Shown in pieces: positions 1 to 64,000 of a DNA stretch of 64,000 nt. The position numbers were made by a program, and so were the translations under genes. How positions within the stretch are numbered: the first letter of the stretch is position 1; every line of letters starts with the position of its first letter. Source of the DNA: Gammaproteobacteria bacterium (GTDB lineage: Bacteria; Pseudomonadota; Gammaproteobacteria; HTCC5015); NCBI GenBank assembly GCA_026004975.1, contig BPKE01000001.1, positions 685,788-749,787 on the forward strand, written 5' to 3'. Under the pieces are notes generated by a model. The model had not been told where the DNA came from. It was given only the letters and a program-made list of their open reading frames with translations, and ran no database searches.

Positions 1-1
1 G

Positions 2-199
2 ATGTACAAGATCGCCAACGAGCCGCCGCGCGACATTCTCGAGATCCGCCCGGCGCTGCCGCCCTGCGTCAAGGCGATCATCGAAAAGGCGCTCAAGAAG
101 GATCCCGACGAGCGCTTCCAGACCGGCGCCGAGTTCGCCGCCGCGGTGCGCCGCTGCCTGCAGGCGATCCTCAGCCGGCAGGGCCGCCGCGGCGTTTGA
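2..199 (+). CDS. Serine/threonine protein kinase, C-terminal end (partial)
   Basis: This is the 3' end of a gene that begins before the window. The 65 visible residues carry the last helix of a Hanks-type kinase domain: the stretch KKDPDERFQTGAEFAAAVR matches the usual kinase subdomain XI ending (kDPxeRfqsaxefaxaL). Nothing follows it but a short basic tail, so there is no C-terminal membrane anchor or sensor domain on this end. Targets and partners cannot be judged. The first ATG in view is internal to the kinase fold and should not be taken as the start. Confidence 0.8.
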   Translation: MYKIANEPPRDILEIRPALPPCVKAIIEKALKKDPDERFQTGAEFAAAVRRCLQAILSRQGRRGV

Positions 200-202
200 G
201 CC

Positions 203-538
203 TCAGTCGGCCGCGGCCAGCGCGCCGAGAAACACCGGCAGCCAGGTGAGCAGCAACAGGCCCGCCGACAGCAGGTGCAAGGCGGTGATGCGGTTCAGGC
301 GGGCGCGGCGCCGCGGCCCGGCGTCGGCCTTGAACACCTGGATCATGAACAGATCCAGGCACACCACCATGAACACCACCGGGCCGGCGGCCGGCAGCAC
401 CGACCCCCAGAACAGCCCCCAGCCGTAGGGCGGCAGCGTCGGGTCGGCCCACAGCATGAGCAGGGCCACCAGCCAGGCCACGACGGTGAGCAGGATGCGC
501 AATGCGCCCAGTTGCCGCCAGAACGCGGTTCCGTTCAC
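203..538 (-). CDS. Small integral membrane protein
   Basis: A 111-residue, strongly hydrophobic protein that I do not recognise as a named family. About three membrane segments can be seen: a first around residues 9-25 ([17 protein letters not shown]), a second around 35-55 ([21 protein letters not shown]) and a third near the C-terminus ([19 protein letters not shown]), with a basic loop RRRARLNR before the last. The GTG start overlaps the msrA stop as GTGA, so it is probably translated with msrA from one message. A link to methionine sulfoxide repair is suggested only by this coupling. Confidence 0.65.
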
Positions 539-1188
539 GACCGTTCCTCCTCGTCTTCGTAGGGCACGCCGGTGCCGCCCAGCCCGCAATACCCCCAAGG
601 GTGTTTGGCGAGGTACTGCTGATGGACCGGCTCGGCGAAGTAGAACACCCGCGCCGGCTCGATGGTGGTGGTGATGGGACCGTAGCCGGCCGCGCTCAGC
701 CGCCGCTGATAATGGGCACGGCTCGCCTCGGCGGCCCGGCGCTGTTCGGCGTCGTGCACGAAGACGACCGAGCGGTACTGGGTGCCGACGTCGTTGCCCT
801 GGCGCATGCCCTGGGTCGGATCGTGCGCGGTCCAGAACACCCGCAACAGACTCGGATAATCGATCCGCGCCGGGTCGTAGACCACCCGCACCGCCTCGGC
901 GTGCGCCGTCAAGCCGCTGCACACCTCTTCGTAGTACGGATTGGGCGTGTGCCCGCCCGCGTAGCCGACCGCCGTGCTGTACACCCCCGGCAGCGACCAG
1001 AACCGTTTCTCGGCGCCCCAGAAACAACCCAGCGCGAACCACGCCTCGGCCATGCCCGTCGGCGGCGGCGCGGCCAGCGGCGTGCCCAGCACGGCGTGGC
1101 GCTCGGGCACCGGCAGCGGCCGGTCGCGTCCGGGCAGGCAGGCCTCCGGCGGCGGCAGGCGCGTCTTGTACGGCGAGGCGCGGAGCAT
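535..1188 (-). CDS. msrA: Peptide-methionine (S)-S-oxide reductase MsrA, cytosolic
   Basis: MsrA reduces methionine-S-sulfoxide in proteins, using thioredoxin as final donor. The catalytic motif GCFWGAE with the nucleophilic cysteine lies near residue 54, followed by the family signatures VGYAGG and [11 protein letters not shown]. The N-terminal 45 residues ([18 protein letters not shown]) resemble the extension of E. coli MsrA rather than a signal peptide, so a cytosolic enzyme is expected. Length (217 aa) is normal for this subtype. It is divergent from greB across about 77 bases. A second, exported MsrA lies at 4247-4828. Confidence 0.95.
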
Positions 1189-1265
1189 GGCGCGGTCCCG
1201 GCTGGGGTCGGCGGCGGCCGAGTGTTGCTATTATACGCGGCCCGCGACCGTCGCCTCCGCATCCG

Positions 1266-1770
1266 ATGCGTTCACCCTACATCACCGCCGAAGGCTACGC
1301 CGCCCTGGAACGGGAGCACCGCGCGCTGTGGGCGCGCCGCCGCGAGGTCGTCGCGCACCTGGCCGCGGCCGCCGCCGAGGGCGACCGCTCCGAGAACGCC
1401 GAGTACATCTACCGCAAGAAGGAACTGCGGGAGCTGGACCGGCGCATCCGCTACCTGCAAAAACGCCTGCCCGAATTGAAGGTGGTGGACCGCCCGCCGG
1501 CGGACCCCGAAACCGTCCGCTTCGGCGCCTGGGTGGAGCTGCGCGACGAGGCGGAGGGCAGCGCGCTGGCTGCGCATCGTCGGGCCGGACGAAATCGACG
1601 CCGCGCCGGGCCGCATCAGCATCGACGCCCCCCTCGCCCGCGCGCTGCTCGGGCGGCGCGCCGGCGACGCGGTCGAGGTGCACACCCCCCAGGGCGGACG
1701 GCGGCGCTACATCCTGCTGGCGGTCGCCTACCGCGACCCTTCCGCCGCCAGCACCGCGTCCACGCCGTAG
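1266..1770 (+). CDS. greB: Transcription elongation factor GreB (one frameshift)
   Basis: GreB rescues backtracked RNA polymerase by stimulating transcript cleavage. The N-terminal coiled coil is clear, with the tip motif [15 protein letters not shown] that carries the acidic residues acting at the polymerase active site. The C-terminal FKBP-like half ([21 protein letters not shown], then [12 protein letters not shown]) continues in another frame: an extra base between about 1561 and 1566 shifts the reading. With that base removed the protein is 167 residues, the usual size. The 3' end overlaps the convergent mtnC end by about 43 bases. Because both halves are well conserved I regard the shift as a sequence error. 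Confidence 0.85.
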
Positions 1771-2423
1771 AAATCCTCGGCCTGCGGCCAGGGGCCGGGC
1801 GGCTGCGCTTCGCCCGGCCGGCGCAACTGCACGACGCGCCAGCCGGCCGCCTGCGCGGCGGCGAGCTCCTCGGGCATGTCCGAGAGGAACCACGGCGCAC
1901 CCGCCCCCTCGAGGCGCTCGGCGATGCGGCGGTAGGATTGCGGGTCTTTCTTGCCGCCCACCGTGGTGTCGAAATGGCCGCTGAACAGCGGTGCGAGATC
2001 ACCCTCGCTGCTGTGGGCGAACAGCAGCTTCTGCGCCTGCACCGAGCCCGAGGAATACACGTAGAGCGGATGCCCGGCCGCCCGCCAGCGGCGCAGGACC
2101 GCGGCCGCGTCCGGGTAGACGTGCCCCTCGAGGGCGCCCTCGGCATAGCCCTCGGCCCAGATCATGCCCTGCAGGGTCTTGAGCGGCGTCACCTTGGCAT
2201 CGGCCGCGGCCCACGCGTCGAGCTGCGCCAGGCAGGCCTCGAGCGACAGATCGGCGCCGGCCGCGCGGCGCACCTCGTCCAGCACCGCCTGGACCGCCGG
2301 ATCGTCCGCGCGCGCGCGGACGAAATCGGCCATGCGCCGGCGCGCGTAGGGAAACAACACCGACTTGACGAAGTCGATCGCGCTGGTCGTGCCTTCGACG
2401 TCGGTGACGATGGCGGGCTTCAC
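1728..2423 (-). CDS. mtnC: Enolase-phosphatase E1 (methionine salvage)
   Basis: MtnC converts 2,3-diketo-5-methylthiopentyl-1-phosphate to acireductone in the methylthioadenosine salvage pathway. It is a HAD-superfamily enzyme: motif I is modified to [12 protein letters not shown] near the N-terminus, as is typical of E1, and later motifs ([35 protein letters not shown]) follow in order. Length of 231 residues is normal. The start is GTG and sits one base after the mtnD stop, so mtnB-mtnD-mtnC form an operon on this strand. Confidence 0.93.
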
Positions 2424-2424
2424 C

Positions 2425-2982
2425 TCAAGCCCCCGCGACGAATTCGTCGAAGCTCGGGAAGCGCCGGGCGATGTCGGAGCCGGTGAAATCCCCGACCCAA
2501 CCGTCCGGCTTGGTGAAGAAGCGGATGCACTTGAAATCGGGGTTCTCGCCCATGTCGAACCAGTGCGGCGTGCCGGCCGGCACGCTGATCAAGTCCCCCT
2601 GCTCGCAAAGCAGCAGGAACACCTGGTCGCCCAGATGCAGATAGAACAGGCCGCGGCCGTCCACGAAAAAGCGCACCTCGAAATCGTCGTGGCGGTGCTC
2701 GTCGCGGAACTTCGCCCGGAAGGCGGCCTTGTCGGGATGGTCCGGGCGCAGCGCCACCACGTCCACCGACTGGAAACCGTATTGCGCGGACAGGCGCTCG
2801 ACGTCGCCGCGGTAGGCGTCCAGCACCGCCGCCTGGTCGGCCTCCGGCGGCAAGGGCGCCTCCGCGCGCCAACGCTCGAAACGAACCCCGTGCGGCGCCA
2901 GCCGCGCCGCGATCGCTTCGGGCGCCGTCAGGGTCTCGAGCGGCGCGCCGCCGTGTTCGGAATAGATCGACAAACGGGACAT
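2425..2982 (-). CDS. mtnD: Acireductone dioxygenase
   Basis: MtnD oxidises acireductone to 2-keto-4-methylthiobutyrate and formate (Fe form), the penultimate step of methionine salvage. The cupin metal-binding set is visible as [15 protein letters not shown] (His-x-His plus Glu) with the distal histidine in [12 protein letters not shown]. The protein has 185 residues, normal for the bacterial family. It lies between mtnB (18-base gap) and mtnC (1-base gap). No mtnA gene was seen in this window; the isomerase step must be encoded elsewhere. Confidence 0.94.
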
Positions 2983-3000
2983 GCGGGCTTCCTCCCTCGC

Positions 3001-3621
3001 TCAGCGGTGCGCCAGGGCGGCGGACCGCAATTCACACTCGAACAGGAACTCCAGGGCTTCGACATGGCGGAGCGCCTCGGCGGCGTCGCGACCCCAGGTG
3101 TAATAGCCGTGCCCGCGGATCAGAAACGCCCAGCACGGCCCGGCCCCGTCCAGGGCCGCCGCGGCCGCGCCGGCGAGCCGCTCGATGTCCTGGTCGTTGT
3201 CCAGGACCGGCACCAAAAGCCGCGTGGCATGGGTCGCGATGCCCGGGAAGGCCTTGAGCAACTCGTAGCCGGCCAGCACCAGCGGCCCGGTCACATGGCG
3301 CGACAACACCGTCGCCGCCGGCGAGTGCGGGTGCAGCACGCAGCCGATCGCCGGATCGCGGGCGTAGAGCATGCGGTGCAGGCCGAACTCGGCCGACGGC
3401 CGACCCTCGCCCTCGCAACGGCCGTCCGGGTGCCAGCGCAAGAAGTCGCGGGGGCCGAGCCGGCCCTTGTGGCGGCCGGAGACGGTGATCGCCAGGCCGC
3501 CGTCGGCCAGCCGCGCCGAGAAATTGCCGCTGGTGGCGGGCACCAGGCCGCGGGCGTAGAGCCACGCCCCCGCTTCGGCCAGGGCGGCCGTCACCGCCGC
3601 CCATTCGCGGTCTTCGCCCAT
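3001..3621 (-). CDS. mtnB: Methylthioribulose-1-phosphate dehydratase
   Basis: MtnB is a class II aldolase-fold enzyme that dehydrates methylthioribulose-1-phosphate. Family marks are SGNFSARL near the N-terminus, the zinc-binding VLHPHSPAATVLS, and IRGHGYYTWGRD with the third metal histidine. I chose the ATG giving MGEDREWAAV; an upstream ATG 18 codons earlier adds an unconserved Arg-rich stretch. The gene leads the mtnB-mtnD-mtnC operon and is divergent from the exported msrB. Confidence 0.92.
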   Translation of the reverse strand: MGEDREWAAVTAALAEAGAWLYARGLVPATSGNFSARLADGGLAITVSGRHKGRLGPRDFLRWHPDGRCEGEGRPSAEFGLHRMLYARDPAIGCVLHPHSPAATVLSRHVTGPLVLAGYELLKAFPGIATHATRLLVPVLDNDQDIERLAGAAAAALDGAGPCWAFLIRGHGYYTWGRDAAEALRHVEALEFLFECELRSAALAHR

Positions 3622-3734
3622 GCACGGCCCTCCACGGCACCGGGAACTCGCCCGCCGCGGGGCCATCGAATTCATCCGAACGATGGATGCACCGGCCCCG
3701 GCGGGTCGGCTATTCTACGCGAGCTCGATCGCCC

Positions 3735-4244
3735 ATGCATCGACGTCACGCCCTTTCCCTTCTTTTCGCCACGGTGGTCACCATGTCCGCGACCCCCCGC
3801 GCCGCGCGCGCCTTCGAACCGCTCGTCCACCATCACCCCGGCTGGCGCAAGCTGCTGGAGCCGGAACGCTACGCCGTGCTGTTTTGCGAAGACACCGAGC
3901 CGCCCGGCAGCAGCCCGCTCACCCGCGAGAAGCGGCCCGGCACCTATCTGTGCGCGGCCTGCCACCTGCCGCTGTTTTCCTCCGAGACGAAATTCGACAG
4001 CGGCACGGGCTGGCCGAGCTTCTGGCAACCCATCGACCCGAACCACATCGGCACCAAGCTGGATTTCAAGCTGCTGCTGCCGCGCACCGAGTACCACTGC
4101 GCGCGTTGCGGCGGCCACCAGGGCCACGTCTTCAAGGACGGCCCGCCGCCGACCGGGCTGCGCTACTGCAACAACGGCCTGGCGCTGATCTTCGTGCCGG
4201 AAGGCGAGCCGCTGCCGGCGCTGCGCGAGCCGCCGGAGGTCTGA
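3735..4244 (+). CDS. msrB: Peptide-methionine (R)-S-oxide reductase MsrB, exported
   Basis: MsrB reduces methionine-R-sulfoxide. The chosen ATG gives a signal peptide (MHRRHALSLLFATVV, cleavage likely after ARA near residue 26), so it probably acts in the periplasm. Zinc cysteine pairs are in CAACHLPLF and CGGHQGHVF, and the catalytic cysteine in RYCNNGLALIF. The usual motif is RYCxNS; here it reads RYCNNG. The substrate loop SGTGWPSFWQP is intact. The gene is followed after 2 bases by an exported msrA, giving a two-gene unit able to repair both sulfoxide isomers outside the cytoplasm. Confidence 0.93.
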   Translation: MHRRHALSLLFATVVTMSATPRAARAFEPLVHHHPGWRKLLEPERYAVLFCEDTEPPGSSPLTREKRPGTYLCAACHLPLFSSETKFDSGTGWPSFWQPIDPNHIGTKLDFKLLLPRTEYHCARCGGHQGHVFKDGPPPTGLRYCNNGLALIFVPEGEPLPALREPPEV

Positions 4245-4246
4245 GG

Positions 4247-4828
4247 ATGCTCGGCCGCCTGGTCCTGCTCGCGCTGGTCGCGCTGCCGGCCGCCGCGGCA
4301 CCGACCGCGGTGGCCACCTTCGCCGGCGGTTGCTTCTGGTGCATGGAGCCGCCGTTCGACGCCCTCGACGGCGTCCTGGAGACGACCGTCGGCTACACCG
4401 GCGGCGAGCAGCCCGACCCGAGCTACGAGCAGGTCTCCAGCGGCAAGACCGGTCACGTCGAGGCGGTGCGCATCGTCTACGATCCGGCGCGCATCGACTA
4501 CCGGCGGCTGCTCGAGGTGTTCTGGCGCAACATCGACCCGACCCGCGACGACGGCCAGTTCTGCGACCGCGGATCCAGCTACCGGGCGATGATTTTCTAC
4601 CACGACGCCCGCCAGAAGGCCCTGGCCGAAGAGAGCCGCGCCGCCCTGGCCGCCAGCGGCCGCTTCGAACGGGTGGTCACGCCGATCCGGCCGGCCGGGC
4701 CGTTCTATCCGGCCGAAGAGCGCCACCAGGACTACTACCGCAAGAACCCCCTGCGCTACGCCTTCTACCGCAAGACCTGCGGCCGCGACCGCTTCCTGCG
4801 CGAACACTGGGGCGAGGCGGCGCACTGA
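4247..4828 (+). CDS. msrA: Peptide-methionine (S)-S-oxide reductase MsrA, exported
   Basis: A second MsrA (193 residues) with an N-terminal signal peptide, MLGRLVLLALVALPAAAA, unlike the cytosolic paralogue upstream. The active-site motif is GGCFWCMEPPFD, with the additional cysteine after FW that is common in this subgroup, then VGYTGGEQPDPSYEQV and HVEAVRIVYDP. C-terminal RKTCGRDRF supplies a possible resolving cysteine. It is 2 bases downstream of msrB and almost certainly co-transcribed, so the pair is inferred to protect envelope proteins. Confidence 0.93.
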   Translation: MLGRLVLLALVALPAAAAPTAVATFAGGCFWCMEPPFDALDGVLETTVGYTGGEQPDPSYEQVSSGKTGHVEAVRIVYDPARIDYRRLLEVFWRNIDPTRDDGQFCDRGSSYRAMIFYHDARQKALAEESRAALAASGRFERVVTPIRPAGPFYPAEERHQDYYRKNPLRYAFYRKTCGRDRFLREHWGEAAH

Positions 4829-4839
4829 GGCCGGCCGCT

Positions 4840-5568
4840 TCAGGCCGCCTGCAGGCGCAGGCGCAGCAGGCGCGCGCAACCCGGCACCGCTTCCTGGTGC
4901 AGCACGGCCGGCAGGCAGGCGCTCCAGCGCGCCAGGCAGCGCCGTTCGTGACCGCGCTGGGCGTCGTCGAGCAGCACCCGGTGCTCGGCGGCCAGGTGCG
5001 GCCGGATCTCCGGCAGCACACCCTGCCGCCCGACCAGCCAGGCGATCGGCGCATCGACGAACACGAAATCGAACGGCCCGTCGGCGGACAGGTCCACCGC
5101 GAACCAGGCGTAGGCGCCCAGGCCCGGCCGCCTGAGGCGCCGCAAGCGGCAGATGCGCAGACGCAAACGCTCGGCCGCCGGCGTGCCCCGGCTCATCGCC
5201 GCCAGGGCCGCGACCGAATCGGCGTGGTTGTCGAGGCTGAGCAGGCTGAAACCGTGACGGGCGGCGAGCGCCGCCAGCACCACCGTGCTCAGCCCGCAGC
5301 CGATTTCCAGGACCCGCCGGGGCGGACGCGCCTCGATCTCGTCGATCAGCGCGGCCACGGCACCGGCATCCAGACTGAACGGGCCGGCCTGCAAGCGTTC
5401 CGGGTCGAGGCCCAGGGCCCGCAGCCGCGCCGCCAGCTCGGCCGGCCAGGGCCGCGGCCGGCAGGCGCCGGACAGGGGCTGGATCAGCCGCCGCTGGACC
5501 CAGGCCACGGCGGCGTCGTAGCACCGGTCGACCCGGCGCGCGGGGGCCGGCCCGCGCTCGACGATCAT
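4840..5568 (-). CDS. Class I SAM-dependent methyltransferase-like protein
   Basis: A 242-residue protein with the Rossmann methyltransferase pattern: motif [19 protein letters not shown] around residues 90-107, an acidic end of strand 2 in [11 protein letters not shown], and a strand-4 motif [12 protein letters not shown]. This resembles the O-methyltransferase-3/class I group, but the substrate is unknown. Its ATG overlaps the transaldolase stop (ATGA), so it is translated after tal. It ends 11 bases from the exported msrA on the opposite strand. Confidence 0.65.
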
Positions 5569-6550
5569 CCGCGCGCGTCCAGCCGCGCGGCGAGCAAGGC
5601 CTCCAGCCGGCGCTGGTCGGCGGCGAAGCGGCGGATGCCTTCGGCCAACTTCTCGGTCGCCATCGCGTCCTCGTTCAGGGCCCAGCGGAAGGCGGCCTCG
5701 TCCACGGCGAAACGCGCCTCGGCCTCGCCGGGCGCCTCGGGCGACAAGCGACGCGGCAACTCGCCGTGGTCCGCGTCCAGGGCCTCGAGCAGCGCCGGCG
5801 CGATCGTCAGGCGGTCGCAGCCGGCGAGCGCTTCCACTTCCCCGGTGTTGCGGAAGCTCGCCGCCATCACGATCGTCGCGATAGCCGTGGCGCTTGTAGT
5901 AGGCGTAGATGCGCCGCACCGACAGCACACCCGGGTCTTGCTCGGCCGGGTACTCGCGGCCGGTCTGCGCCCGATACCAGTCGAGGATCCGCCCGACGAA
6001 CGGCGAGATCAGAGAACGCCCCGGCGTCCGCGCAGGCGGCCGCCTGCACCAGCGAGAACAGCAGCGTCATGTTGCAGTGGATGCCCTCGCGCTCGAGCCG
6101 CTCGGCGGCGCGGATGCCCTCCCAGGTCGAGGCGATCTTGATCAGCACCCGCTCGCGGGACACCCCCTGCGCCTCGTAGAGCTCGACCAGGCGCTGGGCG
6201 CGCCGGATCGTGCCCTCGGTGTCGAACGAAAGCCGGGCGTCCACCTCGGTGGACACCCGGCCGGGGATCAGCGACAGGATCTGGATCCCGGCGGCCACCG
6301 CCAGCCGGTCCGCCGCCCAGGCGAGCCGGCTTTCGCGGTCGCCGCCGCGCGCCCGCGCCCAGGCCACCGCCTCGTCGATCAGGGCCGCGTAGGCCGGCTC
6401 CTGCTCGGCCGCCTTGAGCAACAAGGACGGGTTGGTCGTCGCGTCCTCCGGCCGGTGGCGGCGGATCGCCGCGATCTCGCCGGTGTCGGCCACCACCACG
6501 CTCATGCGACGCAGTTGTTCGAGCTTGCTCGGACCACGGGCTTCGTTCAT
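5565..6550 (-). CDS. tal: Transaldolase (two frameshifts)
   Basis: Transaldolase transfers a dihydroxyacetone unit in the non-oxidative pentose phosphate pathway. The N-terminal part has [11 protein letters not shown] and the Schiff-base lysine in [11 protein letters not shown]. An extra base near 6013 moves [15 protein letters not shown] into another frame, and a second extra base near 5884 moves [20 protein letters not shown] into a third. Removing both gives about 327 residues, matching TalB. All catalytic segments are present, so I read this as an intact gene with two sequence errors. The stop overlaps the following methyltransferase start. Confidence 0.85.
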
Positions 6551-6617
6551 CGGCGCACTCCCCAGCTCGGCATCGGCCGCCCGTTATAGGCCAAAGCGAC
6601 GTCGGCCGTCCAGCCGC

Positions 6618-7682
6618 TCACAAGTCCAAGGTCAACTGGCGGCCCCCGGGCGGCCGGAAGGCACGGCAATCCAGGGCCGGCGGCCCGGCCGCCAGGCCGT
6701 GGCGGCGCCGCGCCAGCTCGAAACGCCGGGCGAGCAACTCCGCGTACACCCCGCTGCCGCGCATCCGCCGCCCCCACTCGGCGCGATACAGGCGCCCGCC
6801 GTGAAGCGCGCGCAGGGCCGACAGGACGCGTTCGCGGCGCAGCGGCGCGTGCTCGGCCAGCCAGGCGTCGAACAGCGGCGCCACCTCGTGCGGCAGGCGC
6901 AACAACGTCCAGGCCGCCCAGGTCGCACCGGCCTCGGCCGCCGCGGCCACCAGGCGTTCGAGCTCGTGATCGGTCAGCGCCGGGATCACCGGCGCGATCA
7001 TCGCCCCGACCGGCACGCCGGCCGCGGCCAATGTCTGCATCACCGCCAGGCGCTGCGCCGGCCCCGCCGCCAGCGGCTCCAGGCGCGCCTTGAGGGCGGC
7101 ATCGAGCGTCGTCAGGCTGACCGCCACGCTCACCAGGCGCCGCTCGGCGAGGGCCTCGAGCAGATCCAGGTCGCGCAGGATTAGGGTGCTCTTGGTCACC
7201 AGCGTCACCGGGTGGTGATGCGCCAGCAACAGCTCGAGCAGGCGGCGCGTCAGGCGCAGCTCGCGCTCGATCGGCTGGTAGGCGTCCGTGTTCATGCCGA
7301 GCGCGATCGGTGCGGGCCGGTAGCCCGGCCGCGCCAGGGCCGCGCGCAAGCGCTCGGGCGCGTCGGGCTTGTAGACCAGGACCCGCTCGAAATCCTCGCC
7401 CGGTGACAAATCCAGATAAGCGTGGCTCGGCCGCGCATAGCAGTACACGCAGCCGTGCTCGCAACCGCGGTAAGGGTTCACGGTCCGATCGAACGGCAAG
7501 TCCGGCGAGCGGTTGAACTGCAGCACCTCGCCGCTGCGCTCGGGGCGCACGCTCGGCGCCGGCCGCGGCGCGCGTTCGCCCGGTTCGGGCTCGTGCACCC
7601 AGCGGGCGAACCGCCCCGGCGGGTTGGCCGGCGCGCCGCCCGGCGGGCGGCGCCGGGCGCGCGGCCGCAGCACCCCGCTCAC
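6618..7682 (-). CDS. PA0069-family radical SAM protein
   Basis: The radical SAM cluster motif is NPYRGCEHGCVYCYAR, with three cysteines in CxxxCxxC, around residues 62-77. Further family features are GMNTDAYQPIERELRLTR, TLVTKSTLILRD and the strand APVIPALTDHELE. This matches the PA0069 group (related to spore-photoproduct-lyase-like radical SAM enzymes), whose substrate I do not know. The 354-residue form starts at a GTG that overlaps the lexA stop (GTGA), which suggests co-expression with lexA and a possible DNA-damage role; that last point is inference. Confidence 0.8.
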   Translation of the reverse strand: MSGVLRPRARRRPPGGAPANPPGRFARWVHEPEPGERAPRPAPSVRPERSGEVLQFNRSPDLPFDRTVNPYRGCEHGCVYCYARPSHAYLDLSPGEDFERVLVYKPDAPERLRAALARPGYRPAPIALGMNTDAYQPIERELRLTRRLLELLLAHHHPVTLVTKSTLILRDLDLLEALAERRLVSVAVSLTTLDAALKARLEPLAAGPAQRLAVMQTLAAAGVPVGAMIAPVIPALTDHELERLVAAAAEAGATWAAWTLLRLPHEVAPLFDAWLAEHAPLRRERVLSALRALHGGRLYRAEWGRRMRGSGVYAELLARRFELARRRHGLAAGPPALDCRAFRPPGGRQLTLDL

Positions 7683-8275
7683 GGGCCGCCGCGCGGCCGC
7701 ACCAGGCCGCACATGATCCCCTCGATGGCGAAGCGCTGGCGGCGCAGATCGACCCGGATCACGCTGTAGTGCTCGTTCTCGGGCAGCAACTGCACGGTGT
7801 CGCCGCGGCGCCGGTAGCGCTTCACCGTCACCTCGTCCTCCACGCGGGCCACCACGATCTGGTTCTGCTCCGCCACCGGGCTGCGGTGCACCGCGAGCAG
7901 GTCGCCGTCGTGGATGCCCGCGTTCTTCATGCTCATTCCCCGTACCCTCAACAAGAAATCGGCCCGGGGGCGGAAGGCGGCGCCGTCCACGGGCCAGTGG
8001 TCTTCGATGTTCTCCTCGGCGAGGATCGGCGCCCCGGCGGCCACCCGGCCGACCACCGGCAGGCCCAGCGGCACCTTGAGCTCGATGCCGCGCGAGCGGC
8101 CGCTCAAGACCAGCACGCCCTTGCGCTCCAGGGCTTTCAGATGTTGATAGGCGGCGTTGTCCGAGCGATACCCCATGTGCTCGGCGATCTCGTGCACCGT
8201 CGGCGGCCGTTGCCGCTCGAGCATCGAGCGCTTGACGAATTCGAGCACCGCGCGCTGCCTGGCCGTCAGCTCCAT
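7679..8275 (-). CDS. lexA: SOS repressor LexA
   Basis: LexA represses DNA-damage genes and self-cleaves with RecA. The winged helix-turn-helix is at residues about 25-65 (PTVHEIAEHMGYRSDNAAYQHL). The Ala-Gly cleavage site lies in GRVAAGAPILAEENIE, the catalytic serine in RVRGMSMKNAGI, and the lysine in VARVEDEVTVKRY. At 198 residues it is standard. A palindromic LexA-type operator lies 23 bases upstream, indicating autoregulation. The following radical SAM gene overlaps its stop. Confidence 0.96.
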   Translation of the reverse strand: MELTARQRAVLEFVKRSMLERQRPPTVHEIAEHMGYRSDNAAYQHLKALERKGVLVLSGRSRGIELKVPLGLPVVGRVAAGAPILAEENIEDHWPVDGAAFRPRADFLLRVRGMSMKNAGIHDGDLLAVHRSPVAEQNQIVVARVEDEVTVKRYRRRGDTVQLLPENEHYSVIRVDLRRQRFAIEGIMCGLVRPRGGP

Positions 8276-8298
8276 CCCGCGCCTCGCCGCACAGAATA

Positions 8299-8312
8299 TG
8301 TATGAATATACA
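8299..8312. promoter_or_regulatory. LexA operator (SOS box) upstream of lexA
   Basis: On the lexA strand the site reads TGTATATTCATACA, a perfect TGTAT-N4-ATACA inverted repeat. It agrees with the core of the enterobacterial SOS box (CTGT-N8-ACAG) except for the outer C/G. It also contains TATATT, a good -10 candidate, so LexA bound here would block its own promoter. Confidence 0.8.
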
Positions 8313-8347
8313 CATCCGGCGCGAAAACGCCAGCGGTGCGTTGGCGC

Positions 8348-9814
8348 TCAGGCCGGCCCGAGCGGCCAGCCGGCCGCCCACCAGAGCAGCAAAGCCAGCG
8401 TACTGACCGCAGCGAAAACCAGCGCGTAGGGCCACATCAGGCCGATCAAGCCGCCGATGCCCAACTCCGGCCGGTAACGGCGCGCGAACACCAGCACCAA
8501 CGGGAAGTACGGCATCAGGGGCGTGACGATGTTGGTCGCCGAATCGCCGATGCGGTAGGCCGCCTGGGTGGCCTCGGGCGGCAGGCCGAGCAGCATGAAC
8601 ATCGGCACGAACACCGGCGCGAGCAGCGCCCACTTCGCCGAGGCGCTGCCGATGAACAGGTTCACCAGGCCGCTGAGCAGCACCAGGCCGAGCAACAACA
8701 CCGGCGCCGGCGCCGCCAGCGCGGCCAGGCCCTGGGCGCCGAGCACCGCGCCGGCCCGCCCCAGCCCCGTCCAGTCGAACAGGGCGATGAAATGCGCGGC
8801 GAAAAACGCCAGCACCAGGTAGTAGGCCATGTCCGCCATGCCGCTTTGCATCGCGCCGATCAGGTCCGCGCCGCGCCGGAAGCGCCCCACCGCCCGGCCG
8901 TAGGCCCAACCGCAAGCGAAAAAGAGCAGGAACATCAGGGCGACGAGCGCCCGGTAGAAGGGCGCCAGGCCGCCATCCTCGGCCCGCAATGCGCCGCCCT
9001 CCGGCCGCAGCAACCACAGCACCAGCCCGAGCCAGGCCAGGGCCACCCAGCCCGCCGCGCGCAGCCCCCGGGCCGCCGCCGGATCGGCCGCCGGCGCGGG
9101 GACGGGGCCGGCCGCGGTCTCGCCCGCCCGGCGCGGCGCCACCCAGCGCTCCGTGACCCAGGCGCCCGCCAGCGTGTACAGGGGCACCAGCGCCGCCATC
9201 AAGTAGTAATTGCAGGCCGGCGACACGCTGCGTCCCGGCTCGAGCAGGCGCGCCGCCGCCTCGGTCAGGCCGGCCAGCAAGGGATCCAAGGCGGTCAGCA
9301 ACAAGTTCGCCGAAAAGCCGGCCGACACCCCGGCGAAGGTCGCCGCCAGGCCCGCCAGCGGCGGGCGCCCGGCGGCCGCGAACAGCGCCGCGCCCAGGGG
9401 CACCAGCACGACGTAGCCCGCATCCGCGGCCAGGCTGGACATCACCCCGGCGAACACCAGCGCCGCCGACAGGGCGCGCGGCGGCACGCGGCGCACCAAG
9501 CCGCCGAGCGCGGCGTCGAGCAAACCGCTTCTCTCGGCCACGGCGATGCCCAACATCATCACCAGCACCGTGCCCAGCGGCGGGAAACCGGCGAAAGTCC
9601 GCGGCATCTCGGTGAGCAGCCGCTCGACCAGGGCCGGCTCGAAGGCGCTGCGCACCTGGATCGTCCCGCCGCCGGCCGGATGGGGCACCGCCCAACCCAG
9701 CGCCGCCCCGAGCGCCGACAACAGCGCCACCGCCGCGGTCGCGCCCACGAACAAAAACACCGGATCCGGCAAGCGGTTGCCGAGACGAATCAAGCCACTG
9801 AGCCAACGCGACAC
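8348..9814 (-). CDS. abgT: AbgT family transporter (p-aminobenzoyl-glutamate/antimetabolite type)
   Basis: A 488-residue, very hydrophobic protein with many membrane segments. Typical AbgT features are the start LIRLGNRLPDPVFLF, the pattern PPLGTVLVMMLGIAVAERSGLLDAAL, the C-terminal NLFIGSASAKWALLAPVFVPMFMLLGL and GDSATNIVTPLMPYFPLVL. Known members import p-aminobenzoyl-glutamate or export sulfonamides; which applies here is not visible. The start is GTG. It lies upstream of lexA on the same strand with a 72-base gap, but lexA has its own operator. Confidence 0.85.
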   Translation of the reverse strand: MSRWLSGLIRLGNRLPDPVFLFVGATAAVALLSALGAALGWAVPHPAGGGTIQVRSAFEPALVERLLTEMPRTFAGFPPLGTVLVMMLGIAVAERSGLLDAALGGLVRRVPPRALSAALVFAGVMSSLAADAGYVVLVPLGAALFAAAGRPPLAGLAATFAGVSAGFSANLLLTALDPLLAGLTEAAARLLEPGRSVSPACNYYLMAALVPLYTLAGAWVTERWVAPRRAGETAAGPVPAPAADPAAARGLRAAGWVALAWLGLVLWLLRPEGGALRAEDGGLAPFYRALVALMFLLFFACGWAYGRAVGRFRRGADLIGAMQSGMADMAYYLVLAFFAAHFIALFDWTGLGRAGAVLGAQGLAALAAPAPVLLLGLVLLSGLVNLFIGSASAKWALLAPVFVPMFMLLGLPPEATQAAYRIGDSATNIVTPLMPYFPLVLVFARRYRPELGIGGLIGLMWPYALVFAAVSTLALLLWWAAGWPLGPA

Positions 9815-10220
9815 AGCCTAACGCCTTTTTTCGAGGCCAGGGCGTACTGTAACGCAGGCGACCCCAATGCGGGGGACGTGCCGCTGGAACGCCCGCTGCC
9901 CGGCCCGGCAACCGGCAGCTGCGGCCGCCCTGCATCAGGGACCGCCGTTAGCACGCGCCCTGTCCCCTGCCCCGTTTCGGGCCCGCGGCGTCATGCCGAC
10001 GATCGATGTTCGGCGGACCTGGGTGGATGCGGACAGCGGGCGCCGATTTGCCCTGCTTTGCCTCGGCTGCTATAGACCCCGGGTGTCCTTGCCCATCCTG
10101 GGGCGCCGCCGCCCCGAGGGCGGGCACAGGGTGAGATGCCCGGTCCCGAGGATCATGATGGCCGATCGCGCATGACCCTCGGCGCCGCGCCGGTCGTTTC
10201 TCGTGAAAGGGGATGAGCCG
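9815..10220. other. Intergenic region with a promoter; no convincing gene
   Basis: About 400 bases between the divergent AbgT gene and a small plus-strand gene. Open frames here have shadow-like composition (Arg/Pro/Gly-rich) and no recognisable protein. The only supported element is the sigma-70-like promoter at 10048-10076, which would give the small gene a leader of about 140 bases. A small stem (GGGGCG/CGCCCC) is present in that leader near 10100-10117. Confidence 0.5.
10048..10076 (+). promoter_or_regulatory. Candidate sigma-70 promoter
   Basis: TTGCCC, exactly 17 bases, then TATAGA. Each hexamer matches 4 of 6 consensus positions. It points toward the small membrane protein gene at 10221. 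Confidence 0.5.
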
Positions 10221-10554
10221 ATGGCAAACCTGGTGGAAGAGGCCCAACAGTGGGTCCGCGAAGCACGTGAACGCGGCAAATGCCTGGACAAGGCCAAGCA
10301 CGTGGAGCGCCGCCTCGAGGCGCTTCGGGAGGCGCTGGGCACCGGCAATACCAGCATCGCTTTGGGTTTCGGCCTGATCGTGGTGGGGGCGGCCGTCGCC
10401 TTCTTTATCCCCCCCGCTCGGCGCCGGGCTGGCGGCGGGCGGCGGGGCTGCGGTGGTCAACGGCCTCGGTTCCAAGGCCGATGCCGGCCGACAGGCCACA
10501 AGAGAATTGCGTTGGGCGGTCGAAGACCTGAAGGCATGCCTGGATGGCGGCTGA
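10221..10554 (+). CDS. Small glycine-rich membrane-associated protein (one frameshift)
   Basis: I do not recognise a family. The N-terminal 45 residues (MANLVEEAQQWVREARERG onward) are charged and helical and look like a coiled coil. A hydrophobic segment follows (SIALGFGLIVVGAAVAFF, about residues 47-64). The open frame then degrades after a run of seven C at 10409-10415. Dropping one C continues it as PPLGAGLAAGGGAAVVNGLGSKADAG and ends at KACLDGG, about 110 residues, with a glycine-zipper second helix. A strong AAAGGGGATGAGCCG leader provides a ribosome site. The role is unknown. Confidence 0.55.
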
Positions 10555-10738
10555 ACCCGCATCGAAGGCGGCCCTCCGCCCGCGGGCCGCCGCGCCTGCG
10601 GGCCCAGGCTTTCGCCAGTAACCGTGGGCGGGGACGGGGGCTTGCAAGCACTGCATTGCGGACGGCTTTAGGGGCCCACAACACACCCGCCGACCCCGTT
10701 CGGGTGCGGACCGCCCGCAAGGGGCACCCGCCGCCGGA

Positions 10739-13294
<2,556 letters not shown>

Positions 13295-13298
<4 letters not shown>

Positions 13299-14482
13299 CG
13301 GGACGTTCCCAGTACGGCCGCGTTGGCGTCGATCAGGGCCTCGCGCTGGGCGACGGCGCCGTGGCTGTGGCCCGGATCCGGCGGCGTGTTGAGGGCGTAA
13401 TCCAGCAGGCGCTCGACGGTGGTGGTGGCCACATGCAGGCGCGTGTCGCTGGAACCGTAGTAGATGAACACATTGCCCGCCTCGTCCACGGTCCAGCCGT
13501 TGGAGAACACGACGTTGGAGACGTCGCCGACCCGCTCGCGGCCGCGCGGGGCGAGCAGGTGACCGCCGGGCGCGTGGGTCACGCGCCAGGGCTCGTCCAG
13601 CGCGGTGACGAAGAGGTAAAGCACGTAACGCAGGCCGGCGGCGGTCTGGCGCACGCCGTGGGCGAGCTGCAGCCAGCCCTCCGAGGTGCGGATCGGCGGC
13701 GGGCCGAGGCCGTTCTTGCTTTCCTTGATGGTGTGGTAGGCGCGCGGGTCGACGATGATCTCTTCCTCGATGCGCGGCGCGGTGATGTCTTCGACCAGAC
13801 CCCAGCCGATGCCGCCGCCGCCCCCGACTTCGATGAAGCCCTGCTGCGGGCGGGTGTAGAAGGCGTAGCGACCGTCGACGAAGGTCGGGTGCAGCACGAC
13901 GTTGCGCTGCTGGCCCGAGGGCGTGACCAGGTCGGGCAGGCGTTCCCATTCGACCAGGTCGCGGGTGCGGGCAATGCCGCACTGGGCCACCGCCGCGGAG
14001 GGGTCCTCGGGGCGGCGCTCGTCCTTGCGCTCGGCGCAGAACACGCCGTAGATCCAGCCGTCCTCGTGGGCGGTCAAACGCATGTCGTAGACGTTGGTTT
14101 CGGGCGGATCGCCGGGCGGCAGACGCAGCGGCCGCGGCCAGAACCGGAAGTTGTCGACGCCGCTGCGGCTCTCGGCGACGGCGAAGAAGGACTTGCGGTC
14201 CACCCCTTCGACGCGCACCACCAGGCGGTGCCGGCCTTCGTGGTAGAGGGCGCCGGCGTTGAAGGTGGCGTTCACGCCGAGCCGCTCCATGAAGAAGGGG
14301 TTGCGCGCCGGGTCGAAATCGTAGCGCCATTCGAGCGGCACGTGCTCCGCTGTGACGACGGGATGGCGCCAGCGGCACAGGATGCCGTTGTCCAGCTCCA
14401 AGGGCCGATTGGGCCGCTCGAGCAGCCATTCGTGGCGGGCGCGCAGGCGCTGCACGCGCTCGGCGAAATAACCTTCGTTCAT
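13295..14482 (-). CDS. GH130 mannosylglucose phosphorylase
   Basis: This 395-residue five-bladed propeller enzyme cleaves 4-O-beta-D-mannosyl-D-glucose with phosphate to mannose-1-phosphate and glucose. Family marks include [18 protein letters not shown] with the substrate-binding loop near the N-terminus, [36 protein letters not shown], a glycine-rich [16 protein letters not shown], and [12 protein letters not shown]. These fit the GH130_1 mannosylglucose phosphorylase subgroup rather than mannan-oligosaccharide phosphorylases. ATGA overlaps join it both to the symporter before it and to the epimerase after it. Confidence 0.88.
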
Positions 14483-16335
14483 GTCTCACTCCTCGAGGAA
14501 AGCGGCGGCTGGGCCTGGGCGTGGGCGTCGGGCCAGTCGCGCAGGCGGTCGTACCAAGTGAACTTGAGGATCACCGTGGCAAGGCCGAACACGGCGAGGC
14601 AGACGCCGAAACGCAGGCCGTCTTCGAGCACGAGATAGATGGCCGAGGCGGTGATGGCGGTCTGCCAGACGATGCCGACGGCGACGTTGAACGCGTCGCG
14701 CGGCAGGTCGCGGTTCGGCACCAGGCCCGGGTGTTCGCGCGCGGCGGCCTCGTGCACCGGCCGCCACCAGCCCCAGGGCCGCGTGCGCAAGTAGAAGCGC
14801 ACCAACTGCTCCATGTCCTGCGGCCGCGTGCACAACGAACCGACCACCGCGGCGACGGTGCACAACAGCAGCACGAAGGGGAAGGCCCACAGCGGCGAAA
14901 GATCGACGACGGCCAGCGGCACGGCCGCGACGAGACCGGCGAGCATGCCGTAGAAATAGCCGTAGCCGTTCATCCGCCACCAGTGCCACTTGAGCACGTT
15001 GGCCGCCACGTAGCCGCCGTAGAGCGCGGCGACGAGCCACAGGATGATGCGGTTGAGGGTCGGCACGAACAAGCCGAAGGCGGTGCCGACCACGACGAAG
15101 GCCAGCGACACCCAGCGGCTCAGGCGCACGTAGTGCGCCGGGTCGGCTTCGCTCCGCCAATAACGCCGGTACACGTCGTTGACGACGTAGGCCGGCGCGG
15201 CGTTGGTGGTGGCGGCGAAAGTGGACATGTAGGCGGCGAGCAGGCCGGCGATCAGCAGCCCCTGCAGGCCGGCCGGCACGAAGTGACGCAGGGCCAGCGG
15301 CAGGATTTGTTCGAAATCCAGGTTCGGACCCATGGCCCGCAGCACGTCGCCGAAGTGAACCAGCGCGAGCACGGTGAGCCCGGCGACCAGCAGATAACGG
15401 GGAAACAGCAACACGACGTTGACGAAGGCGCTCATCTTGGCCGCTTCCACCGGGCTGCGTGCGGCGAGGATGCGCTGCATGTCGTAGTTCGGCGCGGGAC
15501 CGGCCATGCTCTGCAGGATGCCCTTGAACAGCATCATGGCGACGAACACGCCGAACAGTTCCCAGCCGTCGGCGGCGATGCGTTCGGCGGCGGCCGGCAG
15601 CAGGCCCGACCAGTCCAGATCCAGGCGCCAATCGATCGCCAGCGAGGACCAACCGGCCGGGGTGGCGGCGGCGATCTGCGCCGGCTCGACGCGCGCCATG
15701 GCGATGGCGGCCACCGCGATGCAGGCGACGGTCATGAGCAAGAATTGCAGCACTTCGGTGGCGACGACGCTGACCATGCCGCCCTTGACGACGTAGGCGG
15801 TGGTCAGGGCGGTGACGATCAGCCCCCAGTACTGGGCGTTGCGCTGCGGGTCTTCGCTCAGTTGCCAGGGCAGGAAGGCGGCGGCGAATTTGCCGGCGCC
15901 GACGAAACCGTAGGCGAGAAAGCCGAGCACGTTGAGCAACGCGAAGGCCACGACCACCAGGTGGGCAAGCCGCGCGCCGGCGTCGTCGCCGAAACGGAAG
16001 CGGATCCACTCGGCGCCGGTCATCACGCCCGAACGGCGCAACCACAGCGACAGGTAGACCATCAGGAAGATCTGGTTGAAGACCGGCCACAACCAGGGGA
16101 TGTAGACGCTCTTGAGCCCGTAGAGGAAGAGCAAGTACACCATCCACATGGTGCCGGAGATGTCGAACATGCCCGAGGCGTTCGACACGCCGAGCACGTA
16201 CCACGGCATGCGGTTGCCGCCGAGGAAGTACTGGCGGATGTTGGCGCCCGCCCCGCGCGCAATCCACAGGCCGAGACCGACGCTGGACAAGAGGTACAGG
16301 GCGATGACGAGAAGATCGAGAGCGGTCAACGACAT
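14479..16335 (-). CDS. Sodium:solute symporter (SSS family), probable mannobiose importer
   Basis: A 618-residue transporter with about 13 membrane segments. SSS-family features are the first helix [20 protein letters not shown], the sequence [36 protein letters not shown] and the Na-site region [24 protein letters not shown] hydrophilic C-terminal stretch with [13 protein letters not shown] precedes a final helix, as in sugar-type SSS carriers. It is the first gene of the mannan operon, so uptake of mannobiose or mannosyl oligosaccharides is inferred. Expression is controlled by a LacI operator within its promoter. Confidence 0.88.
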
Positions 16336-16361
16336 GATCGGCAGGCTCCGCGGGCGGCCCT

Positions 16362-16390
16362 AATGTAAACGGTTACACCGCGCTTGACAA
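16362..16390 (-). promoter_or_regulatory. Promoter of the mannan utilisation operon
   Basis: On the minus strand TTGTCA is followed after exactly 17 bases by TACATT. Transcription would begin near 16355, about 20 bases before the symporter ATG. The spacer and the -10 element contain the LacI-type operator, so repression by promoter occlusion is expected. Confidence 0.75.
16364..16377. promoter_or_regulatory. LacI/GalR-family operator
   Basis: TGTAAACGGTTACA is a near-perfect palindrome with the central CG typical of LacI-family sites. It lies between the divergent symporter operon and the lacI-type gene, overlapping the symporter -10 region, and may also autoregulate the repressor 50 bases downstream. 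Confidence 0.82.
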
Positions 16391-16426
16391 GCACCCGCCG
16401 CACGGCGCCCTGTTAAACTTGGTCTC

Positions 16427-17419
16427 ATGTCGAACATCCGTGAAGTGGCGCGCCTCGCCGGCGTCTCGGTGGCCACCGTGTCCCGGGCGCTGAGCCATCC
16501 CGAGAAGGTGGCGCCGGCGACTCTGGAAAAAGTCCAGGCGGCGATCGCCGAGCTCGATTACCGGCCGAACATGCTGGCGCGCAATTTCCGCCAGGCGCGC
16601 GCCTTCGCCATCGTCGTGCTGGTGCCGGACCTGTCGAACTCGTTTTTCGCCACCGTGATCCGCGCCATCGAGGACCGCGCCCAGCAGCGCGGTTACGTGG
16701 TGTTGCTGGGCGACACCCGCGACAGCCGGGTGCGCGAGCGCTCGTGCCTGCGCCTGGTGGAGACGCGGCTGGCCGACGGCGTGATCCAGTTGAGCCCCCA
16801 CGCCACGGCGCACCCGGACCGGGACGAGATCCTGTGCGTCTACGCCTGCGGCTGCGAGAACACCCCGGCGCCCTCGGTTCGCATCGACAACGTGCGCGCG
16901 GCGCGCACGGTGGTCGAGCACCTGCTCGCGCTCGGCCACCGGCGCATCGGCGTGATCAGCGGCCTGCGCGACAACCCGCACAGCCGCGACCGGCTCAAGG
17001 GTTACAAGCAGGCGCTGCGCGCCGCCGGCCTGGCCTTCGAGCCGAGCTGGGTCGCCGAGGGCGATTTCACCCTGGCCTCCGGCCTGGAGGCGGCGCGGCG
17101 GCTGCTGGCGCGCCGGGAGGCCCGGCCGACGGCGCTGTTCTGCATGAACGACGAGATGGCGATCGGCGCGCTGCGCGCGGCCAAGACCCTGGGCCTCGAA
17201 GTGCCCAAGCAGTTGTCGGTGACCGGCTTCGACGACATCCGTTACGCGCCGTACACGGACCCGCCGCTGACGACGGTGGCGCAGCCCGCCGAGGCGATGG
17301 GCCGGGCCGCCGCCGACCTGCTGCTGGACCGCATCGAGCAACGAGCCGGGGACAACGAGCTCGTCGTGCTGCCCTTCGAGTTCATCGTCCGCGGCAGCAC
17401 CGGGCCGGCGCCGGGCTGA
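16427..17419 (+). CDS. LacI-family transcriptional regulator of mannan utilisation
   Basis: The N-terminal DNA-binding domain is complete: IREVARLAGVSVATVSRALSHPEKV followed by the hinge-side LDYRPNMLARNFRQ. The periplasmic-binding-protein-like core follows (FAIVVLVPDLSNSFFATVI, HRRIGVISGL, TALFCMNDEMAIGALRAAKTLG, SVTGFDDIRYAPYTDPPLTTV). At 330 residues it is full length. Divergent transcription from the symporter and the operator between them make local control very likely. The effector is probably a mannose-containing sugar; this is inference. Confidence 0.92.
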   Translation: MSNIREVARLAGVSVATVSRALSHPEKVAPATLEKVQAAIAELDYRPNMLARNFRQARAFAIVVLVPDLSNSFFATVIRAIEDRAQQRGYVVLLGDTRDSRVRERSCLRLVETRLADGVIQLSPHATAHPDRDEILCVYACGCENTPAPSVRIDNVRAARTVVEHLLALGHRRIGVISGLRDNPHSRDRLKGYKQALRAAGLAFEPSWVAEGDFTLASGLEAARRLLARREARPTALFCMNDEMAIGALRAAKTLGLEVPKQLSVTGFDDIRYAPYTDPPLTTVAQPAEAMGRAAADLLLDRIEQRAGDNELVVLPFEFIVRGSTGPAPG

Positions 17420-17424
17420 GCGCT

Positions 17425-18591
17425 TCAACCGGACTGCGCGAAACGCTGCGCGTAGGCGTGCGCCTCCATGGCGGCCACGAACAGGTGGTAGAAGGTGCTC
17501 GCCGGCGCGTGGGCGTCGACCACCTCGCCGTTCGGGCCGCGGCGGTCGATCCAGGCGCCAGGGACGGCCGCACAATCGAGGTAGTGGCGCATCAGGGCTT
17601 CGATCGCCGCCGCCGCCTGGTCCAGCGCGCCGTCCCGGCCGCGCCGCGCCTGGCTGAGCGCGGCCTTGATCCATTCGGTCATCGGCCAACAGCGCTTGGT
17701 CGCCTGGCGCACGGCGCCGTCGGCGTCGACCTCGTCGTAGAGCAGGCCGCTTTGCCGATCCAGGCCCATTTCGAGCCCGCGCGCGTAGAGCCGGGTCGCG
17801 TAACGCTGCAAGGGGTGGCCGCTGCGGTCCTCGTACTGCCCGAGCAGCCAGGTCCACTCCATCATGTGGCCCGGCTCCACCGAGTCGCCCGCCGCGCCCG
17901 GCGCCGGGGTCAAATCCTCGGCGAAGAATTCCCGCAGCACGTCCCGGCGCGGGTCGAAGAAGCGCGTCTCGAACAAGGCGCAGATCTCGCCGGCGCGGGC
18001 CAGGTGGCGGGCCTCGCCGGTGGCGTCGTACAGGGCGAGAAAGGCTTCGAACAGGTGCATGTGGGGGTTCTGGCGGCGGTGCGGGGCCGGGTAGTCCCCT
18101 TCCCGCCAACCGCCGAAGTCGCAGGCCAGTTCCCGGTCGATCAACTCGATCAACCATTCGGCACGGCTGCGTGCCGACTGCAGGCCGAAGGCGCGGTGGC
18201 ACCAGGCGAAGGCGAGGATCAGGAAGGCCGTGTCGTAAAGGTCCAGGCGGTGGTCCACCACCTCGCCGCGGCGCGCGTGGACCCGGCTGGCGTAGCCGCG
18301 GCGGCCGCCGTCGCGGGCGGCGACGCGCTCGAGGAACGCGAGCGTGGACGCGATCCGCTCGCGCGCGGCCGTGTGCCAACCGAGGTGGTGGGCGGCGGCG
18401 TAGACGAACAATTGTCGGGCCTGGACGCGCACGCGCGTCGGCGATTCGAGATCCGGGGTGCCGTCCGGCAACAGCCGCTCGACGAAGGCGCCGGCCTCGG
18501 TGTCGAAACCGCGGTCGGCCCACAGCGGCAGGGCGCGGTCGCGGATCCAGGTTTCGAAGGCGGCCGCGGCCGCCAAGAAGCGTTCGCTCAT
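17425..18591 (-). CDS. AGE-family epimerase/isomerase (mannose isomerase-like)
   Basis: A 388-residue N-acylglucosamine 2-epimerase superfamily protein, distinct from the disaccharide 2-epimerase upstream. Conserved segments are RVRVQARQLFVYAAAHHLGW, HRLDLYDTAFLILAFAW, RRQNPHMHLFEAFLALYD, VEPGHMMEWTWLLGQYED and KRCWPMTEWIKAAL. The pattern RxxxQxR, HMHLFEA and EPGHMMEW is that of mannose or mannose-6-phosphate isomerase-type AGE enzymes. In this locus it may convert mannose to fructose. It is convergent with the regulator (5 bases apart) and its ATG overlaps the stop of the VOC gene. Confidence 0.82.
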   Translation of the reverse strand: MSERFLAAAAAFETWIRDRALPLWADRGFDTEAGAFVERLLPDGTPDLESPTRVRVQARQLFVYAAAHHLGWHTAARERIASTLAFLERVAARDGGRRGYASRVHARRGEVVDHRLDLYDTAFLILAFAWCHRAFGLQSARSRAEWLIELIDRELACDFGGWREGDYPAPHRRQNPHMHLFEAFLALYDATGEARHLARAGEICALFETRFFDPRRDVLREFFAEDLTPAPGAAGDSVEPGHMMEWTWLLGQYEDRSGHPLQRYATRLYARGLEMGLDRQSGLLYDEVDADGAVRQATKRCWPMTEWIKAALSQARRGRDGALDQAAAAIEALMRHYLDCAAVPGAWIDRRGPNGEVVDAHAPASTFYHLFVAAMEAHAYAQRFAQSG

Positions 18592-19007
18592 GTCGACTCC
18601 TCGGGGCCGTCCGAGGCCCGGCGATGCACGACGACCGTGGGCCGGGCGGGCGGCGCGGCGAAGATCAGGCGGTGCCCGTCCGGATCGGTCAACTCGAACT
18701 CGCGATTGCCCCAGGGTTGGGTCTGCGGCCAGCGCGCCGTCGCCACGCCGCGCGCCAGCAGCGCGCGGTGACAGGCATCGGCATCCGGCACGTAGAAATA
18801 AACCCAGACCGCGCGCCCGCCGGCCGACTCGGCCAGGTAGACGCGCAAGGCGCCCTGCCGCAACTCGGCCCATTCGCCGTCGGGAAGCGGCCGGCGCCAG
18901 ACCAGCTCGAAGCCCAGGCCGTCCCGATAGAACGCCAGGCTGCGCTCCAGATCGTCGACCCGGAGCACCGGGACCACGGCGCTCCCTGCGGCGGCGGCAT
19001 CGGCCAT
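18588..19007 (-). CDS. VOC-family (glyoxalase/bleomycin-resistance-like) protein
   Basis: A 139-residue protein with two beta-alpha-beta-beta-beta modules. Visible marks are VPVLRVDDLERSLAFYRDGLGFELVWR near the N-terminus, AVWVYFYVPDADACHRAL in the middle, and the C-terminal PWGNREFELTDPDGHRLIF with the metal-site glutamate. This is a single-domain VOC protein; its substrate is not predictable from sequence. It is the first gene of a two-gene unit with the AGE isomerase and is divergent from purD. Confidence 0.78.
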   Translation of the reverse strand: MADAAAAGSAVVPVLRVDDLERSLAFYRDGLGFELVWRRPLPDGEWAELRQGALRVYLAESAGGRAVWVYFYVPDADACHRALLARGVATARWPQTQPWGNREFELTDPDGHRLIFAAPPARPTVVVHRRASDGPEEST

Positions 19008-19066
19008 GGCCGGCGATTCTACGCCAGGGCCGCCGGCACCGGAACCCCAAAGCCCGCCGCTCGGGC

Positions 19067-19072
19067 TACAAT
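19067..19072 (+). promoter_or_regulatory. Candidate -10 element of purD
   Basis: TACAAT in the context GGGCTACAATGCGCG lies 30 bases before the purD ATG. The same hexamer precedes lhr, sbcB and the DUF1015 gene. No good -35 was seen. Confidence 0.5.
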
Positions 19073-19102
19073 GCGCGCCCGCACAACGATCGGAGACGAG
19101 GC

Positions 19103-20395
19103 ATGAAGGTGCTGGTGATCGGCGGCGGCGGCCGCGAACACGCCCTGGCCTGGAAGCTGGCCCAATCGCCCGAAGTGACGCAGGTGTACGTCGCGCCCGG
19201 CAACGCCGGCACCGCCGCCGAGGCGAAGGTGCGCAACGTGGCCGTCGCCGCCGACGATCTGCCCGCCCTGCTCGACTTCGCCCGCGGCCACGGCATCGAT
19301 CTGACCGTCGTCGGACCCGAGGCGCCGCTGGTCGCCGGCGTCACCGATCTCTTCCAGGCGCACGGCCTGAAGATCTTCGGGCCGACCCAGGCCGCCGCCC
19401 GCCTCGAAGCCTCCAAGGCCTTCACCAAGGATTTCCTCGCCCGCCACGGCATCCCCACCGCCGACTACCGGGTGTTCGACGACGCCGAAGCGGCGCTCGC
19501 CCACCTGCGCGAGCGGCCGCTGCCGCTGGTGGTCAAGGCCGACGGCCTGGCCGCGGGCAAAGGGGTGATCGTGGCCCACGACCGGGACACGGCGCTGTCG
19601 GCGGTCGAGGACATGCTCGCCAAGGGCCGCTTCGGCGCCGCCGGCCGCCGGGTGGTGGTCGAGGATTTCCTGGAAGGGGAAGAAGCGAGTTTCATCGCGC
19701 TGGTCGACGGCCGCCACGTGCTGCCGCTCGCCGGCGCCCAGGACCACAAGCCGCGCGACGACGGCGACCGCGGCCCGAACACCGGCGGCATGGGCGCCTA
19801 TTCGCCCGCGCCGGTGCTCGATGCGGCGACCTGCCGGCGGGTCATGGACGAGATCATGATCCCGACCGTGACCGCGCTCGCCGAAGCCGGCACCCCGTTC
19901 ACGGGTTTCCTGTACGCCGGCCTGATGATCGGCCCGGACGGCACGCCGCGGGTGCTCGAATTCAACGTGCGCTGCGGCGACCCGGAAACCCAGCCGCTGC
20001 TGATGCGGCTGCGTTCCGACCTCGCCGGATTGCTGCTCGCCGCCCTCGACGGCCGGCTCGATCGGACCGAAGCCGACTGGGATCCGCGCGCCGCCCTCGG
20101 CGTGGTGATGGCCGCCGGCGGCTACCCGGAGGCCTACCGCAAGGGCGACCCGATCGAGGGGCTGGCCGAGGTCGAAACGGACGACGTCAAAGTGTTCCAC
20201 GCCGGCACGCGCCTGGCCGAGGACGGCCGGGTGGTGACCGACGGCGGCCGGGTGCTGTGCATCACCGCCCTGGGCGCGACGGTCGCCGAGGCCCAGGCGC
20301 GCGCCTACCGGGCGGTGGAGCGGATCCACTGGCGCGACCGCCACTACCGGCGCGACATCGGCCACCGCGCCGTCGCCCGCGAACGGCGGTCCTGA
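19103..20395 (+). CDS. purD: Phosphoribosylamine-glycine ligase
   Basis: PurD (GAR synthetase) joins glycine to phosphoribosylamine in purine synthesis. It starts MKVLVIGGGGREHALAWKL, has the ATP-grasp signatures LPLVVKADGLAAGKGVIVA, EDFLEGEEASFIALVDG, and the catalytic HKPRDDGDRGPNTGGMGAYSP, then LEFNVRCGDPETQPLLMRL. The 430-residue length is standard. It has its own -10 element and is closed by a bidirectional terminator shared with rho. purH was not seen next to it. Confidence 0.96.
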   Translation: MKVLVIGGGGREHALAWKLAQSPEVTQVYVAPGNAGTAAEAKVRNVAVAADDLPALLDFARGHGIDLTVVGPEAPLVAGVTDLFQAHGLKIFGPTQAAARLEASKAFTKDFLARHGIPTADYRVFDDAEAALAHLRERPLPLVVKADGLAAGKGVIVAHDRDTALSAVEDMLAKGRFGAAGRRVVVEDFLEGEEASFIALVDGRHVLPLAGAQDHKPRDDGDRGPNTGGMGAYSPAPVLDAATCRRVMDEIMIPTVTALAEAGTPFTGFLYAGLMIGPDGTPRVLEFNVRCGDPETQPLLMRLRSDLAGLLLAALDGRLDRTEADWDPRAALGVVMAAGGYPEAYRKGDPIEGLAEVETDDVKVFHAGTRLAEDGRVVTDGGRVLCITALGATVAEAQARAYRAVERIHWRDRHYRRDIGHRAVARERRS

Positions 20396-20423
20396 GCGTC
20401 CGCCGCGGCACCCCAAGGCCACG

Positions 20424-20452
20424 AAAAAAGGCCGCCGGAAGCGGCCTTTTTT
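20424..20452. terminator. Bidirectional intrinsic terminator between purD and rho
   Basis: A GC stem (GGCCGC/GCGGCC, loop CGGAA) is flanked by six A on the left and six T on the right. It can therefore terminate purD on the plus strand and rho on the minus strand. Confidence 0.92.
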
Positions 20453-20473
20453 CGGCGCCGACCCCGCGCGGTT

Positions 20474-21731
<1,258 letters not shown>

Positions 21732-21913
21732 CGTCGGCTTCTTGGAAAAGAGGCTGATTCGGTCCGCCGGCCGCCGGCGCAGCCCTGCGGGCGGCGCGCG
21801 GTGCGCGGCGTTCACTCGAGCGGAAACGGTTCGGCGGGTTCACCGGCGGATCGAACGGCGCCGGCGGGGGACGGGCTTCGTCGTTCTTGTCGTTTTCGTT
21901 CGCTGTTCATCGA

Positions 21914-21940
21914 CCGCGGGGCGGCACGGCCGCCCCGCGG
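21914..21940. other. Perfect GC hairpin between trxA and rho
   Basis: An 11-bp perfect stem (CCGCGGGGCGG and its complement, loop CACGG) begins 10 bases after the trxA stop. No U-tract follows on the minus strand, so it is not a standard terminator. It may stabilise the trxA 3' end or take part in control of rho. Confidence 0.6.
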
Positions 21941-21949
21941 CGTGCGCCC

Positions 21950-22276
21950 TCACAGATGACTGTCGATGAAGGCCGACAGTTGGGACTTCGAAAGCGCCCC
22001 CACTTTGGTCGCTTCCACGTTTCCGTTCTTGAACAACATCAGGGTCGGGATGCCGCGAATGCCGTACTTGGGCGGCGTCTCCGGGTTCTCGTCGACGTTC
22101 AGCTTGGCGATCTTCACCTTGCCGGCGTAGGCCTCGGCGAGCTCATCGAGGATCGGGGCGATCATCTTGCACGGCCCGCACCATTCGGCCCAGAAATCGA
22201 CCAGAACGGGCATATCGGATTTCAGGACTTCCTGCTCGAAGGTCTCGTCGCTGACCTGTACGATCTTGTCACTCAC
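21950..22276 (-). CDS. trxA: Thioredoxin 1
   Basis: A 108-residue thioredoxin with the redox motif [15 protein letters not shown] and the cis-proline loop [12 protein letters not shown]. It supplies electrons to ribonucleotide reductase and to the methionine sulfoxide reductases, among others. I take the GTG start (giving [12 protein letters not shown]) because GGAGGCGAG lies at ribosome-site distance, while the upstream ATG adds unconserved sequence. The trxA-rho order is conserved in gammaproteobacteria. The two genes are 218 bases apart and that gap holds a strong hairpin. Confidence 0.95.
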
Positions 22277-22576
22277 GCTGATCTCGCCTCCAGGTGTGGT
22301 GGAGAAACCCGGCGCGCCGCCTGCTGCACGGGAACCCCGGCGGTACACGGCTCGAGCGCGCGGGGAACGTCGTCGGGAGGTTCGGGCGACGGGTGCGGCC
22401 GGGGAACACGGCTCGGATCATGGGGATTGGACGGCCCCGTTGCAAGCCACGGGGCGGACCGGCCGTCGCGCGAATCATGGCCGCCACGGCCGTCCGTGTC
22501 AAGCCCCGGGGCGCTTGGGCACGCCCTTGCGACGTGCTAACGTAGCGCGCCTTGGCAGGCCCGGGAGCGATCGACG

Positions 22577-23610
22577 ATGTCCGAAGGCGCGATTCTGGTG
22601 ACCGGCGGCGCCGGCTACATCGGCAGCCACGTGGTCCGGCAGCTCGGCGAAGCCGGCGAAAAGGTGGTGGTGCTGGACGATCTGTCCACCGGCTTCCGGG
22701 CGGCGGTGCTGCACGGCGAACTGGTGGTCGGCGACTGCGGCGATCTGGATCGGGTCTCGCGCCTGCTGCGCGAGCACGCCGTGCGGGCGGTGATGCACTT
22801 CGCCGCGCACACCATCGTGCCCGAATCGGTGGCGGACCCGCTCAAGTATTACCGCAACAACACCTGCGCCTCGCGCAACCTGCTGGAAGCCTGCGTCCGC
22901 CACGGCGTCGAACATTTCGTGTTCTCCTCCACGGCGGCGGTCTACGGCATTCCGCCGGGCGGCGTCGCCGACGAGGACACGCCGCCGGCGCCGATCAACC
23001 CCTACGGCCGTTCCAAGTGGATGACCGAGGCGATGCTCGCGGACCTGGCCGCGGCCGGCGGCCCGCGGTACGTCGCGCTGCGCTATTTCAACGTGGCCGG
23101 CGCCGACCCGGGGCTGCGCATCGGCCAGTCGACGCGCAAGGCGACGCTGCTGATCAAGGTGGCCTGCGAGGCGGCGGCGGGCAAGCGGCCGCAGGTGGCG
23201 ATCTACGGGACCGACTACCCCACCCCCGACGGCACCGGCGTGCGCGACTACATCCACGTGGAAGACCTGGCGGCCGCGCCATCTGGACGCCTTGCGTTAC
23301 CTGCGCGCAGGCGGGCCCTCACGGGTGCTCAACTGCGGCTACGGCCACGGCTACAGCGTGCGCGAGGTGCTGGCGGCCGTGGAACGGGTGACCGGCCGCA
23401 GGCTGAACATCGTCGAGGCGCCGCGCCGGCCCGGCGATCCGCCGACCCTGATCGCCCGGGCCGACCGCATCCGCGAGGTGCTCGGCTGGCGGCCGCGCCA
23501 CGACGACCTCGACGAGATCGTCCGCACCGCCTGGGCCTGGGAACAGAAAGCTGGCGACGCTGCCCGAATACCAGGAGGCGGACGGCCCGGCCGCTCAGCC
23601 GCGGCCGTAG
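22577..23610 (+). CDS. galE: UDP-glucose 4-epimerase (two frameshifts)
   Basis: GalE interconverts UDP-glucose and UDP-galactose. The NAD motif is VTGGAGYIGSHVV, the catalytic serine lies in FSSTAAVYG, and Tyr/Lys in NPYGRSKWMTE. GADP, RDYIHVEDLA and the C-terminal LGWRPRHDDLDEIV are all typical. Two extra bases break the frame: one in the CC near 23274 (after VEDLAAA), one in the AAA near 23549 (after WAWEQK). Corrected, the protein is 343 residues. The last 16 bases overlap the convergent aminotransferase gene. Confidence 0.87.
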
Positions 23611-24785
23611 AAGTCGGCGATCACGTCCACCACCCGCCGCCGCTGCGCTTCGCCAAGCTCGGGGTAGATCGGCAGGGCGAGGGTCTCGGCGGCGGCGCGC
23701 AGCGCCTCGGGGCAATCCTCGGGCCGGTAGCCCAGCTCGGCGAAACAGGCCTGGCAATGCAGCGGCACGGGATAGTAGATCTCGCTGCCGACGCCGCGGG
23801 CGTCGAGGTGGGCGCGCAGCCGGTCGCGGTCGGCGGCCCGCACGACGAACTGGTTGAAGGTGTGGAAGCACCCCGGGGTCTCGGTCGGCGCCGTGAGCAT
23901 CTCGTCGAGACCCGCGGCCCGGAAGGCCTCGCGGTACCAGGCGGCGTTGCGCCGGCGCGCCTCGATCCAGTCGTCCAGGTGGGGCAGCTTGACGGCGAGC
24001 ACCGCGGCCTGCAGGGCGTCGAGGCGGAAGTTCCCGCCGATCAGGGCGTGGTGATACTTGGGCTTGGAGCCGTGCACCCGCAGGATCCGCAAGCGCTCGG
24101 CCAGGGCCGGGTCGTCGGTGACGCACATGCCGCCGTCGCCGAAACCGCCGAGGTTCTTGCTCGGAAAGAAGGAAAAGCAGGCGACCTCGCCCAGGGCGCC
24201 GGCGCGGCGGCCGTCACGGTCCCGCGCGCCCAGGGCCTGGGCGGCGTCCTCGATCAGGTGCAGGCCGTACTCGGCGGCCAGTCCGCGGAAGCGCGCCATG
24301 TCGGCGCATTGGCCGTACAGGTGCACGGGCAGCAGCGCGCGCAGGCGTGCGCCGCTCGCCGGGTCGCACCAATGGCCGCCGCGGCGCTCGGCGCGCGCCA
24401 GGTAGGCGGCGACGGCGTCCGGATCCAGGTTGAAACTGACCGGGTCGATGTCGCAGAACACCGGCCGCGCGCCGAGCCGGGCGACGGCCCCGGCGGTGGC
24501 GAAGAAGGTATAAGGGGTGGTGACGACGGCGTCGCCCGGACCGATGTCGAAGGCCATGAGGGCGGCGAGCAAGGCGTCGGTGCCCGAGGACATGCCGACG
24601 GCGTGGCCGACCCCGCAGTACTCGGCCACCGCCCGCTCGAAGCGTTCGACGACCGGGCCGAGGATGAAACGGCCGCTGTCGCAGACCTCGTCGATGGCCG
24701 CGCGCAAGGCCTCGCGCAACGGCCGGTTGTTCGCCGCCACGTCGAGCAGCGGCACGTGGATCGTCTCGGAATCGCCCGGATTCAT
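23595..24785 (-). CDS. DegT/DnrJ/EryC1/StrS-family PLP aminotransferase
   Basis: A 396-residue sugar aminotransferase-type protein. The start MNPGDSETIHVPLLDVAANNR is followed by GMSSGTDALLAAL, the PLP-phosphate region, LIEDAAQALGA with the PLP aspartate, and the Schiff-base lysine at about residue 210 in FFPSKNLGGFGDGG. GTP-free nucleotide-sugar substrates are usual for this family; the exact amino sugar is unknown. It is convergent with galE, whose product also works on UDP-sugars, so a role in surface polysaccharide is a reasonable inference. I used the ATG 12 codons inside a longer frame because the earlier stretch is unconserved. Confidence 0.88.
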   Translation of the reverse strand: MNPGDSETIHVPLLDVAANNRPLREALRAAIDEVCDSGRFILGPVVERFERAVAEYCGVGHAVGMSSGTDALLAALMAFDIGPGDAVVTTPYTFFATAGAVARLGARPVFCDIDPVSFNLDPDAVAAYLARAERRGGHWCDPASGARLRALLPVHLYGQCADMARFRGLAAEYGLHLIEDAAQALGARDRDGRRAGALGEVACFSFFPSKNLGGFGDGGMCVTDDPALAERLRILRVHGSKPKYHHALIGGNFRLDALQAAVLAVKLPHLDDWIEARRRNAAWYREAFRAAGLDEMLTAPTETPGCFHTFNQFVVRAADRDRLRAHLDARGVGSEIYYPVPLHCQACFAELGYRPEDCPEALRAAAETLALPIYPELGEAQRRRVVDVIADFYGRG

Positions 24786-24848
24786 CGTTCGCCCTCGTCG
24801 GTCGCCGGCATCATAGCGCAAGGCCCGGCCGCCGGCGAGCGGCGCCGC

Positions 24849-25256
24849 TCAGCCGGCGCGCCAGACGGTGCACACCACGCGCCGCTCGCTGCGCGGCCCG
24901 TCGAACTCGCACAGGAACAGGTTCTGCCAGCGCGACAGGCCGAGACGGCCGTCGACGATCGGCACGGTCTCGGAAGGGCCGACCAGGCCGGCCTTGAGGT
25001 GCGCGTCGCCGTTGCCGTCCTGGGCGTCGTGACGCCAGACGCCGCGCGGGATGAGCCGGGCGAGCAGGTCGACGACGTCGAGCTGGACGCTGTCGTCCCA
25101 ATTCTCCTGGATCATCACCGCCGCGGTCGCGCCCTGGACGTAGACCGACACCGCCCCGCAACGCACGCCGCTCTCGGCGACCACGGCGCGCACCGGCTCG
25201 GTGATGTCGATCAGCTCTTCGCGGCGGTGGCTGCGGAAAACCAGCGTCTTCTGCAT
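24849..25256 (-). CDS. yjbQ: YjbQ-family protein (UPF0047)
   Basis: A 135-residue protein of the secondary thiamine-phosphate synthase-like YjbQ family. Marks are ITEPVRAVVAESGVRCGAVSVYVQGATAAVMIQEN, WRHDAQDGNGDAHLKAGLVGPSETVPIVDGRLGLSRWQNLFLCEFDGPR. The histidine, Asp-Gly-Asn-x-Asp-x-His and GLxxWQ elements are conserved; the physiological function of the family is poorly settled. It lies 5 bases after the hydrolase gene on the same strand and is likely co-transcribed. Confidence 0.88.
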   Translation of the reverse strand: MQKTLVFRSHRREELIDITEPVRAVVAESGVRCGAVSVYVQGATAAVMIQENWDDSVQLDVVDLLARLIPRGVWRHDAQDGNGDAHLKAGLVGPSETVPIVDGRLGLSRWQNLFLCEFDGPRSERRVVCTVWRAG

Positions 25257-25261
25257 GGGCC

Positions 25262-26540
25262 TCAGGGTGCGCTGAAGACCTCGGCGAGCGCCGCGCTCAG
25301 GCGCCGCCAACTGTCCTGGTCGGCCTCGATGTCGTAGGCCAGCGGCAGGCCGAAGCGTTCGCCCAGATCGTCGGCATCCGGATTGCTGAAGCCGTGCTTG
25401 GCGCCGGGGTACTCGACGAATTCGGCGCGCACGCCGCGGGTGCGCAGATCGTCGACGAAGCGGCGCATCGCCTCGCCGTCCACCAGCGGGTCGGCGCCGC
25501 CGTGGAACACCAGCACGCGCCCGGCGAAACCGGCGCCGGCGCCCTGCTCGGCGCCCGGCGGCAGCCCGCCGTGGAAACTCGCCGCCAGGTCGAGATCGAG
25601 CCCCTCGCGCACCATGGCCAGCACCACGGCGCCACCGAAACAGTAGCCGATGGCGGCGATGCGCTCGGGGTCGACCTTGGGATGGCCACGCAGAAAGTCG
25701 AGCGCCGCTTCGAAACGCGCGCGGGCCCGCTCGCGGTTCTGGAGCACGGCGCCGGCGAAGCGGCCGGCCTCGTCCGGGTGCTCGGCCAGGCGGCCCTCGC
25801 CGTACATGTCCACGGCCAGGGCGACGTAACCCAGCTCGGCCAACATGTGGGCGCGCAGCCGCGCGTAGTCGTTCTGCCCCCACCACTCGTGGACGACGAG
25901 CACCGCCGGGGCGCGGCGCAGATGGGCGTCGTAGACCAGGTGGCCGCGCAGCTCCACCTCGCCGGCCCGATAGCGCACGGTCTCGGCGACCAGCTCGCGC
26001 TCGACCGGCGGCGGCAGGCGCTCGGCGGCGCGGGCCAGGCCGACGAGCGCATCCTCGGCGAAGGCCAGCTCGCGCCTGGCCGCCCACCAGCCGGCCAGGC
26101 GCCGCCACGGGGGCCCCGCGTGCGGCCGCGTCAGGCGGTGGGCGAGATCGGCACCGCCCTCACCGGCCGGCACGATCTCGGCCGAGACCGTCACCGGCCC
26201 GAAGCCGGGGCCTTCCAGCCGCCATTCGACACGGTCGTAGGGCCGCGCCATCGTGAGCTCGAGCCGCCCTTCGGCCGGGCCGGCCTTCGCGCCGCGCCAG
26301 TGCAGACTCGAACCGGGCCGCGCCCGCGGCCCCTCGGTGGTGACCGCCTCGGCCTCGCGCAGCCAGTGGGCGCGCGGGGCCGACGGCCGGCAGATCGGTG
26401 AGCATCAGATGCAGGGTGCGCGGCGGCGCCTCGACCGCCACCCGGCCGTGACGTTCGCTGGCCTCGGGCAGCAGGAAGGCGGCGCCGAGCACGGCGGCGA
26501 GGATCGCAACGACGATCGACAGCGTGGCGCGACGGGTCAT
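25262..26540 (-). CDS. Membrane-anchored SRPBCC domain fused to dienelactone hydrolase (one frameshift)
   Basis: The N-terminus is a signal anchor (RRATLSIVVAILAAVLGAAFLL). Residues about 35-190 look like a polyketide-cyclase/SRPBCC fold (HGRVAVEAPPRTLHLMLTDL, then MARPYDRVEWRLEGPGFG). After that the same frame continues into a dienelactone hydrolase: VLVVHEWWGQNDYARLRAHML, the nucleophile cysteine in IGYCFGGAVVLAM, aspartate in FHGGADPLVDG, and histidine in PGAKHGFSNPDAD. An extra C near 26371 breaks the SRPBCC part; corrected length is about 425 residues. No stop separates the two domains, so they appear to be one protein. Substrate unknown. Confidence 0.72.
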
Positions 26541-26621
26541 GGCGGTTCTCCCGGGGAACGCGGCTGGGCCTGGCCGCGGCGATCAAGTATAGTGCGCGGG
26601 CCGCTTCCGAACACCCCTGCG

Positions 26622-27321
26622 ATGATCCCGCTGCACGACGACAACCCGACCGAACGCCCGCCGCTGGTGACGGTGGCGCTGATCGCCGCCTGCGTGCTGG
26701 TGTTTTTCTGGCAGCTCGGCCCGGGCGCGCCCTTCCAGGTGAAGGTCTACCAGATTCGGGCTGGTGCCGGCGGCGTTGTTCGGCACCGTCCCGCCGCCGG
26801 TGCCGCCGGCGGTCGATCCCTGGCTGACGGTGTTCACCTCGATGTTCATGCACGGCGGCTTCATGCACCTGGCCGGGAACATGCTGTACTTGTGGATCTT
26901 CGGCAACAACGTCGAGGACGCCCTGGGCCACGGCCGTTTCATCGTCTTCTATCTGCTTTGCGGCGTCGTCGCCGCCTTCGCCCAGGCGCTGCCCGATCCG
27001 GCCTCGCCGATCCCGATGGTGGGCGCCAGCGGGGCGATCTCGGGGGTGCTCGGCGCCTATCTGCTGCTCTACCCTTACGCGCGGGTGCTGGTGGCGGTGC
27101 CCCTGGGCTTTTACATCACCACCGTGTACTTGCCCGCCGGCCTGGTGTTGTCCTTGTGGTTCCTGTTCCAGTTCATCAGTTCGCTGTTCGCCGCCGGCCA
27201 GCAGGGCGGGGTCGCCTTCCGCGCGCACCTGGGCGGCTTCGTCGCCGGAATGGTGCTGCTGCCGTTGTTCAAGCGCCGCGGCCTGCGCCTGTTCCATCCG
27301 CCGCGGCCGCGGCGGCGCTGA
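26622..27321 (+). CDS. Rhomboid-family intramembrane serine protease (one frameshift)
   Basis: A 232-residue (corrected) membrane protein. The loop WLTVFTSMFMHGGFMHLAGNMLYLWIFGNNVED is typical, the catalytic serine lies in MVGASGAISGVLGAYL, and the catalytic histidine in FRAHLGGFVAGMVLL. The first helix is LVTVALIAACVLVFFWQ. An extra G at about 26758-26760 shifts the frame after KVYQI; the continuation LVPAALFGTVPPPV restores the usual sequence. Such enzymes cleave transmembrane substrates; targets are not predictable. Its 3' end overlaps the convergent eIF2B-like gene by 53 bases. Confidence 0.88.
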
Positions 27322-28207
27322 ACGGCGCGAGCGGCGGCGGGCGGCGGTGGACGCCGCGCTCGTCGATCCAGCGGTCGATCAGCGCCGGCTCGACCACCTC
27401 GAAATAGAAGTTGCGCGCGCGGATCCGCGGGTGGCGCGGCGGGGCGAGTTCCGCGCCGTCCATTTCCTCCAGCGGCCAGTCGGCCGCCGGCCGCGCGCCG
27501 CGCTTGAAGCTTTCGGCCAGGACGAACACCGGCACGCGGGCCGCGCGCGCCGCCAAGGCGGCCAACCGGCTGCCGGCCTTGTTCACCGCCGCGCCCTCGG
27601 CGCTCAAGCCGTCGGCGCCCAGCACAACGGCGCGCACCCGCGGCACGAACAGGCCGATCTGCGCATCCGTGATCAGCTCCACCGCATGGCCGGCCCGGGC
27701 GGCTGCCACGGCGCTGCGCCGCCCCTCGCAACGCGGCCGAGACTCGGCGATCAGCAGCGGGCCGGGCGCGCGCAGGCGCAGGGCGGCGAGCACCGTGGAG
27801 CTGTAGCTGAGGGTGAACAGGGGACCGTCCGGCAGCGCCGCGGCGGCGTGCCGTGCCGCGGCCGCGGAGGCCGCGCGGGCGGCGTCGAGCAGCTCACCGG
27901 CGGCCCGCGCCGCCGCCCGCCGCCAGGCATGCGGATCCAAAGCGGGCAACTCGGCGAGGCGCGCACACCAGGTCTCGGCGAGCATCGCCGGCGCCGCCAT
28001 GCTCGGCCGCAGGCCCGCCCAATGCCGGGCCAGGGCCTCGAGTTCGGCCCGCAGCGCGGCCGGCGTATCGGCGGGGCAACGCCGCGCCGCTTCGGCCAGG
28101 CGCCGCAGCACGCGCCGGCCGAGCTGGGCCGCACCGCGCTGCCGATCGGCGGCGAAAGCGGCCGCCTGCTGCGCACACCAGGCTTCCCAGTCCGACTTCA
28201 CCGCCAC
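27269..28207 (-). CDS. Initiation factor 2B-like / ribose-1,5-bisphosphate isomerase-like protein
   Basis: The C-terminal half fits the IF-2B alpha/beta/delta superfamily (which includes methylthioribose-1-phosphate isomerase and ribose-1,5-bisphosphate isomerase): LLIAESRPRCEGRRSAVAAARAG, VELITDAQIGLFVPRVRAVVLGADGLSAEGAAVNKAGSRLAALAA and VFVLAESFK. The N-terminal half is helical and Ala-rich. It differs from MtnA, which is expected to have CxG and longer spacing, so I do not assign the missing mtnA step to it. The 312-residue form starts at GTG. It follows the phosphatase gene on the same strand after 134 bases. Confidence 0.68.
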   Translation of the reverse strand: MAVKSDWEAWCAQQAAAFAADRQRGAAQLGRRVLRRLAEAARRCPADTPAALRAELEALARHWAGLRPSMAAPAMLAETWCARLAELPALDPHAWRRAAARAAGELLDAARAASAAAARHAAAALPDGPLFTLSYSSTVLAALRLRAPGPLLIAESRPRCEGRRSAVAAARAGHAVELITDAQIGLFVPRVRAVVLGADGLSAEGAAVNKAGSRLAALAARAARVPVFVLAESFKRGARPAADWPLEEMDGAELAPPRHPRIRARNFYFEVVEPALIDRWIDERGVHRRPPPLAPFSAAAAAADGTGAGRGA

Positions 28208-28341
28208 ACCTCTGTTTTCTTCGACCGTCGCCGGGTGCCCTCACCGCGCCGCGACCGGAGGAACCACGACCCGAAGGCCCGAGGAACCCGCCACAGTGTA
28301 CCTTTCGGCGCAAGGCGACGCATGGCGGCGATACGCCCGCA

Positions 28342-30735
28342 TCAAAAGCGCCAGGTGTAGGGGATGGATCGGCGCGGCGCCTCGCCGGGGCGATGAACCG
28401 CCAGCAGGACGTGCCTGCCGCCGCGCGCATCAAGGCGCAGCCAGCCCATGTTGTTGTGCAGCTCCGCGAGCTGGTCGAAGCCGGACAGTCCCGGCACCCG
28501 CAGACGCGGAACATAGGCGAAGGTTTCGGACACATGCGGCGCCCCCTGGGCGTCGACCTCGTCCCGGTAGGCCCGCTCGCGCACCGCCTCGATGTCTTGG
28601 TCCGGATGGGCTTGCGGTATCACCGTGGTCCGATCGCCGCTGCGCCACCAGTAAAGGCGCTCAGAAGGATTGAATACGCCGGTTTGCAGGACGCTCAGAA
28701 TGAGCCTCATCCCGCCGTACGCTTCGTTCTTGGTGGCGCTGCTGGTGTGTTGCACGATGTCCAACGCCCGACCGTGGTGCTGCAGCCGCGCCGCGCCGCT
28801 GAAGCCGTAATGGACGTCGCCGGAGAGCACCGTCAGGTGGCGCCCGCCCACGGCCGCCACGGCATCGATCACGTCGAAATAACTGTTGGGATCGGCATGG
28901 AACGACTCGACGTCGGCGAGGCGCACGTAGGCCTGCACGGCCTTGCGCAGTTCCACGGCCAGCTCGTCGAGACCGGGCAGCCGGGCGAGGGCCGCGATCA
29001 CCACTTCGGCGTTGCGCAGCAGCGAGGCGCGGCGCCGGGGGTCTTGCACCGCCTCGGACAAGGACACGATCACGCTGCGCAGCCGGGCGAGGAGCATCTC
29101 GGTCTCGGGCAGTATGGCGTCGAGCAAGGCCGTGGCGGCGCTCAAGCGATCGAGCAACAAGGGCCCGATTTGCTGCACGAACTCCAGGCTGTCCAGGCCG
29201 TAGAGCGGCGTCGCGGTCACCAGCAACAGGCGCCGGTCGTCACGGCGGGCCTGTGAGAGCAACGCCCGCAGCCGCCGCCGCTCGGCGGCGTCCATCAGCC
29301 GCGGCGCCGTGTTCACGCGGTAGGCCAGCATCGGATCCACGGCGGGCAGCCCGACGAGCCGCGGCAGGTTCCGGGCCAGGGGAGAGATCGCGGCCAGCAG
29401 CGGACTGAACCGCCGCTGGTGCGCGCGCGTCTGGGCCCGCCGCGTGCGCGTGTTGGCGAACACGGCCGAGGGGCGCGTGGGGGTGCGAAAGGCCCAGCCG
29501 TGATAATGGAGGAATTCGCGTTCCAATCCGGCGCCGCCCTGCATCGGCGCGTTGGCGTAGCTCGCGAGCGACTGCATGAACGACCGGCGGCTCAAGCGGT
29601 CCGGGTCGTTGCCCCAGGCCTGGAACAACCAGAAGGCCGCCAGCGCGTTGGCCATGATGCGCGATCCCGCCGGGCGCCGCGCGACGCGCCGTTGCCAATC
29701 GGCGTTGAGGTTCCAGTCGTCCGTCACCTCGTGGTCGTCGAACATCATGTAGGTCGCCACATTGGCCAGCAAGCGGCGCGCCGCGCCCGTCGCCGCCTGG
29801 AAGTCGCGGACCCGGCGCCGTTCGTCCGCGATCTCCTGCGCCACTTCCTGCAGCGGCCGGCGCGGCCGGATGTCGCGTGCGACCTGTTGCGCCGTCGGCA
29901 GGCTGCGCGGCCAGACGGCCGGGTTCCAGGCCATGAGGTAGGCCGCGGCGAACTCGCCGAAGGTCATGAGGTGATTGGCGGCCTCGCCGCTGGAGAAACC
30001 GGCGGCGCCCTCGACGAACGCCTGCCGTTCCCGGATGCCGAGCCGCTCGGGTCGCGGCGCGCCCGGCAAGGGTTCGGAGCCGCCCATCAGTTCACGCGCG
30101 AGGCCCTGGATGGGCCGGATCAGGGTGTCGGGCACGTCGTCGGCGTAGATCTGGTCGCCGCCGAGCAACAGCACGTGCGGGCGGTGGTGCATGCTGCCGG
30201 CGTTCTGCCGCAACACATGCTCGCCGGCCACGATCGCGTCGGTGCCGTGACCGTGAAACTTGCGGCAACTGCCGTACAGTGCCCGGAAGCCGGGCCGGTT
30301 CGGGTTCTGGATGATGAAGGTCGGGCGGTCGAAGGGCGGCACGACGACGCCTTCGAGCGCACCGAGAAAGGCGAGCCCTTTTTCATCGTCGGCCGCTTCA
30401 CCCCAGCGGACGTCGTAGCCGATGGGCATGTCGTGGGGCAAGCGCGCGTGCCGCAGGCGCGCGGCACGCCGTTCGTGGGTGGTGCTCAGACCGGGCATCG
30501 CCCGCTGGGCGGCGGCCAACAGGTACACGTGGAATCGGGCGGTCACCTGCATGTGGTGCCCGCCCGACCAGGCGTTGAGGCTTTCGGAACGCCGGATCCA
30601 GCGCCCGCCGGCGCGGTCGTGGCCGTAGAGAATCAGGCGCGGCCGGGAAAGCGCCTCGCTGGTGGCGATCCACACCCAGGCGGCGTCCGCCGACACCCGA
30701 CGCACGATCGGGCCGGCGAGCAGTTTCAAGGCCAT
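28342..30735 (-). CDS. PhoD-like metallophosphatase (large form)
   Basis: A 797-residue protein with the metal-site blocks of the alkaline phosphatase D superfamily in order: YGSCRKFHG near 154, LLGGDQIYADDVPD near 190-203, YMMFDDHEVTDDWN near 329-342, and LSGDVHYGFSG near 637-647. The distance between the third and last blocks is long, about 300 residues, filled with an Arg-rich helical insertion. No signal peptide or Tat motif is visible, unlike secreted PhoD; a cytoplasmic location is likely. It starts 6 bases after the stop of the unknown 829-residue gene, so both are one operon. The substrate (phosphodiester or nucleic acid) is unknown. Confidence 0.78.
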   Translation of the reverse strand: MALKLLAGPIVRRVSADAAWVWIATSEALSRPRLILYGHDRAGGRWIRRSESLNAWSGGHHMQVTARFHVYLLAAAQRAMPGLSTTHERRAARLRHARLPHDMPIGYDVRWGEAADDEKGLAFLGALEGVVVPPFDRPTFIIQNPNRPGFRALYGSCRKFHGHGTDAIVAGEHVLRQNAGSMHHRPHVLLLGGDQIYADDVPDTLIRPIQGLARELMGGSEPLPGAPRPERLGIRERQAFVEGAAGFSSGEAANHLMTFGEFAAAYLMAWNPAVWPRSLPTAQQVARDIRPRRPLQEVAQEIADERRRVRDFQAATGAARRLLANVATYMMFDDHEVTDDWNLNADWQRRVARRPAGSRIMANALAAFWLFQAWGNDPDRLSRRSFMQSLASYANAPMQGGAGLEREFLHYHGWAFRTPTRPSAVFANTRTRRAQTRAHQRRFSPLLAAISPLARNLPRLVGLPAVDPMLAYRVNTAPRLMDAAERRRLRALLSQARRDDRRLLLVTATPLYGLDSLEFVQQIGPLLLDRLSAATALLDAILPETEMLLARLRSVIVSLSEAVQDPRRRASLLRNAEVVIAALARLPGLDELAVELRKAVQAYVRLADVESFHADPNSYFDVIDAVAAVGGRHLTVLSGDVHYGFSGAARLQHHGRALDIVQHTSSATKNEAYGGMRLILSVLQTGVFNPSERLYWWRSGDRTTVIPQAHPDQDIEAVRERAYRDEVDAQGAPHVSETFAYVPRLRVPGLSGFDQLAELHNNMGWLRLDARGGRHVLLAVHRPGEAPRRSIPYTWRF

Positions 30736-30741
30736 GCCCCG

Positions 30742-33231
30742 TCAGCCGCCGTCGGCGATCAACAGCCGGTCGTACACGAACCCTTCCGTGGGCACGGTGA
30801 CGTCGAACTCGTCGATGATCGGGTACAGGTCCTGGGGCGACAGGGCGCCGTCGGGCGCCCCGGGAGTACCCCCGACCACGTTGGTGACGGCGTAGTCGGG
30901 CCCCGTGGTCAGACTCGCTTCGCGGCGGCGGAAGTTTTCCACTTCCTCGAGCACCGCCTTCAAGGGCCCGCTGTCCAGGTCGAAGCCCCGGTCGCCCTCG
31001 ATGTGCTTGGCCAGCCAGCGGATCGCCGCGCGCTCCTGCCCCGGACGGATCGGCACGCAGACGCGGACCCAGGGGCTGTTGAGGAACTCGTTGCGCCGCC
31101 GGTCGCCGTCGAGCTGGATGGCCCAACGCAGGGAGCTGCCCAGCGGCGCGGGCTCGCTTTCCGCGGTGATGGCGTAGGACTCGCGCTGGTAACCCGTCGT
31201 GCGCGCCGCGAACCGCGGCTTCCACCAGGAAGGGTGCATGTAGACGAAGATGCCGTTGAGATCGAAAAAGCGGTGGAAGCTTTCCAGCTCCAGCGGCGTG
31301 GGCTCGGACGGCGACAGCGGGTGCGCGAACAGATGGGACACCATCCGGTTCATGATCTCGTAGCGCTCTTCCTGGCGCAGGTCGGCGGCCGGCCGCGGCC
31401 GGATGCGGCTTTGCTCGGTGATCAGCGCGCGCTCGCGCTCGAACTTTTCCTGGAGCAGTTCCTGGGTGAGGGCGGCCACCGCCGCCTCGCGCTTCGCCTC
31501 CCACTCGGCGATGGCCGACGCCGCCGGCGACCAGGTGTAGGTGTAGTTGACGCTCACGCTCTTGCCGTCACCCTTGTGCACCCCCACGTTGACGACGAAC
31601 AAGCCGCTTTCCGGGTCGCGCCCATCGACCCAACTGATGTCGTTCCGGGGCGCCGGGGCATGGTCATCCTTGCCGCCGCCCTCGAGGTCGGTGATGCCGT
31701 CGATGGCCACCGAGTCCACCTCGCGATCGCGCGGCACCACGATGCCGATCGGAACGTACCAGGTGCGCCGTTCCTCGTTCCATTCCAGCAGGGCCGAGAC
31801 GGTTCCCGATTCACGCCCGCCTTCCGGCTTGGGCGGCACCCCCGGCGGGATGTCCGGCACGGCGATGTCGCCCGCGTCGCGGAAGTGCACGAAGCGGCTG
31901 CGCGCCAGACCTTCGCCGGGATTGCGGATGTAGAGCTGCCAGACCATGCGCGGCCCCAGGTCCTGCACCTTCACCCGCACCTTGCGCAGCACGCGGCGCA
32001 AGCCGTAGTTGACGGGCGTGTCTCCGGGGTTGCTGATCACGCGGCGCGTGGAATTGGTCGTGGTGGTCTCGTCGAAGGCCCGCGTCTTGACGGTCACCGT
32101 CTTGCGAATGCGCTCCGAGGCGCGGAACGTCGTTTCCTTCAGGCGCTTGGCGATGCGTTCACGGGTGCGCTGCGAGGTGTTGCTGAAGTTCGTGCTGACC
32201 TCCGCGCCGAACTGGTAGACCCCCACCTGCCCGCTGAAATTGGCCGAGATGGCCACCTCCGAGCTGTTCTGCACCATGGCAGCCGTGCGGTCGGAAATCT
32301 CGTCCAGGTTGCGTTGCTCGCTCGACCGCTCCGTTTCCGTCTCCAGCCCGACCTCGTTGATTTCCTCGAAGGACTGCCGGCGCACGGTTTCCGCGATCAC
32401 TTCCAGGGTTTCGGCCGGTGCAACCGTGAAGCATTGCTCGATGGGACCGAAGCCCTCCTCGGTGTTGAAGTAGAGTTGGCGGTAGTAGTGCGCGATGCCG
32501 ATCGGAGAGAGCGTTTCCTCGACGCGCAGCGGGAAGAAGGCGAACGCCTTCTTCAGCAAGCCGGCGTCGAGCAGCGCGTCGAGACCGGCATCGGGCCGTT
32601 GGAGCCAGGCGTCGACGGTGCTGCCGAAGGACTTCAGCAGCTCGAGGCGCGTCTTGTGGTAATCGAAATCCACCGGCATACCGCGATCATGCGGATTGAG
32701 CACGATCGGAACGGGCCGGCGCGCCGCGAGCGCGTCCGGCTTGACCTGCCCGACGCGGACCGACCGCAGCACGCGCGTGGCCGAGGACGCATCGCCGGCC
32801 AGGTGGGTGTTGACGCCGGACACCGCGAGCGGGGGCGAGGTCGGCGTCCGCGGCGGCAACAGGCCGTGCAGCAACACGCGTTCGCCGACCTGGACGGCCC
32901 TCGGAAATCCCTTGATTCTCAGCGGCTTGGGCTGGACCGCGGCGCCGATCGGGTCGACCGGTTGCGTTGCCAGTTGCCGGTCGATCGCACTGTTCAGGGC
33001 GCGCGGATCCGGCAGTTTCTGGCGGCCCAGATGGACCGTCAGGCCGAGCCGGGCGGCGAGCGGAAGGCCGTCGAACGCCTGCAGCTTCTCGGTCAAGGCG
33101 GTGCGCGAGGCCATGACACTGGCCAGGGTGTTGAGGGCGCTTCCGGAAATCCAGCGCAGGAACAGCGGCTCGTAGGCCGCGACGGTCAGGCTGGCGTAGG
33201 CATCGGTGAACGCCCGTAGCGTCGTCGTCAT
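30742..33231 (-). CDS. Large uncharacterised protein (829 aa)
   Basis: I do not recognise this family. No signal peptide or membrane helix is seen. Residues 1-130 look alpha-helical and then Pro-rich. Residues about 285-400 are unusual: a Ser/Thr/Glu/Arg-rich stretch with ETETERSSEQRNLDEISDR, a small beta-like part (VAISANFSGQVGVYQFGAEV), then a charged helix and TVKTRAFDETTTTNSTRRV. Residues 400-565 appear beta-rich (VQDLGPRMVWQLYIRNPGEG, TWYVPIGIVVPRD). Residues 575-630 form a probable coiled coil (EWEAKREAAVAALTQELLQEKFERERAL). The C-terminal 180 residues are mixed. It has its own promoter and an AAGGAA ribosome site, and is paired with the phosphatase gene. Function unknown; the organisation suggests a structural or scaffold protein. 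Confidence 0.7.
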   Translation of the reverse strand: MTTTLRAFTDAYASLTVAAYEPLFLRWISGSALNTLASVMASRTALTEKLQAFDGLPLAARLGLTVHLGRQKLPDPRALNSAIDRQLATQPVDPIGAAVQPKPLRIKGFPRAVQVGERVLLHGLLPPRTPTSPPLAVSGVNTHLAGDASSATRVLRSVRVGQVKPDALAARRPVPIVLNPHDRGMPVDFDYHKTRLELLKSFGSTVDAWLQRPDAGLDALLDAGLLKKAFAFFPLRVEETLSPIGIAHYYRQLYFNTEEGFGPIEQCFTVAPAETLEVIAETVRRQSFEEINEVGLETETERSSEQRNLDEISDRTAAMVQNSSEVAISANFSGQVGVYQFGAEVSTNFSNTSQRTRERIAKRLKETTFRASERIRKTVTVKTRAFDETTTTNSTRRVISNPGDTPVNYGLRRVLRKVRVKVQDLGPRMVWQLYIRNPGEGLARSRFVHFRDAGDIAVPDIPPGVPPKPEGGRESGTVSALLEWNEERRTWYVPIGIVVPRDREVDSVAIDGITDLEGGGKDDHAPAPRNDISWVDGRDPESGLFVVNVGVHKGDGKSVSVNYTYTWSPAASAIAEWEAKREAAVAALTQELLQEKFERERALITEQSRIRPRPAADLRQEERYEIMNRMVSHLFAHPLSPSEPTPLELESFHRFFDLNGIFVYMHPSWWKPRFAARTTGYQRESYAITAESEPAPLGSSLRWAIQLDGDRRRNEFLNSPWVRVCVPIRPGQERAAIRWLAKHIEGDRGFDLDSGPLKAVLEEVENFRRREASLTTGPDYAVTNVVGGTPGAPDGALSPQDLYPIIDEFDVTVPTEGFVYDRLLIADGG

Positions 33232-33264
33232 GGGGATTCCTTGAAAAAGGGAAGCGATGGGTCG

Positions 33265-33292
33265 ACCTTAGAGCTTTGCGGGCCGTTGTCAA
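33265..33292 (-). promoter_or_regulatory. Promoter of the 829-aa protein/phosphatase operon
   Basis: A perfect -35 TTGACA is followed after 16 bases by TAAGGT (weak -10). Transcription would start near 33258, about 27 bases before the ATG, which has AAGGAA upstream. Confidence 0.6.
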
Positions 33293-33395
33293 GGCAAATC
33301 CGCCTCGCACGCTCGCCGCCAAGCGGGGCCCGCGCATCTCGGCACCCATCGCCGACCGGATGCGGGGACGGCGATGCGCGACGCCCCCGCGGCGC

Positions 33396-34089
33396 TCAGA
33401 CGCTCAGGTGGTCACGCACCAGCGCGTCGTCCAGTTCAGGCATCGGTCCGTCGGCGACGACCCTGCCCTTGTCCAGGATCACGAAGCGGTCGGCGTTGCG
33501 CCGCGCGAAGGGCAGTTTTTGCTCGACGAGCAGCACGGTCAGGCCCAGCTCGCGGTTGAGCCGGCGGATCACGGCGCCGATCTCGCGGACGATGTTGGGC
33601 TGGATGCCCTCGGTCGGCTCGTCGAGGATCAACAGCCGCGGTTCGAGCACCAGGGCGCGGGCGATGGCCAACTGCTGTTGCTGGCCGCCGGAGAGGTCGC
33701 CGCCGCGCCGCCGGCGCATGCGCGCCAGCACCGGGAACAGCTCGTAGACCCGATCGGGCACGCGCCGGCCGCGGCCGGCGGCGAGCCCCACGCGCAGGTT
33801 TTCCTCGACGGTGAGCAACGGGAAGATGTCGCGCCCCTGGGGCACGTAACCGATGCCGAGCCGCGGCCGGTGCTCGACCGGCCGGCCGAGCAGCTCGACG
33901 CCTTCGAAGCGCACGCTGCCCGAGCGCGCCGGCAGCAGGCCCATGACGGTCTTGAGCAAGGTGGTCTTGCCCATGCCGTTGCGCCCCATCAGGCAGACGC
34001 AGGCGCCGCGGGGCACTTCGAGGTCGATGTCCCAGAGGGTGTGGCTCTCGCCGTAGTACTGATTGAGCCCCAGGATGCGCAGCGCCGGT

Positions 34090-34097
<8 letters not shown>
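33396..34097 (-). CDS. urtE: Urea ABC transporter ATPase UrtE
   Basis: The second ATPase of the high-affinity urea importer, in the branched-chain amino-acid (HAAT) class. Walker A is GRNGMGKTTLLKTVMG, the signature LSGGQQQQLAIARAL, and Walker B LLILDEPTEGIQPNIV. ILGLNQYYGESHTLWDIDLEVPRG and the EGIQP motif are typical of UrtE rather than LivF. It overlaps urtD by 8 bases and ends the urt operon. Confidence 0.94.
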
Positions 34098-34928
<831 letters not shown>

Positions 34929-34932
<4 letters not shown>

Positions 34933-36014
34933 GTCGGGCGACCCTTGCGATGGAGGAAGACGCCGGCGAGCCCTTTCGGCAGGAACAAGGTGACCAGCAC
35001 GAACAAGGCGCCGAGCAGAAACAGCCAGGCTTCCGGCAGCAGGCCGGTGAAGACGGTCTTGGCGTAGTTGACGAGCAGGGCCCCGGCCACGGCGCCCCAC
35101 AAGGTGGCGCGGCCGCCGACGGCGACCCAGATGACCAGCTCGATGGAATTCAGCGGCGAGAACTCGCTGGGGTTGATGATCCCCACCTGGGGCACGTACA
35201 GCGCCCCGGCGACGCCGGCGAGCATGGCGCTGAAGACGAAGATCCACAGTTTGAAGTGTTCGACCTCGTAACCCGCGAAACGCACGCGCGCTTCGCTGTC
35301 GCGGATGGCGACGAGCACCTGGCCGAACTTGGAGGTGACGATGCGCCGCGCCAGCAGGTAAGCCGAGGCGAGCGCCGCCGCGCTGGCGAGGAACAGGCCG
35401 AGGCGGGTGGCGTCGGCCTGCAGGTCGAAGCCGAGGATGTCCTTGAAGTCGGTCAGTCCGTTGTTGCCGCCGAAGCCCATTTCGTTGCGGAAGAAGGCGA
35501 GCATCAGGGCGAAAGTCAGGGCCTGGGTGATGATCGACAGATACACGCCGGTGACCCGCGAGCGGAAGGCGAACCAGCCGAAGACCAGGGCGAGCGCGCC
35601 GGGCACCAGCACGACCATCGCCGCGGCGAACCAGAACTGGTCGAAGCCGTGCCAGTACCAGGGCAACTCTTCCCAGCCGAGGAAGACCATGAAGTCGGGC
35701 AGCACGGGGTGGCCGTAGACGCCTCGGGTGCCGATCTGCCGCATCAGGTACATGCCCATGGCATAGCCGCCCAGGGCGAAGAAGGCGGCGTGGCCCAGGC
35801 TCAGGATGCCGCAGTAGCCCCACACCAGATCGAGGGCCAGGGCGAGCAGCGCGTAGCAGAGGTATTTGCCGAGGAGCGTGACGGTGTAGGTCGACACGTG
35901 CAGGGCATGGCCCTGGGGCACGAGGGCGTTGCCCAGCACGACGAGCAGCGCGCCGGCGGCGAGCGCGCCGAGCAGCCAGCGTGCCGGGCGGTCGAGCAGG
36001 ACGGGCGGGCGCAT
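34929..36014 (-). CDS. urtC: Urea ABC transporter permease UrtC
   Basis: A 361-residue permease of the LivM type with about nine hydrophobic segments (for example LLGALAAGALLVVLGNALV and YLCYALLALALDLVWGYCG). Urea-permease marks are LSLGHAAFFALGGYAMGMYLMRQIG, FFRNEMGFGGNNGLTDFKDILGF and YVPQVGIINPSEFSPLNSIELVIWVAVGGR. The GGNNGLTDF motif separates UrtC from amino-acid permeases. Located between urtB and urtD. Confidence 0.94.
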
Positions 36015-36017
36015 CGT

Positions 36018-37613
36018 TCAGCCCTCCGCGGCGCGGCCGCGCTGAGGGAACACGCCCTGCGGCCGTTTCTGGATGAAGAGGATGATGAACACGAGCACCA
36101 GGATCTTGGCGAGCACGGCGCCGGTGACCGGTTCCATGAACTTGTTGAACACGCCCAGCGACAGCCCGCCGACGAGCGTGCCCCACAGGTTGCCGACGCC
36201 GCCGAAGACCACGACCATGAAGGAGTCGATGATGTAATCCTGGCCGAGGTTGGGGCCGACGTTGGTGAGCTGGCTGAGGGCGACGCCGGCGACACCGGCG
36301 ATGCCGGCACCCAGGCCGAAGGTCAAGGCGTCGACCCGGTCGCTGCGCACGCCGAGCGCGCGCGCCATGGCGCGGTTCTGCGCCACCGCGCGCACTTCGA
36401 TCCCGAGCGCGGTGTAACGCAACAAGGCGAGCAGGGCGAAGAACACGACGAGCGCGAAGGCGAAGATCCACAGCCGGTTGTAGGTGAGCGCCAGCACCGG
36501 GTTGATCTGCCAGGCGCCGCTCAACCAGGAGGGCGTGACCACGGCGACGTTCTGTGCGGAGACGAAGCTGCGCACGCTCTGCTGCAGGATCAGGCTGATG
36601 CCGAAGGTCGCGAGCAGGGTCTCCAGCGGGCGGCCGTAGAGGTGGCGGATCACGCCGCGTTCGATGAGCACGCCGACGGCGCCCGAGAACAGGAAGGCCG
36701 CCGGCACGGCGATCAGCAACGACCATTCGATCCACTGCGGAAACAGGCGCTGCACGGCGTAGGTGGTGTAGGCGCCGAGCATGATCAGCTCGCCGTGGGC
36801 CATGTTGATCACGCCCATCACGCCGAAGGTGATCGCCAGACCGATGGCGGCGAGGACCAGGATGGAGCCCAGGCTCAGGCCGAAGAGCAGCTTTTCGACG
36901 AAAGCGTAAGCGTCCAGGCGGGTCTGGATGCCGCGCAGGGCGCGCGTCGCGGCCGCGGCGACCGCGGGATCGGCGTCGTTCTCGGCGAGCCGCGCCAACG
37001 CGCCGCGCACCTGCGGCTCCAGGCGGCCGCGCAGGGTGTCGATCGCCGCCAGGCGGCGCTCGGATTCGGGCGCGTCCAGGTCCACGAGCGCCACGGCCGC
37101 GGCCAACGCGGCGCGGGCGGCGCGGTCCGGCTCGCTCTCGAGCCGCGGCCGCAAGACCTCGGCTTCGGCGGCGTCGAGCTCGCCGATGAGCGTTTCGGCG
37201 GCGCGGCGCCTTTCGGCGGCCTCGGCCGCGTCGAGGGCGCGCAAGGCCAGAAGAATGCGCAGGCGCTTGCGCAGGGCGTTGTTGCTGCCGATGCGCTTGA
37301 CGGCGTCGGCGTCGACCCGTCCGCGCGGCGCGCCGTCCAGCGCCCGCTCGGCGGCATGGGGCGCTCCAGCCTCGGCCAGGATCAAGACCTCGCCGCCGTC
37401 CCGCTCGACGTAGAGCCGGCCGTCGAGGTAGGCCTGGAGGATCACCGCCACGCGCGGATGATCGAGGGCGGCGAGCGTTTCGACCGCCTCGGCCCGCTCG
37501 CGCAAACCGGCGCCGGCCAGATGCTCGAGGGCCGCGGCCAGAGCGGTCTCGTCGGCCGCCGCGACGGCCGCGCCGGCGGGAATCAAAGCGAGAATCCACA
37601 ACAACACGATCAT
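36018..37613 (-). CDS. urtB: Urea ABC transporter permease UrtB with N-terminal helical domain
   Basis: This 531-residue permease has the N-terminal extension usual for UrtB: a signal-like segment (MIVLLWILALIPAGAAVAA) and about 220 residues of HEAT-like helices (ALAAALEHLAGAGLRERAEAVETLAAL and repeats). The LivH-type permease follows: SLGSILVLAAIGLAITFGVMGVINMAHGELIMLGAY, RGVIRHLYGRPLETLLATFGISLILQQ, and GLGAGIAGVAGVALSQLTNVGPNLGQDYIIDSFMVVV. The start is the ATG giving MIVLLW; an earlier ATG adds nine residues. A GC hairpin separates it from urtA. Confidence 0.93.
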   Translation of the reverse strand: MIVLLWILALIPAGAAVAAADETALAAALEHLAGAGLRERAEAVETLAALDHPRVAVILQAYLDGRLYVERDGGEVLILAEAGAPHAAERALDGAPRGRVDADAVKRIGSNNALRKRLRILLALRALDAAEAAERRRAAETLIGELDAAEAEVLRPRLESEPDRAARAALAAAVALVDLDAPESERRLAAIDTLRGRLEPQVRGALARLAENDADPAVAAAATRALRGIQTRLDAYAFVEKLLFGLSLGSILVLAAIGLAITFGVMGVINMAHGELIMLGAYTTYAVQRLFPQWIEWSLLIAVPAAFLFSGAVGVLIERGVIRHLYGRPLETLLATFGISLILQQSVRSFVSAQNVAVVTPSWLSGAWQINPVLALTYNRLWIFAFALVVFFALLALLRYTALGIEVRAVAQNRAMARALGVRSDRVDALTFGLGAGIAGVAGVALSQLTNVGPNLGQDYIIDSFMVVVFGGVGNLWGTLVGGLSLGVFNKFMEPVTGAVLAKILVLVFIILFIQKRPQGVFPQRGRAAEG

Positions 37614-37661
37614 GTCGCAACACTCCGTCGCGCCGCGCACGGCGCCGTTCCGGTCGGACGG

Positions 37662-37697
37662 GAAGCCCCGGCGCCGCGCGCGGCGCCGGGAGGCTTC
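37662..37697. other. Strong GC hairpin between urtA and urtB
   Basis: Two GAAGCC/GGCTTC and CCGGCGCCG/CGGCGCCGG arm sets pair around a CGCG loop, giving about 16 base pairs. No U-tract follows on the minus strand. It probably protects the urtA 3' end or dampens read-through, raising the binding protein above the membrane parts. Confidence 0.65.
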
Positions 37698-37780
37698 ACC
37701 TCATTGGACGGCCGTCCGTGGCCACCGCGTCCTGCGGTCGCGTCCCGGCGGCTCCTGCCGAAAGGGCCCGGGGAGGGGGG

Positions 37781-39061
37781 TCAGTCGCTCGAGCCCATGC
37801 AGCTCTCGGTGACGAGGTTGTACTTGCCGCAGCGGATCGGATCGGTCCAGTCGGCGATCAGGTTCTTGCTTTCCGGCAGGTAGTCCGACCAGGCGTCGCC
37901 GGGCACCAGACCCTCGGTGCGCCAGACGACTTCGAACTGGCCGTCGTCCTGGATCTCGCCGATCAGCACCGGCTTGGTCAGGTGGTGGTTGGGCAGCATC
38001 TCGGCCACGCCGCCGGTCAGGTTCGGGAATTTCTGCCCGACCATGGCGTCGATCACCTTGTCCGGGTCGGTGGTCTTGACCTGCTCGACGGCGTTCACCC
38101 ACATGTTGAAGCCGATGTAGTGCGCTTCCATGGGGTCGTTGGTGACGCGCTTCTTGTCGCCGATGTAGGCCCACCACTTCTCGATGAAGGCGCGGTTCTC
38201 CGGCGTGTCCACGCTCATGAAGTAGTTCCAGGCCGCGAGGTGGCCGACCAGGGGCGCGGTGTCGATGCCCGAGAGCTCCTCTTCACCCACCGAGAAAGCC
38301 ACCACCGGGATGTCCTCGGCGGAGATGCCCTGGTTGGCGAGCTCCTTGTAGAACGGCACGTTGGCGTCGCCGTTGATGGTCGAGACCACCGCGGTCTTCT
38401 TGCCGGCGCTGCCGAACTTCTTGATCTCGGCGACGATAGACTGCCAGTCGGAGTGACCGAAGGGCGTGTAGTTGATCATGATGTCCTCGCTCTTCACGCC
38501 CTTGTCTTTGAGGTACTGCTCGAGGATCTTGTTGGTGGTGCGCGGGTAGACGTAGTCGGTGCCCGCCAGCACCCAGCGCTCGACCCCCAGCTCGTTCATC
38601 AGGTAGTCCACCGCCGGGATGGCCTGCTGGTTCGGCGCCGCGCCGGTGTAGAACACGTTGCGGCTGGACTCCTGCCCCTCGTACTGGACGGGATAGAACA
38701 GGATGCCGTTGAGTTCCTCGAACACCGGCAACACGCTCTTGCGCGAGACCGAGGTCCAGCAACCGAAGACGACGGCGACCTTTTCCTTGGCGAGCAGCTC
38801 GCGGGCTTTTTCCGCGAACAGGGGCCAGTTCGAGGCCGGGTCGACGACGACGGGCTCGAGCTTCTTGCCGAGCAGGCCGCCCTTCTTGTTCTGCTCCTCG
38901 ATGAGCATGAGGACGGTGTCCTTCAAGGTGGTCTCGCTGATCGCCATGGTGCCCGACAGCGAGTGGAGGATGCCGACCTTGATGGTGTCGGCGGCGCGCG
39001 CCGGCGCGGCCCAGGCCGCCGCCAGGGCGGCCGCGGTGACGATGGTGCGAAGCATGGACAT
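37781..39061 (-). CDS. urtA: Urea ABC transporter substrate-binding protein UrtA
   Basis: The 426-residue periplasmic urea-binding protein. A signal peptide (MSMLRTIVTAAALAAAWAAPARA) is followed by DTIKVGILHSLSGTMAISET. Further family segments are VFGCWTSVSRKSVLPVFEE, LFYPVQYEGQESSRNVFYTGA, NQQAIPAVDYLMNELG and TNDPMEAHYIGFNMWVNAVEQV. The Tyr-Glu-Gly and Cys-Trp-Thr-Ser parts mark urea/amide binding rather than amino acids. It follows the porin gene by 32 bases, consistent with one message. Confidence 0.95.
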   Translation of the reverse strand: MSMLRTIVTAAALAAAWAAPARAADTIKVGILHSLSGTMAISETTLKDTVLMLIEEQNKKGGLLGKKLEPVVVDPASNWPLFAEKARELLAKEKVAVVFGCWTSVSRKSVLPVFEELNGILFYPVQYEGQESSRNVFYTGAAPNQQAIPAVDYLMNELGVERWVLAGTDYVYPRTTNKILEQYLKDKGVKSEDIMINYTPFGHSDWQSIVAEIKKFGSAGKKTAVVSTINGDANVPFYKELANQGISAEDIPVVAFSVGEEELSGIDTAPLVGHLAAWNYFMSVDTPENRAFIEKWWAYIGDKKRVTNDPMEAHYIGFNMWVNAVEQVKTTDPDKVIDAMVGQKFPNLTGGVAEMLPNHHLTKPVLIGEIQDDGQFEVVWRTEGLVPGDAWSDYLPESKNLIADWTDPIRCGKYNLVTESCMGSSD

Positions 39062-39093
39062 GGCGTTCTCCCCTCTGCGTGACGATGAACGGT

Positions 39094-40098
39094 TCAAAGC
39101 TGCAACTGCACGCCGAAATTCACGAAGCTGCGTGCGTCGCCGAACTCCGGATCGACCGCGCCGAGCACCAGCGACAAGCGCGCGTCGTGCCCGTCGAGAA
39201 TGCGGTTGAGCGACAGCTCGCCGATGGTTTGTTCGCCGGCCGGGTCGCCGGTGAAATCCAGCGTCTGCAGGCGCACGGTCGGCTGCCAGCCGTCGAACAA
39301 GACGCCGGCGAGGACGAAACCACCCGAACCGTCGGTGCCGGCGAATTCGTCGTAGCTGTAGTAGGCCCCCTCGAGGGTCAGCACCGGCCCGCCGAGGTCG
39401 GTTTCGTACAACACGTCCAGGTTGGCGCCGGTGCCGCCGTCGAAGCTCTGCACGGCCAGGCCGAAAGCGAGCACGTTCTTGGTGCCGAAATAGGTGCTGC
39501 TGTTGTAGTAGCCGGGCTCCGGATCGAGCAGGTTGAGCACCACGCGCCCGGCGAACAGCGTCTCGTCGCCGCCGCCGGGGATGAGCGCGTCGGGCCCTTC
39601 GAACAGGCCGACCTGGTACTTGAAGGCGCCGCCGCCGGTCTGTCCCCAGACCGCCACGCCCTCGTCGCGCCCGGCGAAGATGGCCGGATACCGCTGCGCC
39701 GCCGGGAAATTCCAGTGACCGAGGAAATACGGCCCGGACAGGTTGGACCGGTCCGAGGGCGGCAGGAAGCGCCCCGCCCAGATGTTGAACGCGTCGGTGA
39801 ATTCGAAGCGGGCGATCACGTCCAGCGCCTCGATGGAGTTGGTCGCGGCCTCGTAGCCGGTGTTGAAGGTGAAGCCCACGCCCTCGGTGACCTCGCCGCC
39901 GGTGTACAGGCGGACGCTGTCCAGATCGAAGTTCAGGGCGTCCTCCCCGCCCGGCGCGCCGTCCTCGATGAAGTTGACGCTGGTGCGCAGGCCGGCGCCG
40001 ACGGTCAAGCCGTCGGCCGCGGCCAGGGCGCCGGCAGCCAGCAAGACGATGCCCAACACGCCGCGCCGGCACAGGTCCAACGAAATGGTTCTGTTCAT
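39094..40098 (-). CDS. Outer-membrane porin, probable urea/nitrogen porin
   Basis: A 334-residue beta-barrel protein. The signal peptide is MNRTISLDLCRRGVLGIVLLAAGALAAA. The mature part is rich in alternating aromatic/hydrophobic strands (LTVGAGLRTSVNFIED, NIWAGRFLPPSDRSNLSGPYF, GVAVWGQTGGGAFKYQVGLF, LTLEGAYYSYDEF) and ends with a short strand, FVNFGVQLQL, with a hydrophobic last residue. It resembles phosphate-selective (OprO/P-like) porins. As the first gene of the urtABCDE operon under a nitrogen-type promoter, it is inferred to pass urea or short amides. Confidence 0.78.
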   Translation of the reverse strand: MNRTISLDLCRRGVLGIVLLAAGALAAADGLTVGAGLRTSVNFIEDGAPGGEDALNFDLDSVRLYTGGEVTEGVGFTFNTGYEAATNSIEALDVIARFEFTDAFNIWAGRFLPPSDRSNLSGPYFLGHWNFPAAQRYPAIFAGRDEGVAVWGQTGGGAFKYQVGLFEGPDALIPGGGDETLFAGRVVLNLLDPEPGYYNSSTYFGTKNVLAFGLAVQSFDGGTGANLDVLYETDLGGPVLTLEGAYYSYDEFAGTDGSGGFVLAGVLFDGWQPTVRLQTLDFTGDPAGEQTIGELSLNRILDGHDARLSLVLGAVDPEFGDARSFVNFGVQLQL

Positions 40099-40172
40099 GT
40101 TGCGAGTTTCCCCACACGGTTGCATGGAACGTGCGGAGTCAGGCGGCGCCTCCGCGGTCGGCGTGTCCGGGG

Positions 40173-40187
40173 GCAAGAACGATGCCA
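40173..40187 (-). promoter_or_regulatory. Sigma-54 promoter of the porin-urtABCDE operon
   Basis: On the minus strand TGGCATCGTTCTTGC matches the RpoN consensus TGGCAC-N5-TTGC at 9 of 10 defined positions, with the invariant GG and GC exactly spaced. Transcription would begin near 40162, about 64 bases before the porin ATG. Confidence 0.82.
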
Positions 40188-40272
40188 AGGCGGGCGAAAC
40201 GCTTCAAATCAAGGGCTTGCGCACACAACGCCGCCGCCCGCACCGATCGGCGGCGGGCGGCGGCGGCGCTGG

Positions 40273-40289
40273 TGCACGATTTCGATGCA
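40273..40289. promoter_or_regulatory. NtrC-like enhancer site 1
   Basis: In the operon direction this 17-base site reads TGCATCGAAATCGTGCA. It fits TGCACC-N5-GGTGCA at 10 of 12 defined positions. It lies about 110-130 bases upstream of the predicted start of transcription, the usual place for an NtrC enhancer. Confidence 0.65.
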
Positions 40290-40291
40290 CG

Positions 40292-40308
40292 TGCACCGCG
40301 CACGCGCA
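40292..40308. promoter_or_regulatory. NtrC-like enhancer site 2
   Basis: TGCACCGCGCACGCGCA has one perfect half-site and one with 4 of 6 matches, again 10 of 12 in total. Its centre is 19 bases from site 1, about two helical turns, so two dimers could sit on the same face. Confidence 0.5.
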
Positions 40309-40325
40309 CCAATTCGGCGCAAGAT

Positions 40326-40940
<615 letters not shown>

Positions 40941-40957
40941 CTTCGACCTCCGGGGTT

Positions 40958-41629
40958 TCAGGACAAAAACAGGCGGGTGTACTGGCGCTCGTGCCAGGCG
41001 CTGGCCAGCGCCTGGCGCGGATTGCTGCGCCCGATGTCGTCGTCGGCCAGCGCCGCACCGCTTTCGACCGCCTGCGGAATGCGCCCGCCGAGCGCGAACA
41101 GCAGCCGCTGGCCGGCGCTCTGGCCGAGCGGCACGAGCTTGATTGCGGCGGTGACCAGGTTTTCGCACACGCTCCACGCGTGGCCGCAGGCGGCCGTCCG
41201 CTCCGGCACGCCCCAATGGGCGGCGGCGGCCATGAAGGCGACCAGGAACGAGGGCGTCTCGGGCGCGAAGTCGAGCGTGACCGGCACATCGAGCTGCGGC
41301 AGCAGGCGCCACAGCGCGGCGCCCAGGCGGCGTTCCTCGGCGCGCAGCTCGGCGGTCTCGCGCGCCGCGATCAGCCGCGCGTTCCAGTACCGCAAGGCAT
41401 CGTCGTCGCCGGCACGCCAGGCGCGGTGGACGCGCAGACCGATCGGCACCTCCAGCGCCGCGGCGCCGTGTTCGAGCTGGCCGGCGATCCACTCCAGCGT
41501 GCTCGCCTCGTCGCGCACCCAGCCGCGCTCGACGGCCGTCTCCAGGCCCTGGGAGTGGCCGTAAGCGCCCACCGGCAACGCCGGGCTGATCAACTGCCAG
41601 AGCCGCAGCGCCGGCTCAATCGTGCTCAT
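40958..41629 (-). CDS. ureF: Urease accessory protein UreF
   Basis: UreF forms the activation complex with UreD and UreG on apo-urease. The 223-residue all-helical protein starts [31 protein letters not shown], a conserved UreF opening, with [11 protein letters not shown] and [21 protein letters not shown] toward the C-terminus. The ATG lies inside the ureE 3' end (14-base overlap). Confidence 0.94.
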
Positions 41630-42062
41630 GCCGGCCCGCCGCGGCCGACCAGGGGCCCGACTCGGGTTCGAAAGGCGCCTGCTCGCGGCGCGGATCACCC
41701 CCCAAGCGGCGCACCATGTCGTCGAGCACGTCGTCCGCCGCGTAACGCAACCAGCCCGCACCGATCTGCAGCGGGACATGGCGGTTACCGAGATGGTAGG
41801 CGAGGCGTGCGAGTTGCTCGGCGTCCGCGGCGGGCACGGTGCTCACCGCCTCGGCCGCGGCGACCACCCGCACCCGCAGGCCGTCGTCGCTGCCGAGCAC
41901 GTCGCCGTCGCGCAGCAGCGTGCCGCGCGGCAGATGCAGCATGGCGCTGCGGCCGTCGTCGAGCCGCACGCGGCCGCGACTGCGCGCGCGCTCGGCCTGG
42001 GCGAGGGTGAGGGTGGTGTGCGCGGCGGCGGCGCCGCGCTCGAGGCGCGTCAAGACGTGCAC
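41616..42062 (-). CDS. ureE: Urease accessory nickel chaperone UreE
   Basis: UreE delivers nickel. Its 148 residues have the peptide-binding N-domain ([31 protein letters not shown]) and the metal-binding C-domain with [13 protein letters not shown]. The long His-rich tail of Klebsiella UreE is missing: only HEHD remains at the end, so extra nickel storage is limited. It lies between ureC and ureF with 4 bases and a 14-base overlap. Confidence 0.93.
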
Positions 42063-42066
42063 GGCT

Positions 42067-43770
<1,704 letters not shown>

Positions 43771-43774
<4 letters not shown>

Positions 43775-44094
43775 GTGTCGCCTTCCGTGTCCAGCGGCCC
43801 CTGCACCCGGGCGTTGAAGCCCCAGACCTCGCGCCGGCCGGCGTAGGGCACCAGGCGCACGGTGCGCGACTGGCCCGGCTCGAAACGCACGGCCGTGCCG
43901 GCGGGGATGTCCAGCCGCCGGCCGCGGGCGGCCTCGCGGTCGAATTGCAAAGCGCGGTTGGTCTCGAAAAAGTGATAATGCGAGCCGACCTGGATCGGCC
44001 GGTCGCCGGTGTTCACGACCGTCACCGTCACCGCGTCGCGGCCGGCGTTCAGCTCCAGCTCGCCGTCTTCGGGCAACAGCTCTCCGGGGATCAT
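43771..44094 (-). CDS. ureB: Urease beta subunit UreB
   Basis: A 107-residue structural subunit. It starts [19 protein letters not shown] and contains [30 protein letters not shown] and [38 protein letters not shown], the complete UreB pattern. It lies 10 bases after ureA and overlaps ureC. Separate ureA and ureB genes are typical of proteobacteria other than Helicobacter. Confidence 0.97.
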
Positions 44095-44104
44095 CGCCGT
44101 CGCC

Positions 44105-44407
44105 TCAGCGGATGGGATCGTGGATCGTCACCAGCTTGGTGCCGTCCGGGAAGGTCGCCTCGACCTGCACCTCGTGCAGCATCTCGGCGACACCGTCCAT
44201 GACGTCCTCGGCGCCGAGCAGGCGCGTTCCGTAATCCATCAGCTCGGCGACCGACTTGCCTTCGCGGGCGCCTTCCATCACCGCGCAGGTGATGTAGGCG
44301 ACCGCTTCCGGGTAGTTGAGCTTCAGGCCGCGTGCCTTGCGCCGTTCGGCGAGCAGGCCGGCGGCGAACACGAGCAACTTGTCTTTTTCACGCGGGGTCA
44401 ATTCCAT
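44105..44407 (-). CDS. ureA: Urease gamma subunit UreA
   Basis: A 100-residue subunit: [57 protein letters not shown], and [23 protein letters not shown]. All are invariant-type UreA features. The 62-base gap to ureD contains GGTGC-type repeats but no promoter I would defend. A GGAGGCGG ribosome site precedes the ATG. Confidence 0.97.
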
Positions 44408-44469
44408 CTCGAACCGCCTCCGCTTCTCTTGCACCAGATTGGAACAAGCGCACCAAAAAAGAGCGCATG

Positions 44470-45342
44470 TCACGTCGACCAAATGCGCGGTTCGATCGGC
44501 GTGGGACCGTCCTCCAAGCGGCGGGCGATCGACCACAACGCCGTGAACGCCGCGCGCGCGCGTTCGATGTCGCGGCCAAGGTAGCGACAAACCACGAGAC
44601 CGTCAATACACGTCACCGCGGCGTTTTCGGCCTCACCCGCAAGGCCCTCGCGCCAGACGTCGAGCAGCGTCTCGGGCCAACCGTAAGCGAGCAACGTGCC
44701 GAGCACCGGCGCGCCGTTCAAACCCCAGAAGGCGTCGAGAAACGGCGCGCCACCCTCGGCGCAGAAACGCTCGTCGAGCAGCAAGCGGTCGTCGTGGTAG
44801 ACCACGCAACGCTGCACGAAGCGGCCGCTGCGAAAGCGTTCGCCGGCGGCGTAGCGTCCCAGGCAAAGCCATTCCCAGGCGATCATGCGCGCGCCGGCGG
44901 CCAAGTGCAGAACCGTTTCCGTTTCGGCCCGCGCGCCGTCGAACACGATCGCTTCCTGGGGCAGCCATTCCAGCACCGCCCCGTCGGCGACCGACAGGCG
45001 TTGCCGCAAGCGCGCCGTGCGCCCGTCGCTGCGATAGAACTTGTTCGCCGCCGGCGTGGTGAACAACACCCGTGCCTGGGCCTCGATGCGCGCTTCGATG
45101 TGCAAGCGGTCGCCCGGCGCGACGCCGCCGGGCGGATGCAGCACATACACGTGGCAACGGCCGTCGCCCGGATGAAACGGTTTCTGCACCCGCAAGGGAC
45201 CGCGATGACGGCTTTCGAGCAACGCCGTGCGCCCGCGCCGTACCCCGGCGCGTACCTCGAGCCGCGCCGCCCAGTGACCGGGCGCATCGTCCATGTCGGC
45301 GGGCGTACCGGCGGCCGACGGCAGCGGCTCGGTGATACTCAT
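44470..45342 (-). CDS. ureD: Urease accessory protein UreD
   Basis: UreD is the scaffold that binds apo-urease during nickel loading. The 290-residue protein shows [79 protein letters not shown] and [15 protein letters not shown], the conserved blocks in order. Its ATG overlaps the stop of the upstream lipoprotein gene (ATGA), tying that gene to the urease operon. Confidence 0.95.
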
Positions 45343-45929
45343 TCGACACCCGTGCGTTCGGCGCAAAGCGTCTTCTCGGCGAGCACGCGTCGCCATGCCG
45401 CGGCCGGATCGAAGCCGGCCGGCGGCCGCGGATCGACCGTGCCGAGAATGGCGTCCATGCCATGGGCGATCATATAGTCCGGCGCGTAGCGGGGCGGCCC
45501 CAGGGCGGCGAAATCCCTGTACAAGTCCGCCGGCCAGCCGCCGGATGTGAACGCGAAGATGTGCTCGACGAATGCGGCCTTGCGCGCCTCGGGAAGGCCG
45601 TCCAAGAGGTCGGCCATCATGGCCGTCACGACCTGATGGGCGGTCTGGTCGCGCACCCGTTCCACGTCGTAGAACGCGAAGGCGTAAAACGCGAACAGCA
45701 GTCGCCCGGCCCGCTCGATCTCGTCGTGCTCGAGGCAATCGCGCAAGGCGCTGATCAACTCGGGCGGGGTGTGATCGAGCCGGACCGCCGTCACCTCCAT
45801 GCAAGCGAACGGCTCGGCGGCGGCGAACGACGCGCCCGCGACAGAGACGCTGCGCGAGGACGGTGGCGGCGCACAGGCACACATCCACAACACCCACAGC
45901 AGCGCCGCGCATCTCTCGATCGTGGGCAT
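45339..45929 (-). CDS. Predicted lipoprotein at the head of the urease operon
   Basis: A 196-residue protein I do not recognise. The N-terminus MPTIERCAALLWVLWMCACAPPPSS looks like a lipoprotein signal, with the modified cysteine probably at residue 17 or 19; the lipobox is not canonical. The rest is helical with CMEVTAVRLDHTPPELISALRDCLEHDEIERAG, an aromatic run LLFAFYAFAFYDVERV and a Pro-rich end. Two cysteines (in ACMEV and RDCLE) could pair. Its stop overlaps the ureD start, so it is co-translated with urease maturation genes. A role in nickel or urea handling in the envelope is inference only. Confidence 0.62.
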   Translation of the reverse strand: MPTIERCAALLWVLWMCACAPPPSSRSVSVAGASFAAAEPFACMEVTAVRLDHTPPELISALRDCLEHDEIERAGRLLFAFYAFAFYDVERVRDQTAHQVVTAMMADLLDGLPEARKAAFVEHIFAFTSGGWPADLYRDFAALGPPRYAPDYMIAHGMDAILGTVDPRPPAGFDPAAAWRRVLAEKTLCAERTGVE

Positions 45930-46006
45930 GGTAACTCCGCCTTGCGTCGTGCATCTCGATCGGCCAAAGATAGCAGAATACGCGGTCGACGCCTGCTTTC
46001 GGCTGA

Positions 46007-46012
46007 TACAAT
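46007..46012 (+). promoter_or_regulatory. Candidate -10 element of sbcB (leaderless)
   Basis: TACAAT ends seven bases before the sbcB ATG. Initiation at the usual distance would start the RNA at or next to the A of the ATG. No Shine-Dalgarno sequence is present. Confidence 0.5.
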
Positions 46013-46019
46013 CGGGCGC

Positions 46020-47460
46020 ATGGCCGCCACCACCATCTACTGGCACGATTACGAAACGTCCGGCACCGACCCGGCCCGCGACCGGCCGGTCCAGTTCGCG
46101 GGGCTGCGCACCGGCCTGGACCTCGAACCGGTGGGCGAACCGCTGGTGATCTACTGCCGCCCCGCCCCGGACCGGCTGATGCACGCCGAGGCCTGCCTGG
46201 TGACGGGCATCACGCCGCAGGAGGCGGCGGCGCGCGGCGTCAACGAGGCGCAGCTTCATCGCCCGCATCCACGCGGAACTGGCCCGCCCGGGCACCTGTT
46301 CGGCCGGCTACAACTCGCTGCGCTTCGACGAAGAGTTCACGCGTTTCACGCTGTACCGCAACCTCTACGACCCCTACGCGCGCGAGTGGCAGAACGGCAA
46401 CGCGCGCTGGGACTTGATCGACGCGCTGCGCATGGGCTTCGCGCTGCGGCCCGACGGCATCGCCTGGCCGCGCCGCGACGGCGGCGAGCCCGACTTCCGC
46501 CTGGAGGCGCTGAGCGCGGCGAACGACCTGCAGCACGAGCAGGCCCACGACGCGCTCAGCGACGTGCGCGCGACCATCGCGCTGGCGCGCCTGCTGCGCC
46601 GCGCGCAGCCGCGCCTCTACGCCCACGCCTGGTCGTTGCGCGACAAGCGCGCCGCGGCCCGCTGGCTCGACCCCGCTGCGCCGCGGCCGGTCGTGCACAG
46701 TTCCGGCAAGTTCCCGGCGCGCCACGCCTGCACCTCGATCGTGCTGCCGCTCGCGCGGCACCCGGTGAACCGCAATGCGGTGATCGTCGCCGACCTGCGC
46801 CACGATCCCGAGGCGTTGATCCGCGCCGACGCCGACACCCTCGCCGCGCGCTTGTTCCTTCCCAAGGAAGAGCTGCCGGAGGGCGAGGACCGCTATCCGC
46901 TCAAGCTCGTCCACTTGAACAAGAGCCCGATGCTGGCGCCGATCGACACCCTGGACGAAGCCGCCTGGCGGCGCCTGGCGCTCGACCCGGACACCGTCGC
47001 GGCGCGCGCCCGCCGCTTGCTGGAAGACGCCGACCTGCCGCGGCGGCTGGCCGCCGCGCATCTCGCCAACCCCTACGCGGGGCCGGGCGACCCGGAGCTC
47101 GACCTGTACGGCGGCCTGTACGACGACGCCGACCGGCGCCTGCTCACGCGCCTGCGCGACACCCCGCCCGAGGCCTTGCCGCCCGCGCCGCCCTTTGCCG
47201 ACCCGCGCCTGCCCGAGCTGTATTTCCGCTACCGCGCGCGCAACTGGCCCGAGCACCTCGACGAGGCCGAGCGTGCGCGCTGGCGCGCCCATTGCGCGCG
47301 GGTGTTGCACGACCCCGCCTTCGGCCGCACGCTCGACGCCCACCGCGCGCGCATCGCCGAGCTGCGTGCCGAACACGCCGGCGATGCGCGCGCCCTCGCC
47401 CTGCTCGACGCGCTGTCGGAACACCTCGAATCGGTCGCGGCCTGGATCGCGGGCGATTGA
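46020..47460 (+). CDS. sbcB: Exodeoxyribonuclease I (one frameshift)
   Basis: Exonuclease I degrades single-stranded DNA 3' to 5' in repair and recombination. The DEDD exonuclease start is TIYWHDYETSGTDPARDRPVQFAGLRT (Asp and Glu metal ligands), then SAGYNSLRFDEEFTR, RWDLIDALRMGFALRPDGI and the last acidic pair in HEQAHDALSDVRATI. An extra base near 46253 breaks the frame just before FIARIHAELARPGTC. Corrected length is 479 residues, as in E. coli. The C-terminal domain (YFRYRARNWPEHLDEAE) is intact. Confidence 0.9.
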
Positions 47461-47467
47461 CGCCCTA

Positions 47468-48457
47468 TCAAACCGGCAGCGCCTCGCGCCCGTGCGGCGC
47501 GTCCAGATCCAGGACCGGGCCCTTGGGCACGATGCGGCTGGGGTTGATCCAGTCGTGACTGTAGTAATAGTGCGCCTTGATGTGGTCGAAGCGCACCGTT
47601 TCGGCGACGCCGGGATGCTGGTAGAGATCCCGCAGATACGGCCCGAGCCGCGGGTAATCGGCGATGCGCCGCAGATTGCACTTGAAGTGCCCGTAATACA
47701 CCGCGTCGAAACGCACCAGCGTGGTGAACAAGCGCCAGTCGGCCTCGGTCACGCCGCCGCGCACCAGGTAACGCTGTCCGGCCAGGCGGGCGTCGAGCGC
47801 GTCGAGGGTCGCGAACAATTGGTCGAAGGCGCGCTCGTAGGCGGCCTGGCGGCCGGCGAAACCGCAGCGGTATACGCCGTTGTTGACGGCGTCGTAGACC
47901 CGGGCGTTGATCGCCTCGATCTCGGCACGCTTGTCCAGCGGGCAGAAGTCCGGCCCGCGGGCGCCGCAATCACCGAAGGCGTGATCGAACATGCGGATGA
48001 TCTCGGAGGATTCGTTGTTGACGATCGTCTGAAGGCGCTTGTCCCACAACACCGGCACCGTGACGCGGCCCGTGTAGTCCGGCTTGGCCTTCACGTACAG
48101 CTCGTGCAGATACCGCAGGCCGTAGAGCGGCTCGGCCTGCGTGCCGAAACGCGGGTCCGGCTCGAACGTCCAGCCCTGCTCGAGCATGTGCGGGTGCACG
48201 ACGCTCATCCCCACGCAGGCTTCGAGCCCCTTGAGCTTGCGGTAAAGGATCGTGCGGTGCGCCCAGGGGCAGGCATAAGAGACATAGAGATGATAACGCC
48301 CCGGCTCGGCCTTGAAGCCGGGCCGCCCGTCCGGTCCCGGCCGGCCGTCGGGCGTGATCCAGCCGCGGAACCGCGACGCCTCGCGCACGAACTCGCCGCC
48401 ATGCGCCTCGGTGTCGTAGCCGCGCGGATGCCAGCGCCCGTCGATCAACACCCCCAT
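47468..48457 (-). CDS. yqjG: Glutathionyl-hydroquinone reductase (YqjG/PcpF-type GST)
   Basis: A 329-residue Xi-class glutathione transferase. The active cysteine is in YVSYACPWAHRTILYRKLKGL; RGWITPDGRPGPDG precedes it, and VPVLWDKRLQTIVNNESSEIIRMFD forms the glutathione-binding part. The C-terminal helical domain has TEADWRLFTTLVRFDAVYYGHFKCN and HYYYSHDWINPSRIVPKGP, typical of the family. It removes glutathione from glutathionyl-hydroquinones in the cytoplasm. It is convergent with sbcB, 7 bases apart. Confidence 0.93.
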   Translation of the reverse strand: MGVLIDGRWHPRGYDTEAHGGEFVREASRFRGWITPDGRPGPDGRPGFKAEPGRYHLYVSYACPWAHRTILYRKLKGLEACVGMSVVHPHMLEQGWTFEPDPRFGTQAEPLYGLRYLHELYVKAKPDYTGRVTVPVLWDKRLQTIVNNESSEIIRMFDHAFGDCGARGPDFCPLDKRAEIEAINARVYDAVNNGVYRCGFAGRQAAYERAFDQLFATLDALDARLAGQRYLVRGGVTEADWRLFTTLVRFDAVYYGHFKCNLRRIADYPRLGPYLRDLYQHPGVAETVRFDHIKAHYYYSHDWINPSRIVPKGPVLDLDAPHGREALPV

Positions 48458-48580
48458 CGTTTCGCTTCCCGTCGGCGCCGCCGCCCGCGGCGATGGGGGC
48501 ATTGTAACGCAGCAGCTCTGCTTGCCGCCGCATTGCCCGGCGGGCACAATGCGGTGCAAAATCCAAGGAGGGAGCCGCCC

Positions 48581-49690
48581 GTGTTCGACAGCCACGACCG
48601 CCGCCGTTTGCGCGTGTTCCTGTTCGCCTTGTTTCTCGCCGTTGCGATCACCCCGGCCGGCGCCTCCGACCACGCCGACCCGATGTGGCTGCGCGACATG
48701 AACAGTGACCTGACCGGCCTGTTCGTGTTTGCGCGCGAGAACCGGCTGGTCGCCGTGATCGGGCTGCACCGCGCCCTGCGTTCGGGCCCGCCCTACGACC
48801 TCGTGGGCCGCCGCTACCGCCTGTTCTTCGACCTGCACAGCCCGGTGCGCTTCGACGAGCCGCAGGACGTCCTGCGTTACGGCGGCACGGTCGTCGACCC
48901 GGCGGGCATCGCCCCCGACGTGTCGCTGAGCTTCACGCTCGACGACGACGCCCGGCTCGCCGGGCACGAGGTCGAAGGCTTGTCGGACACGCGCGGCCTG
49001 CGCCTGTGGGCCGGCCTGCGCGACGACCCGTTCATCCTGCCGCGCTTCTTCGGCACCAACGTCATCGCCATCGTCGCCGAAATCCCCTTCGACGCCTTCC
49101 CCGGCGCGCCGCGCACCTTCCTCGCCTGGGCGACCGCCGAGCGCGACGGCCGCCAGGTCGACCACGTCGGGCGGGCCAACCGGACCATGCTGCCGCGCTT
49201 CGAGCTGCTCAACACTCTGCCGCCCAGCGAACACGTGGCGGCGCTGCGGGCGCGCCACGAGCACCCCGGCCTGATCGAAGACCTCGAGCGGGTGTTCGTC
49301 TCGCCGCTGTTCGCGATGCGCCGCTACGACCTCGCCCCCGACGTGCTCATCTTCGACCGCGACCGCCCGCCGGGCTACCCCAACGGCCGGCGCCTGGAAG
49401 ACGACGTCGCGGACCTGAGCTGCCGCCTGGGCGACTGCCTGCTGTGGGAACTGTCCTTCGTCGATTCGGCCGCCTGGCCGCGGCCGCGGCGCAACGACAA
49501 GCCCTTCCTGAACGATTTCCCGTATCTCGCCGAACCGTGGCCGCCGAGCGCGGCGCCGCCGCAGCCGGCGCTCACCCTGCGCAGCCGGCTCCTGCTCGGC
49601 GCGCTGGCGCTGGGGCTGCTGTTCTTCTACGCCCTGCCCTGGTGGCTGTACCTGCGCGCGCGACGCGCCGCGGCGGGGGCGCGCGGATGA
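48581..49690 (+). CDS. DUF4331-like exported protein with C-terminal membrane anchor
   Basis: A 369-residue protein beginning with GTG and a good ribosome site (AAGGAGGG). A signal peptide (RRLRVFLFALFLAVAITPAGA) is followed by SDHADPMWLRDMNSDLTGLFVFAREN, which resembles the DUF4331 opening where a Ser-Asp-His and a later Asp occur. The core is beta-rich (YRLFFDLHSPVRFDEP, VSLSFTLDDDARL, FFGTNVIAIVAEIPFDAF). Near the end, RSRLLLGALALGLLFFYALPWWLYL is a membrane helix with a basic tail. Most of the protein therefore faces the periplasm. Function unknown. It overlaps the MscS gene by ATGA. Confidence 0.68.
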   Translation: MFDSHDRRRLRVFLFALFLAVAITPAGASDHADPMWLRDMNSDLTGLFVFARENRLVAVIGLHRALRSGPPYDLVGRRYRLFFDLHSPVRFDEPQDVLRYGGTVVDPAGIAPDVSLSFTLDDDARLAGHEVEGLSDTRGLRLWAGLRDDPFILPRFFGTNVIAIVAEIPFDAFPGAPRTFLAWATAERDGRQVDHVGRANRTMLPRFELLNTLPPSEHVAALRARHEHPGLIEDLERVFVSPLFAMRRYDLAPDVLIFDRDRPPGYPNGRRLEDDVADLSCRLGDCLLWELSFVDSAAWPRPRRNDKPFLNDFPYLAEPWPPSAAPPQPALTLRSRLLLGALALGLLFFYALPWWLYLRARRAAAGARG

Positions 49691-50175
49691 ACACGCTGCT
49701 CGGCTGGACGGAAAAGGCGCTGCTCGCCGCCCTGGTGCTGGGACTGTCGATCGGCCTGGGGGCGCTGCTCGGCGCGCTGGTGCGGCGCCTCGGGCGCCAG
49801 CAAAGCGTGCAGCGCAACCGCGTCTACCGGCTGCTCGCCGGCAGCCTGAACACGCTCACCGTCACCGTCGGCGCGGTCTGCGCGCTGGGCACCCTGGGGG
49901 TGAACGTCACCGCCCTGATCGCCGGTCTCGGCTTGACCGGTTTCGCGCTGGGGATGGCGCTCAAGGACGCGGTCGCCAACCTCGTCGCCGGCCTGCTGAT
50001 CGTCGTCTATGCGCCCTTCGACATCGACGACTGGATCGAAACCGCGGGGGTGGCCGGCCGCGTCGCCGACATCGACCTGCGCTACGTCACCCTTCAAACC
50101 GCCGAGGGTGAACGCATTTTGGTGCCCAACGGCCAGTTTCTGACCAGCATCATCCGCCGACGGCCGGCGGCCTAG
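49687..50175 (+). CDS. Small MscS-family mechanosensitive channel
   Basis: A 162-residue protein, short for MscS (E. coli 286). Hydrophobic helices are at about residues 11-32 and 55-77. The pore helix is VTALIAGLGLTGFALGMALKDAVANLVAGLLIV, with the Gly/Ala packing pattern of TM3, followed by the beta domain FDIDDWIETAGVAGRVADIDLRYVTLQTAEGERILVPNGQFLTSII. The alpha-beta C-terminal domain that forms the cage is missing, ending at RRRPAA. It is translationally coupled to the DUF4331-like gene. Confidence 0.82.
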   Translation: MNTLLGWTEKALLAALVLGLSIGLGALLGALVRRLGRQQSVQRNRVYRLLAGSLNTLTVTVGAVCALGTLGVNVTALIAGLGLTGFALGMALKDAVANLVAGLLIVVYAPFDIDDWIETAGVAGRVADIDLRYVTLQTAEGERILVPNGQFLTSIIRRRPAA

Positions 50176-50198
50176 CGCCGCCGGCCGAGCGTGCGGCC

Positions 50199-50630
50199 TC
50201 AAGCACCCAGGGCCGGGCAGGCCAGGGCCGCCAGGCGCACGATCCACACGACGTAGATCACCACCTGCACGAAGAAGAAGGCGAAACGCAGGCCGATCGC
50301 CGCCGCCGAACCCGAGGCGATGTGCACCAGCGACTGCGCGATGCGCGCCGCCAGGAACGGCCAGGCCAGCGGATCGAGCAGCGCCGTGGCGCCGGCGGCC
50401 TGGGCGACCAGCACCAGGCCGGCCAGCAGCGGCAGGTTCTCGACGCAGTTGGCATGGGCCCGGGCGACGCGCGCCACCACCGGCCCGAGCTCGCTGCCCT
50501 GGGGCGTGAACTCGGTCGGCGAACGCCCCCGGACGAAGGCGTGGTACAGGCGGGGCACGCCGATGCCGACCACGACCAGCAACAACGTCCAGGCGCAGAA
50601 ACCGAGCAAAACGACGTGAATCGTGCTCAT
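50199..50630 (-). CDS. MAPEG-family membrane protein
   Basis: A 143-residue four-helix membrane protein of the eicosanoid/glutathione (MAPEG) family. Typical features are the first helix LLGFCAWTLLLVVVGIGVPRLY, then RVARAHANCVENLPLLAGLVLVAQAAG (the ENLP motif), the segment PFLAARIAQSLVHIASG with the RxxxxxxH pattern, and a last helix. In bacteria these proteins are often glutathione-linked detoxification enzymes or have no known role. It stands alone, divergent from lhr. Confidence 0.82.
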   Translation of the reverse strand: MSTIHVVLLGFCAWTLLLVVVGIGVPRLYHAFVRGRSPTEFTPQGSELGPVVARVARAHANCVENLPLLAGLVLVAQAAGATALLDPLAWPFLAARIAQSLVHIASGSAAAIGLRFAFFFVQVVIYVVWIVRLAALACPALGA

Positions 50631-50707
50631 GACTCGTCCTCCGACGGCGGATCCGCCGCCAGCGTAACACGCCCCGCCGCCGGCCGGGAGCGGCCGGCGG
50701 CGCCTGC

Positions 50708-50713
50708 TACAAT
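50708..50713 (+). promoter_or_regulatory. Candidate -10 element of lhr (leaderless)
   Basis: TACAAT is followed by only six bases (CCGGCG) before the lhr ATG. This spacing predicts a transcript that begins at or next to the start codon. No ribosome-binding site is present. Confidence 0.5.
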
Positions 50714-50719
50714 CCGGCG

Positions 50720-53700
50720 ATGAGTCTCGAGGTTTTGCATCCGGTGGTGCGCTGCTGGTTCGAGGCGCGCTTCGGTGCCCCGACGCCCGTGCAGACCGCG
50801 GCCTGGCCGGTGATCGCCGCCGGCGAGCACGCCCTGCTCATCGCCCCCACCGGCGGCGGCAAGACCCTGGCGTCGTTCCTGGCCGCGATCGACGCGCTGG
50901 TGCGCCGCCACGAGGCCGGCACCCTCGAGGACGGCACCGCCATCCTCTACGTGTCGCCGCTGCGCGCCCTGTCGAACGACATCCACCGCAACCTCGAAGA
51001 ACCGCTGGCCGGCATCGCCGCCGCCTGGGCCGAGCAGGACTTCACCCTGCGGCCGCCGGGCGCGGCGGCGCGGCTCGACATCCGCGTCGGCCTGCGCACC
51101 GGCGACACCTCGGCCGAAGAACGGCGGCGCATGCCGCGGCGGCCGCCGCACATCCTGGTCAGCACGCCCGAATCGCTGGCCATCCTGCTCACCAGCCCCT
51201 CCGGCCGGCGCATGCTCGGCACGGTCCGCTGGGTGATCGTCGACGAACTGCACGCCCTGCTGGAAACCAAGCGCGGGGCGCATCTGGCGCTGTCCCTGGA
51301 GCGGCTCGAAGCGCTGATCGAGGCGGCCGGCGGCCCGCCCCCGCAGCGCATCGGCGCCACCGCCACCGTCGCGCCCGTCGAAGAAGCCGCGGCGTTCCTC
51401 TGCGGCGCCGGCCGCCGGGCGCGGATCGTGGCGCCGGGCGGGCCGCGCGACAGCGAGGTGGACATCGAAGTGCCCGGCATGGGACTGAGCGCGCCCCTGC
51501 CGGCGGAAGCCTGGAACGAAATCTACGACCGCATCGCCGCCCTGAGCGCCGAGGCGCGCAGCACCCTGGTGTTCGTCAACAACCGCCGCCAGGCCGAGCG
51601 GGTCGCACGCGCCCTGGCCGAACGGCTCGGCGCCGAGCACGTCGCCGCCCACCACGGCAGCCTCGCCCGGGAACACCGCCTGGAGACCGAGGAACGTTTC
51701 AAGCGCGGCGCGCTGCGCCTGGTCGTGGCCACCGCGTCCCTCGAACTGGGGGTGGACATCGGCGCCGTGGATCTCGTCTGCCAGATCGGCTCGCCGCGCC
51801 GCATCGGCACCTGGCTGCAACGGCTGGGCCGCGCCGGCCACGGCGTCGGCCGCCGCGCGCGTGGACGCCTGTTCCCCACCGCGCCGGACGAACTCATCGA
51901 ATGCCTGGCCCTGCTCGACGCCGTGCACCGCGGCGTGCTCGACCCGCTGATGATTCCGCCCGGCCCGCTGGACGTGCTCGCCCAGCACATCGTCGCCGAG
52001 GTGGCCGGCGCCGGAGACTGGGACGAGGCGGCGCTGTGGCGGTGCCTGCGCCGCGCGCGGCCCTATGCGGCGCTGTCGCGGACCCGCTTCGAGGCCGTCG
52101 TCACCATGCTCACCGAAGGCTACGCCCCGCAACGCGGCCGGCGGCGCGCCCACCTGAGCCGCGACGAGGTCAACGGCCGGCTGCGCGCCCGCCGCGGCGC
52201 CCGCCTGGCGGCCATCACCAACGCCGGCGCCATCCCGGACAGCTTCGACTACGAGGTGCGCCTGGATCCGGAAGACCGGCCGATCGGCACCCTCAACGAG
52301 GACTTCGCCGTCGAAAGCCTGCCCGGCGACATCGTCCAACTGGGCAACCAGCCCTACCGCATCCTGCGCATCGAACGCGGCGTGGTGCGCGTCGCCGAGG
52401 CGCGGGGCCAGACGCCGAACATTCCTTTCTGGTTCGGCGAGGCACCCGCCCGCGGCACCGCCCTCAGCCGCGCGGTGGCGGCCCTGCAGGCGCGCGTGGA
52501 GGCGGCCCTGGAACGCGGCGAGGATCCGCGCGCCGCGCTCGTCCCCGGCCTGGCGGTCAATCCCGCCGCCCTCGAACTCGCTGCCGCGCACCTGCGCCGG
52601 GCCCACGCGGCGCTGGGCGCCCTGCCGACCGAGCGGCGCTTGATCTGCGAGCGCTTCTTCGACCGCGCCGGCGATCAACACCTGGTCCTGCACAGCCCCC
52701 TTGGCTCGCGCGTCAACCGGGCGCTCGGCCTGCTGCTGCGCAAGCGCTTCTGCCAACGCTTCAACTTCGAGCTGCAGGCCGCGGCGCTGGAAGACAGCGT
52801 GCTGCTGTCGCTCGGCGCCACCCACGGCTTCGCCCTCGAGGACCTGGCCGGCCACCTGCGGGTCGCCGACCCGCGGCACGTGCTCACCCAAGCGGTGCTG
52901 CAGACCCCCTTGTTCACCACGCGCTGGCGCTGGGTGGCGTGCATCGCGCTCGCCGTGCTGCGCCGGCGCGGCGCCAAGCGCGTCGCGCCCCAGTGGCAGC
53001 GCAGCGCCGCCGAAGACCTCGTCGCGCAAATCTTTCCCGACCAGCTCGCCTGCCAGGACAACCTGCGCGGCGAACGGCGCATCCCCGACCATCCGCTGGT
53101 CGAGCAAACCCTCTACGACTGCCTGCACGAGGCGATGGACCTCGACGGCCTGGAGGCGCTGCTCGACGATCTCGCCGCCGGCCGCGTGCAACTCGTGCTG
53201 CGCGACCGGCCCGCGCCCTCACCGCTGGCCGAACCCGTGCTCAGCGCCCGGCCCTGGGCCTTTCTCGACGACGCGCCGGCCGAGGAGCGGCGCAGCCAAC
53301 TGGTCGCGCGCGACGCGGGCGGGACCGTCGCCGAACCCGACCCCGCCGCCGTCGAACGCGTGCGTCGCGAAGCCTGGCCGGCGGTCGACGGCGTCGAGGA
53401 CATGCACGACGCCCTGCTCATCGCCGGCTTCATCGGCGAAGACGAACTCGGCGCCCACGGCCAGGATGCGGCGCGCTGGCGCAGCGCGCTCGAAGCGCTC
53501 TCGCGCGCCGGCCGCGCCACCGCCCTGCGGCACGGCGGCCGGCGCCTCTGGACCGCCGCCGAACGTCTCGGCTGGTGCCTGGCGGTGTGGCCCGAAGCGC
53601 GCCGCGAGCACGCCGTCGAAGCCACCGGCCGGCGGGCCGCGGTCGATCCCGATCAGGCCCTGGTCGAACTGCTGCGCTGCCGCTTCGAGGTGAGCGGGCC

Positions 53701-55024
53701 GGTCGACGAAGCCGCCCTCGGGCGCGCCTTCGGCCTGCCGCGGGCGCGCCTTGCCGGCGCACTCGCGCGGCTCGTCGCCGAAGGCCAGGTGCTGCCTTTC
53801 GATTACGACGGCCGCCGCCACTGGTGCGAGCGCGCCCTGCTCGCCCGGCTCAACCGTTACAGCATCGCCGAGCGGCGGCGGGCCGCGCCCACCGTGTCCC
53901 TGGCCGACTTCGGTCACTTCTTGTTTGCTTGGCACGGTCTGCTCGAGCCGCCCGCCGGAGAGGCCGCGCTGTTCGATGCGCTGGACCTGCTGGAAGGCTG
54001 GAGCGCACCGGCCGGCGTCTGGGAAAGCGGCCTGCTCGCCGCGCGGGTCGCCGACCTCGGCCCCGACATGCTCGACCGCGCCTGCAGCAGCGGCCGAGTG
54101 TTCTGGCTGCGCCTGCATCCCCCGCCGCGGCTGCGCCAAGGCGCGCTGCAGCGCCAGACCCCCATCGCCCTGCTGCCGCGCGGCGACGCCGCGCACTGGT
54201 TCGGCCTGTGCGGACCGGCGCCGCAGGTGTCCGCCACCGCCGAGCGCGTCGCCCGACACCTCGAACGCCACGGCGCCTCCTTCTATATGGATCTCGTGCA
54301 GCACTGCGGCCTGCTGCGCAGCCAGATCGAAAGCGCGCTGGGCGAACTGGCCGCGGCCGGCCGCGTGAGCGCCGACCGCTTCGCCGGCCTGCGCGCGCTC
54401 ATCGCGCCGGCGACGCGCAAGCCGGCGCGCGTGCGCCTGTTGCGTCGCGGCATGCTCGCCAACAGCCTCGAGAACGCCGGCCGCTGGTGGCTGATCGACC
54501 GCAGCGCGCCGGCGCCGGCCGAGAACTCGCGCTTCCGGCTGCCCTACGAAAGCCTCGAGCACCTCGCGCGGGCCTACCTGCGCCGCTACGGCGTGGTGTT
54601 CCGGGCGGTGCTCGACCGTGAAAGCGCGACCCCACCATGGCGCGACCTCCTCTACGTGTACCGCCGGCTCGAAGCCCGCGGCGAACTTTCCGGCGGCCGC
54701 TTCGTCGCCGGCGTCAACGGCGAGCAATTCGCGCTCCCCGAAGCGATCGGCCTGCTGCAACGCAGCGCCGCGGAGCGCGCCGACGATGGGCGGCTGGTCA
54801 CCCTCTCGTCCGCCGATCCGCTCAACCTGGTCGGCACCGTGCTGCCCGGCGCGCGCGTGGCCGCGGCCGTCGACACCCGCCTGGTGTTCCGCGCCGGCAT
54901 GCCGGTGGCCTGCGCCAAAGGCAGCCAACTCCGCTTCTTCGGCGAACCCGGCCCGGAACTGGCCTGGGCCGCCCGCCAGCGCCTGCGCGGCGCCCTGCCG
55001 AGCCCATCGCCGCACCGCCACTGA
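50720..55024 (+). CDS. lhr: Large ATP-dependent helicase Lhr
   Basis: A 1434-residue superfamily 2 helicase of the long Lhr type. Walker A APTGGGKT is at residues 42-49, DELH at 175-178, GATATV near 213, and the second RecA domain has FVNNRRQAERVA, HHGSLAREHR and QRLGRAGHGVGRRARGRLF. After the helicase core come the winged-helix and Lhr-core domains (FDYEVRLDPEDRPIGTLNEDFAV), then the long C-terminal extension found in bacterial Lhr. It acts in DNA repair, probably on RNA-DNA or uracil-containing substrates. The reading frame is uninterrupted for 4.3 kb. Confidence 0.95.
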   Translation: MSLEVLHPVVRCWFEARFGAPTPVQTAAWPVIAAGEHALLIAPTGGGKTLASFLAAIDALVRRHEAGTLEDGTAILYVSPLRALSNDIHRNLEEPLAGIAAAWAEQDFTLRPPGAAARLDIRVGLRTGDTSAEERRRMPRRPPHILVSTPESLAILLTSPSGRRMLGTVRWVIVDELHALLETKRGAHLALSLERLEALIEAAGGPPPQRIGATATVAPVEEAAAFLCGAGRRARIVAPGGPRDSEVDIEVPGMGLSAPLPAEAWNEIYDRIAALSAEARSTLVFVNNRRQAERVARALAERLGAEHVAAHHGSLAREHRLETEERFKRGALRLVVATASLELGVDIGAVDLVCQIGSPRRIGTWLQRLGRAGHGVGRRARGRLFPTAPDELIECLALLDAVHRGVLDPLMIPPGPLDVLAQHIVAEVAGAGDWDEAALWRCLRRARPYAALSRTRFEAVVTMLTEGYAPQRGRRRAHLSRDEVNGRLRARRGARLAAITNAGAIPDSFDYEVRLDPEDRPIGTLNEDFAVESLPGDIVQLGNQPYRILRIERGVVRVAEARGQTPNIPFWFGEAPARGTALSRAVAALQARVEAALERGEDPRAALVPGLAVNPAALELAAAHLRRAHAALGALPTERRLICERFFDRAGDQHLVLHSPLGSRVNRALGLLLRKRFCQRFNFELQAAALEDSVLLSLGATHGFALEDLAGHLRVADPRHVLTQAVLQTPLFTTRWRWVACIALAVLRRRGAKRVAPQWQRSAAEDLVAQIFPDQLACQDNLRGERRIPDHPLVEQTLYDCLHEAMDLDGLEALLDDLAAGRVQLVLRDRPAPSPLAEPVLSARPWAFLDDAPAEERRSQLVARDAGGTVAEPDPAAVERVRREAWPAVDGVEDMHDALLIAGFIGEDELGAHGQDAARWRSALEALSRAGRATALRHGGRRLWTAAERLGWCLAVWPEARREHAVEATGRRAAVDPDQALVELLRCRFEVSGPVDEAALGRAFGLPRARLAGALARLVAEGQVLPFDYDGRRHWCERALLARLNRYSIAERRRAAPTVSLADFGHFLFAWHGLLEPPAGEAALFDALDLLEGWSAPAGVWESGLLAARVADLGPDMLDRACSSGRVFWLRLHPPPRLRQGALQRQTPIALLPRGDAAHWFGLCGPAPQVSATAERVARHLERHGASFYMDLVQHCGLLRSQIESALGELAAAGRVSADRFAGLRALIAPATRKPARVRLLRRGMLANSLENAGRWWLIDRSAPAPAENSRFRLPYESLEHLARAYLRRYGVVFRAVLDRESATPPWRDLLYVYRRLEARGELSGGRFVAGVNGEQFALPEAIGLLQRSAAERADDGRLVTLSSADPLNLVGTVLPGARVAAAVDTRLVFRAGMPVACAKGSQLRFFGEPGPELAWAARQRLRGALPSPSPHRH

Positions 55025-55057
55025 CAGCGCGCCGGTGAAATGGCCGCGGCGGGCGTG

Positions 55058-55063
55058 TACAAT
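55058..55063 (+). promoter_or_regulatory. Candidate -10 element of the DUF1015 gene
   Basis: TACAAT in the context GTGTACAATCCGCGG lies 35 bases before the ATG, just after the lhr stop. GCCGGAGCC provides a weak ribosome site. Confidence 0.45.
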
Positions 55064-55098
55064 CCGCGGCCCGAAAGAACGCCGCCGGAGCCGAGCCC

Positions 55099-56322
55099 AT
55101 GCCGCTGATCCGCCCCTTCGCCGCCCTGCGTCCGCGCCCCGAACACGCCGCCGAAATCGCCGCCCCGCCCTACGACGTGCTCGACAGCGACGAGGCGCGG
55201 CAACGGGCCGCCGACAAACCGCTGAGCTTTTTGCACGTATCCAAGGCCGAAATCGACCTGCCCCCCGGCACCGATCCCCACGACCCGGCCGTCTACCAGC
55301 GCGCCCGGGAAAACTTCCAGCGCCTGATCGAACAGGGTGTGCTGCTGCGCGAAGCGCAACCCTGTTACTACGTCTATCGCCTGCGCATGGGCGAGCACGA
55401 ACAAACCGGGCTCGTGGCCGTCGGCTCCGTCGCCGCCTACGACGCCAATCGCATCCGCAAACACGAATTCACCCGTCCGGACAAGGAAGACGATCGCGTG
55501 CGGCACATCCTCGCCCTGCGCGCCCAGACCGGCCCGGTGCTGCTCGCCTACCGCGCGCAGGCGGACATCGACCGGGCGCTGGCCCAAGCCACCGAGGCCG
55601 ACCCGCTCTACCGGGTCGAGGCCGACGGCGTCGTGCACACGCTGTGGCGCATCGACGACCCCACCGCCATCGACGCCCTCACCCGGCGCTTCGACGCCCT
55701 CGACGCGCTGTACATCGCCGACGGTCATCACCGCTCGGCCGCCGCTTCGCGCGTCGCCAGGCAGATCGACGGCGATCCCGAACACCCGAGCCGCTATTTT
55801 TTGGTCGTCGCCTTCCCCCACGACCAGATGCGCATCCTCGACTACAACCGGGTGGTGCGCGACCTCAACGGGCTGGACGAAACCGCCTTTCTCGCCGCCG
55901 TCGCCGAACGTTTCGCCGTGGAACCCGCCGCGGCCGCCGTGCGCCCCGAAACCCCGGGCACTTTCGGCATGTACCTGGGCGGGCGCTGGTACCGCTTGCG
56001 CATCCGTCCCGAGCACGTGCCCGGCGACGACCCGGTCGCGGCACTGGACGTCAGCCTGTTGCAGGACCACCTGCTCGGGCCGGTGCTCGGCATCCAGGAT
56101 CCGCGCAAGGATCCGCGCATCGACTTCGTCGGCGGCATCCGCGGCCTGGCCGAGCTCGAACGGCGCGTCGACCGAGGCGGCATGGCCGTCGCCTTTTCCC
56201 TGCATCCCACCCGCATGGAACAGCTCATGGCGGTCGCTGACGCCGGCCGCGTCATGCCCCCCAAATCGACCTGGTTCGAACCGAAACTCGCCGACGGTCT
56301 GATCAATCACCTCATCGACTGA
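55099..56322 (+). CDS. DUF1015 family protein
   Basis: A 407-residue soluble protein of the DUF1015 family, predicted in some genomes to be SerK-like (free serine kinase-related). Marks are IRPFAALRPRPEHAAEIAAPPYDVLDSDEARQRA near the start, KHEFTRPDKEDDRVRHI, LYIADGHHRSAAASRVA, LDVSLLQDHLLGPVLGI and the C-terminal MPPKSTWFEPKLADGLINHLID. The ADGHHR motif and the EFTR/E-D-R part are the probable nucleotide and catalytic site. No operon partner is evident; it has its own -10 element. Confidence 0.9.
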   Translation: MPLIRPFAALRPRPEHAAEIAAPPYDVLDSDEARQRAADKPLSFLHVSKAEIDLPPGTDPHDPAVYQRARENFQRLIEQGVLLREAQPCYYVYRLRMGEHEQTGLVAVGSVAAYDANRIRKHEFTRPDKEDDRVRHILALRAQTGPVLLAYRAQADIDRALAQATEADPLYRVEADGVVHTLWRIDDPTAIDALTRRFDALDALYIADGHHRSAAASRVARQIDGDPEHPSRYFLVVAFPHDQMRILDYNRVVRDLNGLDETAFLAAVAERFAVEPAAAAVRPETPGTFGMYLGGRWYRLRIRPEHVPGDDPVAALDVSLLQDHLLGPVLGIQDPRKDPRIDFVGGIRGLAELERRVDRGGMAVAFSLHPTRMEQLMAVADAGRVMPPKSTWFEPKLADGLINHLID

Positions 56323-56351
56323 ACCGGCGCACGAAACCTCGCCTGGACAAA

Positions 56352-56380
56352 CGCTTCGCCGCGTTGCCAGCGGCGAAGCG
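56352..56380. other. Perfect 11-bp hairpin after the DUF1015 gene
   Basis: CGCTTCGCCGC pairs perfectly with GCGGCGAAGCG around a GTTGCCA loop, 29 bases beyond the stop. There is no U-tract, so it may stabilise the 3' end or work with Rho rather than act as an intrinsic terminator. Confidence 0.6.
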
Positions 56381-56469
56381 ATGCGACTATCATAGCCTTG
56401 CATTCTGCCGCGGCAGGCGGGCGTATCACCGCGCCGCGAACCGTTCCAACCGATGCAGGGGAGAACACC

Positions 56470-57143
56470 ATGGCCGTGAGAAAGAAAGCCGGCTCGGCGG
56501 GCCGCAAGAAAGCCGCCAAGAAGCGCGCGGGCAAGAAAACCACCGCCCGGCGCGCCACCGCCAAGAAGACGCTGCGCAAGAAGGCCGCCACCCGCAAAAA
56601 GGTCGCCAAGAAGGTGACCCGCAAGAAGGCGGCGCGCAAAGTGGCCAAGAAGGCCACCCGCAAGAAGGCCGCCAAGAAGAAAGTCACCCGCAAGGCCGCG
56701 GCGAAGAAAAAGGCCAGCCGCAAGAAGGTCGCGAAGAAGGCCGCCACCAAGAAAAAAGCGGTCAAGAAGGCGACGGCCAAGAAAAAGACGGCGAAGAAGG
56801 CGGCCACGAAGAAGAAAATGACCAAGAAGAAGGTGACGAAAAAGGCGGCCGCGAAAAAGAAGGCCCCGGCCCGCAAGACGGCCGCCAAGCAAACCGCCCA
56901 AGAAGAAGGCTCCGGCGCGCAAGAAGCCCACGGTGGCGGTCGCCGTGCCACCGGCCGCCGAGGCCGCCCCGCCGGCCCCGGAACCGACCCCGGAGCCGGC
57001 CACGCCACAGACCCCGGCCGCACCGCACCGCCTGGAAACGCCCCGGGGAGTCGGATCTCGACCGGAACCGCGACGGCGACTGGGCCGGCCCCGAAGACGA
57101 GCCCGGCGACGACGGCGGCGACGACTTCGGGCCGCGCTGGTGA
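56470..57143 (+). CDS. Histone H1-like, lysine/alanine-rich nucleoid protein (two frameshifts)
   Basis: About 223 residues after correction. Residues 1-150 are an array of KKA/KKV/KKTA-type units (AKKATRKKAAKKKVTRK and similar) like eukaryotic H1 tails and bacterial AlgP/HphA-type proteins. An extra C near 56900 and an extra A near 57042 break the frame. The corrected middle is Pro/Ala/Glu-rich (PPAAEAAPPAPEPTPEP) and the end is strongly acidic (ESDLDRNRDGDWAGPEDE then DDGGDDFGPRW). The basic part should bind DNA; the acidic tail may fold back on it. A terminator-like hairpin follows. Confidence 0.72.
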
Positions 57144-57151
57144 GCCTTGGC

Positions 57152-57184
57152 CCGCCCGGGCGCCCCTGCGGGGCGCCCGGGCGG
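57152..57184 (+). terminator. Terminator-like hairpin after the histone-like gene
   Basis: A 14-15 bp GC stem (CCGCCCGGGCGCCC/GGGCGCCCGGGCGG) with a tiny TGC-type loop starts 9 bases after the stop, followed by CGCTTT. The T-run is short, but the stem is very stable. Confidence 0.65.
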
Positions 57185-57430
57185 CGCTTTCACCGTCCCC
57201 TCTTCCCTTTCCCCCGCCCACGGCGCACCCCCGCTAATCAAAACGGCGCGCCGGCCGCCATATAGACCAAGGCCAAGCCCGCGGCACCTTTGCCGCCCCG
57301 CGCCGGTCCAAGGCATGAGACCCAGGCAGGCGAAACGTGAGGCGCGCCGCGGACGGCCCGGCGCGGACCTTGCTTGAATTCGACCGAAGGCCCGCCGCGG
57401 TGCCCATAGCTGAAACGACGGGGGTGCGAC

Positions 57431-59353
57431 ATGACGCTGTTCGACCAATTCCGCACGCGCTACGAAGCGGCGCAAGAAGAGGAATACAGCATCGAGGAAT
57501 ACCTCGAGCTGTGCCGCTCCGACCCGATGGCCTACGCCAGCCCCGCCGAGCGCATGCTCGCGGCCATCGGCGAACCCCAACTCGTGGACACGCGCCACGA
57601 CCCGCGCCTGAGCCGCATCTTCTCCAACAAGATCATCAAGATCTACCCGGCCTTCAAGGACTTCTACGGCATGGAGGAGACCATCGAGAACATCGTCTCC
57701 TTCTTCCGCCACGCGGCCCAGGGCCTGGAAGAGAAGAAGCAGATCCTCTACCTGCTGGGCCCGGTCGGCGGCGGCAAGTCCTCGCTGGCCGAGCAGCTCA
57801 AGCGCCTCATGGAGACCCATCCCATCTACGCGCTGAAGGGCTCGCCGATCCACGAGTCGCCCCTCGGCCTGTTCTCGCCCCAGGAGGACGGACCCATCCT
57901 CGAGGACGACTACGGCATCCCCCGGCGCTACCTCACGGGCCTGATCTCCCCCTGGGCGGTCAAGCGCCTGCGCGAATTCGGCGGCGACATCCGCAAGTTC
58001 CGCGTCGTGCGCATCAAGCCCTCGATCCGTGAGCAGATCGCCATCGCCAAGACCGAGCCGGGCGACGAGAACAACCAGGACATTTCGTCCCTGGTCGGCA
58101 AGGTGGACATCCGCAAGCTCGAGCACTACGCCCAGGACGACCCCGACGCCTACGCCTACTCCGGCGGTCTGTGCAAGGCCAACCGCGGCCTGCTCGAATT
58201 CGTCGAAATGTTCAAAGCGCCGATCAAGGTGCTGCACCCCCTGCTCACCGCCACCCAGGAAGGCAACTACATGGGCACCGAGGGGCTGTCGGCCATCCCC
58301 TTCGAGGGCATCATCCTGGCGCACTCCAACGAGTCGGAGTGGCTGTCTTTCAAGAACAACCGCAACAACGAGGCCTTCCTCGACCGCATCTACATCGTCA
58401 AGGTGCCCTACTGCCTGCGCGTCTCCGAGGAAGTGAAGATCTACCGGAAGCTGCTCGCCAACAGCTCGCTGCGGGACGCGCCCTGCGCGCCGGGCACCCT
58501 GGAGATGCTCGCCCGGTTCTGCGTCCTGTCGCGGCTCAAGGAGCCGGAGAACTCCTCCATCGAATCCAAGATGCGGGTCTACGACGGCGAGAATCTCAAG
58601 GACGTCGATCCCAAGGCGAAGTCCTACCAGGAGTACCGCGACTACGCCGGCGTGGACGAAGGCATGACCGGGCTGTCGACGCGCTTCGCGTTCAAGATCC
58701 TCTCCCGGGTCTTCAACTACGACCACGCCGAGGTCGCGGCCAACCCGGTCCACCTGCTCTACGTCCTCGAGCAACAGATCGAGCAGGAACAGTTCCCGCC
58801 CGAGGTCCACGAGCGCTACCTCGGGTTCATCAAGGGCATCCTGGCCAAGAACTACGCCGAGTTCATCGGCAAGGAGATCCAGACCGCCTACCTCGAGTCC
58901 TACTCGGAGTACGGGCAGAACATCTTCGACCGCTACGTCACCTACGCCGACTACTGGATCCAGAACGAGGAGTACCGCGACCCGGACACCGGCGAGATCT
59001 TCGATCGTGCCGCCCTCAACGAGGAACTGGAAAAGATCGAGAAGCCCGCGGGCATCGCCAACCCCAAGGACTTCCGCAACGAAGTGGTGAACTTCGTGCT
59101 CCGCGCCCGCGCCAAGAACCAGGGCCGCAACCCGAAGTGGACCAGCTACGAGAAGCTGCGCGAGGTCATCGAGAAGAAGATGTTCTCCAACACCGAGGAA
59201 CTGCTTCCGGTGATCAGCTTCAACGCCAAGGCGTCGAGCGAGGAGCAGCAGAAGCACCGCAATTTCGTCCAGCGGATGATCGAGAAGGGTTACACCGAGC
59301 GCCAGGTGCGGCTGCTCGCCGAGTGGTACCTGCGGGTGCGCAAGGCGTCCTGA
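57431..59353 (+). CDS. prkA: PrkA family serine protein kinase (YeaG-like)
   Basis: A 640-residue AAA-type protein with a C-terminal PrkA kinase-like region. The N-terminus EEEYSIEEYLELCRSDPMAYASPAERML and FYGMEETIENIVSFFRHAAQGLEEKKQILYLLGPVGGGKSS (Walker A at residues 110-117) are signatures. IPFEGIILAHSNESEWLSFKNNRNNEAFLDRIYIVKVPYCLRVSEE follows, the kinase region. In E. coli YeaG acts in nitrogen starvation and metabolic stress. It begins a five-gene run with yeaH and spoVR. Confidence 0.95.
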   Translation: MTLFDQFRTRYEAAQEEEYSIEEYLELCRSDPMAYASPAERMLAAIGEPQLVDTRHDPRLSRIFSNKIIKIYPAFKDFYGMEETIENIVSFFRHAAQGLEEKKQILYLLGPVGGGKSSLAEQLKRLMETHPIYALKGSPIHESPLGLFSPQEDGPILEDDYGIPRRYLTGLISPWAVKRLREFGGDIRKFRVVRIKPSIREQIAIAKTEPGDENNQDISSLVGKVDIRKLEHYAQDDPDAYAYSGGLCKANRGLLEFVEMFKAPIKVLHPLLTATQEGNYMGTEGLSAIPFEGIILAHSNESEWLSFKNNRNNEAFLDRIYIVKVPYCLRVSEEVKIYRKLLANSSLRDAPCAPGTLEMLARFCVLSRLKEPENSSIESKMRVYDGENLKDVDPKAKSYQEYRDYAGVDEGMTGLSTRFAFKILSRVFNYDHAEVAANPVHLLYVLEQQIEQEQFPPEVHERYLGFIKGILAKNYAEFIGKEIQTAYLESYSEYGQNIFDRYVTYADYWIQNEEYRDPDTGEIFDRAALNEELEKIEKPAGIANPKDFRNEVVNFVLRARAKNQGRNPKWTSYEKLREVIEKKMFSNTEELLPVISFNAKASSEEQQKHRNFVQRMIEKGYTERQVRLLAEWYLRVRKAS

Positions 59354-59357
59354 ACCC

Positions 59358-60629
59358 ATGAGCCACATCATCGACCGCCGCCTCAACGGCCGTCACAAGA
59401 GCGCGGTCAACCGCCAGCGGTTCCTGCGGCGCTACCGGGAACAGATCCGCCGCGCCGTGGCCCAGGCGGTGGACCAGCGCAGCATCCGCGACATCGAACG
59501 CGGCGAGCGCGTGCACATCCCGACCCGCGATGTCGCCGAGCCGGTCTTCCAGCACGGCCGGGGCGGCGTGCGCCGGGCCGTGTTCACCGGCAACCGGGAA
59601 TTCGTCGTCGGCGACCGCCTGCCCAAGCCCGAGGGCGGCGGCCGCGGCGGCACCGGCAGCCGCGCCTCCAACGAGGGCGAAGGCGAGGACGCCTTCGTCT
59701 TCGAGCTGTCCCGCGAGGAATTCCTCGACGCGTTCTTCGAAGACCTGGCGCTGCCGGATCTCGTCAAGACCCAACTGCAGCGCACCACCCGCCACAAGTG
59801 GGTGCGCGCCGGCTACACTCGGGACGGCGTGCCCGCCAACATCAACGTGCGCCGCTCCCTGCAGAACGCGCTGGCGCGGCGCATCGCCGCCGGGGCGGGC
59901 TGGCGCCGCCGCCTGGCGGAACTGGAGGCGGAGCTCGAGCGGCGCGAGGCGGCCGGCGACCCGGACGCCGAGCTGGCCGGGTTGCGCGAGGAAATCGACG
60001 CCCTGCGCCGCCGCATCGCCGCCATCCCCTACTTGGACGAGTTCGACCTGCGCTACAACAACCGCATCCGCCAGCCCAAGCCGATCACCCAGGCGGTGAT
60101 GTTCTGCGTGATGGACGTGTCGGGCTCGATGACCCAGGAGAAGAAAGACATCGCCAAGCGCTTCTTCATCCTGCTGTACCTGTTTCTGACGCGCAACTAC
60201 GAGCACATCGACGTGGTGTTCGTCCGCCATCACACCACCGCCAAGGAGGTCGACGAGGAGACGTTTTTCTATTCGCGCGAATCCGGGGGCACGGTGGTGT
60301 CCAGCGCCCTGGAGCTGGTTCGCGAGATCGCCGAGAAACGCTACCCGCTGCACGAGTGGAACCTCTACGTCGCCCAGGCCACGGACGGGGACAACTGGGA
60401 CGACGATTGCGCGCGTTGCGGCCAGTTGCTCGCCGAATCCATCCTGCCCATGGTGCAGTACTACGCCTACGTCGAGATCAGCGACATCGAAGGCAAGCAC
60501 CTGTGGCGCGAGTACGAGGCGCTGGCGGCGGCGCACCCGAAGCTGGCGATGCGCCGGATCCGCGAAGCGCGCGAGATTTTCCCGGTGTTCCACGAGCTGT
60601 TCCGCCGGCGCCCGGCGGCGGCGGGGTGA
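59358..60629 (+). CDS. yeaH: YeaH/YhbH family protein (VWA-like, DUF444)
   Basis: A 423-residue DUF444 protein that works with PrkA. It opens with IIDRRLNGRHKSAVNRQRFLRRYREQIR, has a Glu/Arg-rich coiled coil (LAELEAELERREAAGD), and carries a von Willebrand A metal site, VMDVSGSMTQEKKDIAKRF, with Asp-x-Ser-x-Ser at about residue 253. HIDVVFVRHHTTAKEVDEETFFYSRESGGTVVSSALEL follows, the conserved core. Four bases after prkA. Confidence 0.94.
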   Translation: MSHIIDRRLNGRHKSAVNRQRFLRRYREQIRRAVAQAVDQRSIRDIERGERVHIPTRDVAEPVFQHGRGGVRRAVFTGNREFVVGDRLPKPEGGGRGGTGSRASNEGEGEDAFVFELSREEFLDAFFEDLALPDLVKTQLQRTTRHKWVRAGYTRDGVPANINVRRSLQNALARRIAAGAGWRRRLAELEAELERREAAGDPDAELAGLREEIDALRRRIAAIPYLDEFDLRYNNRIRQPKPITQAVMFCVMDVSGSMTQEKKDIAKRFFILLYLFLTRNYEHIDVVFVRHHTTAKEVDEETFFYSRESGGTVVSSALELVREIAEKRYPLHEWNLYVAQATDGDNWDDDCARCGQLLAESILPMVQYYAYVEISDIEGKHLWREYEALAAAHPKLAMRRIREAREIFPVFHELFRRRPAAAG

Positions 60630-60634
60630 AGGCG

Positions 60635-62119
60635 ATGGCGCGCATCGCCAGCGGTTCGGACTGGAGCTTCGAGGACATCGAGCGCTTCGACGCCGTGCTG
60701 GCCGAACTCGCCGCGGGTTTCGGCCTGGACACCTATCCGAACCAGATCGAAGTCATCACCGCCGAGCAGATGATGGATGCGTATTCGACGGTCGGGCTGC
60801 CCGTCGGCTACGCGCACTGGAGTTTCGGAAAGCGCTTCGTCGAGGTGGAAAACCGTTACCGCCGGGGCGAGATGTCGCTGGCCTACGAGCTCGTGATCAA
60901 CTCCAACCCCTGCATCGTCTACCTGATGGAAGAGAACACACTGACGATGCAGGCGCTGGTTCTCGCTCATGCGGCTTACGGGCACAACGCCTTCTTCAAG
61001 GGCAACTACCTGTTCCAGACCTGGACCCAGGCCGATTCGATCATCGACTACCTGGTCTTCGCCCGCGACTACGTGCGCCGCTGCGAGCAACGCCACGGGG
61101 AGCAGGCGGTCGAAAGCCTGCTCGACGCCTGCCACGCGCTGATGAACTACGGGGTGGACCGTTACAAGCGGCCGCCGCCGCTCTCGGCGCAGCACGAGGC
61201 GGCCCGGCAGGCGGCGCGCGAGGCCCATCTTCAGGCCCAGATCAACGAGCTGTGGCGGACCTTGCCGGTTTCGCCGGGCCCGCGCGAGACCGCGGCGCCG
61301 CAGCGGTTTCCGCCCGAGCCCGAGGAGAACCTGCTGTATTTCATCGAAAAGAACGCGCCCCTGCTCGAGCCCTGGGAGCGCGAAATCGTGCGCATCGTCC
61401 GCAAGCTGGCGCAGTACTTCTATCCTCAGCGCCAGACCAAAGTCATGAACGAGGGCTGGGCGTGCTTCTGGCATTACACGCTGATGAACGCGCTCTACGA
61501 AGGCGGCTACGTGGACGAGGGCTTCATGCTCGAGTTCATCACCGCGCACACGAACGTCATCGCCCAGCCGCCCTACGACCATCCCGGCTACTTCGGCATC
61601 AATCCCTACGCCCTGGGGTTTGCGATGATGCGCGACATCCAGCGGATCTGTGAGTCGCCAGAGGACGAGGACCGGGAGTGGTTCCCGGAGATCGCCGGCT
61701 CGGACTGGCGGGAGACGCTCGATTTCGCGATGCGCAACTTCAAGGACGAAAGCTTCATCCGCCAGTACCTCTCGCCGCGGCTGATGCGCGAGTTCCGCCT
61801 GTTCGCGCTGCTCGACGACGACCAGCGCGAGGCCTACGAGGTCACCGCGATCCACGACGCGCGCGGCTATGCGGCGCTGCGCAATGCGCTGGCCGCGCAG
61901 TACGACCTGGGCTGCACCGAACCGGACATCCAGGTCTGGGACGTGGACGTGCGCGGCGACCGCACGCTGACGCTGCGCCACCACCAGCGGGACCGCCGCC
62001 CGCTGGGCGAGACCACGCGCGCGGTGATGCGGCACCTGCGGCGCTTGTGGCAGTTCCCGGTGCGCCTCGAATCCGTGGACGAGCAGGGCCGGGTGAAAAC
62101 GGTCTGCCGCGTGGAATGA
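60635..62119 (+). CDS. spoVR: SpoVR family protein
   Basis: A 494-residue SpoVR/YcgB-type protein. Signatures include FGLDTYPNQIEVITAEQMMDAYSTVGLPVGYAHWSFGKRF, INSNPCIVYLMEENTLTMQALVLAHAAYGHNAFFKGNYLF, VMNEGWACFWHYTLMNALYEGG and AQPPYDHPGYFGINPYALGFAMMRDI. The start is the ATG with GGTGAAGGCG before it; a GTG nine bases upstream overlaps the yeaH stop (GTGA) and cannot be excluded. Despite the name, in Gram-negatives it is not linked to sporulation. It is coupled to the next gene. Confidence 0.94.
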   Translation: MARIASGSDWSFEDIERFDAVLAELAAGFGLDTYPNQIEVITAEQMMDAYSTVGLPVGYAHWSFGKRFVEVENRYRRGEMSLAYELVINSNPCIVYLMEENTLTMQALVLAHAAYGHNAFFKGNYLFQTWTQADSIIDYLVFARDYVRRCEQRHGEQAVESLLDACHALMNYGVDRYKRPPPLSAQHEAARQAAREAHLQAQINELWRTLPVSPGPRETAAPQRFPPEPEENLLYFIEKNAPLLEPWEREIVRIVRKLAQYFYPQRQTKVMNEGWACFWHYTLMNALYEGGYVDEGFMLEFITAHTNVIAQPPYDHPGYFGINPYALGFAMMRDIQRICESPEDEDREWFPEIAGSDWRETLDFAMRNFKDESFIRQYLSPRLMREFRLFALLDDDQREAYEVTAIHDARGYAALRNALAAQYDLGCTEPDIQVWDVDVRGDRTLTLRHHQRDRRPLGETTRAVMRHLRRLWQFPVRLESVDEQGRVKTVCRVE

Positions 62120-62859
62120 CGCCGCTGCCCGCCCTCGTCGCCCACCGCGGCTGGCCTGCGCGCTACCCGGAAAACACCTTGGCGGGCTTGGCCGCGGCGC
62201 TCGCGGCGGGTGCGCGGGCGGTGGAATTCGACGTGCAACTGAGCCGCGACCGGGTGCCGTTTTTGTCGCACGACGCGACCCTCGAGCGCTGCACGAACGG
62301 AAGCGGCCGGCTGTTCGATCAGGACGCACGGACCCTGGCCCGCCTCTCGGCCGGCGAACCGCGGCGCTTCGGCGGGCGCTTCGGTGCCGAACCGCTGCCG
62401 AGCCTGGCGCGCGCCGTCACCCTGCTGGCGCGGCACGAGGCCATGGCGTTCGTGGAGCTCAAGAGCGAAAGCCTGGAGCGCTTCGGCCGGCGGGCGGTGC
62501 TCGAACGGGTGCTGCGGGAACTGGACGCCCTGGCGGGGCGGGTGTGGATCATCGCCTTCGACCGCGAGCTTTTGGCCTTGTGCCGCGCCTTGCGGGTGCC
62601 GGCGGGCTGGATCTTGCCGGAGGGCGGCGGGGCCGTGCGCGACACGGCCGAGCGCCTGCAACCGGCGTGGCTCGTGGCCGACCGGCGCTTCGCGCCGCGG
62701 CCGCTGTGGCCGGGGCCGTGGTCGTGGGTGCTGTATGTCTGCAACGACCTGCCGTGTGTGCAGGCGGCCGGCCGCGCCGGGGCGGGCTGGGTCGAGACCG
62801 ACGATTTCGGCCCGCTGGCGGCGGCCCGGGAGGCGGCGTGCGCCCGTCGCTCGATCTGA
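62116..62859 (+). CDS. Glycerophosphodiester phosphodiesterase
   Basis: A 247-residue GDPD. The general acid/base histidine is in ALVAHRGWPARYPENTLAGL, the metal-binding pair in AVEFDVQLSRDRVPFLSHD, and later AFVELKSESLERFG carries the third acidic ligand. No signal peptide is visible, so a cytoplasmic (UgpQ-like) enzyme is expected; it releases glycerol-3-phosphate from glycerophosphodiesters. ATG overlaps the spoVR stop (ATGA) and its end overlaps the glpD start by 22 bases, which links lipid-headgroup turnover to the stress operon. Confidence 0.9.
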   Translation: MTPLPALVAHRGWPARYPENTLAGLAAALAAGARAVEFDVQLSRDRVPFLSHDATLERCTNGSGRLFDQDARTLARLSAGEPRRFGGRFGAEPLPSLARAVTLLARHEAMAFVELKSESLERFGRRAVLERVLRELDALAGRVWIIAFDRELLALCRALRVPAGWILPEGGGAVRDTAERLQPAWLVADRRFAPRPLWPGPWSWVLYVCNDLPCVQAAGRAGAGWVETDDFGPLAAAREAACARRSI

Positions 62860-64000
62860 TCGTCGTCGGCGCCGGCATCCAGGGCGCCGGCGTCGCCGAG
62901 GCGGCGGCCGCGGCCGGCCACAGCGTCCTCGTCCTGGAGCAGGCCGCCGCACCGGCGGCGGCGACCTCGAGCCGGTCGAGCAAGTTGATCCACGGCGGCC
63001 TGCGCTACCTGGAGCACGGCGACTTCGCCCTGGTCCGCCGCTGCCTGGCGGCGCGGCGGCGCTTGCTCCGGCTCGCGCCCCACCGCGTCCGCTTGCTGCC
63101 TTTTTTCCTCCCGGTGTACGACGACAGCCCGCGCGGGCCGCTCGTCTTGCGCCTGGGCCTGCTGCTCTACGATGTTCTGGCCATGGGCGGCGCGCCGCGC
63201 CACCGCCGCCTGCCGCGCGCGGCCCACGCGGAATGTTTGCCCTTGCGCCAGGACGGCCTGCTTGCGGTGTTCCGCTATTACGATGCGGCCACCGACGACG
63301 CGGCGCTCACCCGCAGCGTGCTCGAATCGGCGCAGCGGCTGGGCGCGCGGGCCCTGTTCGAGGCCCGCTTCGAGGGCGCCGAATGGGGCGACGCGGGGGT
63401 GAAGGTGCACTGGCGCGAAGCCGGCGGCGCCCGACGGACGCTGGATGCGGCGGCCCTGGTGCTCGCCACGGGACCGTGGATCGAGCGCTCGCTGGCCGGC
63501 TTGCGGCCGCCGCTGGCCGCGCCGCCCTTGGAATACGTGCAAGGCAGCCACATCGTCCTTTGCGGCGAGCTGGGTGAGCGGGCCTATTATCTGCAGGCGC
63601 CGGACGGCCGCGGCGTGTTCGTGGCGCCCTGGCGGGGCCGGCTGCTGGTGGGCACCACCGAGCGACCTTATGCGGGGGATCCGGCGGCGGTCCGGCCCGG
63701 CGCCGACGAGATCGAGGAGCTGCTGGGCGTCTTCAATCACCACTTTCCCGGCTTCTATGGCGGCCGCGCGGCCGGCGCATCGGACGTGCTCGAAGCCTTC
63801 GCCGGCCTGCGCGTGCTCCCGGCGGGCCGGGGCGCCACCGCCGCCCGGTCGCGCCGCCCACTGCTGTGGACCGACCCGAACCCGGTGCCGCGGGTGCTGG
63901 CCGTCTGCGGCGGCAAGCTCACGCTGTACCACGAGACCGCCGAAGCCGCCCTGCAGCGCCTCGGCCGGGCGCTGCCGGCGCGGCCCCGCCGGGCCGACCT
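62838..64000 (+). CDS. Glycerol-3-phosphate dehydrogenase GlpD-like (partial)
   Basis: The gene runs off the right edge; 387 residues are visible in one unbroken frame. The GTG start (giving MRPSLDLIVVGAGIQGAG) has GGAGGCG upstream. The FAD dinucleotide motif is VVGAGIQGAGVAEAAAAAG, followed by SSRSSKLIHGGLRYLEHGDFALV and the later TERPYAGDP and VCGGKLTLYHETAE, all typical of the aerobic FAD-linked family. It would oxidise the glycerol-3-phosphate released by the preceding phosphodiesterase and pass electrons to the quinone pool. Confidence 0.9.
   Translation, partial: MRPSLDLIVVGAGIQGAGVAEAAAAAGHSVLVLEQAAAPAAATSSRSSKLIHGGLRYLEHGDFALVRRCLAARRRLLRLAPHRVRLLPFFLPVYDDSPRGPLVLRLGLLLYDVLAMGGAPRHRRLPRAAHAECLPLRQDGLLAVFRYYDAATDDAALTRSVLESAQRLGARALFEARFEGAEWGDAGVKVHWREAGGARRTLDAAALVLATGPWIERSLAGLRPPLAAPPLEYVQGSHIVLCGELGERAYYLQAPDGRGVFVAPWRGRLLVGTTERPYAGDPAAVRPGADEIEELLGVFNHHFPGFYGGRAAGASDVLEAFAGLRVLPAGRGATAARSRRPLLWTDPNPVPRVLAVCGGKLTLYHETAEAALQRLGRALPARPRRAD

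What the first reader, a model, noticed from the sequence alone, without database searches (positions are those of the whole stretch)
28342..33231. Candidate new two-gene system: unknown 829-residue protein with a large PhoD-like phosphatase
The two genes are 6 bases apart, share a dedicated promoter with a perfect TTGACA, and neither has an export signal. The phosphatase keeps all metal blocks but carries an Arg-rich insertion of about 300 residues before the last block. The partner has no fold I recognise. A cytoplasmic PhoD-type enzyme tied to a large scaffold-like protein is unusual and could be a nucleic-acid or second-messenger processing, or defence, module. It is flanked by ordinary metabolic genes and both frames are clean.
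Basis: partly seen in the sequence, partly recalled or inferred. Interest (0 to 1): 0.7.

Follow-up and report, generated by a model that had tools for sequence, protein, structure and literature searches.

The report
Phosphatase paired with unknown partner protein
Two adjacent genes, one for a PhoD-type metal phosphoesterase and one for a large protein of a family that no library searched here contains, are inherited together in distant bacteria; relatives of the large protein sit next to quite different enzymes, which suggests a shared carrier that works with exchangeable enzymes.

Summary
The two genes are real: PhoD-like phosphoesterase 28342-30735(-), 797 aa; partner 30742-33231(-), 829 aa; gap 6 bases. 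The pair is a true unit. All four genome contigs homologues of the partner (two Alcanivorax, two actinobacteria, 54-66% identical) have this PhoD directly downstream. Both genes form single clades (100/99) with matching topology, across two phyla. The partner matches no Pfam, NCBIfam, PHROGs, PADLOC or PDB entry. It belongs to a rare, uncharacterised superfamily (core of about 525 residues; Pseudomonadota, Actinomycetota, Cyanobacteria). Other members are followed by different genes: a patatin phospholipase, a LodA quinoprotein oxidase with LodB, a Mur-ligase-like protein, a weak Het-C match, a tail-collar protein, or unknowns. Best explanation: a conserved carrier or scaffold with interchangeable enzymes; here a Cys-type PhoD of the Streptomyces chromofuscus PLD subfamily, probably attacking a phospholipid or envelope phosphodiester. 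Steps beyond gene content are inference. Nothing points specifically to nucleic-acid, second-messenger or defence functions. Both structure models were too poor to use, apart from one partner domain.

The parts
30742..33231 (-). Partner protein P0002, 829 aa, unnamed superfamily
   Evidence: ORF; no Pfam/NCBIfam/PHROGs/PADLOC/PDB match; 54-66% identical homologues L002-L005
30934..32511 (-). Conserved core of the superfamily, residues 241-766
   Evidence: BLAST among members down to E 1e-88; alignments and tree
32179..32268 (-). Amphipathic beta-hairpin-like segment, residues 322-351, between two predicted helices
   Evidence: Alternating hydrophobic pattern, p=0.003 by shuffling here, below 0.01 in 9 of 17 members; helices 302-320 and 353-374 in a low-confidence model
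31516..31824 (-). Beta-sandwich domain, residues 470-572
   Evidence: Only well-predicted part of the model, pLDDT mostly 70-84; sub-threshold Foldseek hits include H-type lectins and tail fibres (E 0.04-0.6)
28342..30735 (-). PhoD-like metallophosphoesterase P0001, 797 aa
   Evidence: ORF; PF09423 E=7.5e-6, 25.7 bits, just under the cut-off of 27
30265..30267 (-). Cys157 of GSCRK, equivalent of the Fe3+ ligand Cys-180 of B. subtilis PhoD
   Evidence: Alignments; ligand role from PMC4223295
30136..30159 (-). GDQIYADD metal motif (D194, Y197)
   Evidence: Invariant in the paired PhoDs
29713..29739 (-). DDHEVTDDW metal motif
28807..28821 (-). GDVHY metal motif
28915..29181 (-). Helical lineage-specific insert (residues about 519-607), absent from the actinobacterial PhoDs
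33265..33292 (-). Promoter-like site: TTGACA (33287-33292), 16-base spacer, weak -10 TAAGGT (33265-33270)
   Evidence: Sequence; not scored as a promoter by the scan

Best explanation
A two-gene module: a conserved carrier or scaffold protein (829 aa) and an enzyme that it positions or delivers. In the wider superfamily the enzyme is exchangeable; in this clade it is a Cys-type PhoD phosphoesterase. Proposed mechanism: the two proteins are made together from one transcript and form a complex. The partner gives targeting or assembly through its beta-sandwich and a helix/amphipathic-hairpin/helix element that could contact a membrane. The PhoD, with its Fe/Ca centre, cleaves a phosphodiester, most likely a phospholipid or envelope polymer as in S. 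chromofuscus PLD and B. subtilis PhoD. Because alternative partners include a phospholipase and an H2O2-producing oxidase family with antimicrobial members, the likeliest use is antagonism towards other cells after release by lysis or an unknown route. Shown: co-inheritance, conserved metal motifs, superfamily, changing neighbours. Inferred: complex, substrate, membrane contact, antagonism.
For: 4 of 4 close homologues of the partner have this PhoD immediately downstream, in Alcanivorax (10-base gap) and in actinobacteria (ORFs overlap). PhoD-linked partners form one clade (100/99) and linked PhoDs form one clade (100/99) with the same branching. Neighbouring genes beyond the pair differ between lineages, and only 2 of 46 Alcanivoracaceae carry it, so the pair appears to move as a unit. 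Superfamily members with other downstream genes: patatin E 2.4e-22 with overlapping ORFs (L052); LodA_N E 9.7e-61 plus a flavoprotein in two species (L070, L071); Mur ligase E 3e-22 (L053); Het-C-like E 0.002, below cut-off (L054); tail collar E 6e-15 (L072); unknown proteins (L010, L012, L075, L076). The listed downstream genes were largely non-homologous in an all-against-all BLAST (one weak link, E 5e-6). PhoD motifs conserved; the Cys subfamily includes S. chromofuscus PLD (PMC4223295). LodA-family oxidases are antimicrobial (PMC4417212). Amphipathic hairpin pattern.
Against: No physical interaction or activity is shown. The AlphaFold models are poor (pLDDT 39 for both), so no fold supports a carrier or membrane role, and H-lectin similarity is sub-threshold. 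Some partners (Mur ligase, collar protein) do not fit a membrane-attack theme. Embleya and Nonomuraea members have no obvious adjacent partner. No secretion signal, and no consistent contractile injection or type VI sheath in these genomes, so a release route is missing. The same PhoD subfamily also occurs without the partner.
Confidence: 0.45

Rival explanations
1. Cytoplasmic nutrient or phosphate-metabolism pair: the PhoD releases phosphate from an internal organophosphate and the partner is a structural scaffold.
For: PhoD enzymes are phosphate-releasing phosphodiesterases (PMC4223295); urea-type transporter genes lie next to the pair in the window.
Against: Neighbours are not conserved; distribution is very patchy; relatives of the partner pair with a lipase and an amino-acid oxidase.
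Confidence: 0.2
2. Anti-phage defence module: the large protein is a sensor and the exchangeable enzyme (PhoD, patatin) a membrane- or nucleotide-degrading effector.
For: Patchy, apparently transferred distribution; one conserved large protein with variable enzymes resembles known sensor/effector modularity; patatin is a common defence effector (general knowledge).
Against: No PADLOC match, no NTPase or sensor domain, no defence genes seen next to the pair in any of the five loci; LodA with LodB and a tail-collar protein are unlikely effectors.
Confidence: 0.15
3. Toxic enzyme with a protective or inhibitory partner: the 829-aa protein keeps the PhoD inactive until release.
For: Strict co-inheritance with the partner gene first; the partner is the more conserved of the two (66% against 46% identity to Alcanivorax).
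Against: The partner is far larger than usual inhibitors; the PhoD subfamily exists alone in many genomes.
Confidence: 0.1
4. Chance neighbours: two unrelated genes side by side.
For: Each family also occurs without the other.
Against: Same order and spacing in 5 of 5 genomes across two phyla, with congruent single clades.
Confidence: 0.02

Closest known systems
PhoD family (B. subtilis PhoD, S. chromofuscus phospholipase D; PF09423)
   Same: All metal-binding blocks, including the Cys Fe3+ ligand of the PLD-containing subfamily
   Different: No signal peptide, a lineage-specific helical insert of about 100 residues, Pfam score just under cut-off, obligate partner gene in this clade
PhoD + DUF6603 pairs (Salinigranum plasmid, G266; also a Streptomyces plasmid)
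   Same: Same signal-less PhoD subfamily (weakly supported as sister in the tree), placed before a large partner gene of unknown function
   Different: The partner is DUF6603 (PF20248, E 4e-139 and 3e-97) and lies downstream; DUF6603 was not detected in P0002
LodA/LodB amino-acid oxidase operons
   Same: A P0002-superfamily gene stands directly upstream of lodA-lodB in two species (L070, L071)
   Different: Unrelated enzyme; the described lod operon has no such upstream partner in the passages read (PMC4417212)
Carrier-plus-variable-effector systems (polymorphic toxins, contractile injection systems)
   Same: Organisation: one conserved large protein with changing enzymes
   Different: No homology found, no sheath genes in most carriers, no immunity gene recognised

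Membership tests
PhoD family (PF09423) | Fe/Ca ligand blocks: Cys or Asp, GDxxY, DDHE with acidic/Asn partner, GDVH | tested here: met
   GSCRK, GDQIYADD, FDDHEVTDDW, GDVHY aligned with 19 relatives; roles from PMC4223295
PhoD family (PF09423) | Profile score over the curated cut-off | tested here: inconclusive
   25.7 bits against 27; the relative L015 passes with 40.5
PhoD family (PF09423) | Phosphodiesterase activity | not testable with these tools
   Needs purified protein
P0002 superfamily (unnamed) | Homologous core of about 525 residues | tested here: met
   E 3e-57 to Embleya P0003; its Alcanivorax homologue reaches Aulosira at 1e-11 and, through it, the others; tree
Known anti-phage defence system | Match to a defence protein model | tested here: not met
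   PADLOC, no match at E 0.1
Contractile injection or type VI cargo | Sheath genes in the carrying genome | tested here: not met
   PF04984 in 4 of 14 and PF05943 in 2 of 14 genomes; window genome none, but it is only 64% complete
Secreted PhoD phosphatase | Export signal | tested here: not met
   Hydropathy scan and N-terminal sequence
H-type lectin domain | Significant fold or profile match in residues 470-572 | tested here: inconclusive
   Foldseek E 0.18-0.21, prob 0.72-0.75; no Pfam match

The most novel reading that the evidence does not exclude
The 829-aa protein founds an undescribed family of bacterial enzyme carriers, found in at least three phyla, that insert into or coat a target membrane and deliver whichever enzyme is encoded next to them (PhoD phosphoesterase, patatin phospholipase, LodA oxidase), without a dedicated secretion machine.
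Probability: 0.25. Interest if true: 0.85.

Novelty: new variant of a known kind. Interest (0 to 1): 0.55.

Why it matters
A large, conserved protein family that Pfam, NCBIfam, PHROGs and PADLOC all lack stands beside a changing set of enzymes, at least three of them well known. If it is a carrier, it would give a role to many 'hypothetical proteins', suggest how signal-less enzymes such as these PhoDs and LodA-type oxidases are placed, and offer a modular targeting device. The hypothesis is directly testable with two genes.

Tried and rejected
AlphaFold on both proteins gave pLDDT of about 39 (5 and 4 sequences in the alignments) and is unusable except for residues 470-600 of the partner. Foldseek against PDB and viral models gave nothing below E 0.001. 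Viral contigs (three scans) and phage records hold no relative, so a phage origin was dropped. PADLOC and PHROGs gave nothing useful. Sheath families were searched to test a contractile-injection link; no consistent link. Weak hits G162 and G383 were judged likely false; L056, L074 and L077 are a separate, more distant group of giants and were not used for the argument. Literature searches for DUF6603, PhoD with injection systems, PhoD with antibacterial toxins, and Alcanivorax PhoD found nothing. The hairpin statistic is not from independent sequences.

Full report
Observation. The two minus-strand ORFs are as reported: PhoD-like 28342-30735 (797 aa) and partner 30742-33231 (829 aa), 6 bases apart. 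Three details need correcting. The distance between the DDHE and GDVH motifs is 307 residues against 195-231 in unpaired relatives, so the insertion is about 95-110 residues, with Arg at 13.0% against 12.2% for the whole protein; the two actinobacterial orthologues lack it (212-214) and Alcanivorax has a longer, different one (362). The TTGACA hexamer is perfect, but the -10 is weak (TAAGGT, spacer 16) and the consensus scan reports nothing. Lack of an export signal is typical of this PhoD subfamily rather than special to this gene.

Families. The PhoD scores 25.7 bits with PF09423 (cut-off 27) and has every metal block. Its GSCRK Cys corresponds to the Fe3+ ligand Cys-180; PMC4223295 states that PhoD proteins split into a Cys and an Asp subfamily and that the Cys one holds B. 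subtilis PhoD and S. chromofuscus phospholipase D. The partner has no match in Pfam (only a meaningless VWA hit at E 0.2), NCBIfam, PHROGs, PADLOC or PDB.

The pair is a unit. A scan of 84,980 species' genomes returned four close homologues of the partner (54-66% identical): Alcanivorax nanhaiticus, Alcanivorax sp. DG881, Catelliglobosispora koreensis and Rhizocola hellebori. Each has this PhoD directly downstream, with a 10-base gap or overlapping ORFs; the genes further out differ between the lineages. The pattern-based scan finds close relatives only, so four is a lower bound. Both genes are under purifying selection in the close pairs. In a tree of 20 PhoDs the five paired ones form one clade (100/99), and in a tree of 17 superfamily members the PhoD-linked partners form one clade (100/99), with the same branching: window with Alcanivorax, the two actinobacteria together. 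Within Alcanivoracaceae only 2 of 46 genomes carry the partner; it is absent from the other genomes searched in the window's family. This fits horizontal transfer of a two-gene cassette.

PhoD without partner. Eleven other gammaproteobacterial genomes, Salinivibrio and Roseibium have the PhoD subfamily without a P0002-like gene in the flanks read. Some flanks were short because contigs ended. Salinigranum and G266 PhoDs, which join each other (97/93, but on long branches) and fall weakly next to the paired clade, are followed by DUF6603 proteins. So this PhoD subfamily has acquired large partners more than once.

Partner without PhoD. Embleya (28%, E 3e-57) led to Aulosira and Nonomuraea, and profile searches of Pseudomonadota to G257, G599, G286, G579, G471, G172, G025, G134, G184, G748 and G678. 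Members outside the PhoD clade match each other down to E 1e-88 over about 600 residues with unrelated N-termini. It is a rare family: 6 of 399 sampled genomes in the phylum with the A4 profile (including two weak hits), 7 of 274 in the class with the A5 profile. Downstream genes in the same direction: patatin (L052; E 2.4e-22; ORFs overlap), LodA with a flavoprotein (L070, L071), Mur-ligase-like (L053), weak Het-C (L054), tail-collar (L072), and unknown proteins of 362, 579, 877 and 450 aa (L010, L012, L075, L076). They are largely unrelated to one another (only the 579-aa protein of L012 and the 792-aa protein of L053 match, E 5e-6). In Embleya and Nonomuraea no partner is obvious, in G471 it is unclear, and in G184 the gene is broken.

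Anatomy of the partner. Residues 241-766 are the conserved core. Residues 322-351 have an alternating hydrophobic pattern with a Gly-rich turn, between predicted helices; the pattern exceeds shuffles (p < 0.01 in 9 of 17 members, mean z 2.1; the members are related, so these are not independent). Residues 470-572 are a predicted beta-sandwich, the only confident part of the model; its Foldseek hits include H-type lectins and phage tail fibres but none is significant. The rest of both models is not interpretable.

Interpretation. The simplest reading is a conserved carrier or scaffold with exchangeable enzyme genes. Co-inheritance, superfamily membership and the changing neighbours are shown; a physical complex, membrane contact, the phospholipid or envelope substrate, and antagonism are inferred. 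The antagonism idea rests on the patatin and LodA neighbours; LodA-family oxidases are antimicrobial through H2O2 (PMC4417212). No release route was found: no signal peptides, and sheath genes occur in only 4 (PF04984) and 2 (PF05943) of 14 carrying genomes. Defence, nutrient use and enzyme inhibition remain possible rivals.

Novelty. PhoD is well known. The partner family and its exchange of enzymes were not found in the libraries or papers searched here, which are not exhaustive. I file the system as a new variant of a known organisational kind (conserved large protein plus variable enzyme) because the mechanism is not shown; a categorically new carrier is the novel case at probability 0.25.

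Noticed in passing
L070:6960-12867 and L071:5112-11017: LodA/LodB-type quinoprotein oxidase genes directly downstream of a P0002-superfamily gene in two related species.
   Followed up: partly
L052:7161-11581: Superfamily gene overlapping a patatin phospholipase gene; a PAP2-family gene and a subtilase gene lie just upstream.
   Followed up: partly
L015:4965-11122, L042:2530-8264, L019:21210-29873: PhoD genes followed by DUF6603 genes in a haloarchaeal plasmid, a gammaproteobacterium and a Streptomyces plasmid; the Streptomyces PhoD has lost the Cys and other metal residues.
   Followed up: partly
L012:10485-11090, L055:4871-6148, L072:11630-12961: Proteins of about 200 residues with no Pfam match (those tested), some duplicated, beside several superfamily genes.
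   Followed up: no
L073:7337-10339: Superfamily gene broken into three ORFs in G184, next to a divergent 834-aa gene with a weak pre-toxin TG match.
   Followed up: no
L056:4810-9681, L074:7221-11081, L077:435-5981: Giant proteins (1286-1848 aa), related to each other, with a weak match to the superfamily core; one has a helix-hairpin-helix N-terminus.
   Followed up: no
window 33396-40188 (-): Urea-type ABC transporter genes directly upstream of the pair; not linked to it in other genomes.
   Followed up: no
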